Assembly: GCA_027077805.1 (NCBI GenBank) | Contig: JALWTS010000031.1 | Location: forward strand, 1 to 64,000 | Source of the DNA: Gammaproteobacteria bacterium | Lineage (GTDB): Bacteria > Pseudomonadota > Gammaproteobacteria > JABHGC01 | Length of the DNA stretch: 64,000 bases | Direction of reading: 5' to 3' | Part shown: one piece after another, positions 1 to 64,000 of the stretch | Layout of the letters: each line of letters starts with the position of its first letter | Numbering within the stretch: position 1 is the first letter of the stretch | Made by a program: the position numbers and the translations under genes | The notes under the pieces: generated by a model | Database searches by the model: none | Told to the model about the DNA's origin: nothing | What the model saw: the letters and a program-made list of their open reading frames with translations, nothing else

Positions 1-194
1 CCAATACCAACGCTGAGATTGACGTCGAATCAAAACAAGCCGAAACCGACACCGACGCTGAGATTGACGTCGAATCAAAACAAGCCGAAACCGATACCAA
101 CGCTGAGATTGACATCGAAGTTGAAGCCAAACAACCCGCAGACGTTCAACCACAACAACCTTCGCTTGAATCACAATCTACTGTGAATCAATAA
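1..194 (+). CDS. C-terminal end of an acidic tandem-repeat protein (partial)
   Basis: An open frame enters from the left edge (codons begin at base 3) and stops with TAA at 192-194. About 63 residues are visible. They are dominated by a 15-residue repeat, AEIDVESKQAETDTD, present in two near-identical copies followed by a decaying third, then a Gln/Pro-rich tail. The composition is acidic and polar with no hydrophobic core, so this looks like a disordered tail rather than an enzyme domain. Its last 17 bases overlap the end of the convergent CoaBC-like gene. The function cannot be told without the upstream part. Confidence 0.6.
   Translation, partial: NTNAEIDVESKQAETDTDAEIDVESKQAETDTNAEIDIEVEAKQPADVQPQQPSLESQSTVNQ
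12..116 (+). repeat. 45-bp in-frame tandem repeat
   Basis: Two units (12-56 and 57-101) differ only at the last few bases. A third starts at 102 and loses similarity after about 15 bases. The period is 45 bp, a multiple of three, so copy-number change would keep the reading frame. The array may continue left of the window. Confidence 0.85.
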
Positions 195-1440
195 TGATTT
201 GATAATTTTCTAAAAACTCGCCAATCCCCTCGGCAATCTGAGATTTACCAACCCAGCGCTGAGGGGGTTGTTGATTTTGTACGAGATAAGCCACTTGCTC
301 ACCAACTTCTTGAGCGTCTTCACCACGATTCGCAATCACAGCCTGATAAGCCAAAGTTTGAATTTTATGCTCAGCAATTTGTATCAACTGCTGATGTGAT
401 AAGCCTTCTTCATATTTAAATGTCACCATAAACAAATCAGGAAATTGCTGTCTTACCCATTCAACCACTTTTTTCGTTGCTTTAAGTTCAATTGAAGTTA
501 ATTGACCACCGCTGGGTGTTTTACCCGATAAAATTTGTTTTGGTTGATAATCTGCCACGGCTGCGGAAAAAATACCGACTTGATATTGACCTTGTTCTAA
601 TTGCTGTATTACCTGTTGATAATAGTCTTGATAATCTGAAAATCTAACACTAGGAAGCGCATATTTTGGCTGATAACAACCATGATGTAGTAAAAATACC
701 TCAGCCCCCTTTAAATACAAATTTTCCGCAATTTTACCGCCTAATTCACCTGTAAACTTAGTACTAATATGACGAATACTATCAATTTTCACAGGTGTTG
801 GCCCAGCAGTCACTAAAATAGATTGCCCTTTGAGTTTTGATTGGCTAGTGGTACGACATAAACTGGCAATAATAATCTCATTCTCTGCCAAATTATCTTT
901 ACCATATTGTTGTCTAGGCGGAATAATCACTACGCCCATTTGCTTTAATCGTTGCAATGAATGAATTAAAAGTTGATTATGCATACTGCCATGCAATGCT
1001 GGAGCAATTAAAATCTGGGTTTTACCTTGCTCCATACGCCCTAAAGCTGAGGCTAAGACACTGGACACTAAACTATCGGCAATTCCATTGGCAAATTTAT
1101 TAATCGTATTATAAGTTGCCGGTGCCACTAAATAAGCATCAAACTCTAATCCATCGCTTAAATGTTCCGCTTCCGCCGTTAATTGGGTAATCACCACATT
1201 TTGACTACACCATTTTAAAGTCTCTTCAGTGGTATAACGCAACGCCTCTGTAGAAGCAAATACATAAATTTCTGCCCCATAACGACGTAATTCCCGAATC
1301 AGTAAGGGTAATTTAATCACCGCAATACTCCCCGTCAGCAATAGGGCAATGGTTTTACCTTTTAAATAGTGATAATTAATCACAACCGCTTTATCGGTAA
1401 GCTCAGAACTTGCTGGAGCAGAAAAATCCCAAGCATTCAT
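178..1440 (-). CDS. Divergent CoaBC-like flavoprotein (phosphopantothenoylcysteine decarboxylase/synthase family)
   Basis: Two domains are recognisable. The N-terminal part is a CoaC-type flavoprotein (LLLTGSIAVIK, then APATYNTINKFANGIAD). The C-terminal part is a CoaB-type Rossmann domain (ILVTAGPTPVKID, then FSAAVADYQPK). Canonical CoaBC makes 4'-phosphopantetheine from phosphopantothenate. Several signature residues are altered here: the PxMNxxMW loop reads PALHGSMHN, the active-site Cys segment of CoaC is absent, and the RxISNxxSG motif of CoaB reads RHISTKFTG. The ATG at 1440 is preferred because it overlaps the upstream stop as ATGA; an in-frame ATG at 1461 is possible. It is last in the lpxD-hypothetical-coaBC-like operon. 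Family membership is firm, but the substrate is uncertain. Confidence 0.75.
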   Translation of the reverse strand: MNAWDFSAPASSELTDKAVVINYHYLKGKTIALLLTGSIAVIKLPLLIRELRRYGAEIYVFASTEALRYTTEETLKWCSQNVVITQLTAEAEHLSDGLEFDAYLVAPATYNTINKFANGIADSLVSSVLASALGRMEQGKTQILIAPALHGSMHNQLLIHSLQRLKQMGVVIIPPRQQYGKDNLAENEIIIASLCRTTSQSKLKGQSILVTAGPTPVKIDSIRHISTKFTGELGGKIAENLYLKGAEVFLLHHGCYQPKYALPSVRFSDYQDYYQQVIQQLEQGQYQVGIFSAAVADYQPKQILSGKTPSGGQLTSIELKATKKVVEWVRQQFPDLFMVTFKYEEGLSHQQLIQIAEHKIQTLAYQAVIANRGEDAQEVGEQVAYLVQNQQPPQRWVGKSQIAEGIGEFLENYQIIIDSQ

Positions 1441-1871
1441 AAAGGCAACCAACGTCGCCATACTGATTTTTGTTGTTTAGGACTAGGATAAATTAACTCA
1501 GGCAAATCAATGGGGGGTAATAATGAAATAATCCAAGCAGGCAAAGGCGGATTATCACTAGAACCACAAACCACGCCTAAGCGTTTTGGATGAAAAACTT
1601 TAATCATGCTTGGGTCGCTTAAAGAATCCACATATACAATACCACAATAATCTTCTTGGTGTTCCGAACGTAAGATTTTATCAATTTCATTAATAAATGC
1701 TTTTACTGAAACCTGCCCTTGTGCTTGTAGTGGTGGTGCTTGGCTTAAATCATAAAGATACCATTGCACTTGTGTTTGTGCCAAACTATCCCACAATTGA
1801 TCTAACTGCTCCCAACGCAATACGCCAGAAAAACGCCCTTTAAATTTTTGGTAAAATGGATTATTTTTCAT
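1437..1871 (-). CDS. Conserved-looking hypothetical protein, 144 aa
   Basis: I do not recognise this family. It is a soluble-looking protein with no signal peptide or membrane segment. It has an aromatic N-terminal half (FSGVLRWEQLDQLWDSL), a mixed alpha/beta middle (YCGIVYVDSL, KRLGVVCGSS) and a Pro-rich, basic C-terminus ending in WRRWLPL. Its start overlaps the end of lpxD by 11 bp, and its stop overlaps the preferred start of the CoaBC-like gene as ATGA. The three genes are therefore probably translated together. Nothing visible gives a catalytic role. Confidence 0.7.
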   Translation of the reverse strand: MKNNPFYQKFKGRFSGVLRWEQLDQLWDSLAQTQVQWYLYDLSQAPPLQAQGQVSVKAFINEIDKILRSEHQEDYCGIVYVDSLSDPSMIKVFHPKRLGVVCGSSDNPPLPAWIISLLPPIDLPELIYPSPKQQKSVWRRWLPL

Positions 1872-2934
1872 TGAAGTGATGTCCTATTTTTTTTAATAAC
1901 TTTTCCAAGTGTCGTAATTTACTACGCCACTGATATAATTTCTGGAAAACAGCCATATTTTTCATATATTGGGCAAACGGTTGCACGGGTGTGCTTGCAT
2001 ACATGCCAGATTTTAAAATATCTTGTGTTACCCCTGCCCGATGAACCAAAATCACATCATCGGTAATGCTTAAATGATCTAAAATTCCTGTTTGCCCACT
2101 GGCAATCACCCGTTTACCTAATTTTGTTGAACCTGCAATGCCTGTTTGGGCGACCAAAATACAATCTTGATCCACAAAGACATTATGGGCAATATGACAC
2201 AGATTATCAATTTTACAACCTGATGCGATACGAGTTTGTTTATAGGTTGCTCTATCGATAGTGCAATTCGCCCCTACTAAAACATTATCCTCAATGACAA
2301 CATTCCCTAATTGGGGGATTCTATGATGTTTGCCTTGTTGATCTTGTGCAAACCCAAAGCCTTCCGAACCAATCACTGTACCAGATTTTATGATGACTTG
2401 CTTACCAAGCTCGCAATTATAAGCAATAATAGCATTAGACTCGATTTTAGTCCCATCACCAATTATGGCATGATGTTCAATCACGGCATTCGCCATAATC
2501 ACCACATTGGCCCCCAATCTCACCTGTTCACCAATAACGGCATTAGGACCAATAATAATATCATCAGGTAAATTAACACTTGGATGAATAACGGCTGAGG
2601 AATGAATTTTCCCCCATTCCTTAGGCTTAACATGATAATCCACATAATGTTGCCGTAATAAAGCATGCGCCAACTTAACATTCACAGTTTCTAAAATATT
2701 GATATTTTTCGCCAATAAAGTAGGGATAAATTTAGTGCTAGTAACGACCACAGCAGGTAAACGTCGCATGACAATAGGTAGATAAGCCTTTTTATCTAAA
2801 AATACTAAATCACCCGCACCACAGTCTTCAACCGCTGTAATGCCAGTAATTAATTGATTTTCGTCCCCATAAATTGCGGTAATTAAACCACTTGAATGAA
2901 AATCCGCATAAATCTGTTGTATAGTTTTATTCAT
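1861..2934 (-). CDS. lpxD: UDP-3-O-acylglucosamine N-acyltransferase
   Basis: LpxD adds the N-linked 3-hydroxyacyl chain to UDP-3-O-acylglucosamine in lipid A synthesis, using acyl-ACP. The first about 100 residues form the uridine-binding domain. They are followed by a long run of hexapeptide repeats (left-handed beta helix) with the catalytic histidine region CHIAHNV, and a C-terminal helix (QYMKNMAVFQKLYQWRSK) that binds ACP. The ATG at 2934, preceded by AGGG, gives 357 residues, close to the family length; an upstream in-frame ATG at 3000 would run into the divergent gene. The gene stands apart from the usual bamA/fabZ/lpxA cluster, so it could be a second lpxD copy. Confidence 0.92.
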   Translation of the reverse strand: MNKTIQQIYADFHSSGLITAIYGDENQLITGITAVEDCGAGDLVFLDKKAYLPIVMRRLPAVVVTSTKFIPTLLAKNINILETVNVKLAHALLRQHYVDYHVKPKEWGKIHSSAVIHPSVNLPDDIIIGPNAVIGEQVRLGANVVIMANAVIEHHAIIGDGTKIESNAIIAYNCELGKQVIIKSGTVIGSEGFGFAQDQQGKHHRIPQLGNVVIEDNVLVGANCTIDRATYKQTRIASGCKIDNLCHIAHNVFVDQDCILVAQTGIAGSTKLGKRVIASGQTGILDHLSITDDVILVHRAGVTQDILKSGMYASTPVQPFAQYMKNMAVFQKLYQWRSKLRHLEKLLKKIGHHFNEK

Positions 2935-2993
2935 AAATAGCCCTGATATGTTAAAATGAGAGAAGCAACACAAAAAAAGAGCGATGTCCCTTA

Positions 2994-4289
2994 ATGGCAA
3001 CCATAAGAATCATATTATTTCTCTGTATTCAAGGTATTTTAGTCATCTTACCTGCAACCTGCATATTATTAATGCTACAGTCTCAGCCATTAATTATAGC
3101 CGCTTCAATCACAGCATCCGATATTGATCAAGCAAAACACTTTATTCAACATCATCAACAGCAAAGACAATCAAAGCAATTTAAAGTTTCGGCATCTGAA
3201 AAAGACTTAAATAGCTTATCGGCACTTTTACACCAACAATATCGACTACTAGCCATTGAATTTAAAATGCACACTAATGCTTTAGATGTTTTTTTTACGA
3301 TTTCACTCCCTAAAAATGCCCTTGGCAATTATATTAACGGTCATGCGGTAATATTACCGTCTAATCAAGGCTTAAAATTTTCGCATTTAAAATTAGGGCA
3401 ACTGGAATTTTCTTCGCAATGGTTAGCGGGTATTCAAAATATACTGTCAGAAACTTGGTTTCCACCAATTTTACAAAATATTAAACGCATTGCCTTTCAA
3501 AACCAGAAAATTTTTGTTCAATATCAAGCCCTAAAAATTGATAAGATCAAAAAAATTTTAAACAAGCACTTAGCGATTCAAGTTAAAGTCCCGATTCATG
3601 TGATTAATTTGTACTATCAAAAATTAGTTGCCATTGTAAAACGCCGTCCTAGTTATTATCCTACCTCATTAAGCTATTTTATTGGCAAACTAATGCACTA
3701 TTCTAAAAATCAATCGAACTATGATGCCATAACAGAAAATTATGCCAGTATTTATGCTTTAGCACTTTACTTTGGAGATAGACGTTTAGCTAAGCTCATG
3801 CAATTTCAACGCAATCCATTGCCTGAGAGGGAAATGCTTAAAAAAACCACTTTAAGAAAACGCCAAGATTTAATGCAACATTTTATTATTTCAGCGGGTT
3901 TAACCCTACTTATCACGCCTAAGTTAGCCGATGACATCGGATTTTTAAAAGAACTCGATGACACCAATCCCTCAGGCTCTGGCTTTAGTTTTAAAGATTT
4001 AGCAGCGGATCAAGCCGGAATCTATTTTGCCAAGTTTGCGGTTTCATCGGAAAATAATGCACAACATATGCAACAATTATTAGCGAATCGTCAAGATGAA
4101 CAATTATTTTTTCCAGACATTACTGGATTACCCGAAAAATTATCCACCCAAGAATTTAATCAGAATTACCAATATATTGGCAGTATAAAATATCTTACTA
4201 TGTTAGAAAATATTAAACGTCGTATTCAAAGACGTACCTTATATCATCCCTATCCGAAACCGAAAGCACACCTTAGTTTGCCCAAATAA
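2994..4289 (+). CDS. Uncharacterised membrane-anchored or exported protein, 431 aa
   Basis: Residues 1-37 form a strong hydrophobic signal anchor (IRIILFLCIQGILVILPATCILLML). The rest is predicted to lie outside the cytoplasm and is rich in Gln, Lys and Ile. A stretch near residue 340 (FKDLAADQAGIYFAKFAV) resembles segments of uncharacterised gammaproteobacterial proteins, but I cannot assign a function. It is divergent from lpxD across about 60 bp and lies upstream of grxC in the same direction. A link to the envelope is an inference from the signal sequence and neighbour only. Confidence 0.75.
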   Translation: MATIRIILFLCIQGILVILPATCILLMLQSQPLIIAASITASDIDQAKHFIQHHQQQRQSKQFKVSASEKDLNSLSALLHQQYRLLAIEFKMHTNALDVFFTISLPKNALGNYINGHAVILPSNQGLKFSHLKLGQLEFSSQWLAGIQNILSETWFPPILQNIKRIAFQNQKIFVQYQALKIDKIKKILNKHLAIQVKVPIHVINLYYQKLVAIVKRRPSYYPTSLSYFIGKLMHYSKNQSNYDAITENYASIYALALYFGDRRLAKLMQFQRNPLPEREMLKKTTLRKRQDLMQHFIISAGLTLLITPKLADDIGFLKELDDTNPSGSGFSFKDLAADQAGIYFAKFAVSSENNAQHMQQLLANRQDEQLFFPDITGLPEKLSTQEFNQNYQYIGSIKYLTMLENIKRRIQRRTLYHPYPKPKAHLSLPK

Positions 4290-4326
4290 CTGAAATAACA
4301 ACCTATCTAAATAAGGAAATAACGTT

Positions 4327-4584
4327 ATGCCGACTATTACGATTTATACAACTGCGATTTGTCCTTATTGTGTCAGAGCAAAACGCTTGCTAAAACAAAA
4401 ACAAGTCAATTATCAAGAGATTCGGATTGATTTGAACCGTGATAAAATCCAAGAAATGATACAACTTAGCAAACGCACCACCGTGCCTCAAATTTTTATT
4501 GGGAATTATCATGTTGGCGGTTGTGATGAGTTGTATATGTTAGAACGTGAAGGTAAATTAGATTCATTACTAAACAATGATTAA
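4327..4584 (+). CDS. grxC: Glutaredoxin 3
   Basis: This 85-residue thioredoxin-fold protein has the dithiol motif CPYC (residues 12-15), the cis-proline TVPQIFI and the glutathione-binding GGCDEL segment. It reduces protein disulfides and mixed disulfides with glutathione in the cytoplasm. Its length is normal for GrxC. AAGGAAA lies about eight bases before the ATG. It sits 19 bp ahead of hslR and is probably co-transcribed with it. Confidence 0.95.
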   Translation: MPTITIYTTAICPYCVRAKRLLKQKQVNYQEIRIDLNRDKIQEMIQLSKRTTVPQIFIGNYHVGGCDELYMLEREGKLDSLLNND

Positions 4585-4603
4585 TATAATATAATGTAAT
4601 GCA

Positions 4604-5011
4604 ATGACAAGCACTACCACAAATACTGAAAAAATACGCCTAGATAAATGGTTATGGGTTGCTCGTTTTTTTAAAACCCGAAAGCTTGCACTAGAGGCAA
4701 TTCAAGGGGGAAAAATACGTGTTAATGGTCAAAAACCGAAACCGAGTAAAGAAGTAAAAATTGATATGATGATTGAAATTCATAACGCCTCCTATCAATG
4801 GAATATCAAAGTCTTACAATTATCAAAATATAGAAAAAGTGCGAAAGAAGCACAATATCTCTATCAAGAAACCGATGACAGTGTTGCCAAAAGACAAGCA
4901 CAATTAGATCAACGACAACAGCAAGCTCAAGCCCAGCCTCCCGAAAAAAGACCGAATAAAAAACAACGTCGTCAAATCCATCAATTGAAACGAGAACAAT
5001 CCAATGGATGA
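4604..5011 (+). CDS. hslR: Heat-shock protein 15, S4-domain ribosome-recycling factor
   Basis: The N-terminal S4 RNA-binding domain (IRLDKWLWVARFFKTRKLA, residues about 10-70) is followed by a basic, Gln-rich C-terminal extension. Hsp15 binds free 50S subunits that still carry a peptidyl-tRNA and helps rescue them. The length of 135 matches E. coli HslR closely. The last 8 bp overlap the next gene, which indicates translational coupling. Confidence 0.92.
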   Translation: MTSTTTNTEKIRLDKWLWVARFFKTRKLALEAIQGGKIRVNGQKPKPSKEVKIDMMIEIHNASYQWNIKVLQLSKYRKSAKEAQYLYQETDDSVAKRQAQLDQRQQQAQAQPPEKRPNKKQRRQIHQLKREQSNG

Positions 5012-5453
5012 AGAAGCCTATCAATCGGTTTTTAATGATGTTAACCCGAATGCTTGCGTTTATGAAAAAACCATCTTACAAAACAAAGCTCAATGCCAAT
5101 ATTCAAAACGCTTTTTTTTAGCAGAAAGAGAAGGCGTCAGTTGCCAATCAAATACAGCAAGGGACCAATGCCAGCAATTAATAGAATTATTAAAGGAAAA
5201 TGCGGTATTTGCCTTAAAACTGCATCATCATTATGGTGAACTACCGCATGCCAAAGCCATTAAAATTCAAGTAGGCGGATTATTAGGCATTAGTCAACTA
5301 CTGAACATTCCAACTGATAGCGACCCACCTATTGCCAATATTTACCAATTAATCCAACAAGCGATTCAACAATATCATAGTTTAGAGCAACTGCCTTTTT
5401 CGGAAATTATGCCAGCTATCTCGGCGTTTAAGGGTCGTAGTTCTAGGCGTTGA
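5004..5453 (+). CDS. Hypothetical protein with four N-terminal cysteines, 149 aa
   Basis: I do not recognise a named family. Cysteines at about residues 18, 31, 47 and 55 lie in the first third, and the remainder (KAIKIQVGGLLGISQLLN and IYQLIQQAIQQYHSLEQLPF) looks helical. Four cysteines in a small soluble protein suggest metal or iron-sulfur binding, but no standard spacing is present. It overlaps hslR by 8 bp and ends 89 bp before the convergent kinase gene. Confidence 0.7.
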   Translation: MDEEAYQSVFNDVNPNACVYEKTILQNKAQCQYSKRFFLAEREGVSCQSNTARDQCQQLIELLKENAVFALKLHHHYGELPHAKAIKIQVGGLLGISQLLNIPTDSDPPIANIYQLIQQAIQQYHSLEQLPFSEIMPAISAFKGRSSRR

Positions 5454-5542
5454 TTTGTGAGTAGTTCAGCAAGAAGCAGAAGCCAGTCCCTTCTACGCTT
5501 AGGAAATACGGCGAAGTTTTACGGCACATTGAATCAAAGCGA

Positions 5543-7483
5543 TTAATCGTCCCTAACCAAACGAAACCCCAAACCCGAATTTTTAAAATCAGGATTATTT
5601 CTACCTCTATCTGCGGCACGCAACCATGAAGGATTATCCATCCAAGAACCGCCTCGTTTTACTCGCTTGCCTCTGTCTTTTGAATGAGCAACTTTTAACT
5701 CTTGACCATTATAATCCTCATGATAAGTTGATGCCGTCCATTCCCAAACATTCCCTAACATTTCATATAAGCCAAATGGATTGGGTTCAAAACTGCCTAC
5801 AGCAACCGTTTTTTGCCGAAAATTCCAAGTAATCGGACAGTTGACACAACCTGTATTGCCATTATAGTTGGCTTGATCGGTATTAATACTTTCACCGGTA
5901 TAATAAGGTGTTGTTGTACCACCTCTGGCCGCATATTCCCATTCGGCTTCAGTGGGTAAACGATAAGTATTACCACTACGTCGATTGAGTTCTTTAATAA
6001 AATCTAATACCTCATTCCATGAAACATTTTCAATGGGACATAATTCATCTTCATGAAATTGTGCGGGATTTCTTAACATGATCTTCCACCACTGTCTTTG
6101 GGTAATCGCATATTTTGCCATCCAAAACCCTTTGACTGAAACAGGATGTTGCCTTTCTTCAGAATTACGTTCAGGATCGGATTTTGGACTTCCCATCAAA
6201 AAACGTCCTTGAGGAATATATAATAATTCCATAGCAATGGTTTTTTCCAATAAAGGCTGATCGTAATTCGTCGCCACTGGTAAGACATCTAATTTACCTG
6301 CTTTATCTGATTCTTCACCCTCTTGAATGGCATTCAAATTATCTGGTTGATCTGGTTTATCGGCTTTAATGGAAGTATGCGTAGTTATACTTGAATTGAT
6401 TTGATAATGACGTGGCGACGTATGCCCCTCCTCATCTTCATTAATTTCATCAATGTTTAACCCTAAATTAGGATCAGTTTGTTCAAAACTACTCACGTCC
6501 CCATCTAATACTAATTGCTCAACTAAATTAGCCACTGCCTCATTTTCTTGTTGTGAGGCTAATATTTCTACGGCGTTTTCGGTCGGTTTCGCTTGGATTT
6601 GTGGTAAAGCAAGTCGCCACGTTGCAATCTGTTGGGGACGTTCTTTGGCAATGACGATTAACGCTTGATCAACGGACTGTAATAATTCATTGGAATACCG
6701 CCCTCCTTGTAAACTCATGGCAGGAATTAAGGGATCAGGATCACCTGCCATTTTAGCCGCCCCTCTTAAACTGGACTCCATTGGCTTTTTCCCCATAATG
6801 GCTTGATAAATTACCGCACCTAAGGCATAAATATCTGACCAAGGACCTTGTTGTTTGGCATCTTGATAATATTGTTCAAAGGGTGCATAACCTGGGGTTA
6901 ACATTGAAGTCATAGTATTCGTATGATTGTTTAATGCCGTTCGTGCTGAACCAAAATCTAATAATACGGGCGAACCATCTTTGCGGATGTAAATATTGGC
7001 AGGTTTAATGTCTCTATGAATAATATTGCCTTGGTGTAAAACTTCTAAACCATCTAATAATGGAAATAAAATATTTAAAATCGCTTGTTCGGATAAAGTG
7101 CCACGACGTTTAAATACTTCATGCAAACTTTCCCCCTCTTCATAATCCATTAGCATATAAGCCGTATTATTCGTCTCAAAAAAATCATAGACTCGCACAA
7201 TATTAGGATGCTTAAATTTGACTAGGGTTTTCGCTTCTTGTAAAAATCGGGAAATTCCCCATAAAAATGCGTCCTCATGCAGTTCTGATCTTGGTTCTAC
7301 TGTCGTATTTTGCCGCCCTGCTAAATCGGCGGGTAAATATTCTTTAATGGCCACTAAGTGATCCAAACGCATGTTTTTTGCAAGATAGGTAATACCAAAA
7401 GCCCCTTGCCCTAAAACCCTTTCAATTCTATAACCTTGTAACTTAGACCCTAGTGCTAAGGCATCCTTAAAGCGTTTCGCCAA
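5543..7483 (-). CDS. Ser/Thr protein kinase fused to an FGE-sulfatase-like domain
   Basis: Residues about 17-290 form a Hanks-type kinase with a glycine loop (GQGAFGITY), VAIK lysine (K47), HRDIKPAN catalytic loop and LLDFGSAR. A disordered acidic linker (about 295-415) follows. Residues about 420-646 are a formylglycine-generating-enzyme-like domain (IPQGRFLMGS, YRLPTEAEWEYAARGG, GNVWEWT, RGGSW, LGFRLV). The segment that carries the two catalytic cysteines in true FGE has none here, so the domain is probably a ligand- or protein-binding module. There is no membrane segment. GGAGG stands seven bases before the ATG. Such kinase-FGE fusions are common in large sulfur bacteria. Confidence 0.92.
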   Translation of the reverse strand: MAKRFKDALALGSKLQGYRIERVLGQGAFGITYLAKNMRLDHLVAIKEYLPADLAGRQNTTVEPRSELHEDAFLWGISRFLQEAKTLVKFKHPNIVRVYDFFETNNTAYMLMDYEEGESLHEVFKRRGTLSEQAILNILFPLLDGLEVLHQGNIIHRDIKPANIYIRKDGSPVLLDFGSARTALNNHTNTMTSMLTPGYAPFEQYYQDAKQQGPWSDIYALGAVIYQAIMGKKPMESSLRGAAKMAGDPDPLIPAMSLQGGRYSNELLQSVDQALIVIAKERPQQIATWRLALPQIQAKPTENAVEILASQQENEAVANLVEQLVLDGDVSSFEQTDPNLGLNIDEINEDEEGHTSPRHYQINSSITTHTSIKADKPDQPDNLNAIQEGEESDKAGKLDVLPVATNYDQPLLEKTIAMELLYIPQGRFLMGSPKSDPERNSEERQHPVSVKGFWMAKYAITQRQWWKIMLRNPAQFHEDELCPIENVSWNEVLDFIKELNRRSGNTYRLPTEAEWEYAARGGTTTPYYTGESINTDQANYNGNTGCVNCPITWNFRQKTVAVGSFEPNPFGLYEMLGNVWEWTASTYHEDYNGQELKVAHSKDRGKRVKRGGSWMDNPSWLRAADRGRNNPDFKNSGLGFRLVRDD

Positions 7484-7522
7484 TGTTATCCTCCATTATT
7501 ATGTGTTGCGACAAAACTAAAT

Positions 7523-8461
7523 TTAAATGGTTTCTAAGTAAATTTGTTCTGGCGTGATTTGATATTGTGATAACAATTCTAAACATCCTGTTTTAAGCGG
7601 TTTCGGTATCACTAAATACAGTCTAGCCATATTTAAATGGTGATGTTGTTGTAATATTGTCTCGATTTGATTTAATAATTCCGCATCAGTGCTGTTAATC
7701 TTGGCAAATTGGAAATTATCTAAAGCATCTTCCCACATGCGACAATAATTATTTAAATAGAAATCGTGTTTAGATTCTGCTAACCAATACAAAGACACCG
7801 ATTGCTCGTAATCTAATGCAATTAAATGCTCAATAATACTTTTAAGTCTAGCAAAACCTGTTTTATAGGCTAATAAAATCACTGATTGCCTATAATCATC
7901 CTCCCAAACAAAATGACCCATTGGCCCTTCCACCACTACAGGTTCTGAACGACGCAATTTTTTAAACGGAAGGTTTTGATTTAAGTCCAGATGAAATTGC
8001 AATTGCTTACCATTACAAGGACAACTCGCAATCGCTTGACCTTGTAACCCCCCCCCTAAAAATATCAGATTCACATCTTGTCCTGCCAAAAAACGCAAGG
8101 CTTTTGAACGTGGCGTGCGTAAATATAAAATTAAATAATGTGCAATATAGTCTAGTTTGGCAACTTTTGTTTGAATCCGTTGCCAAGGAATATCATCAAC
8201 ACTATGAGCTTCAGTGGTTTCAATCACTAAATCACTGCATGCTTGATAACTACACAATAAAATTTCATTATCCGCTAAGTGATAATCATGATGTTGCCAC
8301 TTTTTAACCTGACCTTGAATCAAGTTTGCCTTACACTCACCACAATTACCATTGTTACAGCCGTAACCTAAAGATAATCCTGCTCTAACCCCCGCATCTA
8401 ATAAACTTTCATTGCCATAGGTTTCAAATTGACGGCCACTTGCAATAATTTTAACCTGCAT
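7523..8461 (-). CDS. [2Fe-2S] ferredoxin-flavin reductase fusion, degenerate flavin site
   Basis: The N-terminal plant-type ferredoxin domain carries CNNGNCGEC and a fourth Cys in LLCSYQ. The C-terminal part has the FNR fold, with a nucleotide-binding element KTGFARLKSIIEHL. The layout matches CDP-6-deoxy-glucoseen reductases and oxygenase reductases. The flavin motif RxYS is replaced by QGQA (LQGQAIAS), and the GGTG of the nucleotide site has become YKTG. The ATG at 8461 directly precedes the ferredoxin strand; a start at 8500 would add an unneeded leader. A run of nine G residues in the coding strand encodes Gly-Gly-Gly just before the altered motif. The electron partner is unknown. Confidence 0.8.
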   Translation of the reverse strand: MQVKIIASGRQFETYGNESLLDAGVRAGLSLGYGCNNGNCGECKANLIQGQVKKWQHHDYHLADNEILLCSYQACSDLVIETTEAHSVDDIPWQRIQTKVAKLDYIAHYLILYLRTPRSKALRFLAGQDVNLIFLGGGLQGQAIASCPCNGKQLQFHLDLNQNLPFKKLRRSEPVVVEGPMGHFVWEDDYRQSVILLAYKTGFARLKSIIEHLIALDYEQSVSLYWLAESKHDFYLNNYCRMWEDALDNFQFAKINSTDAELLNQIETILQQHHHLNMARLYLVIPKPLKTGCLELLSQYQITPEQIYLETI

Positions 8462-8537
8462 AATCTCGCTTACCCAAGATAATATTACCTTGTTAAGCAT
8501 AGGCTAAGTTTATGATAGAGGCAAATTTAAACCTATA

Positions 8538-8993
8538 CTAATGGCGTTGATAATGTTGTTTCGATTGTTCTTGAGAACTGGCTAACCAAGCAATTAATGA
8601 TTGTAACAACATCTTATCTTTGTGATCACATTGTTGTTCAATGGTTTCTAATTTGTGTTGTAACTGTCCGACCATTGTTTGATAAGTATTTAATTGTTGC
8701 TGTTTGGCAACTAATTCTTGATTTAATTCTCTCACTTTTTCCATTAAAACCTCGGCACTTGGTAACGCAGGGTCTTCTTTGTGTTTGTAGATGGCTTGTT
8801 CTTTGATTGCTCGCACTTTTTCTAGCATGGTCGCATCATGCAATTGTACATTTTGATAAACCCTTAATAATTCATCTACTCGAATCTGACCTTCAAAGGT
8901 TTGCAATTCCCCTTGTTGAATTTTTTTTTGTACCTCACGCCGAGAACTGCCGACTAAGCGTGCTGCCATTGCTAAATTTAATAAATGACTCAT
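8538..8993 (-). CDS. Helix-turn-helix-like protein with C-terminal coiled coil, 151 aa
   Basis: The first 45 residues (NLAMAARLVGSSRREVQKKIQQGELQ) resemble a MerR/excisionase-type DNA-binding helix-turn-helix. Residues about 85-125 form a coiled coil (EVLMEKVRELNQELVAKQQQ) that probably dimerises. A perfect GGAGG lies ahead of the ATG. It is upstream of and co-directional with the ferredoxin reductase (37 bp longer-ORF gap, 76 bp to the preferred start), which suggests a shared operon. No ligand or target can be named. Confidence 0.65.
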   Translation of the reverse strand: MSHLLNLAMAARLVGSSRREVQKKIQQGELQTFEGQIRVDELLRVYQNVQLHDATMLEKVRAIKEQAIYKHKEDPALPSAEVLMEKVRELNQELVAKQQQLNTYQTMVGQLQHKLETIEQQCDHKDKMLLQSLIAWLASSQEQSKQHYQRH

Positions 8994-9030
8994 TTTTTTC
9001 CTCCGTTACCGACTTGCTTTATAGGTATAT

Positions 9031-9060
9031 TTTATATCCCAATAGAAATAGTATAGTCTA
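9031..9060 (-). promoter_or_regulatory. Candidate sigma70 promoter for the HTH/ferredoxin-reductase operon
   Basis: Read on the minus strand, TAGACT (9060-9055) and TATAAA (9036-9031) are separated by 18 bp, about 35 bp upstream of the GGAGG and ATG of the 8993 gene. Both boxes are partial consensus matches, so this is tentative. Confidence 0.3.
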
Positions 9061-9163
9061 AATTATGACCATAAGATGGTTAAAAATGAAAACTAACTAT
9101 TCAAACCCAGCTAGGAATCCGTTAAGATACGCACTGGATTAAATAATGGATGGAGAAAGAACA

Positions 9164-10300
9164 ATGCCAGTATCTGTGGCAATTCCTAAAGAAAATACGG
9201 TTGGGGAGAAACGGGTGGCACTTGACCCTAGTATTGTCAACCGTTTCAGCAAACAAGACATAAAAATGTTGGTACAAACACAGGCAGGTATCACTGCCCA
9301 TTTCACCGACACTGACTATAAAAATAACAATGCTGAAATTGTTGATAGTCTCGAAAATTTATACCAACAAGCTCAAATTATTATCAAAATTCAACCGCCT
9401 ACTGTCGAGGAAGTGACATTAATGGCTGAAAACAGTATTTTAATCAGCTTATTATTTCCTCATAAAAACCTTGAATTAGTTAAGGCATTACAACAAAAAA
9501 AAATCACCAGCTTTGCCATGGAATTAGTCCCAAGAATTTCCAGAGCCCAATCTATGGATGTTTTATCATCGCAAGCCTCTGTTGCGGGTTATAAAGCAGC
9601 TATTATGGGCGCTGATTTAGCCAGTGTCTTTTTTCCAATGCTGACCACAGCCGCAGGGACGATTCGTCCTGCTAAAGTATTAGTCATTGGTGCGGGTGTG
9701 GCAGGATTACAAGCCATTGCGACCGCAAAACGCTTAGGAGCGCAAGTGGAAGCCTATGATATTCGTGCGGCAGCAAAAGAACAAGTTGAATCCTTAGGAG
9801 CAAAACTTGTTGATACGGGAGTGAATGCCGAAGCACAAGGGGGGTATGCTAGAGAATTAACCCAAGAAGAAAAACAACAACAAGCGGACGTATTAGCCAA
9901 ACATATTGCCCAAGCTCATGTGGTAATTTCAACGGCTGCCGTTCCAGGTCGCCCTGCCCCAAAAATCATTACTCAGGCAATGGTAGAAGGAATGCCACAA
10001 GGTGCTGTGATTATTGATCTTGCCGCAGAAACAGGCGGAAACTGTGAATTAACTGAAGTCGGTAGCACTATCACACATCAAAGCGTGCTTATTCATGGTC
10101 CGATCAATGTGCCGAGTCAAGTCCCCATTCATGCCTCAGAAATGTATGCGAAAAACTGTTTTAATTTTCTAAATCTTTTTATTGATAAAGCACAAGGTAT
10201 TCAATTAAATTGGGACGATGAAATTTTAGCAGACTCGGTCGTAACTCATGAAGGTGAAGTCAAACATGCAGTAACCGCTGAATTATTAAAAGGAGAATAA
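9164..10300 (+). CDS. pntAA: NAD(P) transhydrogenase subunit alpha part 1
   Basis: This is the soluble NAD(H)-binding dI component of the proton-translocating transhydrogenase, which exchanges hydride between NADH and NADP+ using the proton gradient. The N-terminus MPVSVAIPKE and the Rossmann motif VIGAGVAGLQAIATAKRLGA are diagnostic. The start at 9164 is supported by GGAG eight bases upstream; the earlier ATG at 9146 is unlikely. The three-subunit split (AA, AB, B) is the form found in Rhodospirillum and many proteobacteria. pntAB begins one base after the stop. Confidence 0.95.
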   Translation: MPVSVAIPKENTVGEKRVALDPSIVNRFSKQDIKMLVQTQAGITAHFTDTDYKNNNAEIVDSLENLYQQAQIIIKIQPPTVEEVTLMAENSILISLLFPHKNLELVKALQQKKITSFAMELVPRISRAQSMDVLSSQASVAGYKAAIMGADLASVFFPMLTTAAGTIRPAKVLVIGAGVAGLQAIATAKRLGAQVEAYDIRAAAKEQVESLGAKLVDTGVNAEAQGGYARELTQEEKQQQADVLAKHIAQAHVVISTAAVPGRPAPKIITQAMVEGMPQGAVIIDLAAETGGNCELTEVGSTITHQSVLIHGPINVPSQVPIHASEMYAKNCFNFLNLFIDKAQGIQLNWDDEILADSVVTHEGEVKHAVTAELLKGE

Positions 10301-10301
10301 A

Positions 10302-10601
10302 ATGGAAGGTATGACAGGTATGACTGCCTTATATATATTTATGTTAGCAGGCTTTACAGGGTATGAAGTTATTTCTAAAGTTCCTGTGATTTTACATACG
10401 CCACTTATGTCAGGTTCAAATTTTGTGCATGGTATTGTTTTGGTGGGAGCTATGGTAGCAATGGGTGAAGCTCAAGGCCCATTAGAATTAACGATTGGCT
10501 TTATTGCGGTACTACTTGGTGCGGGCAATGCGGTTGGTGGTTATGTTGTAACCGAACGTATGTTAGAAATGTTTAAACCCACGAAAAAGGACAATGGATA
10601 A
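10302..10601 (+). CDS. pntAB: NAD(P) transhydrogenase subunit alpha part 2
   Basis: This 99-residue membrane protein has three to four hydrophobic segments (GMTALYIFMLAGFTGYEVIS, GIVLVGAMVAMGEA, ELTIGFIAVLLGAGNAVGGY). It is the alpha part of the transmembrane dII proton channel. AAAGGAG stands six bases before the ATG. It lies directly between pntAA and pntB, and its TAA is followed at once by the ATG of pntB. Confidence 0.95.
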   Translation: MEGMTGMTALYIFMLAGFTGYEVISKVPVILHTPLMSGSNFVHGIVLVGAMVAMGEAQGPLELTIGFIAVLLGAGNAVGGYVVTERMLEMFKPTKKDNG

Positions 10602-12005
10602 ATGGCTTCCGAAATTTTAATGATTCAAATTTCATATTTTGTTGCGGCGACCTTATTTATTATTGGTCTGAAACGCATGAGCTCCCCTGTTACAGCACAA
10701 GGGGGTATTATCTGGGCAGGGGTTGGGATGCTCATTGCCACCGTTATAAGCCTTGCCACCCCAAACATGGGTAATTATATGCTAATGATGGTGGCAATTT
10801 TTATTGGTTCGCTTGCCGCATGGGTAACGGGTAAAAAAGTCGCTATGACTGATATGCCACAAATGATTGCACTTTATAATGGCATGGGAGGTGGCTCTGC
10901 GGCCGCGATTGCAGCTTTGGCATTATTAGCCCATATTAACCCTAATGCTGGCAGTGAAATTCATGGGGGAGCAGTAGGCTTGCCTTTAGCAATTTTAGGG
11001 GCATTGATCGGTAGTGTGGCATTTACAGGTTCTTTAGTGGCTTTTGCGAAATTGCAAGGTTTACTAAAAAAATCCGTGATTTATCCTGGTCAGCAATGGT
11101 TAAATCTCATCTTATTCATCGCCACTGTACTGTTGGGACTTAGCTTTATTTTCCAAGATTATCAAATGGAAACTTTATTGCTATTTTTTGCCCTTGCCTT
11201 AGTTTTTGGGATATTAATGACCTTGCCTATTGGTGGTGCGGATATGCCTGTGGTGATTTCTTTATATAATGCCTTAACAGGTTTAGCGGTAGGATTTGAA
11301 GGCTTTGTCTTGGGCAATGCGGCGATGATGATTGCAGGCACGGTAGTCGGCTCGGCAGGAACCTTATTAACCCAATTAATGGCAAAAGCAATGAATCGTT
11401 CACTCGCCAATGTCTTATTCAGTGGTTTTGGTGCGACGGCAACCGCAGGCAGTGAAGAAGATGACGTACAAGGGAGTTTAAAACCCATTGATGCCAATGA
11501 TGCGGCGATCATGATGGCGTATGCCGAAAAAGTTATTGTCGTACCCGGTTATGGTATGGCAGTTGCCCAAGCCCAACATAAAATTTGGGAATTATGTCGC
11601 TTATTACAAAAACGTGATGTTACCGTAAAATTTGCCATTCATCCTGTGGCAGGTCGTATGCCTGGACATATGAATGTCTTATTAGCAGAAGCAGGCGTGC
11701 CTTATGATATTATTTTTGATTTAGATGAAATTAATAATGAGTTTTCCACGGCGGATGTTACTTTAGTGATTGGTGCTAATGATGTGGTCAATCCTGTTGC
11801 TCGTACGAATCCTGACAGTCCGATTTATGGTATGCCGATTTTAGATGCCGATAAATCTAAAAATGTCATCGTCATTAAACGGGGGAAAGGCGCGGGTTTT
11901 TCAGGGATTGAAAACTATTTATTCTATGCGGATAATACCCGTATGCTTTATGGTGATGGTCAGAAAATGGCTGGGGAATTAGTGGCAAGTTTGAAAGAAC
12001 TGTAA
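10602..12005 (+). CDS. pntB: NAD(P) transhydrogenase subunit beta
   Basis: About nine hydrophobic segments (residues 1-270) make up the beta part of the membrane channel. They are followed by the NADP(H)-binding dIII domain (VIVVPGYGMAVAQAQHKIWE, HPVAGRMPGHMNVLLAEA, MPILDADKSKNVIVIKRG). The length of 467 is normal. The stop overlaps the ATG of the next, broken reading frame as TAATG, so that gene was once translationally coupled to the pnt operon. Confidence 0.96.
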   Translation: MASEILMIQISYFVAATLFIIGLKRMSSPVTAQGGIIWAGVGMLIATVISLATPNMGNYMLMMVAIFIGSLAAWVTGKKVAMTDMPQMIALYNGMGGGSAAAIAALALLAHINPNAGSEIHGGAVGLPLAILGALIGSVAFTGSLVAFAKLQGLLKKSVIYPGQQWLNLILFIATVLLGLSFIFQDYQMETLLLFFALALVFGILMTLPIGGADMPVVISLYNALTGLAVGFEGFVLGNAAMMIAGTVVGSAGTLLTQLMAKAMNRSLANVLFSGFGATATAGSEEDDVQGSLKPIDANDAAIMMAYAEKVIVVPGYGMAVAQAQHKIWELCRLLQKRDVTVKFAIHPVAGRMPGHMNVLLAEAGVPYDIIFDLDEINNEFSTADVTLVIGANDVVNPVARTNPDSPIYGMPILDADKSKNVIVIKRGKGAGFSGIENYLFYADNTRMLYGDGQKMAGELVASLKEL

Positions 12006-12559
12006 TGGATAAAAATACCGATGACTACCATCAACAAAACCTTGATGAGACAATCCGTCAGTTACGCAGTGATAGGCAATACGGTTTAAGCTCAGATGAA
12101 GCGAAAAGACGCCTAGATACTTACGGCTTAAATGAAATTAAGACCCAAGAAGAAAGCGTCTGGCATCGTTTGTTAATTAGCAGGTATGGGCGTGGCAGGT
12201 GTCATATCCTCCTTTGGGTTATTTTTTATTCTGGTGGAAATGCCGTTTTCCCATCCTATGATTCAAACCATGATTTTTCTTAAACTGGTAGTGGCAGGAC
12301 ATTTTACTATTTTTGTAACGCGTTCCAGAGACTGGTTCTGCCCCCCCCCTTACCATCGGCTTGCTTGTTTCATGCCAGCTTATGGAGTGCTGTTTTAGGT
12401 ACGCTGATTGCCATCTATGGCTGGTTTATTACGCCGATAGGCTGGCATTAGGCACTGATCATCTGGGGCTATGCCGCTGCATGGATGGTTTTTAATGACA
12501 GCATGAAAATGCTGACAATTCATTATTTAGCGAAACATCGCATTATTAATGCCACATAA
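12005..12559 (+). pseudogene. Remnant of a P-type (plasma-membrane H+-ATPase-like) cation ATPase
   Basis: The first about 55 codons encode the cation-ATPase N-terminal domain (LDETIRQLRSDRQYGLSSDEAKRRL then YGLNEIK, matching as LSSDEAKRRLDTYGLNEIK). The frame then changes around 12170-12190 and the sequence continues as the extreme C-terminal membrane region in other frames (VAGVISSFGLFF, TMIFLKLVVAGHFTIF, then GWFITPIGWH, stop, IIWGYAAAWMVFNDS), ending with TAA at 12557-12559. The phosphorylation (DKTG), ATP-binding and most membrane domains, roughly 700 residues, are missing. There is a frameshift near a run of nine C at 12341-12349 and an in-frame stop. This is a non-functional relic. Confidence 0.88.
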
Positions 12560-12573
12560 GGAGTAGAACTATC

Positions 12574-13722
12574 ATGACAAAATCTTCGGATCGCATCACC
12601 ACTGTGATTATGACATTAATCGTCATATTATTCGCTATTGCTACCATTACCTTACGCAAACAACGCAGTCAGCAAGTTGAATCACTGGCAACTATGACTG
12701 ATACACCATGGGCATTGCATAGTGCCAAAGTCAAACGTAGCACTTTATCCCGTGAATTTCTAGCCTTGGCAACCTTACATGGCAGTACCGAAATCACTTT
12801 GAGTAGCCAAATCAGTGGGACCATAGAAAAAATGGGACCACGAGAAGGCGTTATGGTGCATCAAGGCGATTTGCTCGTGCAAATATCGGTTGCTGAGTTA
12901 AAAGAACAACGTGCGGGACTGGTCGCTCAACTGCAAGCAGCGAAAGCAGATGTTTCAAGAACACAAGATGAATTTCAACGCCAGCAAAACCTGCAACAAA
13001 AAGGATTGACCACCGAAGAACTGTTTGAAGCAAAAAAAACCGCCGCCTTAGCCGCAAGCAAACAAGTCAAACAGTTGCAAAAACAAATTTCGGCACTGGA
13101 TGTTCGCATCGGTTATGGCCGTATTACCGCACCACAAACCTCTATGGTAGCCGCACGGCTAGCGGAACCAGGCGATACTGCCCTGCCTGGCAAAACATTA
13201 TACCAACTGACGGTGGACAGTGCGGCACGACTTCAGGTCAAATTACCGCAACAGATTCTGGATCAGGTTCATCAAGGCACGCTAGTGATACTTGAGTACG
13301 GCACAAAGCAACAAAGCATTACCTTATCCCGCATTTTTCCAGCACTGGATCCTCATGCCTTAGGAACCGCAGAAGCCGATCTCGACCATATGCCATTTGC
13401 CTTGCCTAGTGGTGCTAGGATTCCTGCTCGAGTTGTATTAGAATCTGTAAGCAATGCCTTGTCAGTACCACAGCAAGCGGTGATTCAAACGGCACAAAAC
13501 GGATTTGTATTCAAAGTCGTGCCGAATAAGCAAGCCCATGTTCAACGACTCCCTGTCAAAATTGTATTAAATACACATCAGGGCATTGCTGTCGAAAGTC
13601 CTGAACTAAAGGAAGGTGATCAAGTGATTGTGGCACATGACAGTGTGTTATTACAACTCAGTGATCAAGACCCTGTTATCACTACATTGTTCAAGGATAC
13701 CAACAAAGGAAACCCGCCATGA
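12574..13722 (+). CDS. RND efflux periplasmic adaptor (membrane-fusion protein)
   Basis: An N-terminal membrane anchor (residues about 8-27, VIMTLIVILFAIATITL) is followed by a lipoyl half-motif (GTIEKMGPREGVMVHQGDLL), an alpha-helical hairpin (about 115-190), the second lipoyl half and beta-barrel domains. This is the AcrA/MdtA-type architecture that bridges an inner-membrane pump to an outer-membrane channel. AAGGAG precedes the ATG. Its last 4 bp overlap the pump gene (ATGA). Base composition looks richer in GC than the flanking genes. Confidence 0.92.
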   Translation: MTKSSDRITTVIMTLIVILFAIATITLRKQRSQQVESLATMTDTPWALHSAKVKRSTLSREFLALATLHGSTEITLSSQISGTIEKMGPREGVMVHQGDLLVQISVAELKEQRAGLVAQLQAAKADVSRTQDEFQRQQNLQQKGLTTEELFEAKKTAALAASKQVKQLQKQISALDVRIGYGRITAPQTSMVAARLAEPGDTALPGKTLYQLTVDSAARLQVKLPQQILDQVHQGTLVILEYGTKQQSITLSRIFPALDPHALGTAEADLDHMPFALPSGARIPARVVLESVSNALSVPQQAVIQTAQNGFVFKVVPNKQAHVQRLPVKIVLNTHQGIAVESPELKEGDQVIVAHDSVLLQLSDQDPVITTLFKDTNKGNPP

Positions 13723-16700
13723 CATTTGCGACACGCTTACTCGCACAACCCCATGCGATTATGGCTGCCACACTAGCAACATTGTTACTAGGCTGGATGG
13801 GATTTCATGCCATACCAAGCAATTTGTTTCCCGATACCAATCGGCCAGTCATTTCAGTCGTTACCCAATGGCCAGGCGCGACTACCAATGATGTTGCCAA
13901 TGAAGTGACACACCTACTGGAAGTGCGACTATCAGCTATTGATGGTGTACGCCGAGTCAGCTCAAGCTCACGCGATGAAGTTGCAATGGTTCAAGTAGAA
14001 TTTAATTATGGCAATGATATCAATACGGTTGCTAATGCGGTTTCCACTGAGCTATCGCGTGTTCGTAGCCTGCTTCCACAAAACATTCGTGAACCGCTGA
14101 TATTTAAAATTACCGATGCGGCTAGACCTGTCATGACACTGGCAGTAACAGCAACACCCGATAGTGGCTTAGATTTGGCACAAGTACGCCGTTTAGTCTC
14201 ACATGACTTACGCGATACATTGATCAATTTACCCGGTGTCGCCGAAGCAGAAGTATTTGGTGGTCCTATCCGTCAAGTGCATATTGACCTTGATCGTAAT
14301 AAGCTACTCGCAAGTGGCTTGGACATTAGCCAAGTTGCCGCAGCCCTAATATCCTCCAATTTATCACAACCCTCAGGGCTGGCCTATCGAGACGGTGATC
14401 GCCTACTGCTCACGGCACAAACCCTAGCAAAAGACCCTAATGATCTGGCTCGGATACTCATCCCCTTAGACCAACACAGTCATATTCGGATTTCTGATCT
14501 AGGGCGAGTGAGCTGGGGTACGGCAGACCCTAGTTCATTGTACTATGGGAATGGCAAAGCAGCTATCGCAATTACCTTACTACGTTCTGAAAACGGTTTT
14601 GCCCAATCGGTGATCAATTCGATCAATCAACATCTGCCAGCAATACGCCAAGCATTCCCAACACTCGATATTCAGGTCGCAGATAGCCAAAGTCGCCTCA
14701 TTAGTCTCACTGTCAATAATATGTTAAATTCTTTGCGTGATGCGGTGATTATGACAGTGTTTGTCATCTTGTTATTTATTGGCAATACACGCGCGGCGAT
14801 GGTTGTCGCAATATCGTTACCTATTTCCTATTTATTCAGTTTTGCTATTTTATGGTGGCTGGGTTATGAATTTGATATGGTAACATTATCAGCGATTATT
14901 ATTGCAGTGGGATTGTTGGCGGATGATGTGATCGTGGTCATGGAGAACATAGAGCGACATATGCGGGAACTAGGCGAAAACCAGCATGTGGCAGCCATTC
15001 GTGGACTGGATGAAATTCTATTTGCCGATGCCAGTGGTACTATCAGCACTATCCTCGTGCTGCTGCCAATTATGTTTATTGGTGGCTATGTAGAAACGGT
15101 ATTGCGTCCCTTAACCATTACCTTGTCAGTCGCCTTGTTTGCGTCATTGCTGGTTTCTATCGCACTCATTCCACTCTTTGCACCATTCATCATAAAACCT
15201 AAGGCACACGATCCATTGGCTTGGTTATTATCCCCATTTGCCCAATGGGTGTTAGAACCCTTGAAACGTTTATATATTTATCTGGTCACTTGGGGATTGC
15301 GACACCGTGCACTGGTCGTCATACTGTTTTCTCTATTGTTTGTGGTATGTGCCAGCCAGATGCGACTCTTGGGTCGTGAAATCATGCCATTAATGGACAC
15401 TGGCATCACCCACATTCGCTTTGAAGCCCAAGCAGATACAGATGAGCAACAAATGCGTTGGATCATCAAGCAAATAGAGACCGTCATTCAACAGCATATT
15501 CCATCACAATGGCTGATTTCCTATTCAACCGTGGTGGGTTCCGAGCCCGGTGTGAAATCCTTTGGTGCACAACGGCTACTGCAACAAGGTGAGCTTACCA
15601 TCAACTTAGTTGATCGCTTTCATCGGGATCGCAGTTTGTATGAGATCAATGTTGCCTTGCGTCAAGCATTACGCAAAATTCCAGGACTCATTTCAGTCAA
15701 TGCGACAGTGTTTGGTGCCACCCCCTTATCCTCGATGCGTGCGAATGTCGATATCATGCTTAGCGGTCCTGATCCAGCGGTTTTAGATGAGTTAGCAAAT
15801 CAAGTCATGCAACGATTAAAACCAATACCAGGACTCACAGGCATGGAACGCAGTTGGCAAGGCTATTCCAAACGCATTGAATTAAATGTTGATCCAGCCT
15901 TAGCAAGGATACACGGATTATCAGTGGCAAGCATTGCACAACAAGTCTCGAAAGCTGTCGGTGGCACATCTGGGGGGCGTATCAGGGTTGCAGGCGAAGA
16001 CGCTATACAAATTTGGGTACGTTTACAAAATGGTCAACGCAATAGTACGAATGATATCGCGACCTTGTCAATTCGCACGACAGACAATGTATTTGTTCCA
16101 CTGGCCTCTGTCGCAACACCACGCATTGTCATCGTACCAACGGCTGAAACTCACCAATCCCTAGAACCCACAGTGGACATTCTTGCTTGGCGACGAAATA
16201 TTGCCATTACGACCTTACACGAATATATTAATGAGGCACTCGCTGATTTGACCTTGCCTCGTGGTTATCAAATCCACTATGAAGGTGAATTTAAACAATT
16301 ATCGGAATCCTTTTCACGTCTTGCGAAATCCTTTTTGTTAGGTTTAGTCTTACTATATTTGATGTTACTGGTTACTTTCCGTTCTTTTCTCGATCCTCTG
16401 GCAATTATGGGTAGTTTGCCACTGGCCCTTATTGGTGCTGTTTGGGGATTACTGCTGGCAGACAAATTTGGTTCCATGCCTGCCTTTATGGGCATGATCC
16501 TATTAATGGGCATTATTGTTAATAATGGTATTTTATTGATTGATTTTGCCAAAGTTGCCATAAAACAAGGGAAAAATACCCATCAGGCATTGCTTGAAGC
16601 CGTGAAAAAACGAACCCGTCCAATTCTTATGACTGCTTTATCTTCAACCGTTGGTATGATTCCACTGGCATTGGAATGGGCGGTGGGAATCGAACGATTA

Positions 16701-16820
16701 TCACCATTAGCAGTGGTTGCCATTGGTGGTTTATTAACGGGTACGTTCTTAACCTTGTTAGCTGTGCCAGTATTCTTTTCCTTGCTGGAATCCTTACGAC
16801 ACTGGGTTAAAGCATCATGA
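13719..16820 (+). CDS. RND family efflux pump, inner-membrane subunit
   Basis: This 1033-residue protein has the classic RND layout: TM1, a large periplasmic porter loop (about 35-330), TM2-6, a second porter loop (about 560-860) and TM8-12. TM4 carries the proton-relay aspartates in GLLADDVIVVMENIERH, and the second half ends with TRPILMTALSSTVGMIPLA and MGIIVNNGILLIDF. It exports small molecules driven by protons together with the overlapping adaptor. No outer-membrane factor gene lies nearby, so a distant TolC-like partner is assumed. The substrate cannot be predicted. Confidence 0.94.
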   Translation: MTFATRLLAQPHAIMAATLATLLLGWMGFHAIPSNLFPDTNRPVISVVTQWPGATTNDVANEVTHLLEVRLSAIDGVRRVSSSSRDEVAMVQVEFNYGNDINTVANAVSTELSRVRSLLPQNIREPLIFKITDAARPVMTLAVTATPDSGLDLAQVRRLVSHDLRDTLINLPGVAEAEVFGGPIRQVHIDLDRNKLLASGLDISQVAAALISSNLSQPSGLAYRDGDRLLLTAQTLAKDPNDLARILIPLDQHSHIRISDLGRVSWGTADPSSLYYGNGKAAIAITLLRSENGFAQSVINSINQHLPAIRQAFPTLDIQVADSQSRLISLTVNNMLNSLRDAVIMTVFVILLFIGNTRAAMVVAISLPISYLFSFAILWWLGYEFDMVTLSAIIIAVGLLADDVIVVMENIERHMRELGENQHVAAIRGLDEILFADASGTISTILVLLPIMFIGGYVETVLRPLTITLSVALFASLLVSIALIPLFAPFIIKPKAHDPLAWLLSPFAQWVLEPLKRLYIYLVTWGLRHRALVVILFSLLFVVCASQMRLLGREIMPLMDTGITHIRFEAQADTDEQQMRWIIKQIETVIQQHIPSQWLISYSTVVGSEPGVKSFGAQRLLQQGELTINLVDRFHRDRSLYEINVALRQALRKIPGLISVNATVFGATPLSSMRANVDIMLSGPDPAVLDELANQVMQRLKPIPGLTGMERSWQGYSKRIELNVDPALARIHGLSVASIAQQVSKAVGGTSGGRIRVAGEDAIQIWVRLQNGQRNSTNDIATLSIRTTDNVFVPLASVATPRIVIVPTAETHQSLEPTVDILAWRRNIAITTLHEYINEALADLTLPRGYQIHYEGEFKQLSESFSRLAKSFLLGLVLLYLMLLVTFRSFLDPLAIMGSLPLALIGAVWGLLLADKFGSMPAFMGMILLMGIIVNNGILLIDFAKVAIKQGKNTHQALLEAVKKRTRPILMTALSSTVGMIPLALEWAVGIERLSPLAVVAIGGLLTGTFLTLLAVPVFFSLLESLRHWVKAS

Positions 16821-16850
16821 ATGAAACCATACTAAGTTTATGGCATGGCA

Positions 16851-16872
16851 TAATCACTAGAAAATGTGATTA
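16851..16872. terminator. Weak hairpin after the RND operon
   Basis: TAATCAC (16851-16857) and GTGATTA (16866-16872) form a 7-bp stem with an 8-base loop, 31 bp after the pump stop. There is no T-run on the plus strand, so termination is unproven. The 159-bp convergent gap to dsrS holds nothing else I can identify. Confidence 0.3.
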
Positions 16873-16979
16873 GAAAGCAATGACTGTTTAAGTAAGCGAT
16901 TTTAGATCATCGCACCTTCCCATTCCGACATCTCACAATAAATATCATTGATATGACCTTGCAATATTTTTTTAGAGCG

Positions 16980-18098
16980 TTACAATGATGTTTGTTTAAG
17001 CTCAAGGAATTGTTGTTCTATTCGTTGAGTAATGGCTTGCAAACGTCGACGCATGACTGTGCCAATAGCGTCCGTTTTAGCAAAGGTTGATTTTACAATC
17101 ATATCCCCTAAATGCGATAAAACCCACATGGCATGAATTTGAGATTGTAATTCAGGATAATGACTTAGTAAGCATTGATATTGCTGACCATCAGCAAATT
17201 TTGGTTCGGCTTGAACAATCGTTTCAAGTTCAGTTTCTTGAGTAAGCAACTCAAAATTGGCGGGGATAAAAAACTTGGCAATCGCTTCTAATAATAATAA
17301 CACGACCTCTTGATCCACCGGTTTTTTTAAGGCTTGTTGTGCCAGTTTAATAAAACTTTGACCATCTTCTGATAAGATTTTTAAATAACATAGAAGCAAT
17401 TGATTGCCTTGTGCTATTTCTGTGGCAAATTGTTGTTGATAATGCTCAAAATCGGCTCTCGCACTCACTTTTTCAGGCAATTCATCCAATTGTGCCAGTA
17501 AAAAACCCACTTGATAAGCATTTTTCTTTTTTGCCATTTGCCATAATTTTTCTACTTGAGACGGATCCAATCGCCCCGATTTTAAAATAATGGCAATGGT
17601 TTCGACCAATAATTTGGGTTCTTGTTCAAACGCCAAATGCTCAAATAAATAATCCACCAATTCTTTGCCAATATCCGTTGCTAAAATCGCAGGCTTTTCT
17701 AACATACCTCTTGCATTGCTGGAATCCGGCAAACACCACCATGCTCGTCGTGCTAATTCTGGGGTTAATCCTGACGCACCAACCACAGCAACAACGGCTT
17801 CTGATTCGCCTAACATTAGTAGTTTTTCTAAATTATCATCTCGCATTTGCCCCATTCGAGTCCAACGCCTTAAGTAAATAGGATAACCGCCTGGGGAACC
17901 CATCACATGCCCTGAGAATAATTCTTTCACCCCCCGAATATATTGTGTATCTCTCACGGTAGGATGCAATTCAACCTTAGCTTCACCATCGGCTAATAAG
18001 CCATAAACTATCATTTTGGATTCATCAATTCTTACGGCTTGCAAGTCATTCGCTAATAAGATATTTAAGCGTAAAGCATCTTCACTTGAAAGTTCCAT
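16980..18098 (-). CDS. dsrS: Sulfur-oxidation protein DsrS
   Basis: This 372-residue soluble protein matches the position and character of DsrS, the last gene of the A. vinosum dsr operon. It has an N-terminal segment with SGHVMGSPGGYPIYLRRWTRMGQ, then helical repeats. Its function is not established in any organism; it is reported as cytoplasmic and dispensable under some conditions. It starts 8 bp after dsrR and ends the operon. No cofactor motif is visible. Confidence 0.88.
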   Translation of the reverse strand: MELSSEDALRLNILLANDLQAVRIDESKMIVYGLLADGEAKVELHPTVRDTQYIRGVKELFSGHVMGSPGGYPIYLRRWTRMGQMRDDNLEKLLMLGESEAVVAVVGASGLTPELARRAWWCLPDSSNARGMLEKPAILATDIGKELVDYLFEHLAFEQEPKLLVETIAIILKSGRLDPSQVEKLWQMAKKKNAYQVGFLLAQLDELPEKVSARADFEHYQQQFATEIAQGNQLLLCYLKILSEDGQSFIKLAQQALKKPVDQEVVLLLLEAIAKFFIPANFELLTQETELETIVQAEPKFADGQQYQCLLSHYPELQSQIHAMWVLSHLGDMIVKSTFAKTDAIGTVMRRRLQAITQRIEQQFLELKQTSL

Positions 18099-18106
18099 TA
18101 CTGAAC

Positions 18107-18427
18107 CTATGACTGTTCTTTAGGGGCGGTATAATGTGGATCATTAGGATTTAAAAAAATAAAATGCATTTGCCCTTGTTCAATGTCAGCATAATCTAAT
18201 ACCGCTCCCTGTAATAATTCTTTGTATTTAGACTCAAACACAATATCAATTCCCTCTGAGCTTATAAACACATCTTCTGTTTTTTTTTGATCAAAGCCCA
18301 TTTGATATTCAAAGCTACCATCTTGTCGTTCGTTTACGGCTAAACGCAATGCCCAATCAGCTTCAATATTAGACTGTTCAATTGATAATAAAACCTGTTT
18401 TGCAGCATTGGCTGTGATTTTAAACAT
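18107..18427 (-). CDS. dsrR: A-type carrier-fold protein DsrR
   Basis: This 106-residue protein has the IscA/SufA fold (ITANAAKQVLLSIE, FEYQMGFDQ) but contains none of the three cysteines that bind Fe-S in true A-type scaffolds. The absence is a known trait of DsrR, which in A. vinosum affects dsr expression or DsrAB levels after transcription rather than cluster assembly. It is 2 bp downstream of dsrN and 8 bp upstream of dsrS. Confidence 0.92.
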   Translation of the reverse strand: MFKITANAAKQVLLSIEQSNIEADWALRLAVNERQDGSFEYQMGFDQKKTEDVFISSEGIDIVFESKYKELLQGAVLDYADIEQGQMHFIFLNPNDPHYTAPKEQS

Positions 18428-18429
18428 TA

Positions 18430-19836
18430 CTATTTCTCCTTTATAAATCTAATAAATCTTTCAATCCAAGGATTCGCATTCACATGACGCAAATGGGAAT
18501 AGCTTGCTAATAGATTTTTATACACAATGCCATCAAACTTCCCATTAATACCATAACCTCGCTCTACTTGATAAGCATACGTTAAACCTTCAGGCAAATT
18601 TTGTAAACCCGAATAATGGAATTCATGAGCATAGATAATATGTGTTTTATGTGTTTGTTGTTGGTTTAAATCAAGTTTTGACTTTGGCCAAGGATGATGA
18701 CGGGTTTCTTTCAGTTTGACATACCCTCGTCCTTGAGGTTTTGTGTGCATTATGGTGTCAAAAGGTAATACACCAACCATTTGACAAGTTTGCTGTTTCC
18801 AAGTTAAGGACTTGCTTAAATACATTAAGCCCCCACATTCGGCATAGCTTGGCAAGCCTTGTTCAATGGCTTGGTAAATGGCTTGTCGTAATGCAATATT
18901 TGCATCCAATTCCAACATACAAGACTCAGGAAAACCACCACCAATAAATAAACCGTCAATTTTGGGTAAATCTCTAGTTGTTAAAGCATTAATTGGCACT
19001 AGATCAACCCCAAACTGTGCGAAAGTTTGTAAATCATCGGCATAATAAAAACCAAAAACAGCGTCCTGCATAATACCGATAGTCAAATTACTTGGCACAA
19101 TTATATTACAGTCAGAAATCAGTGATGATTTTTTACATTGGCTAGTCTGAGTTTGATCAGTGTCAATCACCTGTTCCAATTTGTTTAAATCAACTTGTTG
19201 AGCTACTTTATCGGCAATTTGATTAATTTTTTGTGTCACTTGCTTGGACTCATTGCTAGGAATCAAGCCTAGATGGCGTTCAATAATTTCTAAATCAGGA
19301 TGACGATAAATACCACCTAAAACCTCTAAATCAGTATAATATTCAACCACCTGCTGTAATTTAGTCTCATGTCGAGAACCCCCAACTTGATTAAAAATCA
19401 CCCCAATAATATTTAAATTAGGTTCAAAGGCTTGATAACCAAGAATCAATGGTGCAATTCCTCTAGTCATGCCTCTAACATCAATCACTAACACAACAGG
19501 TGCCTCTAATAATTTGGCTAGAGCGGCATTACTATTACTGCCATCCAAATTAAGTCCATCATATAAGCCTTTATTACCCTCAATTAAGCCAATATCTGAG
19601 GTTTGCATATGTTTTACAACACACGATTTAATTTCAGCTTGGGTCATGGTATAAAAATCTAAATTATAACAAGACCGTCCTGATGCCTGAGCTAACCACA
19701 TGGGATCAATATAATCAGGCCCTTTTTTAAAGGCTTGAATATGTTTATTTAAACGAGCAAAACTCGCACATAAACCAATAGATACCGTCGTTTTACCCGA
19801 CGATTTATGAGCTGCAGATAACATAAAATAAGACAT
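18430..19836 (-). CDS. dsrN: Siroheme amidase DsrN (CobB/CbiA-type amidotransferase)
   Basis: DsrN amidates siroheme to give siroamide for DsrAB. The N-terminal dethiobiotin-synthetase-like ATPase domain has the P-loop AHKSSGKTT. The C-terminal type-1 glutamine amidotransferase domain contains GLFIGGGFPE and the nucleophile Cys in YAECGGLMYL, followed by the His-Glu part (HEFHYSG). The preferred ATG is 19836 (MSYFMLSAAHKSSG); an in-frame GTG at 19896 would translate through a terminator hairpin and lacks a Shine-Dalgarno sequence. The dsrP-dsrN gap carries that hairpin, so dsrNRS may be expressed below the upstream genes. Confidence 0.93.
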   Translation of the reverse strand: MSYFMLSAAHKSSGKTTVSIGLCASFARLNKHIQAFKKGPDYIDPMWLAQASGRSCYNLDFYTMTQAEIKSCVVKHMQTSDIGLIEGNKGLYDGLNLDGSNSNAALAKLLEAPVVLVIDVRGMTRGIAPLILGYQAFEPNLNIIGVIFNQVGGSRHETKLQQVVEYYTDLEVLGGIYRHPDLEIIERHLGLIPSNESKQVTQKINQIADKVAQQVDLNKLEQVIDTDQTQTSQCKKSSLISDCNIIVPSNLTIGIMQDAVFGFYYADDLQTFAQFGVDLVPINALTTRDLPKIDGLFIGGGFPESCMLELDANIALRQAIYQAIEQGLPSYAECGGLMYLSKSLTWKQQTCQMVGVLPFDTIMHTKPQGRGYVKLKETRHHPWPKSKLDLNQQQTHKTHIIYAHEFHYSGLQNLPEGLTYAYQVERGYGINGKFDGIVYKNLLASYSHLRHVNANPWIERFIRFIKEK

Positions 19837-19848
19837 GAAACTAACCAT

Positions 19849-19884
19849 AAAAAAAGGCGTAATACTAGGTACTACGCCTTTTTT
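19849..19884 (-). terminator. Intrinsic terminator-like hairpin between dsrP and dsrN
   Basis: On the minus strand AAAAAAGGCGTA (19884-19873) pairs perfectly with TACGCCTTTTTT (19861-19850) around an 11-base loop. The stem runs into seven T. The structure lies 28 bp after the dsrP stop and 13 bp before the preferred dsrN start. It is nearly symmetrical and could also act on plus-strand transcripts. Confidence 0.75.
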
Positions 19885-19911
19885 CATCACACACACAAGG
19901 AGACTTGACGA

Positions 19912-21123
19912 TTAAGCTTTATGATGAGGATCAATCACTTCATCTGCCAAAGTTAAAGGCAAGAACTGAAGAAATTTCACTGCCACAGTTACGATTAACA
20001 ACGCAACTGCCATGCCACCTAAGCCTAACAAAAATTCTGGAGCACTGGGTGTATAAGTATTAATCTGCCCATCATAAAAACTTGAGCTTATCACTTCCAT
20101 ATTTGGAAAAAGTTCCAATGGATAGGCTTGACCACCAATAATAATAACATATATTTGGGATAATCCTCCTAAAATAACCAACAAACAAGCAATGGCAATC
20201 ATGCCACGGGACTGTCCCAGACTTGGATGATACAACATGGCAATTGGCACTAACCCACCCATAACCACTTGCCCCATCCAGAATAACTTGGTAAACAAAC
20301 CTCCTTCCAATAAAATAAAGGCTTCCACACCATGATGCTCAGTCGCATATAAATTAGTTAAGTGATACACTAATACAAAGTATAGTACAGCTGCAACAAA
20401 AACCCCAAGTAAATTTTTCAAACGAAAAATAATTTTATCCCCTAAAGGTCGCTCACTCCATTGATAGCTTACCATTAACACCAAAATAAAAATGGCTAAA
20501 CCAAATGAAAATGACATAATGACAAACATAGGTGCCATAATAGCGGCATCATAGGCTTGTCTTGCCACTAAAAAACCAAAAATAGACCCGGTACCTGTGG
20601 TTAAAATCAATCGCCAAATAAAGGCAAAAAATCCCGCATATTTAGAATATTGATTGACCGTTCTATCCATCATTACCCACAAATACACCCCAACAATGGC
20701 AAAAAACCCAGTGTAGAGAAAAATATTCCAAGCAAAAATTGATTTAAAATTATAATAAGTCATGGCGACAATCAAACGATCAGGTCGGCCTAAATCCAGT
20801 ACCAAAATCATCAATCCGCCAGCCAACAAGGCAATCGCTAATAATCCTGATAATCTTGCCAAAGGCTTATACATAGGCTTATTAAACACTGAACTAATTG
20901 ATGCGACATTCAAGGCACCTGACGCAGACACAATGAGAAACACCGCAAATACATGAGGCATGCCCCAAACGATTTGATTTGTCATTCCTGTCACATAATG
21001 CCCACTGTGTTCCATAAAATAGGCAGCACCTAAACCAAATGCTAAAACCAATCCCAAAGCACCTAGTAAGGTATAATACCCATTACTTGTTCCTTCTAAT
21101 TCTCGATAAACAATCTTTTTCAT
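19912..21123 (-). CDS. dsrP: DsrP, NrfD-like quinone-interacting membrane subunit
   Basis: This 403-residue protein has about ten transmembrane segments and the NrfD/PsrC family look (VWGMPHVFAVFLIVSASGAL, PLARLSGLLAIALLAGGLMI). It is the membrane anchor of the DsrMKJOP complex, exchanging electrons with the quinone pool next to DsrO and DsrJ. The length matches the family. It begins 15 bp after dsrO. A hairpin with a T-run follows its stop. Confidence 0.96.
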   Translation of the reverse strand: MKKIVYRELEGTSNGYYTLLGALGLVLAFGLGAAYFMEHSGHYVTGMTNQIVWGMPHVFAVFLIVSASGALNVASISSVFNKPMYKPLARLSGLLAIALLAGGLMILVLDLGRPDRLIVAMTYYNFKSIFAWNIFLYTGFFAIVGVYLWVMMDRTVNQYSKYAGFFAFIWRLILTTGTGSIFGFLVARQAYDAAIMAPMFVIMSFSFGLAIFILVLMVSYQWSERPLGDKIIFRLKNLLGVFVAAVLYFVLVYHLTNLYATEHHGVEAFILLEGGLFTKLFWMGQVVMGGLVPIAMLYHPSLGQSRGMIAIACLLVILGGLSQIYVIIIGGQAYPLELFPNMEVISSSFYDGQINTYTPSAPEFLLGLGGMAVALLIVTVAVKFLQFLPLTLADEVIDPHHKA

Positions 21124-21138
21124 TGAGCAATCTATCCT

Positions 21139-21906
21139 TTATATCCCTTGATAACGCACACCAGGATTTAATCCGAAATCGGCACGAACTTGTCTGCTGG
21201 CATTTTTTTGTAGATACTGCGAAATTTTACTGTTTTTATCTTTTAAATCACCAAACAGCATGGCATGATGTTCATTATCAGAACATGCTTCAACACAAGC
21301 GGGTGTTTCCCCTTTATCTACCCTATGCACACAAAATGTACAACTTTCTACGGTACCTTTTCCTCTCGGAGTATGAGGCTTTTGTTCCGTTAAAATTTCA
21401 TGAACAAAAGAACGGGCTTTATAAGGACAAGCCATCATACAATAACGACACCCAATACAAATATGCTTGTCCACCAATACAATATTATCTTCCCGTTTAA
21501 ATGAAGCACCTGTCGGACAAACATCGACACAAGGCGGATTTTCACAATGTTGACATAACATTGGCAAAGACGTTTGTTTTCCCGTTTGCTTGTCTTTTAC
21601 TGTTACTTTACGAATCCATTGGGCATCGGTTTCCGGTCGATTAAAACCTGTTAAGCCATGCTCATTATCACAAGCGGTAACACAGTCATTACAACCGTCA
21701 GAACATTTACTCGTGTCAATCACCATACCCCAACGCACTTTGTCAGTAACTTCCTGTTCATCAGGTTTCGCTTGTGCTACTTGATGTAATAACACACCAG
21801 GTGCAATCGTAACCGCAGCAGTTGCTGTGGCAGTGTTAGCCAGAAATTGACGGCGAGTCGTTTGAGTCTCAGTTTGAAGATCAGAATTTTTATTCAAATC
21901 AGTCAT
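21139..21906 (-). CDS. dsrO: DsrO, periplasmic four-cluster iron-sulfur protein
   Basis: An N-terminal twin-arginine signal (TTRRQFLANTATATAA, arginines at 18-19) with an AQA-type cleavage site is followed by four ferredoxin cysteine groups: CSDGCNDCVTAC, CQHCENPPCVDVC, CIGCRYCMMAC, and CTFC with CVEAC. It is exported folded and links DsrJ and DsrP in the DsrMKJOP complex. Its first 8 bp overlap the end of dsrJ. Confidence 0.96.
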   Translation of the reverse strand: MTDLNKNSDLQTETQTTRRQFLANTATATAAVTIAPGVLLHQVAQAKPDEQEVTDKVRWGMVIDTSKCSDGCNDCVTACDNEHGLTGFNRPETDAQWIRKVTVKDKQTGKQTSLPMLCQHCENPPCVDVCPTGASFKREDNIVLVDKHICIGCRYCMMACPYKARSFVHEILTEQKPHTPRGKGTVESCTFCVHRVDKGETPACVEACSDNEHHAMLFGDLKDKNSKISQYLQKNASRQVRADFGLNPGVRYQGI

Positions 21907-22381
21907 GAATTTTCTCCGTTGGATGCTGGGCTGCTAAAAAATCTTTTAATTGTTGCTGAGCTAACATCTCTTGAGAATGAGATAATGACGTTGCCGAAGC
22001 CTGTTTATCTTTATCGGGTGTGGTCGCATGACATTGAAAACAATCAATACTCACAGCAGCATAACTATGACAAGCCTGACAAAATTGGCCTTCGGCATTA
22101 ATCGGAATAAAATTATCTTGCTCATCCTTTGATACATGGCAATCAATACATTCAATTAAACTGTATTGTTTCGTTCTAATCCCTTGATGCATAGTCTGAT
22201 CACGCTTATGCAACAAGTAATTCATATGATTTCTTTGCATTTCAGGTGTTGCTTCAACACACTGTTCACCTTTACCTTTAGGTAATTGTGGCGATCCAAC
22301 ACCACCTGCATAAACATTGATACTCATCAATAATGCGGTAAAAAATAATATGAGTCTGTTCAGGGTTCTTCTCCTATCCAA
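21899..22381 (-). CDS. dsrJ: DsrJ, periplasmic triheme cytochrome c
   Basis: A signal peptide (residues 1-25, LILFFTALLMSINVYA) precedes three heme-binding motifs: CIDCH (78-82), CQACH (101-105) and CFQCH (114-118). A lone cysteine at residue 41 (GEQCVEAT) sits where A. vinosum DsrJ has the Cys ligand of its unusual His/Cys heme. It acts with DsrO and DsrP in the transmembrane complex. A 77-bp gap with a hairpin separates it from dsrL. Confidence 0.96.
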   Translation of the reverse strand: MDRRRTLNRLILFFTALLMSINVYAGGVGSPQLPKGKGEQCVEATPEMQRNHMNYLLHKRDQTMHQGIRTKQYSLIECIDCHVSKDEQDNFIPINAEGQFCQACHSYAAVSIDCFQCHATTPDKDKQASATSLSHSQEMLAQQQLKDFLAAQHPTEKIHD

Positions 22382-22392
22382 TTATTCGATTA

Positions 22393-22444
22393 AGGTAGTA
22401 AGCATTTAGTCCTAGTTATAATACCAGACCGAAACTTACTACCT
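22393..22444 (-). promoter_or_regulatory. Inverted repeat in the dsrL-dsrJ gap
   Basis: AGGTAGTAAG (22393-22402) and CTTACTACCT (22435-22444) form a perfect 10-bp stem around a 32-base loop. It lies entirely between the dsrL stop and the dsrJ start. There is no T-run, so mRNA processing or stabilisation is more likely than termination. Confidence 0.6.
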
Positions 22445-22458
22445 CAAAATTTTATGAC

Positions 22459-24411
22459 TTATTCACCGAGTCCCATTTTAATGTAACCCGTTGGGCAAAC
22501 ATCAGAACAAATGTGGCAACCGACACAACGGGTATAGTCAGTATAAACATAACGACCGGTGGTTGATTCTTTCTTTGGCGTTCTAAGTACCGCATCTTGT
22601 GGACAAAAGATCACACAATTATCGCATTCAAAACACATACCACAACTCATACAACGCTTGGCTTCATCTATGGCATGATCAGTATCTAAACCAATCACCC
22701 GTTCTTTAAAATGACCAATAACCTCGTCGGCACTAGGCACGTCTTCCATACGTTTATTTCTAGGGGTAAATTCAAAATGCCCTAAAAATAATTCAGTATG
22801 CGGAATGATTTCTTGACTGGAACGATCTTCGTAATTATGTACCGCATAATTTTCACTGGAAGTCCCTCTTAAATCCCCCTTACTTTCAAAATGTTCTGGC
22901 TCTAAACCTACTTCCGCTAGTTTTTCCAACAAATTGAAATGGTGCACATCAACCTTAGGACGACGATGATTTTCTTCATGTTTGAAAAAATGATCAATGG
23001 TATCAGACACGACTGACGCTTGACCAATGGCTGTTGTTAACAAATGAGGTCTGACAATATCACCACACACGAAATGCCCCGGACGATTAGGTACTTGATA
23101 AAATTTATCAGAGGCAATAAAGGTATTGCCACTATCCAATTCTTCTAAGCCTTCCAAATTACCTGCTTGACCAATGGCAGACACAATTAAATCGCAAGGC
23201 AAAATCTCTTCAGTGCCTTCGACAGGGACAGGACGATTGCCTTCCATAGTGCATTCGGCGATTTTTAAACCAGTGGCACGACCATCGTCCCCCTTAATAA
23301 TTTCAAGTGGCATAACACTACCACGGATAGTAACCCCTTCTTTCAGTGCATCATTGACTTCATGTTCTGCTGCTGTCATATTTTCTACTGGAAATAACGA
23401 AGTTAATGTTACATCCGCACCTTGTTTGTTTGCAGAAGAAGCCACATCATGAGCCGTATAGCCCATCACAATATTTTCAGGTCTATCTTTTTCATGAATA
23501 TTTTCAATATGACCCAAACGACGAGCAACAGAGACCACATCAATAGAGGTATCACCACCACCGATCACCACCACACGCTCTGACACAACTTTTAAACGGC
23601 CTTGGTTAAAGGCTTCAAGAAACGCTACCCCAGAAATACAGTTAGACGTTTCATTCCATCCATCGACAGGCAAACCACGACCAGATTGTGCACCAATCGC
23701 CCATAAAACGGCATCAAATTCATCTTCAACTTCTTTCATGCTGACATCTTTACCAACCCTAGTGTTCGCCCTGACTTCAACCCCCATGTCAATAATGCGT
23801 TGAATTTCTTTATCTAATACATCTCTTGGGGTACGATAACCAGGAATACCATAACGCATCATACCACCAAGCTCTTCTTGGTAATCAAAAATTGTACAAG
23901 CATGACCTTTACGACGGAGTTGATAAGCAGCGGCAAGACCCGCAGGACCACCCCCAATGATCGCAACGTTGTTCCCACTTTCTTGCACAGGTTTTGCAAA
24001 AGCTAAATCTGCTTCAATCGCACTATCACCAATATATTGTTCAACTGAGTTAATGCCCACAAAATCTTCAACTTCGTTACGATTACACCCATCTTCGCAA
24101 GGGGCAGGACAAACCCGTCCCATCATAGAAGGAAAAGGATTCGCATCAGTTGATCGACGGAAGGCATATTCTTGCCAAGTCATCCCTTCAGGTGGTTTTT
24201 CCATACCACGCACAATCCCTAACCAACCTCGAATATCCTCACCTGAGGGACAGCTTCCTTGACAAGGAGGAGTTTTATGAATATAGGTAGGACATTTATA
24301 GGAATGATCACCATTAAAAATCTTTTCGGTTAAATCATCCCAAGAATTTTCACCGTCTTCAAAACGGCGAAAGGTTAATTTCATGTTCATATCTTCACTG
24401 GATGCTGACAT
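22459..24411 (-). CDS. dsrL: DsrL, iron-sulfur flavoprotein NAD(P)H:acceptor oxidoreductase
   Basis: This 650-residue homologue of the glutamate synthase small subunit has an N-terminal Fe-S region (CPAPCEDGCNR), an FAD Rossmann fold (IIGGGPAGLAAAYQLRRKG), a nucleotide-binding fold (VVVIGGGDTSIDVVSVARRLG) and a C-terminal di-cluster ferredoxin (CMSCGMCFECDNCVIFC and CVGCHICSDVC). In sulfur oxidisers it is the electron partner of DsrAB and reduces NAD(P)+. The C-terminal extension fits the oxidising-type DsrL. GGAGAGG precedes the ATG. It sits between dsrK and dsrJ as in A. vinosum. Confidence 0.96.
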   Translation of the reverse strand: MSASSEDMNMKLTFRRFEDGENSWDDLTEKIFNGDHSYKCPTYIHKTPPCQGSCPSGEDIRGWLGIVRGMEKPPEGMTWQEYAFRRSTDANPFPSMMGRVCPAPCEDGCNRNEVEDFVGINSVEQYIGDSAIEADLAFAKPVQESGNNVAIIGGGPAGLAAAYQLRRKGHACTIFDYQEELGGMMRYGIPGYRTPRDVLDKEIQRIIDMGVEVRANTRVGKDVSMKEVEDEFDAVLWAIGAQSGRGLPVDGWNETSNCISGVAFLEAFNQGRLKVVSERVVVIGGGDTSIDVVSVARRLGHIENIHEKDRPENIVMGYTAHDVASSANKQGADVTLTSLFPVENMTAAEHEVNDALKEGVTIRGSVMPLEIIKGDDGRATGLKIAECTMEGNRPVPVEGTEEILPCDLIVSAIGQAGNLEGLEELDSGNTFIASDKFYQVPNRPGHFVCGDIVRPHLLTTAIGQASVVSDTIDHFFKHEENHRRPKVDVHHFNLLEKLAEVGLEPEHFESKGDLRGTSSENYAVHNYEDRSSQEIIPHTELFLGHFEFTPRNKRMEDVPSADEVIGHFKERVIGLDTDHAIDEAKRCMSCGMCFECDNCVIFCPQDAVLRTPKKESTTGRYVYTDYTRCVGCHICSDVCPTGYIKMGLGE

Positions 24412-24452
24412 AATCCTCTCCTATTATCTTACTCTTTGTTTAATCATTAAAA

Positions 24453-25952
24453 TTATACTTCTTTGATATCCATTACAATCGCATTACTCACCAACTGGTG
24501 AACACTGACAATTTGATCCATAGTAAACCCAAAATAAGGCAATACTTTCGTAAACTGACTTTTGCAGATCGCACAAATTGCGGCCATATGGGTAACACCA
24601 TAATCGTCTACCACCTGTTTTAGTGCTTGTGCCCTAGGCATGGCACCTTTAATTCGCACTTCCATTAAATCATCGGTTAATAACCCCCCCCCACCACCAC
24701 AGCAGAAAGTGCTATCGTGAATGGTTTCATAAGGCATATCATAAAAATTGTTACAACTTGCCCTGATAATGTCCCTAGGAATGGTGAACTGACCACCTGG
24801 TTTACGTCCCATTCTGGAAGCCCTTGCCACATTACAAGAATCATGATAGGTCAACACCATATCATCATTAGCAGATTTATCAAAACGTAACACACCACTT
24901 TCAATAAGGCCATGAGTAAGCTCACAAATATGTTGAGGTACTGGATAACGCTTATCAAGAAAATCAAACGGCCCTGCCAAAGTATTTAAAAAACTATAAG
25001 CAACCCGCCACGCATGACCACATTCACCAAATATAATGCGTTTTACCCCAAGGTCCAATGCCGCTTTACGGATTCTGAGTGATACTTGACGCATATTTTC
25101 ATAACTACCAATAAACATGCCAAAGTTAGCAGCTTCAGAGGCATAAGAGCTTAAAGTCCAACTTAAACCTGCTTGGTGAAATACTTTACCATAACCAATT
25201 AAGCCATCCACATGAGGTTCTGCAAAAAAATCAGCGGAAGGGGTAATTAATAAAATATCCGCCCCTTTTTGATCCACTGGGTATTTCACTTGAATGTTGG
25301 TTTCTTCTTCAACATCTTCTTCCAAACCTTCCAGGGTATCAACAAGTGCGGGTCCAGGTAAACCCAAATTATTCCCAATTTTGTAAACCTTAGCAATAAT
25401 TTCATTGCAATATTTTTGCCCCTCACCCACACTATCTAAAATTTCTCTGGCTGCCATAGAAATTTCAGCAGTATCAATACCATAAGGACAAAACACGGAA
25501 CAACGACGACATTGTGAGCATTGGTGATAATAACTATACCAATCATCTAAAACGTCTTTCGTTAAATCTTCAGCACCAACCAATTTTGGAAAATATTTTC
25601 CAGCGAAAGTGAAATGTCGACGATAGACTTTACGCAATAAATCTTGACGACCCACTGGCATATTTTTAGGGTCTGAGGTGCCCAAAAAATAATGACACTT
25701 ATCCGTGCAAGCACCACATTTCACACAAGAATCTAAATAAACCTGTAATGAGCGATATTTCCCTAGTAGCTCTCCCATTTTATCTAAAGCACGTTCTTTC
25801 CAATTATCGACCAATTTACCCGGATAACCTAAAGGTTCCTGAAATTTGTCAATGGCTTTATAGGGTTGACTATGCTTCATCGTTCCTTCTTTCACCGCAG
25901 GAACAACAGGATAATCTTCTAATTTAGGTATTTCAAAATCAATTTTTGCCAT
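24453..25952 (-). CDS. dsrK: DsrK, HdrD-like iron-sulfur subunit
   Basis: Two ferredoxin motifs (CVKCGACTDKC at 76-86 and CSQCRRCSVFC) are followed by CCG-type domains ending in FCCGGGGGLLTDD, which bind the special [4Fe-4S] cluster of heterodisulfide-reductase-like enzymes. DsrK is the cytoplasmic partner of DsrM and exchanges electrons with DsrC cysteines. The length of 499 fits the oxidiser type. Nine consecutive G in the coding strand (24692-24684) encode the glycine run. Confidence 0.96.
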   Translation of the reverse strand: MAKIDFEIPKLEDYPVVPAVKEGTMKHSQPYKAIDKFQEPLGYPGKLVDNWKERALDKMGELLGKYRSLQVYLDSCVKCGACTDKCHYFLGTSDPKNMPVGRQDLLRKVYRRHFTFAGKYFPKLVGAEDLTKDVLDDWYSYYHQCSQCRRCSVFCPYGIDTAEISMAAREILDSVGEGQKYCNEIIAKVYKIGNNLGLPGPALVDTLEGLEEDVEEETNIQVKYPVDQKGADILLITPSADFFAEPHVDGLIGYGKVFHQAGLSWTLSSYASEAANFGMFIGSYENMRQVSLRIRKAALDLGVKRIIFGECGHAWRVAYSFLNTLAGPFDFLDKRYPVPQHICELTHGLIESGVLRFDKSANDDMVLTYHDSCNVARASRMGRKPGGQFTIPRDIIRASCNNFYDMPYETIHDSTFCCGGGGGLLTDDLMEVRIKGAMPRAQALKQVVDDYGVTHMAAICAICKSQFTKVLPYFGFTMDQIVSVHQLVSNAIVMDIKEV

Positions 25953-25985
25953 TAGGCACTCCCAATATTCAATACATAATACTCA

Positions 25986-26717
25986 TTATTGCCCATCTAC
26001 GGCTTCTAACTTTTCAGCCCAAGGAGCTAGATGGCGTTTTTCTCTAGGATTATCGACCTGATTACGAGTTGGACTAAAAAAGATGCCTGGGGCATGTAAT
26101 AACTTGCTAAATGGAAAAATAATCATTAAGAACATGACCATTCCTAAATGGGCTAATAATACGGGATCAGCAGGTAATGCCTGCCAATCAAAATACATTA
26201 GACCACGAAAAAACGCTTTCACACCCACAATGTAAGTATGAAAAACAAACGTCATTAATAGGCCACTAGAACCAATCGCTAACAATAACAATAACATTAG
26301 ATAATCAGACGGTGCAGAAATGTAACGTACTCTATCCACAAAAATACGTCGCGCAAGCAATCCAGCCAAGCCAAATAACATTGCAAAAGCGGCATACTTA
26401 CCAAATGGTTGTAGCCATACTAACCACACGGGAATAGGATCAATAAAATATCTTAAATGTCTTACTAGCACTAAGAACAAACCAAAATGGAATAACCAGC
26501 CAAAAATCCAAGTCCATTTCGTAGAACGAAATAAACTTTCAAAAAAAACGACTTCTCGAAACAATCGCCATACCACACCAGTTTGGGTAACAGGTGCCGG
26601 CGTTGTAGGAATTTTTAAGGGGGCGGGAGTTCGCCAATATTGTCTGATTTTATAAACTAATCCCCCTATAAAAATAATGGATGCTAAGAAAAATAACACA
26701 CCATATAATACTGACAT
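25986..26717 (-). CDS. dsrM: DsrM, NarI-like cytochrome b membrane subunit
   Basis: This 243-residue protein has five hydrophobic segments and several membrane-embedded histidines (FHFGLFLVLVRHLRYF, FVFHTYIV, LLAHLGMVMFLMI), typical of diheme cytochrome b. It anchors DsrK and transfers electrons between it and the quinone pool. It is the short form found in sulfur oxidisers. A 158-bp gap with a stem-loop separates it from dsrC. Confidence 0.94.
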   Translation of the reverse strand: MSVLYGVLFFLASIIFIGGLVYKIRQYWRTPAPLKIPTTPAPVTQTGVVWRLFREVVFFESLFRSTKWTWIFGWLFHFGLFLVLVRHLRYFIDPIPVWLVWLQPFGKYAAFAMLFGLAGLLARRIFVDRVRYISAPSDYLMLLLLLAIGSSGLLMTFVFHTYIVGVKAFFRGLMYFDWQALPADPVLLAHLGMVMFLMIIFPFSKLLHAPGIFFSPTRNQVDNPREKRHLAPWAEKLEAVDGQ

Positions 26718-26812
26718 AAGACAATCCTATTTGTAATTTATTGTTAGGGAATACATTTATCAAATATCCCTAAGCTATCTCATTGACTATTGACTAAAGT
26801 TAATAAAACTCA

Positions 26813-26861
26813 CTCTATACCCAAGCATAACAAACCATAGTATGGGGTATGAAGTATAGAG
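26813..26861 (-). promoter_or_regulatory. Stem-loop downstream of dsrC
   Basis: CTCTATAC (26813-26820) pairs with GTATAGAG (26854-26861). Inside the loop lies a second palindrome, CCATAGTATGG (26835-26845), and an alternative ATACCC/GGGTAT pairing. It starts 15 bp after the dsrC stop and has no T-run. It could protect a dsrC-ending mRNA; DsrC is usually needed in excess over the membrane subunits. Confidence 0.5.
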
Positions 26862-26875
26862 CGAGGTTCTAATAC

Positions 26876-27208
26876 TTATACACAACCTGTTGGTTTAGGT
26901 AAGCCAGCATAACGACATGCTTGTTTACCAGGACCATAAGGAAATAACGCATATAAATATTTGCTATTCCCCTTGTCTTTACCCATTTTTTTACCAACGG
27001 CTTTAGTTAATACCCGTACGGCTGGTGCGACTTGGTATTCTTCATAATATTCACGAAGAAAATTGATAATTTCCCAATGTTCATCCGTTAACTCTAACTC
27101 ATCTTCCTTCGCCATCACTGTTGCCACACCTTCTTCCCATTCATTGATGTTGGCTAAATAACCCTCTTCATCCGTTTCTAAAGTTTTTCCATTAACTTCA
27201 ATTGACAT
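26876..27208 (-). CDS. dsrC: DsrC, sulfur-carrier protein with both redox cysteines
   Basis: This 110-residue DsrC/TusE-family protein has both C-terminal cysteines: Cys98 in KQACRYAGLP and the penultimate Cys109 in PTGCV. They form the trisulfide/disulfide arm through which DsrC receives sulfur from DsrEFH, delivers it to DsrAB and is recycled by DsrMK. It is therefore a true DsrC, not a TusE. The 68-bp gap from dsrH is AT-rich without a clear hairpin. A second DsrC homologue lies at 33137-33475. Confidence 0.97.
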   Translation of the reverse strand: MSIEVNGKTLETDEEGYLANINEWEEGVATVMAKEDELELTDEHWEIINFLREYYEEYQVAPAVRVLTKAVGKKMGKDKGNSKYLYALFPYGPGKQACRYAGLPKPTGCV

Positions 27209-27276
27209 AATTTCACCTCATTTTTAATGATATATAAAAAAATATAAAAAACTAAACTATTTAAACATTGACTTGA

Positions 27277-27579
27277 TTATAACCAAGATTGTACATTTTT
27301 ATTGTCAGCCACAAGATCAACAAAACCAGAGTAATCGACGGTTTTAATTCCTGAAATTATTTTTTCGTCAGGCATTCCTCTTGCTTGTAAATCAGGTGCT
27401 AACACATAGACTGAACACTGCTCAGCAGCAGATGCCATCTTATCAGAAAACTTTCCACCTTGCATTGCCGCATAAACAGCATCTTCAATTAGCAATATTG
27501 TACTATTATCCATCGCCAAACTTAAGCATGTTTCCAAAGAATTTCGCTCAAAAGGAGACTTGTTTACAATATGAAGCAT
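27277..27579 (-). CDS. dsrH: DsrH, sulfur-relay subunit (TusB homologue)
   Basis: This 100-residue protein has the conserved Cys18 in ERNSLETCLSLA. It forms the alpha2beta2gamma2 hexamer with DsrE and DsrF. The gene order E-F-H, 14-17 bp apart, matches the known sulfur-oxidiser trio. Its stop is followed by an AT-rich gap before dsrC. Confidence 0.94.
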   Translation of the reverse strand: MLHIVNKSPFERNSLETCLSLAMDNSTILLIEDAVYAAMQGGKFSDKMASAAEQCSVYVLAPDLQARGMPDEKIISGIKTVDYSGFVDLVADNKNVQSWL

Positions 27580-27593
27580 TATTTCCTCCTAAA

Positions 27594-28001
27594 TTAAAAA
27601 CTTAAAATTACGTCTTGTTCTTCCATCAGTGTTTTCATTTGATCGTTATCTAACACTTCCACAGGAACAATTAAATCGTCTTCGGTTAAGCCCCGTTCTG
27701 CCATTGAATCTTTTGAAACATATAATTTTTCAACATCATACATTTCCAGAGCTCTATAAGTAGGAGAAAAATTCTTAACACCAATGCCTTCAGTATTTTG
27801 ACCTTTAATTAATTGATAAACGCCATCATCAATAAATACTAGGCTTACATCTTGATCAAATGCGGTAGCAATCAACACTACTTCCAAAGATTCTAAGGCA
27901 TAAATTGTACCATAAGGTGCTTTACGGTTCACATATAGGAACTTTTTAATCACCCCTTCTTCTCCATCCATTTCATCATCCATCATTGCTTCATCAGTCA
28001 T
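27594..28001 (-). CDS. dsrF: DsrF, sulfur-relay subunit (TusC homologue)
   Basis: This 135-residue DsrE/F-fold protein contains KKFLYVNRKAPYGTIYALE and VSLVFIDDGVYQL. It is the structural beta subunit of DsrEFH. The N-terminus carries a short, very acidic and methionine-rich extension (MTDEAMMDDEMDGEEG) compared with the usual start near VIKKFLYVN. Confidence 0.94.
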   Translation of the reverse strand: MTDEAMMDDEMDGEEGVIKKFLYVNRKAPYGTIYALESLEVVLIATAFDQDVSLVFIDDGVYQLIKGQNTEGIGVKNFSPTYRALEMYDVEKLYVSKDSMAERGLTEDDLIVPVEVLDNDQMKTLMEEQDVILSF

Positions 28002-28013
28002 TACTCTATCCTT

Positions 28014-28406
28014 TTAGTCACCAAATACTACTAAACGATCCGCTTGGATACCTGCTTCAATTAACTGGCCAAGCCCAGAAATACGAAATTTATCGGCAAT
28101 ATTATCGGCATCTTTACCTGCACGTCTTGCTTCATTTTCATCCAATAAACCACGACGCTGGGCAGCAGCTACACAAACCACTAAATCCAAATCATATTCT
28201 TCGGCTAATGCTGTCCATTGTTTAGTAATATTTCTGTCATCCTGAGGTGGGATACCTAAACGAGTACCATTATTCACGCCATCATGATAAAAAAAGACCC
28301 GAAATACTTCATGTCCTTTTTCTAAAACAGCTTTCGTAAATTGATAAGCTGTATCCGCAGACTGATGTTGATAAGGACCCTCATTAACTTGAATCGCAAA
28401 CTTCAT
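28014..28406 (-). CDS. dsrE: DsrE, active sulfurtransferase subunit (TusD homologue)
   Basis: This 130-residue protein has its active cysteine at residue 78 (DLDLVVCVAAAQRRG), the same number as the persulfide-carrying Cys78 of A. vinosum DsrE. It passes sulfane sulfur to DsrC. The ATG at 28406, with AAGGAT upstream, is preferred over an in-frame start at 28460, which would place a hydrophobic leader on this cytoplasmic protein and run into a hairpin. Confidence 0.95.
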   Translation of the reverse strand: MKFAIQVNEGPYQHQSADTAYQFTKAVLEKGHEVFRVFFYHDGVNNGTRLGIPPQDDRNITKQWTALAEEYDLDLVVCVAAAQRRGLLDENEARRAGKDADNIADKFRISGLGQLIEAGIQADRLVVFGD

Positions 28407-28452
28407 AAATGTTCTATCCTTTTCCAAAATTATCCTAGAAATTATACTCACG

Positions 28453-28488
28453 ATAAACAACAGATGAATTTACTTACCTGTTGTTTAT
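28453..28488 (-). promoter_or_regulatory. Perfect inverted repeat in the dsrB-dsrE gap
   Basis: ATAAACAACAG (28453-28463) and CTGTTGTTTAT (28478-28488) form a perfect 11-bp stem with a 14-base loop, 48 bp after the dsrB stop. On the minus strand no T-run follows. It may be a processing or stabilising structure between dsrAB and dsrEFH. Confidence 0.6.
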
Positions 28489-28535
28489 TACCATTTTTAT
28501 TTTTTCGCTTCATTTCATTTATTGACGCAGATCAA

Positions 28536-29609
28536 TTAAAACCGAATATAAGTCGAAGCATTTAAACTTTTTCTAGACCCCGTCCAATTATCAATATGAT
28601 ACTTAGTAAAAGGCAATTCAGTTAATTCAAAGAAACGTGGCCAACCAATACGTTCGATCCAATCATTAATTCTTTCCCAATCTCTCGCATCTTCTTTATA
28701 AACCGCTAAAATTTTCTTCACAATTGCCGTTGCTTCTGGCCAACGTGGTGGATTATTTGGAATACCTGCGGCTACTAATTTCTGGAAGCTTGGTTTGCTT
28801 CTCGCATTTGAGTGATTACCGCCTACCCAAATCGCTAATTTGGTATGTTCAGGATCGTTAATTTGCATAGGAGGACAAGGAGGATAACACGCACCACAAC
28901 AAATACATTTTTTCTCATCCACCTCTAATGAGGGCTTACCATTCACCATTGCAGGTCGAATTGCTGCCACAGGACAACGAGCGACAACGGAGGGACGCTC
29001 ACAAACATTCGCCACTAGATCATGTTTAATTTTAGGGGGTTTCGTATGTTGTACATTGATAGCAATATCCCCTTGCCCTCCACAGTTAATCTGACAACAA
29101 GACGTGGTAATATGAACACGGTTTGGCATATTACAGTTCTTAAATTCCTCAATCAACTCATCCATCATGGCTTTTACCACACCAGAAGCATCTGTACCCG
29201 GAATATCACAGTGCAACCAACCTTGGGTATGAGAAATCATACTGACAGAGTTAGCCGTACCACCCACAATAAACCCGGCTTTTTCTAAGGCATCGATCAA
29301 TGGTTGAACTTTCGCTTCATCCGTAATCATATACTCAATATTACTACGAATGGTAAAACGCACATAACCATCGGCATATTGATCCGCAATATCACAAAGT
29401 AAACGCAAGGTAAACACGTCTAAAATACGTTGAGTACCTGCTTTTACTGTCCAAACTTTATCACCATTTTTCGCAACATGAACTAATACACCAGGACGAG
29501 GATGTTCATGATAATCCCATAAACCAAAATTTTTCCTCATCGTTGGATGCATATATTGAAATCCATCCGGACAACCAGTTTCTATCGGTTCCCGCATATC
29601 TTTTGCCAT
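28536..29609 (-). CDS. dsrB: Reverse dissimilatory sulfite reductase, beta subunit
   Basis: This 357-residue siroheme/Fe-S protein has sulfite reductase repeats, the cluster cysteines around TTSCCQINCGG and CPVAAI, and an inserted ferredoxin domain (CICCGACYPPCPP). With DsrA it oxidises DsrC-bound or stored sulfur to sulfite. It is the oxidative type by operon context (dsrEFH, dsrL, triheme dsrJ). It lies 85 bp downstream of dsrA, across a terminator-like hairpin. Confidence 0.97.
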   Translation of the reverse strand: MAKDMREPIETGCPDGFQYMHPTMRKNFGLWDYHEHPRPGVLVHVAKNGDKVWTVKAGTQRILDVFTLRLLCDIADQYADGYVRFTIRSNIEYMITDEAKVQPLIDALEKAGFIVGGTANSVSMISHTQGWLHCDIPGTDASGVVKAMMDELIEEFKNCNMPNRVHITTSCCQINCGGQGDIAINVQHTKPPKIKHDLVANVCERPSVVARCPVAAIRPAMVNGKPSLEVDEKKCICCGACYPPCPPMQINDPEHTKLAIWVGGNHSNARSKPSFQKLVAAGIPNNPPRWPEATAIVKKILAVYKEDARDWERINDWIERIGWPRFFELTELPFTKYHIDNWTGSRKSLNASTYIRF

Positions 29610-29642
29610 TCTATTCTCCTAATTGTTTTATGAAAAACTGTC

Positions 29643-29681
29643 AAAAAAAAGGTTTCCTTATCCTTTATAAATAAGGAAACC
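29643..29681 (-). terminator. Intrinsic terminator-like hairpin between dsrA and dsrB
   Basis: On the minus strand GGTTTCCTTAT (29681-29671) pairs perfectly with ATAAGGAAACC (29661-29651) around a 9-base loop, and eight T (29650-29643) follow directly. This is a textbook rho-independent shape, 13 bp after the dsrA stop and about 33 bp before the dsrB start. Confidence 0.8.
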
Positions 29682-29694
29682 CTTTCATCATCCG

Positions 29695-30945
29695 TTAACC
29701 TGCTGCTTTTTCTGCTTGATTATCAAACCATTCTTTGGCAGCATCTTCAAATCCATCCATACGAACATAAGAACACTGACGTGGACTGCCAACCATATTC
29801 GGATCAACATCAACACCAATCCCTTCTAAGAAATTGACTAAACCAATACGCTCAATCATTTCACCTGTGCGTTCATGTTCTAGTGCATTTTCCGCAAAAA
29901 AGTCAATCACTTCTTCCGCAAGTTCGACTAATTTGTCATCATCTTCTTCGGTTTCAAGTTTCATAAATGGAATCACTACCGTTCCCATTAAATCACCAAT
30001 TTTTAGGGTACGTTTACCACCGATTAAAATGCTAATACCTTTATCATCACCAGGTGATAATGCTTTCGTCATTACATTTAAACAATGCATGCAACGAACA
30101 CAGTTACGATTATCGACATTTAAAGTATCATCATCATTAAGTGATAACGCATTCGTTGGGCAACGAGTAATGACGTTATCAACCACATATTGACGACCTT
30201 TCGCACTCACAAATGCCTTAACTTCGTCTTGATTAACTTTCATATCATCACGCCAAGTCCCAATAACCGCAAAATCAGCCCGTTCAATGGCATTCATACA
30301 ATCATTAGGACAACCTGACACTTTAAATTTAAATTTATAAGGTAAGGCAGGACGGTGAACATCATCCGTAAAATTATTGACTAATAAACGTTGAATTTTA
30401 TGCTCATTAGTACAAGATTGCTCACAACGAGCAGCACCAACACAAGACATAGCAGTACGAACACAAGGACCCGCCCCCCCCAAATCAAAACCATAATCAT
30501 TGATTTCGTCAAAAAAGTGTTGGGTATTCTCTGTATTCGCACCAATAAACATGATATTACCCGTTTGACCATGAAAGGTAACAAGACCTGAGCCGTATTT
30601 TTCCCAGCTATCTGCCATTTGTCTTAAAATATCAGAGGTATAATAATTACCTGCGGGAGGTTGGACTCTTAAAGTATGGAACTCTTTGGATTTAGGAAAT
30701 GCTTTTCCGACTTCTGAAAAGCGAGGAATAATACCACCGCCATAACCGTAAACACTCACGGTGCCACCTTTCCAATACCCTTTACGGGTTTCATAAGAAT
30801 GCTCTAATTGACCGAGTAAATCATTGCTCACTTCGTTAATACGTTGTTCTGGATGTTGATCTCTTAGACGTTTAAAGCCAGAAATAAAACTGGGCCAAGG
30901 GCCATTTTCCAGTTCGTCTAGCATGGGGGTATTATGCTTTTGCAT
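29695..30945 (-). CDS. dsrA: Reverse dissimilatory sulfite reductase, alpha subunit
   Basis: This 416-residue subunit has siroheme-[4Fe-4S] cysteines in SCVGAARCEQSC (C-x5-C) and SGCPNDC (C-x3-C), and an inserted ferredoxin domain (RCPTNALS, CVRCMHCL). It is the first gene of the dsr operon, with TAGGAG upstream of the ATG at 30945. A run of eight G in the coding strand (30481-30474) encodes DLGGAGP. It works as a heterotetramer with DsrB in the cytoplasm. Confidence 0.97.
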   Translation of the reverse strand: MQKHNTPMLDELENGPWPSFISGFKRLRDQHPEQRINEVSNDLLGQLEHSYETRKGYWKGGTVSVYGYGGGIIPRFSEVGKAFPKSKEFHTLRVQPPAGNYYTSDILRQMADSWEKYGSGLVTFHGQTGNIMFIGANTENTQHFFDEINDYGFDLGGAGPCVRTAMSCVGAARCEQSCTNEHKIQRLLVNNFTDDVHRPALPYKFKFKVSGCPNDCMNAIERADFAVIGTWRDDMKVNQDEVKAFVSAKGRQYVVDNVITRCPTNALSLNDDDTLNVDNRNCVRCMHCLNVMTKALSPGDDKGISILIGGKRTLKIGDLMGTVVIPFMKLETEEDDDKLVELAEEVIDFFAENALEHERTGEMIERIGLVNFLEGIGVDVDPNMVGSPRQCSYVRMDGFEDAAKEWFDNQAEKAAG

Positions 30946-31140
30946 CAGTTAATTCTCCTATTATTTAATAATATGCCAAGTTTTTCATTTAAAACTCTTC
31001 ACAAAGTCTAGTCCAATATTAACCAAAGTAAAACTTCCTAAAGAGGGGGTTTATCTATCCCTTTAGCAATATTTTTTAGTTAAATTAACACCACAAACAT
31101 TAAAACTAAGTAAAAATCTAATTATTCCTAGCGATTTTGC

Positions 31141-31161
31141 CACTAAAACTTACATTTAGTG
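31141..31161. promoter_or_regulatory. Palindrome in the dsr divergent promoter region
   Basis: CACTAAA (31141-31147) and TTTAGTG (31155-31161) are perfect inverted 7-mers with a 7-base spacer, centred just upstream of the candidate plus-strand promoter. The size and placement suit a dimeric regulator site; no regulator can be named. Confidence 0.4.
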
Positions 31162-31164
31162 ATA

Positions 31165-31192
31165 TTGAAATTTTTGTTTACTTAAATACTAT
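31165..31192 (+). promoter_or_regulatory. Candidate sigma70 promoter for the dioxygenase operon
   Basis: TTGAAA (31165-31170) and TACTAT (31187-31192) are spaced by 16 bp and end 36 bp before the ATG at 31229. The -35 match is good and the -10 match is weak; in such AT-rich DNA chance matches are common. Confidence 0.35.
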
Positions 31193-31228
31193 TAATGTTT
31201 TTAAATAAAAAACTCTAAAATTTTTGAA

Positions 31229-32104
31229 ATGAAAAATAGCTTGTTTCTACTAAAAAATCAAGAAAAATATTTACGATGGCGTCAACAAAAACTACAAAAC
31301 TATCCTCATACGATTGAAAATCTTATGGTAGAAATTCAACAGCCAGAACGCTTAACGACTGAAGAATACCAAACTATTATTCAGTATTGTCAACAAACGA
31401 ATATGGCCGTTTATGACTGTTCTACGACAGAATTTACTAAAAATACTTTAAAACATCTTGCCCAACAATTGGGTTTAAATGCGATAAATCAAAACTTATG
31501 TGCCGATGAAGATGCGATTAGCTCATTAAAAGTACAATCACAAGGTCAAGGTCGGCATGCACTTTATATTCCCTATAGCAATAAACCCCTGAGTTGGCAT
31601 ACTGACGGTTATTATAATACGAAAGAACAAACGATTTATTCATGGATATTACACTGTGTGCGACCTGCTGAAATCGGTGGTGATAATACCTTGCTGGATT
31701 ATGAGAGGGTATATATTGCTTTGCGTGATGAAAACCCAAACTGGATTCCTATACTAATGCGTAACAATGCCATGACAATTCCTGCGAATATTGAAAATGG
31801 GATAGAAATCCGACCTGCCCAAACTGGCCCTGTCTTTTCAATTCATCCACAAACAGGTCGGCTACACATGCGTTACAGTGCAAGACAGCGTCATATTATT
31901 TGGCATCCTGATGCCAAAGATGCGGTTGATTTCATCACTGACTTGTTATCGCAACCTTTGAGCTATAAATGGCAATATAAGCTGAAAGCAGGTCAAGGTA
32001 TTATTAGTAATAATGTCTTACATAATCGTCAAGGATTTAAAGGTGAACAGCGTTTACTGTATCGTGCAAGATACTATCAACCCATTCAAACAATGGGTAT
32101 TTAA
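31229..32104 (+). CDS. TauD/TfdA-family Fe(II)/2-oxoglutarate-dependent oxygenase
   Basis: This 291-residue protein has the iron triad: His124 and Asp126 in LSWHTDGYYN, and His265 in SNNVLHNRQGF, followed by arginines (RLLYRAR) for 2-oxoglutarate. Family members hydroxylate small molecules, including sulfonates and sulfate esters (TauD, AtsK) and gamma-butyrobetaine. The substrate here is unknown. It is the first gene of a five-gene plus-strand group divergent from dsrA, which suggests a role linked to sulfur metabolism. Confidence 0.88.
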   Translation: MKNSLFLLKNQEKYLRWRQQKLQNYPHTIENLMVEIQQPERLTTEEYQTIIQYCQQTNMAVYDCSTTEFTKNTLKHLAQQLGLNAINQNLCADEDAISSLKVQSQGQGRHALYIPYSNKPLSWHTDGYYNTKEQTIYSWILHCVRPAEIGGDNTLLDYERVYIALRDENPNWIPILMRNNAMTIPANIENGIEIRPAQTGPVFSIHPQTGRLHMRYSARQRHIIWHPDAKDAVDFITDLLSQPLSYKWQYKLKAGQGIISNNVLHNRQGFKGEQRLLYRARYYQPIQTMGI

Positions 32105-32121
32105 ATTTTAAGGATTATTTT

Positions 32122-32310
32122 ATGTTATGCTTAAGTGAAATTTTATTAAAAAATCATGAACTTAGTTCATTTGAAGCACTAATCCCTGTCATCAAACAAG
32201 CAGCAAATGAGGGTGCCATTCATTTCAGTATGGATGTCAAACCCCCTTTTAATGATACCCCTGAAAATTGGGAAGATAGATTAGAAGCTGCTTTTTACGG
32301 GAAGTTATAA
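32122..32310 (+). CDS. Small acidic protein, 62 aa, unknown function
   Basis: I do not recognise a named domain. The sequence (EILLKNHELSSFEALIPVIK, then FSMDVKPPFNDTPENWEDRL) looks like a compact alpha/beta fold with a conserved-looking Pro/Trp-rich core. It lies 17 bp after the dioxygenase gene with an AAGGA before the ATG, and 3 bp before the Cas6-like gene, so it is translated as part of this operon. Coding potential is supported by context and tight spacing. Confidence 0.7.
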   Translation: MLCLSEILLKNHELSSFEALIPVIKQAANEGAIHFSMDVKPPFNDTPENWEDRLEAAFYGKL

Positions 32311-32313
32311 GCA

Positions 32314-33015
32314 ATGTTTTGGCAAGAAACTACCGCACAAACAACGACAACTATTGATGATAGCATTGTTGATCTTAGTTTTTCCATTCGTGGTAAAACC
32401 TTGAAAATCGACCATAGTTATGATCTCTATCAAGCATTATCTCAGGCATTACCAATACTTAATGAAACGAATGATATAGGGATTCATCCTATTATTACGG
32501 CAACGTCAGGCAATGGCTGGTATCAACCTAATAATCCAGAAACAGAAATATTATATCTTTCCAAACGAAGCAAATTGATATTGCGACTACCTAAAGCAAT
32601 GATAGAAAGAGTGCAAAATTTAACCAACCAAACCTTAGATATTGCCGGGTCTATTCTCAAAGTTGGTCAAGCTAAAACTAAAACCTTAATTGCGACGGAT
32701 ACCTTATTTTCTCGTCATGTTGTTTATTCTACAACCAGCGAAATCATTGATGAACAAGATTTTTTAAACCAGATTTATCAAACCATTCAAACCCTAGATA
32801 TCCAACCCAAAAAATTATTATGTGGACGTTCCCAAACAATCAAACATCCACAACACACCTTATTTACTTGCAGTGTCATGATTGCAGATTTAAGCAAACA
32901 AGAATCAATTACCTTGCAACAACATGGCATTGGTCAGTATCAACGATTTGGCTGTGGTTTATGGATTCCACATAAAGGCATTACTCCTGTTGGAGAAGAA
33001 ACAAAAATGGATTAA
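32314..33015 (+). CDS. Stand-alone Cas6/Cmx6-like RAMP protein
   Basis: This 233-residue protein resembles the Cas6 variant of MYXAN-type CRISPR systems (Cmx6). It has an N-terminal strand and helix with a conserved His (VDLSFSIRGKTLKIDHSYDL, His34), GIHPI, a basic middle (KRSKLILRLP) and the C-terminal glycine-rich loop GIGQYQRFGCGLWIPHKG that is typical of RAMP RNA-binding proteins. Cas6 cuts CRISPR precursor RNA. No cas genes, repeats or spacers occur in this window, so a different RNA or a non-RNA role is possible. The assignment rests on motif recognition without a search. Confidence 0.68.
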   Translation: MFWQETTAQTTTTIDDSIVDLSFSIRGKTLKIDHSYDLYQALSQALPILNETNDIGIHPIITATSGNGWYQPNNPETEILYLSKRSKLILRLPKAMIERVQNLTNQTLDIAGSILKVGQAKTKTLIATDTLFSRHVVYSTTSEIIDEQDFLNQIYQTIQTLDIQPKKLLCGRSQTIKHPQHTLFTCSVMIADLSKQESITLQQHGIGQYQRFGCGLWIPHKGITPVGEETKMD

Positions 33016-33136
33016 ATATTCACAAATATAGACCTAGACCAATGAGGTTTTTTTGATTAATATAAGCATATCTATGAATCAATCAATCAATCTAATCGAT
33101 CAATCTTAAATTACAAAATAAAAAGGAGTTAAAACA

Positions 33137-33475
33137 ATGGCAATGCTTGTTGATGGTAAAGAAATTGAAACCACTGAAACTGGTTTTTTAGTCAATGCAG
33201 ACGACTGGAATGAAGCCGTCGCTGAAGTCATTGCAAAAGAAGAAAATATTGAGTTGACTGAAAAACACTGGGATGTTATCAATTATTTGCGTACCGAATT
33301 TTTTGATAATCGTGGAAATCAACCTAATACTCGTAGTATGGTCAAAGATATGGGCAAAAAGTGGGGCGAAAAAATTGGTTCTAAAGACCTTTTTGCCCTA
33401 TTTCCAGGCAATCCTAGTAAACAGGCCGGTCGCATTGCTGGCTTACCTGAAAGCCGACGTAAAGGTGGTTATTAA
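33137..33475 (+). CDS. Cysteine-less DsrC-family protein (RspA type)
   Basis: This 112-residue paralogue of DsrC shares the start (MLVDGKEIETTETGFLVNADDW), ELTEKHWDVINYLR and the KQAGRIAGLP segment. The position of Cys98 is Gly, and the C-terminus ends RRKGGY without the penultimate Cys. It therefore cannot carry sulfur like DsrC or TusE, and matches the group named RspA (regulatory sulfur-related). AAGGAG lies ahead of the ATG. It is expressed divergently from dsr and could regulate or modulate the pathway. Confidence 0.9.
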   Translation: MAMLVDGKEIETTETGFLVNADDWNEAVAEVIAKEENIELTEKHWDVINYLRTEFFDNRGNQPNTRSMVKDMGKKWGEKIGSKDLFALFPGNPSKQAGRIAGLPESRRKGGY

Positions 33476-33555
33476 AAATCGCACTATTTTTGATTGTATC
33501 TTCAAATTGATGATATAATAAGACGTATTGTTAAATATAAAAAAAAGGTAGCACA

Positions 33556-33765
33556 ATGAGTGAGAAACAGGAATTAATTAAACGAATGCTAGAAATGCAA
33601 AAAGAATTTATTGCGAACGAACATGCCGGTAAAATCAGCCCTAAAGAATATTTTACTGACTTTCCTAGCATTGATGGCATGAGCACTTACCGTTCTGAAT
33701 ATGCGGATATTGCCAATCAAGTTGTCAATATGGCACATGCAGAAAAAGGCTCAATTCGAGACTAA
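33556..33765 (+). CDS. Small protein, 69 aa, unknown function
   Basis: I do not recognise this family. It is helical and charged (ELIKRMLEMQKEFIANEHAG, ISPKEYFTDF, YADIANQVVNMAHAEKG) with no cysteine or membrane segment. AAAGGT precedes the ATG. It lies 80 bp after the RspA-type gene and is the last in the group divergent from dsr. A partner or regulatory role in sulfur oxidation is inferred only from position. Confidence 0.7.
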   Translation: MSEKQELIKRMLEMQKEFIANEHAGKISPKEYFTDFPSIDGMSTYRSEYADIANQVVNMAHAEKGSIRD

Positions 33766-33777
33766 ATTAAGTTACTC

Positions 33778-33806
33778 TCGTTCCCATGCTACTGCGTGGG
33801 AATGGG
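33778..33806. repeat. REP-like palindrome
   Basis: TTCCCATGC (33781-33789) and GCGTGGGAA (33794-33802) form a 9-bp stem (one T-G wobble) with the loop TACT, preceded by CTCG and followed by TGGG. It is more GC-rich than its surroundings and matches my recollection of short palindromes with a TTCCCA...TGGGAA core dispersed in Thiotrichales and related genomes. It lies between convergent genes and may also serve as a terminator. Confidence 0.5.
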
Positions 33807-33838
33807 AATTAAGGAATAGAAATCCAGAAAATTTTAAT

Positions 33839-34513
33839 TCAGATTTCAGTCCACATTCTCACCAAATTCACATAAGCTATATGCAGATTTTTACTTTCAT
33901 CTTCTTCGGGAATAATCTCAGCTAGACGTTCATAAGTCGAACGCAATTGATATAGAATTTCCCGTTGTGCGGGTGCTTTCACCATGCTTTGTACCCATGT
34001 TACCGCCACTAAGCGCATTCCATTGCTCACTTCTTTCACTCTATGTAAGCTCGAAGATGGATACGCAATGGCATCCCCTGCTTGCAATTTTACTAATTTA
34101 TGACCAAAACTGGTTTGAATCTCTAATTCGCCCCCCTCATAATCCTCAGGTGAATTAAGAAATATGGTTGTAGAAACATCACTACGATAACGACTTTTCT
34201 CTGTTCCCATCACAGGATCATCCACATGCCAACCATAGGACATACCCGCAGTATAACGAGCATAAAACGGCTGTGCGACTCGATAAGGCAATACGGCTTG
34301 TTGATAAATAGGATGTTTCAGCAAAGCTCCCATCACCAACTGATTCAGTGCTTGTAACAACTGCGGTTCCATAGACACTTCTTGATTATTTTTTACCAAT
34401 GCCGCTACTTTACCTGCCGATAGCTTACCATCAACAAATTTTGCTTGCACTAAAGTTTGTTGAATACTCGATAATTGCGATGAGTTTAAAACTTTAGGGA
34501 TTTGAATTAACAT
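33839..34513 (-). CDS. Fe(II)/2-oxoglutarate-dependent PKHD-type hydroxylase (PiuC/YbiX-like)
   Basis: This 224-residue double-stranded beta-helix oxygenase has the iron ligands in WHVDDPVMG and SSSLHRV, and the 2-oxoglutarate arginine in GMRLVAVTW. It has the family start (IPKVLNSSQL) and QPFYARYTAGMSYGWH. PiuC homologues are often regulated by iron and sit beside siderophore receptors, but no receptor is present here. Its start overlaps the preceding gene by 20 bp. Confidence 0.92.
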   Translation of the reverse strand: MLIQIPKVLNSSQLSSIQQTLVQAKFVDGKLSAGKVAALVKNNQEVSMEPQLLQALNQLVMGALLKHPIYQQAVLPYRVAQPFYARYTAGMSYGWHVDDPVMGTEKSRYRSDVSTTIFLNSPEDYEGGELEIQTSFGHKLVKLQAGDAIAYPSSSLHRVKEVSNGMRLVAVTWVQSMVKAPAQREILYQLRSTYERLAEIIPEEDESKNLHIAYVNLVRMWTEI

Positions 34514-34895
34514 TACAAATACTATGCTCTAATTCTGGTTCAACAATCGGATAAGCAAAGCTTGCCATCACTGGAAAACATTGCTTAATTCTTTGTTCAA
34601 ATTTATCAATATGTTCTTTATCATAAAATACGATTACTTTCGTGTTTTCATGTTTTTGTAATATCGCAAATAAGGTTTCTAAATGACTGGACCTATCTCG
34701 ACAATCCGATTGAAAATTAAATTCTGCAACCACAATATCAACCCTATGCTTTTTTAAATAACTGGCGGCTTTTCTTACGGGAGTAACCCTAACATTCTTG
34801 TATCCTAATTTTTGATAAAGCCTAGTAAAATCAGGGTAACCACCGAGTTCAACAATGCTTAATAAAATTTTCGTTTGATGAGAAGTATTTGTCAT
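34494..34895 (-). CDS. Pseudo-receiver-like protein, 133 aa
   Basis: The sequence has the alternating beta/alpha order of a response-regulator receiver (KILLSIVELGG, VDIVVAEFNFQ, TKVIVFYDKEHI). The position of the phosphorylated Asp is Glu (VVAEFNF), and the first-strand acidic pair is absent. It therefore probably cannot be phosphorylated. The ATG at 34895 overlaps the GNAT stop as ATGA and is preferred over an in-frame start at 35033 inside the GNAT gene. Its function is unknown. Confidence 0.65.
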   Translation of the reverse strand: MTNTSHQTKILLSIVELGGYPDFTRLYQKLGYKNVRVTPVRKAASYLKKHRVDIVVAEFNFQSDCRDRSSHLETLFAILQKHENTKVIVFYDKEHIDKFEQRIKQCFPVMASFAYPIVEPELEHSICNVNSNP

Positions 34896-35332
34896 AAGCG
34901 TTTTTGCATTTTTACATGAGGAATACAGCCATACAATGTTGATGCGGTTCCAATAATTTGATAGCCTTGTTTTAAATAAAAACCAATGGCGGATTCTCTG
35001 GCATTTAATACAATCGCTTTCACTTGAAAACATTGCTGAATTTGCTGTTCTAAATACTGCAATAATTGTTGACCAATGCCTTGATTTTGATACGCCCCTA
35101 ATACGGCCATATACCGAATTTGTGCTTGTTTTTTACTATTTTGATGCCCTCTCGCCACCGCTAAAACTGATTGTTGCGAATCGACCACCATAACATGAAT
35201 ACTGTTGGATTCCAACAAATCTTGCTCACTGCCTTTAGGCTGTTTCCAAGGCATTCTAAGCAACTGCCAACGTAAATGATAATAATTCGACCACTGCTGT
35301 TGGGTTTGTGGATGAATAATTGCCCAATTCAT
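34892..35332 (-). CDS. GNAT-family N-acetyltransferase
   Basis: This 146-residue protein has the acetyl-CoA-binding signature GAYQNQGIGQQLLQYL and the C-terminal FYLKQGYQIIGTAST typical of GNAT enzymes. The N-terminus (WSNYYHLRWQLLRMPWKQPKGSE) resembles uncharacterised gammaproteobacterial acetyltransferases. The substrate is unknown. It is 6 bp downstream of ebfC and overlaps the pseudo-receiver gene by 4 bp. Confidence 0.85.
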   Translation of the reverse strand: MNWAIIHPQTQQQWSNYYHLRWQLLRMPWKQPKGSEQDLLESNSIHVMVVDSQQSVLAVARGHQNSKKQAQIRYMAVLGAYQNQGIGQQLLQYLEQQIQQCFQVKAIVLNARESAIGFYLKQGYQIIGTASTLYGCIPHVKMQKRL

Positions 35333-35338
35333 CTCTCA

Positions 35339-35662
35339 TTAAAAAGGTAATTTTATTCCTGCAGGTAATTGAATACCACCTAACATATCCGAATATTTGG
35401 ATTGCACTTCTTTTTCGACTTTACTGACCGCATTATTGACTGCCGCAACCACCAAATCTTGTAACATTTCTTTATCTTCTTGTAATACCACCGAATCAAT
35501 ATCAATATTTACTAATTCATGTTTGCCTGTCATTAACACTTTCACCATACCCCCACCCGATTCACCCTGTACTCGCAATTCGGCTAATTCCGATTGGGCT
35601 TTTTTCATTTCTTCTTGAGCTTGTTGGGCTTGTTGCATGATATTGCCTAACATACCTTTCAT
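35339..35662 (-). CDS. ebfC: Nucleoid-associated protein YbaB/EbfC
   Basis: This 107-residue DNA-binding dimer has the family signature LAELRVQGESGGGMVKVLMTG and a helical N-terminus (NIMQQAQQAQEEMKKAQ). It follows dnaX by 19 bp, the usual dnaX-ybaB arrangement; recR, the usual third gene, is not present. Confidence 0.95.
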   Translation of the reverse strand: MKGMLGNIMQQAQQAQEEMKKAQSELAELRVQGESGGGMVKVLMTGKHELVNIDIDSVVLQEDKEMLQDLVVAAVNNAVSKVEKEVQSKYSDMLGGIQLPAGIKLPF

Positions 35663-35681
35663 TATCTCTCCTGTTTATTAT

Positions 35682-37544
35682 TTATTCTGATTCATGAGGT
35701 CGAATAGTATCCGTTAATACTATACCATCTAGTTCTTGTTCAACCTCTTGTACAAAGTGATCTTGTTTAATATCCTGTTCAGCTTGTTGCTGACGTTGTT
35801 GTTTTTGCTCAGATTCAATGGCAAATAAAGTTTTTCCTTTATCGTTAATATCCCCTACTTTCACAGATAATTTAATACTATCATTATTAAAATACTGTTT
35901 TAAACATCTTAATAAACCTTTTTGAGCACTGGAAATCTTCGCTAAAAAATAATAAGGCTGTTCTAGTATCAAATAAAACTGATTGTGCTCTAATTTATCC
36001 AACACACAATGTACTGCTAACTCTCTTATCATTGAGGTTAAGTCCATAGCAATAATTAATTCATTCCAAGTTTGCTTCAATTCAATACTATTCCCTTGAA
36101 CAACGGGTGGTAATGTATCCGTTTGATCTTGTGATGATATAACATTCTTTACGGCATCGTTTATATCTTTTTGAGCATTATCCGCATCACTACGCAGTGC
36201 TAACACATTAGCCTTTGCTAAAGTGCTGTCAGTGGTTTGGCTTGGTGCTTGATCACTTTGACTCGTTTGCTCAAGTGAAGATGTTGCAAGCATTTCGGTT
36301 GTTATTGGAGTTTGAGTTGGCTTAATTTCATCTGTTACTGGTTTTGTTTGGCTTTGCTCAATATTATTGCCAAAATTAGGATTAAGATTTACATTCCCCT
36401 TAGCACTCGATAAGGGGATATTAGAGGCGGGCTGTGGCGAACTTGCTTGTGAACTGGCTTGCAAATATGTCCGCATTTCCAGAGGATGAAATGCTAACAT
36501 TCGTAATATCATCATTTCAAATCCCGCTTTAGGATTAACCGCTAAAGGTAAATCTTGTTTGCCTTTAATAGCGATTTGATAATACAATTGTAAATCCTGC
36601 GGTGATAAACTAGACGCTAAGGCATTAATGTCTGCTTGCTGATTAGGTTGGACTAATTGAGCTAAGGCAATTTGATGTAATAAGCCTAATAATTCTTGCA
36701 ATACCGCAAAAAAATCTTGGGTATATTCGCTAATTTCATTAATTTTATCAATCACTGCCACTGTTTGGCGTTGTATCAATAATTGTAATAATTCGATGAC
36801 AGCTTGTTGTTTTACAATACCTAACATTAAGCGTACCTCTTGCGCTTTGACCTCACCTTTCCCATAAGCAATGGCTTGATCCAATAAACTTAAAGCATCA
36901 CGCATACTACCTTGTGCGGATTGGGCTAAACAGTCTAAGCCTGCTTCTTCAAATCCAATCTGTTCCGCCCGCAAAATATGCACTAATTGTTGTTTAATTT
37001 GGGTCTCAGATAAATGTTTGAGATAAAACTGTAAACAACGAGATAATATGGTAGCAGGTAATTTATCAGGATCAGTGGTTGCCAATAAAAATTTTACATG
37101 AGGGGGTGGTTCTTCTAAAGTTTTTAATAAGGCATTAAAACTATGTTTAGAAAACATATGCACTTCATCAATTAAATAAACTTTGTAATCCCCTTGCGTT
37201 GGGGCATATTGTACATTATCCAGTAGTTCTCTAGTTTCGTCCACTTTCGTGCGAGAAGCGGCATCCACTTCAATTAAATCCACAAATCTGCCTTGATCAA
37301 TGGCAGTACATACCTCACATTGTCCACAAGGATCAGCCGTTTGGCGTTGATGACAATTTAATGATTTGGCAAAAATACGGGCAATGGTCGTTTTACCAAC
37401 CCCACGCGTTCCCGTAAATAAATAGGCATGATGTAATTGTTGATTAGCTAAAGCATTACTCAGCACTCGAACCGTAGTTTCTTGTCCAACCAACTGAGAA
37501 AAAGTTTTAGGTCGCCATTTTCTTGCTAAGACTTGATATGACAT
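35682..37544 (-). CDS. dnaX: DNA polymerase III subunits gamma and tau
   Basis: The clamp-loader ATPase has the Walker A GTRGVGKTT, zinc-binding cysteines (CHQRQTADPCGQCEVC), DEVH Walker B and the sensor region. A long Gln/Ser/Thr-rich linker (residues about 365-495) and a C-terminal tau domain that contacts the polymerase follow. MSYQVLARKWRP at 37544 is the canonical start; an in-frame ATG at 37580 falls at the 4.5S RNA gene boundary. I saw no A-AAA-AAG slippery heptamer at the gamma boundary. The length of 620 is close to full-length tau. Confidence 0.96.
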   Translation of the reverse strand: MSYQVLARKWRPKTFSQLVGQETTVRVLSNALANQQLHHAYLFTGTRGVGKTTIARIFAKSLNCHQRQTADPCGQCEVCTAIDQGRFVDLIEVDAASRTKVDETRELLDNVQYAPTQGDYKVYLIDEVHMFSKHSFNALLKTLEEPPPHVKFLLATTDPDKLPATILSRCLQFYLKHLSETQIKQQLVHILRAEQIGFEEAGLDCLAQSAQGSMRDALSLLDQAIAYGKGEVKAQEVRLMLGIVKQQAVIELLQLLIQRQTVAVIDKINEISEYTQDFFAVLQELLGLLHQIALAQLVQPNQQADINALASSLSPQDLQLYYQIAIKGKQDLPLAVNPKAGFEMMILRMLAFHPLEMRTYLQASSQASSPQPASNIPLSSAKGNVNLNPNFGNNIEQSQTKPVTDEIKPTQTPITTEMLATSSLEQTSQSDQAPSQTTDSTLAKANVLALRSDADNAQKDINDAVKNVISSQDQTDTLPPVVQGNSIELKQTWNELIIAMDLTSMIRELAVHCVLDKLEHNQFYLILEQPYYFLAKISSAQKGLLRCLKQYFNNDSIKLSVKVGDINDKGKTLFAIESEQKQQRQQQAEQDIKQDHFVQEVEQELDGIVLTDTIRPHESE

Positions 37545-37579
37545 GATAAGTAAAGAACAATTGCGATTGAGAGTGGCCA

Positions 37580-37681
37580 CTTATACCAGCAACATCTCGG
37601 CACCCAAGTCAACTGCTGCCGCTGCTTCCTTCCGGACCTGACGGGGTTCACAATCTATTGTTGCGAGAGAACCAGTATAAG
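37580..37681 (-). ncRNA. ffs: 4.5S signal recognition particle RNA (bacterial small SRP RNA)
   Basis: On the minus strand the RNA contains the conserved Ffh-binding domain: GTCAGGTCCGGAAGGAAGCA with the GGAA tetraloop and symmetric internal loops. TGGTTCTCTCGCAAC lies near the 5' end and GCCGAGATGTTGCTGG near the 3' end. Terminal CTTATAC/GTATAAG pairing closes a hairpin of about 102 nt, the usual small SRP RNA size. It lies directly upstream of dnaX, a common location. The exact ends are estimated from the terminal pairing. Confidence 0.93.
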
Positions 37682-37707
37682 CAACCATAGTTAAAATCAA
37701 AGTGAGA

Positions 37708-37735
37708 GTATAGCAAATTTCGCTAGATTTTGAAA
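37708..37735 (-). promoter_or_regulatory. Candidate promoter of the 4.5S RNA gene
   Basis: Read on the minus strand, TATACT (37713-37708, five of six consensus) lies 16 bp after TTTCAA (37735-37730, weak). Transcription would begin about 20 bp before the mature 5' end, which leaves room for RNase P processing. Confidence 0.4.
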
Positions 37736-37849
37736 TAATTTATTTTTTATATGATTTTTGTAAGCACATCATGGCGACAATATGGAAACTCTTATGGCGT
37801 GCAGACTGTTCAACTGCCGTCGCCTTTGGACATCGGTTAAGGTAAGTTG

Positions 37850-38260
37850 TTATAAATTCCTTATTAGTTCAATCATATTCCAAACAATTTGTCCATATCC
37901 TTGATTAATATATAATCCTATCTGTGCCACTAATGAGTAAGCTATCGCAAATTGTGCTAAGGCATAAACGGCAATGGTGAATTGACTGATGCTAATCACA
38001 CCGATACCAAACTGGGAAATATTGATGATACCAATACCAAATTGCCCAATAGCAATTATCCCTTTCGCAGGGACTGGCATCCTATTAGGACGATATTTGA
38101 ATGAAATATGAACTAACGGTAATCCCATAATGATTGTTTTGCTTTTATATTCAAATCCCCAACCATCCCACTTTTCTTTGGCAGGATATGGGGCACCACA
38201 ATTTGGGCAAGCTAAGGCTTGTTCACTCACTTTATGTTGACACTCTCGACACTTTTTCAT
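37850..38260 (-). CDS. Zinc-ribbon protein with repeated Gly/Ile-rich hydrophobic motifs
   Basis: An N-terminal zinc ribbon (CRECQHKVSEQALACPNCG) is followed by GFEYKSKTIIMGLPLVHISF and then a run of short repeats of the type GIGIINISQFGIGVISISQF, ending in a hydrophobic segment. The repeat region could be a beta-solenoid or membrane-associated. The ATG at 38260 puts the zinc ribbon at the start; an earlier in-frame start at 38326 is possible. The function is unknown. The gene is not tied to an obvious operon. Confidence 0.75.
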   Translation of the reverse strand: MKKCRECQHKVSEQALACPNCGAPYPAKEKWDGWGFEYKSKTIIMGLPLVHISFKYRPNRMPVPAKGIIAIGQFGIGIINISQFGIGVISISQFTIAVYALAQFAIAYSLVAQIGLYINQGYGQIVWNMIELIRNL

Positions 38261-38429
38261 ACGTTTTCCCGTTTCATTCCTTTCATTTCCAGACAACATG
38301 ACATAATCGAATCCAATAGAATCCATTTGAAATCTTATTTAAGTCATTAAAATTGCCAAAAACTTTATTAAATACAGTATTTAATTTTAGCATTTTTTGA
38401 TAAAAATCTTTATCGCAAAAAACTACCCA

Positions 38430-39401
38430 TTAAAAAAACTTAGTTAAATCCATCCCCGAATACAAACCAGCGACTTCCTCCGCATACCCATTAAATAGTA
38501 AGGTTTTACGCTTAGACGCATACCAAGGATCACCAATACGGCGTTCTTTCGCTTGACGCCAGCGAGGATGATCGACTTTGGGATTGACATTGGCATAAAA
38601 ACCATATTCATTTGGAGCGGAAGCGTTCCATGTGGTCTTAGGTTGTCGTTCGGTAAATCGGATTTTGACAATGCCTTTAATATTTTTAAAACCGTATTTC
38701 CACGGTACCATTAAGCGTAAAGGTGCACCATTTTGATTAGGCAACCATTCACCATACATGCCAACCACCATGAGTGATAAGGGATGCATGGCTTCGTCTA
38801 TGCGTAAACCTTCGACATATGGCCAATCTAATACGGCACGTTTTTGCCCTGGCATTTGTTTGGGATCATATAAGGTGGTAAATTCCACATATTTCGCTTT
38901 GGACGTTGGTTGATAGCGTCTTAACAGTGCCGCTAAGGAAAATCCTACCCACGGAATGACCATTGACCATGCTTCCACACAACGAAAACGATATACCCTC
39001 TCTTCCAATACTTGATAAGATAAAATATCCTCTAAATCAAAAGTGCCTGTGATTTCTGCCTCACCTTCGACCGTAACAGACCAAGGACTGGGTTTGAAAT
39101 TTTGAGAATTTGCTTTGGGGTCGTCTTTGCCTAAACCAAATTCATAATAATTATTATAACTGGTGGCATCCTCATAAGATGTCCATTCTTGCTTGGCAAC
39201 TTGCCATTCACTGGCTTGTACTTTAGCCATTTTAGCTCGACTCGTTCTTGAAGCAAATGCTGTCGCCATAAAAGACGTTGCCGTAAGCGTAGATAAACTA
39301 TAAGCTGAGTATTTTAAAAATTTACGGCGTTGTTGGTAAATTTTTTTATCAGTAATCTCACTGCTTGCAATAGGGTTTTTTGTTTTTAATTGAATCAACA
39401 T
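38430..39401 (-). CDS. msrP: Protein-methionine-sulfoxide reductase catalytic subunit (YedY/MsrP)
   Basis: This 323-residue periplasmic molybdopterin enzyme has a twin-arginine signal ([13 protein letters not shown], arginines 25-26), the Mo-ligand cysteine in [15 protein letters not shown] and the family blocks [18 protein letters not shown] and [21 protein letters not shown]. It repairs oxidised methionines in periplasmic proteins. The heme membrane partner MsrQ (YedZ) is not adjacent, so it is either encoded elsewhere or replaced. Confidence 0.95.
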
Positions 39402-39430
39402 AAGAAACCTTTACTTTATTTTGTGTTACT

Positions 39431-39940
39431 TTAAGAAATATTTAACTGCTTTGCTAATACAAGTGCATCCTCTCGCCCATGTTTGGCGGGATAATAATTT
39501 GGACGCACTCCAAGCTCACAAAATTCCATTTTTTTATACAAGTTAATCGCAATTTTATTGGAAACTCGCACTTCTAAAAAAATCACTTCGGCTTGTTGAC
39601 GCACAGCAACTGTTAATAAAAACTGTAGTAATTGTCGCCCTAACCCTTGGCCTTGCTTTGTCGGTTCCACACATAAATTAAGAATATGAGCCTCACCAAC
39701 CGCAACAGATAATACCCCATAACATTGAATGTTATGTTGATATTCACTAACATAACATTGGTAGTTTGCCCGTAAACAATCCTCAAAGTTACCTCGACTC
39801 CAAGCAAATTCACATACTTGGCGTTCGATTTTTAAGACATTATCAATATCTTCAAATCGCATGAGTCGAAACTTCGTCGATAATTCATCAACAACATTCT
39901 TTAACTGAGTTGTCTTTGCACGAATTGCCAATCCTTCCAT
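39431..39940 (-). CDS. rimI: Ribosomal protein S18-alanine N-acetyltransferase
   Basis: This GNAT enzyme has the acetyl-CoA loop QGQGLGRQLLQFLL, RimI-typical VCEFAWSRGNFEDCL and HILNLCVEP, and the C-terminal YYPAKHGREDALVLAK. It acetylates the N-terminus of ribosomal protein S18. The ATG at 39940 overlaps the uracil-DNA glycosylase gene by 40 bp. A shorter start near MRFEDIDN (39862) would give a more usual length, so the true start is uncertain. Confidence 0.9.
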   Translation of the reverse strand: MEGLAIRAKTTQLKNVVDELSTKFRLMRFEDIDNVLKIERQVCEFAWSRGNFEDCLRANYQCYVSEYQHNIQCYGVLSVAVGEAHILNLCVEPTKQGQGLGRQLLQFLLTVAVRQQAEVIFLEVRVSNKIAINLYKKMEFCELGVRPNYYPAKHGREDALVLAKQLNIS

Positions 39941-40758
39941 GCTTCTTTTTTCATCAGTGGTTGTCGTAATAAATAAGCAGGGTGGTAAGTAACAATGACA
40001 GGAATATTTTTATCAGGTAATTGATATACTTTGCCACGCAATCGCCCAATGCTTTGTTTCGTCTGTAACAATACTCGAGCTGCGACTCGCCCGACTGCTA
40101 CAATAATTTTAGGCTGAATCCAATCAATTTGCTGAGTTAAATAATGATAACATTGCTCGATTTCATCGATAAATGGGTCTCGATTGTTAGGTGGGCGACA
40201 TTTGACAATATTGGCAATATACACTTGTTCACGTTGCCAACCTAAGGATTGAATCATTAAGGTAAGCAACTGTCCCGATTTCCCCACAAAAGGCAAACCT
40301 TGTTGATCCTCTTGTTCGCCAGGTGCTTCACCGATTAATAAACAATCGGCTTGTGGATGACCAACGCCAAATACGACTTGGGTGCGAGTTTTGGCTAACT
40401 GACATTGCTGACAATGACGAACCTTGCGTTGAAATTGTTGCCAATCCTTAGTTTGGGCAATATCCGCATTGTTTTTATTGGCTTTATCTTGTTGCTCTAA
40501 TTCATCCGTATCATCCCTATCACTTGTGTTGTCAGAAACAAATGTATCCGTTTGCTTACCTTGCTCACTATATTGCCATACTTGAATACCCATTAATGCC
40601 AAATGTGAATAACTTAGTGCGAGTGCTTGGCTTGCTGTTGGAATGACCGTTGTCGATACTGTTACTGTTTTGGGTAATGCCGTGCTTATTGTTGCGGATG
40701 AATTTGCTAACCAAATATCAATTCCCATCTGTGCAAAATAAGCAAAGCAATTCACCAC
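39901..40758 (-). CDS. Type 4 uracil-DNA glycosylase (iron-sulfur)
   Basis: The C-terminal 180 residues form a family 4 UDG with four cluster cysteines (HCQQC, KCRPPNNRDPF and EQCYHYL), the catalytic GEAPGEQEDQQGLPF and the HPAYLLR loop. It removes uracil from DNA. The N-terminal about 110 residues form a low-complexity region with two copies of a LxxMGIxxW motif (YFAQMGIDIW and HLALMGIQVW). The start is GTG at 40758, overlapping the leuA stop by one base (TAGTG). Confidence 0.92.
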   Translation of the reverse strand: MVNCFAYFAQMGIDIWLANSSATISTALPKTVTVSTTVIPTASQALALSYSHLALMGIQVWQYSEQGKQTDTFVSDNTSDRDDTDELEQQDKANKNNADIAQTKDWQQFQRKVRHCQQCQLAKTRTQVVFGVGHPQADCLLIGEAPGEQEDQQGLPFVGKSGQLLTLMIQSLGWQREQVYIANIVKCRPPNNRDPFIDEIEQCYHYLTQQIDWIQPKIIVAVGRVAARVLLQTKQSIGRLRGKVYQLPDKNIPVIVTYHPAYLLRQPLMKKEAWKDWQFVQRQLS

Positions 40759-42311
40759 TACACATCCCCAATTTGAGGATGCGCTTTTTCTTCAGGGAAT
40801 GCCATTTTGTTAATGGCATTAATATAAGAACGTGCTGAGGCAATCACAATATCCGTATCAGTCCCATGCCCATTGACAATTCTATCCCCTTGTCCCAAAC
40901 GCACAATTACTTCACCTTGAGCATCCGTGCCTGAGGTAATATTATTCACAGAGTATAATAATAATTGGGTTTGACTATGCACAATTAACTCAATGGCTTT
41001 AAAGGTCGCATCCACAGGGCCACTGCCTTTGGCTAAGGCGGATTGTTCCCCCACACCTTGTACCGATAAAATCACTTCGGCCACAGGCGTTTCACCTGTT
41101 TCAGAACAAACTTTTAAAGAAATAAGTTTGACGGTTTCATGATAATCTTCGGTGCGAGCTTCGGTAATTAACGCTTGTAAATCTTCGTCATAAATTTCAT
41201 GCTTTTTATCGGCTAAATCTTTAAAAGCAAAAAAAGCCTTGTTCAATTCCGCTTCCGTTGAAAATTGAAACCCTAAGTCCTGCAAATGGCTTTTAAAGGC
41301 ATTACGTCCAGAATGTTTGCCTAATACCATACGATTAGCCGTCCAACCCACCTCTTGTGCTCGCATAATTTCATAGGTTTCTCGATTTTTTAAAATCCCA
41401 TCTTGATGAATCCCCGATTCATGCGCAAAGGCATTCGCACCCACAATGGCTTTATTAGGCTGTACGGGAAAACCAGTAATATTAGACACTAAACGAGAAC
41501 ACGGCACAATTTGCGTGCTATCAACACCTGTTCGACAATTAAACAAATCTTGTCGGGTTTTCACCGCCATAACGATTTCTTCTAAAGCAGCATTCCCTGC
41601 CCGCTCGCCTAAACCATTAATAGTACATTCCACTTGTCTTGCCCCTTGTTGCACTGCAGATAAGGAATTTGCAACGGCCAAACCCAAATCATTATGGCAA
41701 TGAACTGAAAACACCGCTTGATCCGAATTAGGTATTGTTGCAATTAAGCGAGCCATTAAATCACCAAACTGCTCAGGCAAATTATAACCAACCGTATCAG
41801 GAATGTTCACAGTTTTAGCCCCTGCCTTAATCACAGCCTCTAAAACTCGACACAAAAATTCAAATTCAGAACGTCCGGCATCTTCAGGTGAAAATTCGAT
41901 ATTATCCGTATAACGTTTGGCACGTTTAACGGCTACTACGGCTTGTTCTAATACTTGTTCTGGTTGCATACGCAATTTCATTTTCATATGAATGGGAGAC
42001 GTTGCAATAAAGGTATGAATTCTAGCACTTACGGCGGGTTTCAATGCTTCGCCTGCCCGATCAATATCTGTATCTAAGGCTCTGGCTAAACCACAAACCG
42101 TACTGTCTTTAACCGCTTCCGCAACCGCATAAACAGCATCAAAATCACCTCGACTCGCAATAGGAAACCCTGCCTCAATCACATCTACCTGCATTTTTTC
42201 TAATGCTTTTGCAATCCTAACTTTTTCCTCACGACTCATGGAAGCACCAGGACTTTGCTCACCATCTCTCAAAGTTGTATCAAAAATAATCAATCGTTCT
42301 TGCTTAGTCAT
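40758..42311 (-). CDS. leuA: 2-isopropylmalate synthase
   Basis: This enzyme performs the first committed step of leucine synthesis, condensing 2-oxoisovalerate with acetyl-CoA. The TIM-barrel catalytic part has [32 protein letters not shown] and [13 protein letters not shown]. The C-terminal LeuA dimer domain gives leucine feedback control. The length of 517 is normal. It is separated from leuCDB (59-62 kb) and overlaps UDG by one base. Confidence 0.97.
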
Positions 42312-42368
42312 TCTTAAAATACCCCAAACCTGCTAAAATTTATCGCCAAATCCATTTAATTTTATAGT

Positions 42369-42395
42369 AAAATGGGCGAGAAACGAACCCATTTT
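42369..42395. promoter_or_regulatory. Inverted repeat in the leuA/FHA-gene divergent region
   Basis: AAAATGGG (42369-42376) and CCCATTTT (42388-42395) form a perfect 8-bp stem around 11 bases. It lies 58 bp upstream of the leuA start and 32 bp upstream of the FHA gene start. It could be an operator or a leader hairpin; no T-run supports termination. Confidence 0.4.
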
Positions 42396-42426
42396 CTCAC
42401 CACAATAATTAAAAAGGTTAATATTT

Positions 42427-43500
42427 ATGGCATGGTTAAATAATCTCGTACTCCAAATTGGTCCTACCATTGTGGTTGGAGTATTATCACTTATTATTAT
42501 TATACTGGTTTTTATCATCTTTTTTCTAGTCTATCAAAAACAACAACAACAACTTTTGCTTGAACATGCCCGACAAGAACTTGCACAAAAAAGTGATAAC
42601 TACCAGCATTTGGCTCAAAGCAACCAGACTGAAATCAATCGTTTGCATGAAGAATTAAGGGCTGCTAAAAAACAGCAATATATTCGAGATTTCCAAAAAC
42701 AAACCAAATATTTATTAGTCGCACGTTCTAGTATTGAACTGATGGATAACACCTTATTTTATGGCTTAGTCAAAAACAAAGCACAACAATTAATTCCATT
42801 CATTAGCCAACGTCATTTAGATCATTTAGCCGTCAATCAATATTTTCATTTAGACAACGATGAATTAATCACCGCTAATACAGATGACACCACTATTGCA
42901 CCTAACTTTGCCAACATTGTTAATGAAATAATAGCCTCCGATGATGATGACGATGATGAAAGTGAAAAAACTCGTATGGCAGGTATTGGTATTTACACTG
43001 AAAGCTCAGGCGATTTTTACAAAGGTTTACCTTACCTTAAAGTAGTCGAAGGCAATAATAAAGGTGAACAATATTACCTTACTTTTGCAAGCACTAGCCT
43101 AGGTCGAGATAAAAGCAATCCCATTCATTTGCGAGATAATAAAGCCTCTCGCACCCATGCCATTTTGGATTACAAAAATCATCAATTCATGTTGAAAGAT
43201 AATGGCAGTTCTAATGGGACTTATCACAATGATAAGCAAATAAAACAAACCTATATTGACTTTGGTGATATTATTCGTATTGGCAATACGAAACTTTTAT
43301 TTACCTGCCAAGGCTATGAATTGCGAGATAGTTCGCCTGATCAAGCCATTGATGCCTTTGCGGATTGTTTACAAAAAGAACCCAATTTCCTTAATGCCTT
43401 AAAAAATTTGGCCTTCTTAATGGAAAAAGATATTAGTCGTCAAAAAGAAGCGGATCATATCTGGAAAAAAATCAGTCAACTTGAACAATCAAAATCCTAA
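42427..43500 (+). CDS. Membrane-anchored FHA-domain protein
   Basis: A transmembrane helix (residues 12-36) is followed by a coiled coil (38-85), a middle region, a seven-acidic stretch (SDDDDDDESE, 171-180), an FHA phosphothreonine-binding domain (204-295: SLGRDKSNPIHL, SRTHAIL, GSSNGTYHN) and a TPR-like C-terminus. Thr182 directly after the acidic stretch (EKTRMAG) could be a kinase target that binds the protein's own FHA domain, as in GarA-type proteins; that is inference. It leads a four-gene set with ExbD-like, ExbB-like and receiver-kinase genes. Confidence 0.88.
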   Translation: MAWLNNLVLQIGPTIVVGVLSLIIIILVFIIFFLVYQKQQQQLLLEHARQELAQKSDNYQHLAQSNQTEINRLHEELRAAKKQQYIRDFQKQTKYLLVARSSIELMDNTLFYGLVKNKAQQLIPFISQRHLDHLAVNQYFHLDNDELITANTDDTTIAPNFANIVNEIIASDDDDDDESEKTRMAGIGIYTESSGDFYKGLPYLKVVEGNNKGEQYYLTFASTSLGRDKSNPIHLRDNKASRTHAILDYKNHQFMLKDNGSSNGTYHNDKQIKQTYIDFGDIIRIGNTKLLFTCQGYELRDSSPDQAIDAFADCLQKEPNFLNALKNLAFLMEKDISRQKEADHIWKKISQLEQSKS

Positions 43501-43513
43501 GGAATTTTACTTA

Positions 43514-44281
43514 ATGAAATTCGATGAAGCCCCTATGCCTGAAAAATTGGCATTAGACTTAACACCATTACTGGATGTGATATTTATTTTATTATTATTT
43601 TTTGCCGTTTCAATGTCATTTATTACGCCCCAAGATTTACGGCGATTACGAGATAATTTAGTGGAACTAAAGCAAAGCAAACAAACATTAATAGCTGATA
43701 ACAAATCACAACAGCAAACCATACAACAACAACGGCAACAACTACAAGCCAATACCGAGACCATTGACAATCTTAATCAAAGCATTACCCAAACTCAGCA
43801 AGACTATCAAAACTTATTACAGCAAAAACAAATCGCAGTGCAACAATTACAACAAGCAAACACTGACTTAGCCCAACAACAACAACAACGGCAACAATAT
43901 CAACAAAAATTACGGAAAAATCAACAAACCATTAAGAAACTAAAACAAGCCCAACAACAATTACAGCAACAATATACCCAAAGCCAGCAGCAATTAAAGC
44001 AAACGCAACAGCAACAACAAAGGTTTGTTAGCCAAGTTCAGCAATTTAAACAGCAAGCCGAAAAACTTTCAAACCAACTCTTAAACTCACAACAACAAGT
44101 GAGAACTAAAATTCAAGCATTAAAACCTAAAGCGGTTGAAGATTGTGGATTTTTCGGCTGTTCTGACGATAAACAACTCAGTTCACAACAACAAATATAT
44201 CAACAATTTAAACGACAATATCAACAAATTTATCAACAACAACAACAACTGCAACAATTGCTTCAATCAACTCAATTTTAA
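43514..44281 (+). CDS. ExbD/TolR-like N-terminal segment fused to a Gln-rich coiled coil
   Basis: The first 45 residues match the ExbD/TolR channel helix, including the proton-carrying aspartate in LDLTPLLDVIFILLLFF (Asp21). The periplasmic ExbD domain is replaced by about 200 residues of a Gln-rich coiled coil, and a small CGFFGC segment lies near residue 210. The ATG at 43514 follows AAGGAA; the in-frame start at 43481 overlaps the FHA gene. It probably forms a proton channel with the ExbB-like protein, with the coiled coil as a long periplasmic effector arm. Confidence 0.85.
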   Translation: MKFDEAPMPEKLALDLTPLLDVIFILLLFFAVSMSFITPQDLRRLRDNLVELKQSKQTLIADNKSQQQTIQQQRQQLQANTETIDNLNQSITQTQQDYQNLLQQKQIAVQQLQQANTDLAQQQQQRQQYQQKLRKNQQTIKKLKQAQQQLQQQYTQSQQQLKQTQQQQQRFVSQVQQFKQQAEKLSNQLLNSQQQVRTKIQALKPKAVEDCGFFGCSDDKQLSSQQQIYQQFKRQYQQIYQQQQQLQQLLQSTQF

Positions 44282-44299
44282 AAGGCAAATGATTAAACT

Positions 44300-44917
44300 A
44301 TGGACATAAACACCGTAAACCAACTCTTAACGCAAGGTGGCATATTAATGTATCCACTGCTGGTATTATTATTTATGGCAATTTTGATTATTTTGATTAA
44401 ATTATTTCATTTACAAAAAGGTCGAATTTTACCCCCTAAAATTGTTGAAAAAATCGAAAAATTATTACTGGATAACAAAATTCCTGAAGCCACTGCTTTT
44501 TGTAAAAAATACCCAACGCCAATGACAAATATTATTCTAGCAGGAATATTGCACTATCAACGCAATGAAGTAGAATTAAAAACATTATTAGAAGATGTCG
44601 GACGGCAAGAACTCCCTGTGATTCGTCGTTACCTCACGACATTAGGTACAATTGCCAATGTATCGCCACTGCTTGGATTACTTGGCACGGTATTTGGGAT
44701 GATTTCAGTATTTGCAACATTAGCAGAAAAAAATGATGTGAATCCAAGTATGTTAGCAGGCGGTATTTCTGAAGCATTATTAACGACCGCATTAGGTTTA
44801 ATTATTGCCATGTTAAGCATGGCCTTTTACAATCACTTTATGGCAAGAATTAATAATCTCATGATAGAAATGGAAAAAACATCACTCCATATTGTCGCTA
44901 TTTTAAAACGTTTATGA
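44300..44917 (+). CDS. MotA/TolQ/ExbB-family proton channel protein
   Basis: This 205-residue protein has three membrane segments: 14-36, about 110-138 (TTLGTIANVSPLLGLLGTVFGM) and about 155-178 (SEALLTTALGLIIAMLSMA), with the conserved channel threonines. The family uses the proton gradient to energise outer-membrane transport, cell-envelope constriction or motility. The partner is the adjacent ExbD-like protein. No TonB gene is nearby. Its stop overlaps an ATG of the next gene as ATGA. Confidence 0.92.
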   Translation: MDINTVNQLLTQGGILMYPLLVLLFMAILIILIKLFHLQKGRILPPKIVEKIEKLLLDNKIPEATAFCKKYPTPMTNIILAGILHYQRNEVELKTLLEDVGRQELPVIRRYLTTLGTIANVSPLLGLLGTVFGMISVFATLAEKNDVNPSMLAGGISEALLTTALGLIIAMLSMAFYNHFMARINNLMIEMEKTSLHIVAILKRL

Positions 44918-44931
44918 AAAATAGGAATGTC

Positions 44932-46128
44932 ATGAGTAAGCATAGAAAAATTATTCTTATTGCCGATGATTCGCCTGATAATATTGCAATGTTAAAGCAT
45001 ATTCTAGTTTCTGACTATGAGTTACAAGTCGCAAGCAATGGTAAAATGTGTTTAGAACTTGCCTCAGCAATCAAGCCCGATCTCATTTTACTAGATATTA
45101 TTATGCCCGATATCGATGGTTATCGTGTTTGCCAACAATTAAAACAAGCAACAGCAACGCAAAACATTCCCATTATTATCATCACGGCGAAAACCTCCAT
45201 TCAGGATGAACTTCGTGGCTTACAACTTGGGGCCTTTGACTATATCAGCAAACCCATTAGTCCCCCTTTATTAAAAGCTAGAGTACAACATTGTTTTGAC
45301 CGAGTGGATATGCAAGCAACTTTACAACAAAAAAATCAAGCCTTAGAACATGCGTTAAAAATTCGTGAAGATATTGAACATATTTCCCGCCACGATTTAA
45401 AATCCCCATTAGGCTCAATTATCAGTGCCATACAAGTGATTCAAGACGACGACAATCTTGATCAAGAACAACGAGAAATTCTTGGCATGGCAGAAAAAAC
45501 TGCCTATAAAATGTTAGAAATGATCAACCGCTCACTTGATTTAATAAAAATGGAAACTAAGACCTACTATCCTAAAGTCCAACACATTGACTTAGTTCCA
45601 GTTTTAACCCGAGTATTACAAGAATTAAAAGATAGTATTATCGCGAAACAATTGACCATTGAATGGCTGATTAATCGACAAGCACAAACGGTTACTAAAT
45701 TTATGATTTTAGCAGAGGAATTATTATGTTACTCCTTATTTTCTAACTTAATCAAAAATGCCATTGAAGCATCGCCACCGAAAAAATCCATTACGATTAA
45801 TTTATTGCCCCCCTTACCGAATACCCAAAGTCATAGTACCATTGAAATCTATAATTATGGTCATGTGCCAAAATCAATTCAGCAAACTTTTTTTGATAAA
45901 TACGTTACTTTAAATAAAGAAAAAGGCTTAGGATTAGGGACGTATTCCGCAAAATTAATTACTCACACCTTAGGTGGCGAAATTAAACTAGATAGCACAA
46001 TACCCGATCAAACGAAACTTATTGTTCATTTACCCAATATTAATTCCCCTAGTAACCATAAAACAACCGATTCAAACCCAAGTCATTTAAATTCTGCTTC
46101 CAATGTAAATATTGAATATAATATCTAA
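44932..46128 (+). CDS. Receiver domain-histidine kinase protein
   Basis: A receiver domain (IADDSPDN, phospho-Asp in LILLDIIMPDIDG, Lys in YISKPIS) is followed by a HisKA helix with the His in SRHDLKSPLGS and an ATPase domain (NLIKNAIEAS, KGLGLGTYSAKLITH). The usual DxGxG box is NYGHVP, a variant seen in one group of kinases. There is no input or membrane domain, so the receiver itself is the likely input. AGGA before the ATG at 44932 favours that start over the coupled ATG at 44914. It probably signals for the FHA/Exb-like set. Confidence 0.9.
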   Translation: MSKHRKIILIADDSPDNIAMLKHILVSDYELQVASNGKMCLELASAIKPDLILLDIIMPDIDGYRVCQQLKQATATQNIPIIIITAKTSIQDELRGLQLGAFDYISKPISPPLLKARVQHCFDRVDMQATLQQKNQALEHALKIREDIEHISRHDLKSPLGSIISAIQVIQDDDNLDQEQREILGMAEKTAYKMLEMINRSLDLIKMETKTYYPKVQHIDLVPVLTRVLQELKDSIIAKQLTIEWLINRQAQTVTKFMILAEELLCYSLFSNLIKNAIEASPPKKSITINLLPPLPNTQSHSTIEIYNYGHVPKSIQQTFFDKYVTLNKEKGLGLGTYSAKLITHTLGGEIKLDSTIPDQTKLIVHLPNINSPSNHKTTDSNPSHLNSASNVNIEYNI

Positions 46129-46135
46129 AATTAGG

Positions 46136-46159
46136 TGAGACTATTAATATTAGGTCTCA
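46136..46159. terminator. Hairpin between convergent kinase and pssA genes
   Basis: TGAGAC (46136-46141) and GTCTCA (46154-46159) form a 6-bp stem with a 12-base AT-rich loop in the 49-bp convergent gap. No strong T-run follows on either strand, so this is a weak bidirectional terminator candidate. Confidence 0.4.
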
Positions 46160-46177
46160 AACCATCAAAAACAAAAA

Positions 46178-46933
46178 CTAGCCACTATCTTTTAAACGCT
46201 GTAAACGTTTACGTCGTAAATACAACAAGGTAAGCACAGGACCAGAAATGGCATACACCAAAAATATACTAAATAATAATAATGGGGGTTCTAAAAACAA
46301 GATGGCAAATCCCAACATAATAATAACAATCACAATAAAAGGAACTCTACCTCTAAAATCAATATCTTTAAAACTATGATAACGAAGATTGCTTACCATT
46401 AATAAACCTGTCAACAGTGTCAACACGGCTACAAAAATGGGACTGGCATCGCTAGGAATTTGATATTCTTGTGCCACCCAAATTAACCCTGCTAAAATAG
46501 CGGCAGCAGATGGACAGGGCAAACCTTGAAAATAACGCTTATCTGCAATGCCAATTTGAGTATTAAAACGAGCTAAGCGTAATGCCGTTGCCGCAGTATA
46601 AACAAATGCTGCAATCCAGCCTAATTTACCCAAACCAGTCAATGCCCATTCATATACAATCAATGACGGTGCTAAACCAAATGACACCATGTCAGACAAA
46701 CTATCATATTCCGCCCCAAAATCGCTTTGGGTATGAGTCGCTCGTGCCACTCGCCCATCCAAACCATCCATGATCATAGCAATAAAAATGGCAATGGCCG
46801 CATTTTCAAATTTATCTAAAGTCGCCATAATAATGGCATAAAATCCCGAAAATAAAGCAGCCGTAGTAAATAAATTAGGTAATAAATAAATCCCTCGACG
46901 ACGAGATTTCAGTGATAATGGCGAAGTTGACAT
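46178..46933 (-). CDS. pssA: CDP-diacylglycerol-serine O-phosphatidyltransferase
   Basis: This membrane enzyme makes phosphatidylserine, the precursor of phosphatidylethanolamine. The CDP-alcohol phosphotransferase signature DGLDGRVARATHTQSDFG with EYDSLSD is complete, and about seven hydrophobic segments follow. The ATG at 46933 (MSTSPLSLKSRRRGIYLLPN) is preferred; the in-frame start at 46987 would be read through a 12-bp hairpin. It belongs to the PssA type of Bacillus and many gammaproteobacteria. Confidence 0.95.
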   Translation of the reverse strand: MSTSPLSLKSRRRGIYLLPNLFTTAALFSGFYAIIMATLDKFENAAIAIFIAMIMDGLDGRVARATHTQSDFGAEYDSLSDMVSFGLAPSLIVYEWALTGLGKLGWIAAFVYTAATALRLARFNTQIGIADKRYFQGLPCPSAAAILAGLIWVAQEYQIPSDASPIFVAVLTLLTGLLMVSNLRYHSFKDIDFRGRVPFIVIVIIMLGFAILFLEPPLLLFSIFLVYAISGPVLTLLYLRRKRLQRLKDSG

Positions 46934-46971
46934 AGTAAATAGTAAATGGAAATAACTTAGATAAATAAGAT

Positions 46972-46999
46972 AATCTAGGATAGTCATCTATCCTAGATT
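46972..46999 (-). terminator. Perfect 12-bp hairpin between ilvC and pssA
   Basis: AATCTAGGATAG (46972-46983) and CTATCCTAGATT (46988-46999) form a perfect 12-bp stem with the 4-base loop TCAT. It lies 24 bp after the ilvC stop and 39 bp before pssA. On the minus strand only scattered T follow, so it may terminate the ilv operon weakly or protect its 3' end. Confidence 0.6.
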
Positions 47000-47022
47000 T
47001 TAGTGATTTTAGTTTCTCGTGT

Positions 47023-48045
<1,023 letters not shown>

Positions 48046-48115
48046 TTATTCCATCCCTATCGTTAATTTTAGAAAAATTTAGTTTCTTTCATCTCAATGA
48101 GTTTGATATCAAACG

Positions 48116-48610
48116 TTACAATCGCATTCCTTTATCACCACGGCTAATGCCTGAAGAACCTGATCGAACGACTTCAACAATATCACCCAAATCAATGGCT
48201 TTGACAAAGGCATCTAATTTTTCACCCGCACCTGTTAATTCAATGGTATAACTGAGCTCCGTAACATCAACAATTTTACCGCGAAAAATATCAGTTAGAC
48301 GTTTAATTTCTGTGCGTTGTTCGGCACTTTTCGCTTTGACTTTTAACAATAATAGCTCTCGCTCAATGTGAAAGCCTTCGGTTAAATCCATGACTTTAAC
48401 AACTTCTACGAGTTTATTAAGCTGTTTTAAAATTTGCTCAATAATTTCATCACTTCCTCTCGTGACTAATGTCATACGAGATAATGATAAATCCTCCGTA
48501 GGTGCTACCGTTAAAGATTCAATATTATAGCCTCTGGCTGAAAACAAACCTGCGACTCGACATAAAGCACCTGCTTCATTTTCCATTAAAATTGAAATAA
48601 TTCGTCGCAT
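48116..48610 (-). CDS. ilvH: Acetolactate synthase small (regulatory) subunit
   Basis: The N-terminal ACT domain (ILMENEAGALCRVAGLFSAR, GYNIESLTVAPTED) binds valine for feedback inhibition, and a second ACT-like domain (ELTGAGEKLDAFVKAI) follows. The length of 164 is normal. Its ATG overlaps the ilvB stop as TAATG, which couples the subunits. Confidence 0.97.
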   Translation of the reverse strand: MRRIISILMENEAGALCRVAGLFSARGYNIESLTVAPTEDLSLSRMTLVTRGSDEIIEQILKQLNKLVEVVKVMDLTEGFHIERELLLLKVKAKSAEQRTEIKRLTDIFRGKIVDVTELSYTIELTGAGEKLDAFVKAIDLGDIVEVVRSGSSGISRGDKGMRL

Positions 48611-50328
48611 TAGGCTAACTCCCCTGCTGGTGATAAATGCATTTCATGATGACCTTTCCCTGCCTCAATCATAGGAAATACATTTTCAGAGGGATCCGTA
48701 ACAAAATCAATAAATACCAATTGATCTTTCATCGCAAACGCTTGTTCTAGTCCTGCTTCAACTTGATCAGGTTGCTCAACTCGCATTCCAACATGACCAA
48801 AGCTTTGAGCCAGTTCTACAAAATCAGGTAACGCATCCATATAAGAATGGGAGTAACGACTTTCATAAAAAAATTCCTGCCATTGTCTGACCATTCCCAT
48901 ATAACGATTATTTAACATAATAATCTTGATTGGCAAACCGTATTGTTTACAGGTGGACAGTTCTTGAATACACATTAAAATACTGGCTTCGCCTGTAATA
49001 CAAACCACTTGCTCATCAGGATGTGCCAAAGCAACACCAACGGCTGAAGGCAAACCAAAACCCATCGTGCCTAAGCCACCTGAATTAATCCAACGTCTGG
49101 GTTGATCGAAATGATAAAATTGTGCCGCCCACATTTGATGTTGTCCAACATCTGATGTTACAAAGGCTTTACCTTGTGTTACTTTATACACAGCCTCAAT
49201 GACGGCCTGAGGTTTAATTAACGGGCTGGATTTATTATAACGCAAACAATCTTTTGCTCGCCATGTTTCAATTTTTTGCCACCACTGTTTTAAAGCATCC
49301 GTGTCTGTTGCATAAGATTTTTCTTCCAATATCTTAAGCATATCATTTAAGACATAATCAACACTACCCACAATGGGAATATCTACCCGAACATTTTTTG
49401 AAATTGACGCCGGATCAACATCAATATGAATAATTTTAGCCTCAGGACAAAATAATGCGATTTTACCTGTTACCCTATCGTCAAATCTCGCACCAATGGC
49501 TAATAACACATCACACTCGTGCATTGCCATATTCGCTTCATAAGTGCCATGCATACCTAACATACCAACGAATAGTTTATCAGGTGCAGGATACGCCCCT
49601 AAGCCCATTAATGTTTGGGTGATAGGATATTGTAAATGACGCACCAACTGAATCAACAAATCAGACGCATTTGCTAAGACAACACCTCCCCCCGTGTAAA
49701 TCATAGGTCTTTTAGCGGCTAGTAATAAATCGACCGCTTTTTTAATTTGACCAATATGACCTTTTACCACAGGATTATACGAACGCATGGCAATATTAGT
49801 AGGATAACTATAAGGAATTTTAATATTAGGGTCGGTAACATCTTTAGGAATATCAACCACAACAGGTCCCGGACGACCACTTGCCGCAATATAAAACGCT
49901 TTACGCAAAGTGATGGCAATATCTTCGATATTTTTAACCAAAAAATTGTGTTTCACACAAGGACGAGAAATGCCCACCATATCCACTTCTTGAAAGGCAT
50001 CACTACCAATCCACGGAGTTGCAACTTGACCGGTTACCACCACCATCGGAATCGAATCCAGATAAGCAGTGGCAATCCCTGTAATCGCATTCGTTGCCCC
50101 AGGCCCTGATGTTACTAACACAACACCAACCTTACCCGTTGAACGAGCATAACCATCGGCCGCATGCGTAGCTCCTTGTTCATGTCGAACTAAAATATGT
50201 TTAATATCAACACTTTTTGCTAAGGCATCGTAAATATGTAATACCGCACCACCTGGGTAACCAAATATATACTCAACCCCTTCATCTTTTAAACATTGGA
50301 TGACAATTTCACCACCACTTAATTCCAC
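48610..50328 (-). CDS. ilvB: Acetolactate synthase large subunit, biosynthetic
   Basis: This thiamine-diphosphate and FAD enzyme makes acetolactate and acetohydroxybutyrate. It has FGYPGGAVLHIYDAL, HEQGATHAADGYAR, the ThDP motif region (GEASILMCIQELSTCKQYG) and the ilv-type C-terminus. A GTG at 50328 preceded by GGGAG at six bases gives 572 residues, the family length. An in-frame ATG at 50406 would add 26 non-conserved residues. The upstream region may hold the operon promoter on the minus strand. Confidence 0.96.
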   Translation of the reverse strand: MELSGGEIVIQCLKDEGVEYIFGYPGGAVLHIYDALAKSVDIKHILVRHEQGATHAADGYARSTGKVGVVLVTSGPGATNAITGIATAYLDSIPMVVVTGQVATPWIGSDAFQEVDMVGISRPCVKHNFLVKNIEDIAITLRKAFYIAASGRPGPVVVDIPKDVTDPNIKIPYSYPTNIAMRSYNPVVKGHIGQIKKAVDLLLAAKRPMIYTGGGVVLANASDLLIQLVRHLQYPITQTLMGLGAYPAPDKLFVGMLGMHGTYEANMAMHECDVLLAIGARFDDRVTGKIALFCPEAKIIHIDVDPASISKNVRVDIPIVGSVDYVLNDMLKILEEKSYATDTDALKQWWQKIETWRAKDCLRYNKSSPLIKPQAVIEAVYKVTQGKAFVTSDVGQHQMWAAQFYHFDQPRRWINSGGLGTMGFGLPSAVGVALAHPDEQVVCITGEASILMCIQELSTCKQYGLPIKIIMLNNRYMGMVRQWQEFFYESRYSHSYMDALPDFVELAQSFGHVGMRVEQPDQVEAGLEQAFAMKDQLVFIDFVTDPSENVFPMIEAGKGHHEMHLSPAGELA

Positions 50329-50446
50329 TTTGATCTCCCTCAAAAAATCATTCGCAGCAACTGAAAGCTGATCATGATAACCACATGAATGCGGATTTTC
50401 AATCATTTAATTGTGCGAAATATTATTATTTCACGTTAGTTTTTTA

Positions 50447-50474
50447 TTGAATATCTTCACCGTTGCACTATACT
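50447..50474 (+). promoter_or_regulatory. Candidate promoter of the DUF4124 gene
   Basis: TTGAAT (50447-50452) and TATACT (50469-50474) are spaced by 16 bp, ending 37 bp before the ATG at 50512. The -10 match is five of six. It lies in the divergent region with ilvB. Confidence 0.4.
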
Positions 50475-50511
50475 ATAAACTTAAATTATTACTTTGAAAG
50501 CGTATCTCAAA

Positions 50512-50949
50512 ATGTATCGTTTTACCTTATTATGTCTTCTCACTCTGCTGATCATACCAATTGCCCATGCTAAGATTTACAAATGCGAGAAAAATGGCAA
50601 CGTGTATTATACCAGCAAAGCATCCGCAGAATGCCATGAAAAAAAAATAAAAACCAAACAACCCGCAGGTGCGTCAGAACAACTCGATGCAATCAGAGCA
50701 AAAAATAAAGCATTTGAAGAAAGACGCCATCAACGTTTAGAAAAGCAAAAAAAGCAAGCTCAAGAGGCTGCCAGTAACAAACAAAAACAACAAAATTGTG
50801 AACGTGCTAAACGTAATTTAGCCGGTTTTCAAGACCTAAGTAATCGTTATGTAACAGATGACCAAGGTAATCGCCAAGCCATTACGGATGAACAAAGACA
50901 AGAGAAAATCAAAAAAAATCAAAAAGCAATTAAAGAGTTTTGCAAATAA
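50512..50949 (+). CDS. DUF4124-type periplasmic protein
   Basis: A signal peptide (MYRFTLLCLLTLLIIPIAHA) is followed by a DUF4124-like motif (KIYKCEKNGNVYYTSKASAEC) and then a long charged helical region (EERRHQRLEKQKKQAQEAAS) ending in FCK. DUF4124 proteins are small envelope proteins of unknown role in gammaproteobacteria. The start at 50512 gives the cleanest signal peptide; a TTG at 50494 is possible. Confidence 0.82.
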   Translation: MYRFTLLCLLTLLIIPIAHAKIYKCEKNGNVYYTSKASAECHEKKIKTKQPAGASEQLDAIRAKNKAFEERRHQRLEKQKKQAQEAASNKQKQQNCERAKRNLAGFQDLSNRYVTDDQGNRQAITDEQRQEKIKKNQKAIKEFCK

Positions 50950-51026
50950 TGCCCTTACTAATGATGCAAACCCATGCGATAGTTATGGATACTTAGATAT
51001 CACTATCAAGTCTTGGAGCGAAAACC

Positions 51027-52316
51027 TTGCGTGAACTCCCACTAAGCTTATTGTTTCTACTGTTGGCTTTTCTTATTCTGTTATCCGCATTTTTTTCAGG
51101 CTCAGAAACGGCCTTAATGACATTAAACCGTTATCGCTTGCACTATCTAGCCACTCAAAAAAAGCAACGAACGGCTATTTTAGCCCACCGTTTATTACAA
51201 CGCCCTGATCGTCTAATTGGACTTATTTTATTAGGCAATAATTTTGTCAATATCTTAGCCTCATCGATTGCAACTGTGATTGCAATTCGACTATGGGGTG
51301 ATAGTGGTATTGCAATTGCCGCAGGAATGTTAACCTTTGTGATTCTAATTTTTTCTGAAGTTACCCCTAAAACGTTGGCAGCTATTCATCCTGAACGCTT
51401 GGCATTTCCTGCCGCTTGGGTTTATACACCATTACTAAAAGCGGTATATCCATTGGTTTGGTTGATTAATATCATGGCGAATTTCTTACTTAAAACCTTA
51501 TTTAAAGTACACCCCGATAATATCGCCGATCAACCACTGAAGCCCGAAGAATTAAGAACAGTCGTATTAGAAGCAGGGAATTTAATCCCGAAACAACATA
51601 AAAAAATGCTATTAAGCGTGCTTGATTTAGAAAAAATCACAGTGGAAGATATCATGATTCCCTATAATGAAATTTCAGCAATTGATATCAGTGATACTTT
51701 AGAAGAATTGCTAGACAAAATTAACCATATTCCATACACCCGAATTCCTGTTTACGAAGAGAGTATTGATAATATTATTGGAATACTACATCTTAAAAAA
51801 GCCCTTAAAATATTAAATCAACCCAATCTTACTAAAGACAAAATTCGAGAAATTATGCGCCCCCCCTATTTTATTCATGAACATACGCCATTAACGCAAC
51901 AATTGTTAGATTTTCAAAAAGCAAAACGTCGGATTGCTTTAGTTGTCAATGAATATGGTGATTTAATGGGTTTAGCTACTTTAGAAGATATATTAGAAGA
52001 AATTGTTGGCGAATTTACCACAGATCCATCAACAGCTATTCAAGAAATTCAAGCTCAAACAGATGGCAGTTATTTAGTGGATGGTAGCATTCATATTCGA
52101 GAACTCAATCGCTATATGAACTGGGACTTACCTATCCATAAAGCAAAAACCCTAAACGGCTTAATTTTAGAACATCTACAAGATATTCCAAAAGCGGGCA
52201 TTAGTTTACGTTTATCCGGTTATCCAATTGAAATTTTACAAACCCAACAAAATGTGGTCAAGTTAGTAAAATTCTATCCGCATTTACGCAAAAAACCCCC
52301 TGAAATCGAGAACTAA
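51027..52316 (+). CDS. CNNM/CorC-type membrane protein (DUF21-CBS, YfjD-like)
   Basis: An N-terminal DUF21 domain with four membrane segments (residues 1-150, FFSGSETALMTLNRYRL, EVTPKTLAA) is followed by a CBS pair (MIPYNEISAIDI, EYGDLMGLATLEDILEEIVG) and a C-terminal transporter-associated domain. The family is linked to magnesium and cobalt efflux or resistance. The start is TTG at 51027 with GGAG eight bases upstream. radA follows after 100 bp. Confidence 0.93.
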   Translation: MRELPLSLLFLLLAFLILLSAFFSGSETALMTLNRYRLHYLATQKKQRTAILAHRLLQRPDRLIGLILLGNNFVNILASSIATVIAIRLWGDSGIAIAAGMLTFVILIFSEVTPKTLAAIHPERLAFPAAWVYTPLLKAVYPLVWLINIMANFLLKTLFKVHPDNIADQPLKPEELRTVVLEAGNLIPKQHKKMLLSVLDLEKITVEDIMIPYNEISAIDISDTLEELLDKINHIPYTRIPVYEESIDNIIGILHLKKALKILNQPNLTKDKIREIMRPPYFIHEHTPLTQQLLDFQKAKRRIALVVNEYGDLMGLATLEDILEEIVGEFTTDPSTAIQEIQAQTDGSYLVDGSIHIRELNRYMNWDLPIHKAKTLNGLILEHLQDIPKAGISLRLSGYPIEILQTQQNVVKLVKFYPHLRKKPPEIEN

Positions 52317-52416
52317 TCCTATTCAAATAACGAGGAATAATAAACAGTAGCGAATAGTAAAAATTACTCATCAATCAGGGCGGATTTAAGCTTTGAGCTG
52401 AAGGAAATCACGGATT

Positions 52417-53793
52417 ATGTCCAAAATCAAAACCTATTATGTTTGTATTAATTGTGGTACGGAACAAAACAAATGGCAAGGAAAATGCCCTGATTGCCAA
52501 GCGTGGAATACCTTGGAAGAAAAAACCACTACAACTACGACGAACAAAGCACCACATGCCCAAGTTTTTGAAGGTTATGCGGGACAACAATCAGAGGTAC
52601 AAGCATTATCAGCCGTAACACTTACTGAACAATCCCGTTTTACGACTGGCTCTAAAGAATTTGATCGAGTATTAGGTGGTGGTTTAGTAGCAGGATCAGC
52701 CATTTTATTAGGAGGCCATCCCGGTGCGGGTAAATCCACCCTATTATTGCAAACCATGTGTTATTTATCACAACATATGAATGCTTTATATATTACAGGG
52801 GAAGAATCATTACAACAACTGGCATTAAGGGCAAAACGTTTAGCATTACCCATAGACAAACTTCAAGTTGCCGCGGCCACTGAAATGATTAAAATCACTG
52901 ACATTGCGAAACAACAGCAACCACAAATCATGGTGATTGACTCTATCCAAGTGATGTATTTAGCGGACATTAATTCTGCCCCAGGAGGCGTTGCCCAAGT
53001 GAGAGAAAGTGCGGCCTATTTAACTCGATTTGCCAAACAGCATCAAATTGTTTTGTTTCTAGTAGGCCATGTCACCAAAGAAGGCTTTTTAGCAGGCCCC
53101 AAAGTGCTAGAACACCTAATAGATACCTCAGCAATGATTAGTACCACAGAAGATAGCCGTTATCGCATGATACGAACCTCTAAAAATCGCTTTGGTGCTG
53201 TCAATGAACTCGGAGTATTTGCCATGACTGAGCGAGGTTTAAAAGAAATCAAAAACCCTTCTGCCATTTTTTTATCCCAAAACCAACAACCCTCCCCTGG
53301 ACGTTTAGCAACCGTTCTATGGGAAGGTAGTCGTCCCTTACTGATTGAAATTCAAGCCCTAGTTGATGATAGTTCTTTTGAACAACCAAGACGTGTCACA
53401 GTTGGCATTGAACAAAATCGATTATCAATGTTACTCGCAGTCTTACATAAACACAGTGGCTTACAAATTGGTGGTCAAGATATTTTTACCAATGTGGTAG
53501 GTGGCGTTAAAATCAATGAAACCAGTGCCGATCTTGCTTTATTATTAGCCATTGTTTCCAGCTTTAAAAATCAAGCCTTTGGCTCAGAATTAATTTTGTT
53601 TGGCGAAATTGGTTTATCAGGAGAAATTCGCCCTGTTCCTTATGGACAAGAACGTTTACAAGAAGCCGCAAAACACGGTTTTAAACAAGCCATTATACCA
53701 AAAACAAATATGCCTAAAAAACCTTTAGAAAATTTAACAATTATTGGCGTTGAGCATATCAACCAAGCACTGGATGCAATTATTGCCAACTAA
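52417..53793 (+). CDS. radA: DNA repair protein RadA/Sms
   Basis: A four-cysteine zinc finger (CINCGTEQNKWQGKCPDC) is followed by a RecA-like ATPase with Walker A GGHPGAGKST, the RadA-specific KNRFG motif, and a C-terminal Lon-like domain (LFGEIGLSGEIRPV). It processes branched recombination intermediates. The length of 458 is standard. It converges on the receiver-kinase gene across a 49-bp gap. Confidence 0.97.
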   Translation: MSKIKTYYVCINCGTEQNKWQGKCPDCQAWNTLEEKTTTTTTNKAPHAQVFEGYAGQQSEVQALSAVTLTEQSRFTTGSKEFDRVLGGGLVAGSAILLGGHPGAGKSTLLLQTMCYLSQHMNALYITGEESLQQLALRAKRLALPIDKLQVAAATEMIKITDIAKQQQPQIMVIDSIQVMYLADINSAPGGVAQVRESAAYLTRFAKQHQIVLFLVGHVTKEGFLAGPKVLEHLIDTSAMISTTEDSRYRMIRTSKNRFGAVNELGVFAMTERGLKEIKNPSAIFLSQNQQPSPGRLATVLWEGSRPLLIEIQALVDDSSFEQPRRVTVGIEQNRLSMLLAVLHKHSGLQIGGQDIFTNVVGGVKINETSADLALLLAIVSSFKNQAFGSELILFGEIGLSGEIRPVPYGQERLQEAAKHGFKQAIIPKTNMPKKPLENLTIIGVEHINQALDAIIAN

Positions 53794-53842
53794 TTTTGCA
53801 ATCAATTGCGTGCCAGTTACAAAGCCTATAACAGTATGAAAC

Positions 53843-54955
53843 TCACAATGACGGATTTGCACTGCGCTCAAATTGCTCGAAAGGGATTTCAAACCAAAAA
53901 GTTGCCCCTTTGTCAGAATTATTTTGCACCCCAATCTTACCATGATGCAGATCAATTAAACGCCGACAAAAGAACAATCCTAAGCCTGTACTGGACTCAC
54001 CACCTGTAGGTTTATTGTCAATATTAGGATATTTACTAAATAACTTGTTGATATCCTCTTGTCGAAAACCGGGTCCTTGATCAATGACCTCAAATCTTAT
54101 GCTATCATTTTGTTGTTTCGTTACTAAGCTCACTTGCAAATGTTCAGGACTGTATTTAATGGCATTATTAACAAAATTTTCAATCACTTGCTCAATACGA
54201 CGTTGATCAACAGATACTGTCGTTAAATCTTCATCTAATAATAATAATAAATCAATATTTTTACTTTTCGCATATTCCAAATTTTTGCTCAAGGTTGCTT
54301 GCACAATTTGATTGATATTAATATCCACTAAATTGAGTTTTAATTTACCATCCTCCATTGCCAACATATCTAAATAATCACCAATTAAGTACTGCATATT
54401 AGTGCTTGAGGTAATAATCAAGTCTAAAATTTCATGCAAATCCTGATCAACCACACTACCCACAAGATAATCCTCTTGTAAACTTAACGCAATTTCTTGA
54501 ATCAATGCCAATGGTTTCTTCAAATCATGACTGGCAATTCCTAAAAATTCGTTCTTGATTTCATTGAGTTTTCTCAAATAAAGATGGGTTTTAACCCTAG
54601 CTAAAACAACAGGAAAATCAACGGGTTTGGTAATATAATCATTGGCACCTAATTTTAAAGCACCGACAATATCTTCCGTATGATCAACGGCGGTTACCAT
54701 AATAATAGGCAAATCTAATAAAGTATGTTTTTCCCTAACCCGTTGCAATACTTCCAAGCCATTAATTTCAGGCATCATAATATCTAATAATACTAAATCA
54801 AACGGCTGTTTTTCTATCATATCTAAAGCTTGGCGACCATCACAAGCAATTTCGGTATTGTAGCCACGTCGTTTTAAACGTCGAGTTAAAAAATCTCGAT
54901 TAATTTCACTATCATCCACGACCAATAAGGTTTGATTGCCTAAATTCATTATCAT
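53843..54955 (-). CDS. Receiver domain-histidine kinase protein
   Basis: A receiver domain (LVVDDSEINRDFL, Asp58 in LVLLDIMMPEING) is followed by HisKA (His143 in GIASHDLKKPLAL) and a complete ATPase domain (NFVNNAIKYSP, DQGPGF, STGLGLFFCRR). There is no sensor or membrane region. The architecture equals that of the 44932 gene. It is downstream of truA in the same direction with a 19-bp gap, so it may belong to the leuCDB-asd-fimV-truA transcript. Confidence 0.92.
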   Translation of the reverse strand: MIMNLGNQTLLVVDDSEINRDFLTRRLKRRGYNTEIACDGRQALDMIEKQPFDLVLLDIMMPEINGLEVLQRVREKHTLLDLPIIMVTAVDHTEDIVGALKLGANDYITKPVDFPVVLARVKTHLYLRKLNEIKNEFLGIASHDLKKPLALIQEIALSLQEDYLVGSVVDQDLHEILDLIITSSTNMQYLIGDYLDMLAMEDGKLKLNLVDININQIVQATLSKNLEYAKSKNIDLLLLLDEDLTTVSVDQRRIEQVIENFVNNAIKYSPEHLQVSLVTKQQNDSIRFEVIDQGPGFRQEDINKLFSKYPNIDNKPTGGESSTGLGLFFCRRLIDLHHGKIGVQNNSDKGATFWFEIPFEQFERSANPSL

Positions 54956-54974
54956 GTCTCACCATAGCTAGTAT

Positions 54975-55745
54975 TTATATTGTTATAGGAACTTGTGGTA
55001 TTTGGTATTTCTCAGGATAAGCAACATTAGTAAAATATAAACCATCGGGCGGTGCGGTGATACCACCACAACGTCTATCTTTAGCGGATAAAACGTCTTG
55101 CGTCCAATCAATCGCTTGCTCGCTGCGACCAATTTTGAATAATACGCCCACAATATTCCTTACCATATGCTGTAGAAAACCGTTTGCAGTAATATTGACA
55201 ATTACTTTATCATGTTCCCTAGTAACATCAAGCTGATAAATAGTTCGAATGGGCTGTTTTGACTGGCAGGCTTTTGCTCGATAAGAGGTAAAATCATGTT
55301 CACCTAGCAAAAGTTGTGCGGCTTTATGCATTCGATTCACATCAAGCTGATGACAATACCAAGTCATCAGTTGTTTAAAAACCGCAGGACGTGTCATGCG
55401 ATTTAAAATAATATAACGATAACTACGAGACAATGCCGAAAATCTCGCATGAAATTCGCTATCGACCCTTTTCCCCCAAACAATTGAAATATCAGTAGGC
55501 AGATAAGCGTTACCACCTAAAACCCATGCCCGAATGCTACGCTCTGCAGTAGTATCAAAATGAATCACTTGGTTAAACGCATGTACTTTCGCATCAGTAC
55601 GTCCCGCACATATGACCTCAATCGTTTGATTAGCAACCTTGGACAATGCCTGTTCAACACATGATTGCACGGTAATCGCCTGTTGTTGTCGCTCCCAACC
55701 ATGATAAGCACTACCATTATATTCAATTCCTAATGCCATCCGCAT
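54975..55745 (-). CDS. truA: tRNA pseudouridine(38-40) synthase
   Basis: This 256-residue enzyme has the catalytic aspartate in CAGRTDAKVHAFNQV (Asp51) and the family blocks GWERQQ and GFLQHMVRNIVG. It isomerises uridines 38-40 in the anticodon arm. It follows fimV by 13 bp, the gene order known from Pseudomonas. Confidence 0.96.
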   Translation of the reverse strand: MRMALGIEYNGSAYHGWERQQQAITVQSCVEQALSKVANQTIEVICAGRTDAKVHAFNQVIHFDTTAERSIRAWVLGGNAYLPTDISIVWGKRVDSEFHARFSALSRSYRYIILNRMTRPAVFKQLMTWYCHQLDVNRMHKAAQLLLGEHDFTSYRAKACQSKQPIRTIYQLDVTREHDKVIVNITANGFLQHMVRNIVGVLFKIGRSEQAIDWTQDVLSAKDRRCGGITAPPDGLYFTNVAYPEKYQIPQVPITI

Positions 55746-55758
55746 GGAGAAATACCCA

Positions 55759-58071
55759 CTACAACTGATCTAATAATTGTTGAGCTTTACGTTTCTGGAA
55801 ATCATTCCCTTCTTGTAATACCTCATCTAAAACTTCTCTCGCACTATCGGTATCCCCCATGTCAACATAAGCTTTCGCTAATTCCATTTTAGTTTTAATT
55901 TCATCAAGTTCATCTTCTGCGGACGTTTCTGGTTTCGATTCTTGCGATTGCCTATCTAATAATGTTTCTTCATAAGCAATATCAAGATTAGTATCCCCCT
56001 CCAATGCTTGCTCATTGACACCCTCAAGTTCGGTATCCGATAAGGCATCAAAATCTAAATCCAAATCGAGATCTAAATGACCATCATCACTCTCTAATGA
56101 TTGATCCAAGGGGGTTTCCTCACTATCAAGATTAAGTTCTAAATCTAAACCTAAATCATTGTCCTCACCTACGGCATTATAAGCGGCATCCAGCCCTTCC
56201 AAATCTAAATTCATGTCATCTGATTCGCTAAAATCATCCAGATTAATTGATTCTGATAACTCTGCATCTAAATTATCCAAATTCAAATCATCCCCTTGAT
56301 CGAAACTTGTTTCGACACTATCGAAATCCCCTAGATCAGTGTCAGCAAGTTCTTGTTGAACATTATCTTGGGAAGAGGCAAAAGGTGAAATGGTTTCATC
56401 ATCAGAGCTAGCAAACGAATCCGCAATATCATTATCAATCACCACATCATCATCCATTTGTCCTGAAATAGATTGTTGTAGTTCATCATCCATATCATCT
56501 TCATCATAATATTCTTCTTCTGGGCCATCACTACCCAGACGTTTTACTATCACCACAATAATAATAATTAAGAAGAACAAACCACCAACAATCCCCCCTA
56601 AAATTAAAGGATACTCTAAAATTTTAGCGGGATTTGACATTACTTCTGATACAATATCTTTGTCATCTTCGGCAAAAATATCGTCTTCTTCCGCAGATTC
56701 ATCATCACCTTCATCGCTGTCGCTGTATTCATCTTCATCGCTGTATTCATCTTCATCGCTGTATTCATCTCTATCGGCGTATTCATCTTCATCGGCGTAT
56801 TCGTCTTGCTCAGTAGCCCCATCGTCAATGGTTTCGTCTGTCACTTCATCGTCAATGGCAATCGTTTCATCCACGCTCTGGTCTTCGACCGATTCCTCCA
56901 CAATCTCATTGTCAATACTCTCATCCAGCGTAGTATCTTCTTCCAGATTATCAAAATCCGCTTGTTCTGTTTGCTTGCCCGCCTGCAATTGTGCGAATTG
57001 CTGATCTTTTAAATCAACCAAACGCTCCATGGTATCAACTTGTTGCTCAAGCTGAGTTGTTTCTTGTTCTAACTGTGCATTTTCTTGTTGTTTGATGGAC
57101 AGGTCTTCTTCAATTAATACCAACTGGTTTTTGCTTTTTTCTAAAACTTGTTCTGAACTAGCCCCAGGCAAATCTTGATTTTCAGATTGCTCGCCTTTTT
57201 TAACCGGCGTTACTAAGGTTAATTCTGCCTGCTGATCAACATCAGCAATGCCACTAACATCAGGTTCTTCTTGGACAACCGTTGTTTCGGGTTGCACATC
57301 AACAACAGGGGTTTGTTGTTGTTTACGTTGTTTCCATTCAATGGTTTGAGCATTATAGGCTTGAACTGATTCTTTATGACTTAAAGACAAAACTTCCTCT
57401 TTATCCGGCACTCGTAAAATCACACCACTTTTTAAATTATCAATATTGCCTTGAACAAAAGCATCAGGGTTCGCCCGATACAATGCCATCATCATCTGAA
57501 AGGCAGAACCTTTAGAGCCTTTTAATGATTGAGCAACTTTGTAAAGACTATCCCCACTGCGAGTCTTATATTCTGACAAAGAAGCCGTATCAGCAACGGT
57601 AGTTTGAGTACGGGTTGTCGGCTGAGAGGAAGTAGGCTTTCTACGCTTAGCTTTTGGTTTGTGAACTTTAGGAGGAGTGCGTTTTAATGCCACAGGTGGG
57701 TCTAATAACAAAGTATATTCTCGTAACATCCGTCCCCGAGACCAATTAATTTCCACTAGGAAATTTAAATAGGGTTCTCTAATGACTTTTTTAGAAATCA
57801 CTTTAATCATTGGACGATTATTTTTTTTGACCACTTTAAATTTTAATGATGTCAACAAATGCAATCGTTCCACCCCTGAGCGTTTAAAATCTTCTGGACT
57901 GGCTAAATTAACTCTTAAACCGTCAACATCTTCAGGTGTTGCGGATAATAATGCAATATCGGCATTTAGTTTTTGATTCAAGTTAGAATTTAAGCGTATT
58001 GTTCCTAAGCCTAACGCCCATAATTGAATAGGGATAGCAAATAATAAGGCCATTAATGTCAGTTTTCGCAC
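55759..58071 (-). CDS. fimV: FimV/HubP-like polar hub protein
   Basis: After a signal peptide (LTLMALLFAIPIQLWA) come the FimV N-terminal domain (LGTIRLNSNLNQKLNADIAL), a LysM peptidoglycan-binding motif (YKTRSGDSLYKVAQSL), a coiled coil (about 320-360), a highly acidic region with hexapeptide repeats, one membrane helix (YPLILGGIVGGLFFLIII) and an acidic cytoplasmic part ending in the FimV TPR domain (ELAKAYVDMGDTDSAREVL). Homologues organise the cell pole, type IV pili and chemotaxis. GTG at 58071 after GGAGATAAAA is preferred over the in-frame start at 58110. Confidence 0.92.
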   Translation of the reverse strand: MRKLTLMALLFAIPIQLWALGLGTIRLNSNLNQKLNADIALLSATPEDVDGLRVNLASPEDFKRSGVERLHLLTSLKFKVVKKNNRPMIKVISKKVIREPYLNFLVEINWSRGRMLREYTLLLDPPVALKRTPPKVHKPKAKRRKPTSSQPTTRTQTTVADTASLSEYKTRSGDSLYKVAQSLKGSKGSAFQMMMALYRANPDAFVQGNIDNLKSGVILRVPDKEEVLSLSHKESVQAYNAQTIEWKQRKQQQTPVVDVQPETTVVQEEPDVSGIADVDQQAELTLVTPVKKGEQSENQDLPGASSEQVLEKSKNQLVLIEEDLSIKQQENAQLEQETTQLEQQVDTMERLVDLKDQQFAQLQAGKQTEQADFDNLEEDTTLDESIDNEIVEESVEDQSVDETIAIDDEVTDETIDDGATEQDEYADEDEYADRDEYSDEDEYSDEDEYSDSDEGDDESAEEDDIFAEDDKDIVSEVMSNPAKILEYPLILGGIVGGLFFLIIIIVVIVKRLGSDGPEEEYYDEDDMDDELQQSISGQMDDDVVIDNDIADSFASSDDETISPFASSQDNVQQELADTDLGDFDSVETSFDQGDDLNLDNLDAELSESINLDDFSESDDMNLDLEGLDAAYNAVGEDNDLGLDLELNLDSEETPLDQSLESDDGHLDLDLDLDFDALSDTELEGVNEQALEGDTNLDIAYEETLLDRQSQESKPETSAEDELDEIKTKMELAKAYVDMGDTDSAREVLDEVLQEGNDFQKRKAQQLLDQL
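56721..56810 (-). repeat. 18-bp in-frame tandem repeat in fimV
   Basis: Five 18-bp units start at 56721, 56739, 56757, 56775 and 56793 on the plus strand. The first two are identical, the third has two changes, and the rest carry a few more. They encode acidic hexapeptides of the DEYSDE/DEYADE type on the periplasmic side just before the membrane helix. Confidence 0.85.
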
Positions 58072-58165
58072 TTTTATCTCCTTTGTGGTTAGCTCCATAC
58101 AGCCACCCATTTTTTTTATTTTTCTGTGCTAACTATAGTTTATTTATCAAAAATTTGCCAAAACC

Positions 58166-59188
58166 TCATAAATAATCTTTGATTAAAATTTCAGCAATTT
58201 GCACACTATTTAAGGCAGCCCCTTTACGCACATTATCCGCCACTACCCATAAATTTAAACCACAAGGATGAGAAATATCCTCACGAATCCGACCCACAAA
58301 GACATCATCCTTACCTGATGACTCTGTTACCGCAGTTGGATACCCCCCATCTTCAGGTTGATCCAACACCGTAATACCCGAAAAATTGCTTAAACATTCT
58401 TTGGCTTCTGCTGCCGTTATTTTTTGTTTTGTTTCAATATGTACCGCCTCAGAATGCCCATAAAACACAGGAATTCTAACAGCGGTTGGGTTCACTTGAA
58501 TCTCGGGTTTTTCTAAAATCTTACGAGTTTCCCACACCATTTTCATTTCCTCTTTGGTATAACCATTGTCTTGAAATACATCAATATGGGGTAAGGCATT
58601 AAATGCGATTTGTTTAGGATAAACCTTAGTTTCAATACTACGTCCGTTTAATAATTGGGTGGTTTGATGAGCAAGTTCCTCAATGGCATCTTTACCCGTC
58701 CCTGAGACGGCTTGATAAGTACAAACATTAATCCGTTCAATCCCTACTTTATCATCAATAGGTTTTAATGCCACTAACATTTGAATGGTGGAACAATTCG
58801 GATTAGCAATAATGCCTCGGTTTTTATATTGTGCAATGGCATGAGGATTGACTTCAGGAACCACTAATGGAATATCATCGTCATAACGAAATTGAGACGT
58901 ATTATCAATGACTACACAAGCTGCCGCTGCTGCTTTAGGGGCATATTGTTTTGAAATTGATGCTCCCGCAGAAAATAAAGCAATTTGTGCTTTAGAAAAA
59001 TCAAAACTGGCCAGTTCTTCTACGACTAACGATTGAGAACCAAATTCTACCGTAGAACCGGCAGAACGTTGACTAGCTAAAGCATAAACATTATCCACAG
59101 GAAATTGGCGTTGTGCTAAAATATTCAGCATGGTTTCACCCACTGCCCCAGTTGCCCCAACAACGGCAACATTATATTTTTTATCCAT
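58166..59188 (-). CDS. asd: Aspartate-semialdehyde dehydrogenase
   Basis: This enzyme reduces aspartyl phosphate to the semialdehyde for lysine, threonine and methionine synthesis. The NADP motif GATGAVGETMLNIL and the catalytic Cys in NPNCSTIQ are present, with GRIREDISHPCGLNLWVVADN at the C-terminus (split as GRIREDISHPCG and LNLWVVADN). The length of 340 is normal. It lies between leuB and fimV, a conserved order in gammaproteobacteria. Confidence 0.96.
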   Translation of the reverse strand: MDKKYNVAVVGATGAVGETMLNILAQRQFPVDNVYALASQRSAGSTVEFGSQSLVVEELASFDFSKAQIALFSAGASISKQYAPKAAAAACVVIDNTSQFRYDDDIPLVVPEVNPHAIAQYKNRGIIANPNCSTIQMLVALKPIDDKVGIERINVCTYQAVSGTGKDAIEELAHQTTQLLNGRSIETKVYPKQIAFNALPHIDVFQDNGYTKEEMKMVWETRKILEKPEIQVNPTAVRIPVFYGHSEAVHIETKQKITAAEAKECLSNFSGITVLDQPEDGGYPTAVTESSGKDDVFVGRIREDISHPCGLNLWVVADNVRKGAALNSVQIAEILIKDYL

Positions 59189-59221
59189 AAAATCACCCCT
59201 AAAATATTATTAATCGAATTT

Positions 59222-60310
59222 TCATGCGAGTTCTCGCAGTGCGGTCACAACGGCATCCCCCATTGTACTCGTATCAACCACCGCTTGATCTGTATTCTGA
59301 ATATCTGCCGTTCTTAACCCTTGCTTTAAAACGGCTACGACAGCTTGCTCAAGCCTATCAGCCCACTGACTTTGTTGTAAACTATAACGTAACATCATGG
59401 CAACTGACAAAATCGTTGCCAGCGGATTCGCTAATCCTTTGCCCGCAATATCTGGTGCGGAACCATGAATGGGTTCATACATGCCTTGCCCCTTATCATT
59501 CATGGAAGCGGAGGGTAACATTCCAATGGAACCTGTTAACATGGCCGCACAATCGGACAAAATATCACCAAATAAATTGCCTGTCACCATAACATCAAAT
59601 TGTTTTGGATTAAGCACCAACTGCATGGCCGCATTATCAACATATAAATGTGATAATTCCACACTTGGATAGTCTTTAGCCACAGTTTCCATGACATCAC
59701 GCCATAATTGACTACTTTCTAATACATTCGCTTTATCTACTGAGCATAAACGATTTTGACGTTTCATTGCCGTTTTAAACGCCATATGCGCAATACGTTG
59801 AATTTCAGATTCACTATAAACTAAGGTATTAAAGCCTTGTTGCTCACCATTTTCTAAGGTGCGAATCCCTCGAGGTTGTCCAAAATAAATTCCCCCTGTT
59901 AGTTCCCTGACAATCATCAAATCCAACCCAGCGACAACGTCTGCTCTCAATGTGGAGGCGGAGGCTAACATAGGATAGAGCAAAGCAGGACGAAGATTAG
60001 CATAAAGCCCCAAACCTGCTCGCAAAGCAAGCAAACCTTTTTCAGGACGAAGCTCTCTTGGCAAATTATCCCATTGATACCCTCCAACCGCTCCTAATAA
60101 AACCGCATCCGCTTGTTTTGCTTGGTTTAAGGTTTCAGCAGTGAAAGGCTGAGCAAATTTGTCATAAGAAGCCCCACCAATCAAGCCTAATTCCCAAGTC
60201 AACGCCACCGATTTTTCATCTCGCAATACGGTTAATACTTTTATGGCTTGGTCAATAATTTCAGGACCAATACCATCACCAGGTAAAATCAAAATATTTT
60301 TTGCAGTCAT
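59222..60310 (-). CDS. leuB: 3-isopropylmalate dehydrogenase
   Basis: This enzyme oxidatively decarboxylates 3-isopropylmalate using NAD+. The start [12 protein letters not shown], the substrate-binding [14 protein letters not shown] and the C-terminal [18 protein letters not shown] are complete. The ATG at 60310 is preferred; a TTG at 60328 abuts the leuD stop. The gene order is leuC-leuD-leuB. Confidence 0.96.
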
Positions 60311-60328
60311 GTCATATTCTTTTATCAA

Positions 60329-60973
60329 TTATATATCACTAAACAACCAAGGCACTTGTGGTTTTCGTTGTTGTTCATAGGCTTTAATTTTATCCGATTG
60401 TTGCAAGGTTAAATCAATATCATCTAAGCCATGTAATAAACGATATTTGCGTGCCGTATCAATATCAAAAATCCATTGTTGTTGATCAGGCAATGTTATG
60501 GTTTGCTTATCTAAATCTACGACTAATTGATATCCGGGTTGCTGTTTGACTTGCCACATTAAGTCATTAAGCTTATGGGCTTCCAACACAATGGGTAAAA
60601 TACCATTTTTGAAACAATTGTTATAGAAAATATCGGCAAAACTTGGGGCAATAATGACTCGAAAACCATAATCTAACAATGCCCAAGGGGCATGTTCACG
60701 AGACGAACCACAACCAAAATTTTCTTTCGCCAATAACACTGTCGCCCCTTGATAACGAGGCTGATTTAATTCAAATTCGGGATTGATTGGACGTTTTGAA
60801 CAATCCATACCCGGCTGTCCTTGATCGAAATAACGCCACTCATCAAATAAATACCGACCAAAACCAGTGCGTTCAATTGATTTTAAAAATTGCTTTGGAA
60901 TAATGGCATCCGTATCAACATTCGCTCGATCCAATACGGCCACCAACCCCATTAATTGCTTAAATGCTTCCAT
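60329..60973 (-). CDS. leuD: 3-isopropylmalate dehydratase small subunit
   Basis: This 214-residue swivel-domain subunit has [35 protein letters not shown] and the family length. It forms the active isomerase with LeuC. It lies 31 bp after leuC. Confidence 0.97.
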
Positions 60974-61004
60974 TTTTTAATTCTCAAGTCCTCAGTCCTA
61001 AGTC

Positions 61005-62408
61005 CTAATTTATTTTTGTAATATCAACAAAATGTCCTGCAATAGCAGCCGCAGCTGCCATTGCAGGGCTAACCAAATGCGTTCGCCCACCTTTGCCTTG
61101 CCGACCTTCAAAATTACGGTTTGAAGTTGAAGCACAACGTTCCTCGGGCTCTAATCGATCCGCATTCATGGCTAAGCACATGGAGCAACCAGGTTCACGC
61201 CATTCAAATCCTGCGGCTAAGAATATTTGATCCAAGCCTTCTTGCTCTGCCTGTTGTTTCACTAATCCTGAACCAGGTACGACTAAAGCCTGTTTGATAT
61301 TTTTTGCCACTTTTTTATCTGAAACCATTGCTGCCGCTACTCGTAAATCTTCAATTCGGGAATTCGTACAAGAACCAATAAAAACCTTATCCAAAGTAAT
61401 ATCCGTGATCTTCATCCCAGCACTTAATCCCATATAATCTAAGGCACGGTTCATTGATTCTTGTTTCACACTATCGCTTTGTTGCTCAGGAACAGGCACA
61501 CATTCATCCACACCAACCACCATTTCTGGTGACGTTCCCCAAGTTACTTGGGGTGATAATTGTGAAACATTGACATCAATGCTTTTATCAAACTGTGCAT
61601 CGGCATCACTATGCAAGGTCTGCCAATTCTCAACCGCTTTTGACCACAAATCACCTTTGGGCGAATAAGGTCTATCTCTCAAATACTCAATGGTTTTCTC
61701 ATCGACGGCAATTAAACCCGCCCTAGCACCTGCTTCAATTGCCATATTACACAAACTCATACGTCCTTCCATTGACAAAGCGGTAATCGCAGGCCCCATA
61801 AATTCAATGGTATAACCCGTACCACCTGCCGTGCCAATCTGAGCAATAATTGCCAAAATAATATCCTTAGCAGTCACATGAGGACGCGTCATACCCTCCA
61901 CTTGTACCAACATATTTTTTGATTTCTGTTGCACTAAACATTGAGTCGCTAAGACATGCTCGACCTCAGAAGTACCGATACCAAAGGCTAAAGCTCCAAA
62001 TGCACCATGAGTTGAGGTATGCGAATCACCACAAACGACGGTCATCCCTGGTAAAGTTACCCCCTGCTCAGGTCCAATCACATGCACAATCCCCTGGCGA
62101 CGGTCTTTCATATGAAATTCAGTAATACCATAATCTTGACAATTTTTATCCAAAGTTTCCACTTGCAATCTCGACACGGGATCGGCAATACCTGCCTCTC
62201 GATTAATAGTTGGCACATTATGATCGGGTACGGCCAAATTTGCCGAAACTCGCCAAGGTTGACGTTTGGCTAAACGTAACCCAGCAAAGGCTTGAGGAGA
62301 AGTAACCTCATGCACTAAATGGCGATCAATATATAGCAAAGTAGCCCCACTGGCTTCTTGATAAACAATATGTTGTTCCCATAATTTGTCATATAATGTC
62401 TTACACAC
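61005..62408 (-). CDS. leuC: 3-isopropylmalate dehydratase large subunit
   Basis: This aconitase-family subunit carries the [4Fe-4S] ligands in [14 protein letters not shown] and [11 protein letters not shown], and the [18 protein letters not shown] block. It isomerises 2- to 3-isopropylmalate. The start is GTG at 62408 ([12 protein letters not shown] aligned with MAKTLYEKL in E. coli). It is the first gene of the leuCDB-asd-fimV-truA run. A TATAAT-like -10 lies about 30 bp upstream on the minus strand. Confidence 0.96.
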
Positions 62409-62619
62409 AAAACAATCCCTTACCTTATATCTTTTATTATAGTGTAATCAAAGCTATTATTAATTGAAATATTATCGCCAATTAAAAGAATAATAAAACA
62501 ATAAAGAATTGTAAATCATTATAAATCTATTATGCTTATTAAAATAATAATAAACAAAAATTTAAATTCACTAGGAAGTTACCTTTGGCAAATGATCACA
62601 TGGAAACGGGAGAAGGTCT
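62409..62619. promoter_or_regulatory. AT-rich divergent region between leuC and the PilZ-type gene
   Basis: This is a 211-bp gap of mostly A and T. A TATAAT (minus strand, 62441-62436) faces leuC, and a TTGTAA/TATGCT pair with a 16-bp spacer (62509-62536) faces the plus-strand gene. I see no leucine-rich leader peptide or attenuator hairpin. Confidence 0.35.
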
Positions 62620-64000
62620 GTGTCAGGTCATAAAAACACTTTAGGACTGAATGTCCCCAGCTTATCCAAACCAACGCAGAATTCTTTCGATATACGACCT
62701 AAGAAGGTAGCCGCTTGGATTCATGAATTACCATTAACCAATCTTGGGGAAACAGCACGCAAGGTTTTTACTGCCTTATCCGAAATTAACCGCTTAGAAA
62801 TACCACCTGATTACCGTATTAAAATTATGGAGCAATTTCGCAGTCCTGTGCGTTATATTGCCACTAATTTAAGTAAATATTATATTGGTGTGCCATTTCC
62901 ACTCAATCCCAAAAACCGAAAAATTGCCCACTTGTGTCGAGAGCTTGAAATTGAAATGGCAATGGGTTACAAACTGATTATTAATCATTTTCCTGCTGAA
63001 AAAATTAGCATACTGAATAAAAAACTTCTCGTCATTGCCAATCATAGAGCATTACGTTATATGGGACGCATCTTTCTACAATCGGCATTGATTTATGAAA
63101 ATACCCCTGCCTCTTTTTGGAAAGATGTACATGCCTTATATTTATATACAGAACGTCATGCTATTCACCAAATAAGTGTCAAAGAAGAAGAGGAGCAACA
63201 AACCACTAATTTAACGGTGGAAGAGATTTATAAACAAATTTTATTAATGTTTTTAAGCTCACCCTCACGATTAAGACAACGTGATATTCAACAAATTTGT
63301 CGCTTAGTCTCTAATTGGACAGCTTATCTGAAAATTTTAAAACCTAGCAATGGGGAATGTCATGGATTATTTTTTGTTGACTTACAATCAGATAACCCAC
63401 CAGCGTACACGCAATTTTATCAACAACAACCCAAAAAATTTTGTCGTCAACTTGATACGACAGCACTGGTTAAATATCTACAAATACAACAGCAACAAAG
63501 CCATAAACCTAGTTTAAATCGCCTTGATCCGAGTTTATTATCTCGATTGCTGCATGCCTGGAGTCATATCCCTAAACGTAGTGCACCGCGTACCGAAGAA
63601 GATAATGAAATTGAAATTATTCTAGGATTAAATGCTATTTACAAAATAATGACCAGTAAAATCGAAATGGATGAAGAAGGTTCCATAGAACTTCCTGAGT
63701 CTAAAATCGATCATGACTGGCTTGAAGATATTACTGATTTGAGAAAAGATTATAGTATTTTTGAAAGAGATGACAGTTTATCACTCTCGCCAGTTGACGA
63801 TAGCAGACAACTCGAACCTGAATATGTCAACCCTTGGGCTAATTCAAAGCAAGCGAAAACCTATAAATGTGTGGACCCCACAGCAACATTAAACGAAGAA
63901 ACCACTTTTCCTTGCCGAATTATTAATGCTAGTTCGGGTGGCTATTGTTTATTGTGGTATAGTAGCAATCCACCTAAAGCAAGAATTGGTGAATTAGTTG
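62620..64000 (+). CDS. PilZ-type c-di-GMP-related protein (3'-truncated by the window)
   Basis: An open frame runs from a GTG at 62620, with GGGAG seven bases upstream, to the window edge (460 codons). The N-terminal about 340 residues are helical and acidic. Near the edge (residues about 425-460) the segment CRIINASSGGYCLLWY with ARIGELV resembles the start of a PilZ domain in a gammaproteobacterial family of putative c-di-GMP-binding proteins. The identification is tentative because the domain is cut off; the frame itself is clear. Confidence 0.7.
   Translation, partial: MSGHKNTLGLNVPSLSKPTQNSFDIRPKKVAAWIHELPLTNLGETARKVFTALSEINRLEIPPDYRIKIMEQFRSPVRYIATNLSKYYIGVPFPLNPKNRKIAHLCRELEIEMAMGYKLIINHFPAEKISILNKKLLVIANHRALRYMGRIFLQSALIYENTPASFWKDVHALYLYTERHAIHQISVKEEEEQQTTNLTVEEIYKQILLMFLSSPSRLRQRDIQQICRLVSNWTAYLKILKPSNGECHGLFFVDLQSDNPPAYTQFYQQQPKKFCRQLDTTALVKYLQIQQQQSHKPSLNRLDPSLLSRLLHAWSHIPKRSAPRTEEDNEIEIILGLNAIYKIMTSKIEMDEEGSIELPESKIDHDWLEDITDLRKDYSIFERDDSLSLSPVDDSRQLEPEYVNPWANSKQAKTYKCVDPTATLNEETTFPCRIINASSGGYCLLWYSSNPPKARIGELV

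Follow-up and report, generated by a model that had tools for sequence, protein, structure and literature searches.

A Cas6-family protein in a conserved gene module divergent from dsrA in gammaproteobacterial sulfur oxidisers

The question raised by this locus is why a protein of the Cas6 family, whose members normally cut CRISPR RNA, should be encoded back to back with dsrA, the first gene of the reverse-Dsr (rDsr) operon. The rDsr pathway is among the main routes by which sulfur is oxidised in marine sediments, at vents and in symbionts, and little is known of how it is regulated. The window, which is the whole stretch of 64,000 nucleotides analysed here (contig JALWTS010000031.1), carries on the minus strand dsrABEF, with dsrA at 29695-30945 (TIGR02064, 618 bits), dsrC and dsrMKLJOPN, names which follow from protein family and gene order. 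A region of 283 nt separates dsrA from a group of five plus-strand genes, and all five open reading frames listed in the preliminary description are present at the positions and on the strand it gave, divergent from dsrA and with a promoter region in common, while Pfam and NCBIfam back its naming of TauD, Cas6 and DsrC. The group encodes a TauD-type Fe(II)/2-oxoglutarate oxygenase (31229-32104; PF02668, 4e-22, ligands conserved), a small acidic protein, p62 (32122-32310), the Cas6 protein (32314-33015), a cysteine-less DsrC paralogue, DsrC2 (33137-33475; PF04358, 2.6e-35), and a further small protein, p69 (33556-33765), with gaps of 17, 3, 121 and 80 nt between them. Both small proteins recur in Cas6 loci and have characteristic motifs (DVKPPFxDTPxxWEDxLEAAF in p62, EMQKKFxxYExxxGV in p69), and neither has convincing relatives in Pfam or PDB. 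Convergent to the module, and following it, is a gene for a second oxygenase, a PKHD-type Fe(II) dioxygenase of the YbiX family (33839-34513, minus strand); a YbiX-like match was found in 61 of 96 Cas6 loci, and the convergent position after the module recurs in many relatives.

The assignment of the third protein proved to be firmer than first thought. It scores 199.9 bits against PF09559 (E-value 5e-59; cut-off 26.7 bits) and 131.3 bits against the NCBIfam model TIGR02807, cas6_cmx6 (cut-off 98.85). As the latter score is also above its cut-off, the protein belongs to the Cas6 family proper, and the initial label “Cas6-like” was an understatement. An AF2 model (pLDDT 85.7) has the RAMP fold of Cas6: the best Foldseek match is the Cas6 of a type I-B CAST (8fcu_B/8fcj_B, E 3e-18), and all 44 matches at E<1e-3 are Cas6, Cse3 or Cascade chains.

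The association with dsrA is not a peculiarity of one genome. The Cas6 protein was found in 17 of 55 relatives searched, most of which show the series TauD-p62-Cas6-DsrC2-p69, whole or largely so, divergent from dsrA. In the main sample, an evenly drawn set of 370 gammaproteobacterial genomes searched with profiles for both proteins, Cas6 matches occur in 127 genomes, dsrA in 124 and both in 121. Cas6 is thus present in 121 of the 124 genomes with dsrA compared to 6 of the 246 without (Fisher p 9e-86, a value to be read with the knowledge that the genomes are not independent of each other, though they represent well over 100 families). The few exceptions were inspected. Contig edges lie at dsrA or p62 in the three genomes with dsrA only, and in five of the six genomes with Cas6 only, the module genes lie on short contigs or next to the end of a contig; the remaining one (G359) has a real CRISPR locus with cas3, and its Cas6 score is clearly lower. 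Where both genes are on the same contig, 89 of 92 pairs are 602-4463 bp apart, and each of these 89 is divergent. As the same arrangement is found in dozens of gammaproteobacterial families, that of the window is not due to chance. The preliminary description had suggested a neighbourhood search for recurrence beside dsrA, which turned out strongly positive in the 370 genomes, and had named absence from rDsr genomes, or presence mostly in organisms lacking dsr, as grounds for giving up the idea; within Gammaproteobacteria the neighbours show neither pattern. The existence and conservation of the module are well established, and we regard it as accessory to the gammaproteobacterial rDsr (sulfur oxidation) pathway, with Cas6 as its core.

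Genes may also travel with dsr as neutral hitch-hikers, and in a few lineages Cas6 is indeed not near dsrA, so that adjacency is not obligatory: G099, G205, G289 and G356, small genomes that all belong to one family, have it at a long distance from dsrA or on a different contig. Yet the gene has been retained in that case despite having moved away, and the arrangement beside dsrA is kept even in genomes of only about 1.0-1.1 Mb (G130, G309, G040 and G257). Some residues are, furthermore, invariant in 117 of 117 sequences throughout the class. We consider passive co-transfer to be very improbable.

Could the protein be an ordinary Cas6 that serves a CRISPR array in another part of the genome? 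Cas1 is indeed encoded in the genome from which the window comes, on other contigs, and automatic searches give no hint of a difference: PF09559, TIGR02807 and the PADLOC Cas6 models, PDLC01346 among them, match the dsr-linked proteins strongly, with PF09559 scoring them as well as CRISPR members. These equal scores explain why automatic annotation labels the dsr-linked proteins as CRISPR. Against this stand the near one-to-one relation to dsrA, the loss of the CRISPR-type histidine (see below) and the finding that 30 of 60 Cas6-bearing genomes lack Cas1, from which it follows that the gene can do without CRISPR. As a general explanation an ordinary CRISPR function is refuted by genomes that consist of a single contig and are free of Cas1 (e.g. 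G020, G035, G045, G075, G077, G120 and G278), and we see next to no likelihood of it at this locus. The neighbours of the dsr-linked gene are dsr and module genes; judged from these neighbours and from Cas1, a link to cas genes is absent, and its independence from CRISPR is well established. No viral carriage of the module was found in IMG/VR or phage records.

A comparison of 117 dsr-linked Cas6 proteins with CRISPR-linked Cmx6 proteins (from cyanobacterial plasmids, the genome G359 and 8fcj) revealed both retained and rebuilt features. H34, R91 and the Gly-rich C-terminal loop are common to the two groups, with G205, G207, G213 and G215 of the loop occurring in at least 114 of the 117 dsr-linked proteins and in all CRISPR members. 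Column 50, in contrast, has a histidine in 7 of 9 CRISPR Cmx6 proteins and in only one of the 117. In PfuCas6 the triad is Tyr31-His46-Lys52 (PMC3652601), and comparison of the motif LHEL with the His46 region suggests that the histidine of column 50 is the catalytic one. The dsr lineage has residues of its own: H58 (110 of 117), H61 (99), R85 (117), H220 (113), K221 (115) and an NGWxR insert. The window copy has Ile at position 61 and Gln at 71, and H58 is absent from the three sequences examined of the family in which Cas6 has left dsrA. We considered H58 as the ancestral catalytic histidine and rejected this, as only 2 of 10 CRISPR Cmx6 proteins carry it. In a FastTree tree all CRISPR members fall on one side of a single branch (support 0.915). 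With the histidine lost and near-invariant residues of their own, the dsr-linked proteins look like one neofunctionalised lineage, seemingly the result of a single recruitment from CRISPR.

With the CRISPR-type histidine lost, it may be that the protein binds RNA but does not cut it, or that it does not use RNA at all. It could have ceased to be a nuclease and serve as a RAMP-fold RNA-binding regulator, or as a scaffold on which p62, the cysteine-less DsrC and DsrAB assemble. This is a tentative alternative, favoured by the absence of that histidine in 116 of 117 proteins, by the lineage-specific invariant patch (NGWxR insert, R85, H220-K221), which suggests a new surface, and by its companions, which are small and conserved or, in one case, a TPR-like solenoid, as is typical of assemblies. 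The retention of the Gly-rich loop, H34 and R91, the new histidines at 58 and 61, and the fact that a Cas6 without the histidine can still cut (PMC3652601) speak for a nuclease instead.

Among the partners, p62 is the closest neighbour of Cas6. It was found in 86 of 96 Cas6 loci, compared to 79 for DsrC2, 78 for TauD and 44 for p69, and it stays beside Cas6 in 5 loci without dsr nearby. In loci of Marithrix, Parabeggiatoa and Thioploca (L054, L060, L083 and L100) the module lies away from dsr and the two genes are still together, which points to a joint function. About 40 loci, the window not among them, have a strongly conserved helical protein of ~235 aa encoded between p62 and Cas6 (e.g. 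L103:9141-9857). It is modelled, with pLDDT 93, as a TPR-like solenoid made up of helices only, and the model has no fold match below 1e-3. An identification as Cse2/Cas11 was dismissed for lack of such a match and because Pfam gave a hit, short of the cut-off (E 0.016), for only 1 of 20 members. At L164:10195-11058 and in 13 loci (e.g. L051, L056, L065 and L111) a two-domain rhodanese of the mercaptopyruvate sulfurtransferase type directly follows the module.

The oxygenase keeps its Fe(II)/2-oxoglutarate ligands: the HxD of WHTDGYYN, the distal histidine of LHxR and the arginine of RAR are conserved in more than 95% of 76 sequences, which gives it the HxD...H metal ligands and the distal arginine of TauD oxygenases. 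The named NCBIfam families that come nearest, trimethyllysine and gamma-butyrobetaine dioxygenases, all score far below cut-off. This gene already has a name, as a TauD-like gene divergent from dsrA is identified, in the part of PMC7596348 that deals with it, as DsrQ of Lenk et al. 2012, with sulfonate breakdown as its proposed role. Of the “unnamed accessory system” for sulfur oxidation that had been put forward for the window, the recurrent, dsr-linked module thus stands, while “unnamed” does not apply to its first gene. The window DsrC2 belongs to the DsrC sequence family and contains no cysteine whatsoever; the conserved C-terminal cysteines of DsrC are missing, with a cysteine within the last 15 residues in just 2 of 79 homologues. 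A tail of the type RKGGY replaces the cysteine arm in the window protein and in the listed homologues.

The restriction of Cas6 to Gammaproteobacteria (in the GTDB sense) holds for the genomes sampled: across the phylum it accompanies dsrA in 6 of 6 gammaproteobacterial genomes as opposed to 0 of 33 from other classes. Inspection of eight of the latter showed dsrE, dsrF and dsrC in six, of which four have TauD and p62 and one has p62 alone, in each case without Cas6, while the pair TauD-p62 is divergent from dsrA in these classes also. The more widespread core is therefore TauD-p62, to which Cas6 has been added in Gammaproteobacteria. In three rDsr genomes of another class (L180, L181 and L182) TauD-p62 is followed by siroheme synthase, which belongs to the cofactor pathway of DsrAB. 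Divergent forms with the gene order Cas6-DsrC2-TauD occur in four genomes (G541, G559, G575 and G664), which are possibly betaproteobacterial; the NGW insert is missing from the two of their Cas6 sequences that were aligned over the full length.

If the protein acts on RNA, its target might be expected within the dsr locus. Upstream of dsrA is a conserved -10-like box, CTAGACTT (31004-31011, read on the minus strand), which could be aligned in 57 divergent regions; of 68 regions upstream of dsrA, 28 contain CTAGACT without a mismatch. Further upstream the same alignment shows two near-palindromes, CCCTACCnnGGGGTG and CTATCCCnnnGGGATAG, conserved in relatives and present as a degenerate copy in the window (31037-31066). 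This element was considered as an RNA and set aside: it has no Rfam match, and its layout, with a pair of near-palindromes ahead of a -10 box, makes DNA sites more likely than RNA. The near-palindromes are probably regulator sites of a regulated dsrA promoter. A hairpin in the dsrA leader was likewise rejected as a Cas6 substrate, being strong mainly in the Thiogranum group and weak in the window. Two intergenic hairpins on the minus strand are of wider occurrence, one between dsrA and dsrB (29610-29694, a 14 bp stem, z -4.6 in the window and -1.9 on average across genomes) and one between dsrC and dsrM (26718-26875, 13 bp, z -2.2 and -2.5, respectively). Their stems are retained across rDsr genomes despite very different sequences, with or without Cas6; being present in genomes that lack Cas6, and dissimilar by eye within a genome, they were discarded as Cas6-specific sites, and they are possibly elements of mRNA processing or stability. 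A search of Rfam gave nothing relevant, and none of the dsrA leader, the two hairpins or the Rfam models provided an RNA substrate with a distribution matching that of Cas6. The earlier suggestion of regulation at the RNA level has thus gained a confirmed Cas6 family member while finding no matching RNA substrate and a protein lacking the CRISPR-type histidine; we retain it as a working hypothesis.

The explanation which we favour for the whole, and which we give about an even chance, is that the exapted Cas6, together with p62, assists rDsr by binding or cleaving RNA. A Cas6-family protein would have been recruited from CRISPR, seemingly in one event, with its active site rebuilt, and would still bind and probably cut RNA in concert with p62, the likely target being a dsr transcript or a small RNA that controls the locus. 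Expression of rDsr could in this way be adjusted to sulfur or oxygen status, with the oxygen-using DsrQ and the cysteine-less DsrC as putative sensing or docking parts. Its family makes it likely that the protein acts on RNA, and control of rDsr is our best guess from its position. We count against this explanation that none of the hairpins examined matches Cas6 in distribution, that the CRISPR-type histidine is lost, that some rDsr bacteria of other classes manage without Cas6, and that in the four small genomes named above the gene has left dsrA. A more specific version, to which we lend only guarded credence, has a CRISPR nuclease domesticated once, early in gammaproteobacterial rDsr, with H58 and H61 replacing the CRISPR-type histidine and with specific dsr-linked RNA cut in cooperation with p62; if true, RNA processing would be an integral part of sulfur-oxidation control.

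Alternatively, Cas6, a Tus/DsrC-like protein and an oxygenase could modify or process sulfur-linked tRNA or rRNA at high sulfur flux. Cas6 proteins recognise hairpins, and DsrC2 also matches the TusE model, below its cut-off. DsrEFH are homologues of TusBCD (PMC5728499), and DsrEFH and DsrC are related to the Tus thiolation relay. Given the strict tie to dsrA, and since no recurrent tRNA-modification gene was noticed in the module, we think this improbable.

No report of Cas6 with dsr was found in the open-licence literature, a scope outside which most subscription journals lie. A near-universal partner gene of gammaproteobacterial rDsr has been hidden in databases by its CRISPR label, and sulfur oxidisers will receive false calls of orphan Cas6 or orphan CRISPR. 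The dsr-linked Cas6 seems to have been co-opted by sulfur metabolism and may be an example of exaptation in which a Cas RNase came to serve core energy metabolism; it provides a testable handle on rDsr control.

Several known systems resemble parts of the module. RspA-type DsrC-like proteins, to which we assign the cysteine-less DsrC paralogue, likewise lack the two redox cysteines; DsrC2 differs in being a fixed module member with the RKGGY tail. The window TauD has the gene type and divergent position described for DsrQ in the relevant part of PMC7596348, where Cas6 and CRISPR are not mentioned; here DsrQ is a member of a Cas6 module. SsoCas6 (Sso1437), a natural Cas6 that also lacks the canonical histidine, still cuts RNA (PMC3652601), but it makes crRNA, whereas the dsr-linked protein has no CRISPR context. 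The Cas6/Cmx6 proteins (PF09559, TIGR02807) of type I-MYXAN and I-B CAST systems (8fcj) are of the same sequence family and have the RAMP fold, the Gly-rich loop, H34 and R91 in common with the window protein; unlike these, the dsr-linked protein lacks cas neighbours and the CRISPR-type histidine, conserves NGWxR, H58/H61/R85 and H220-K221, and is tied to dsrA.
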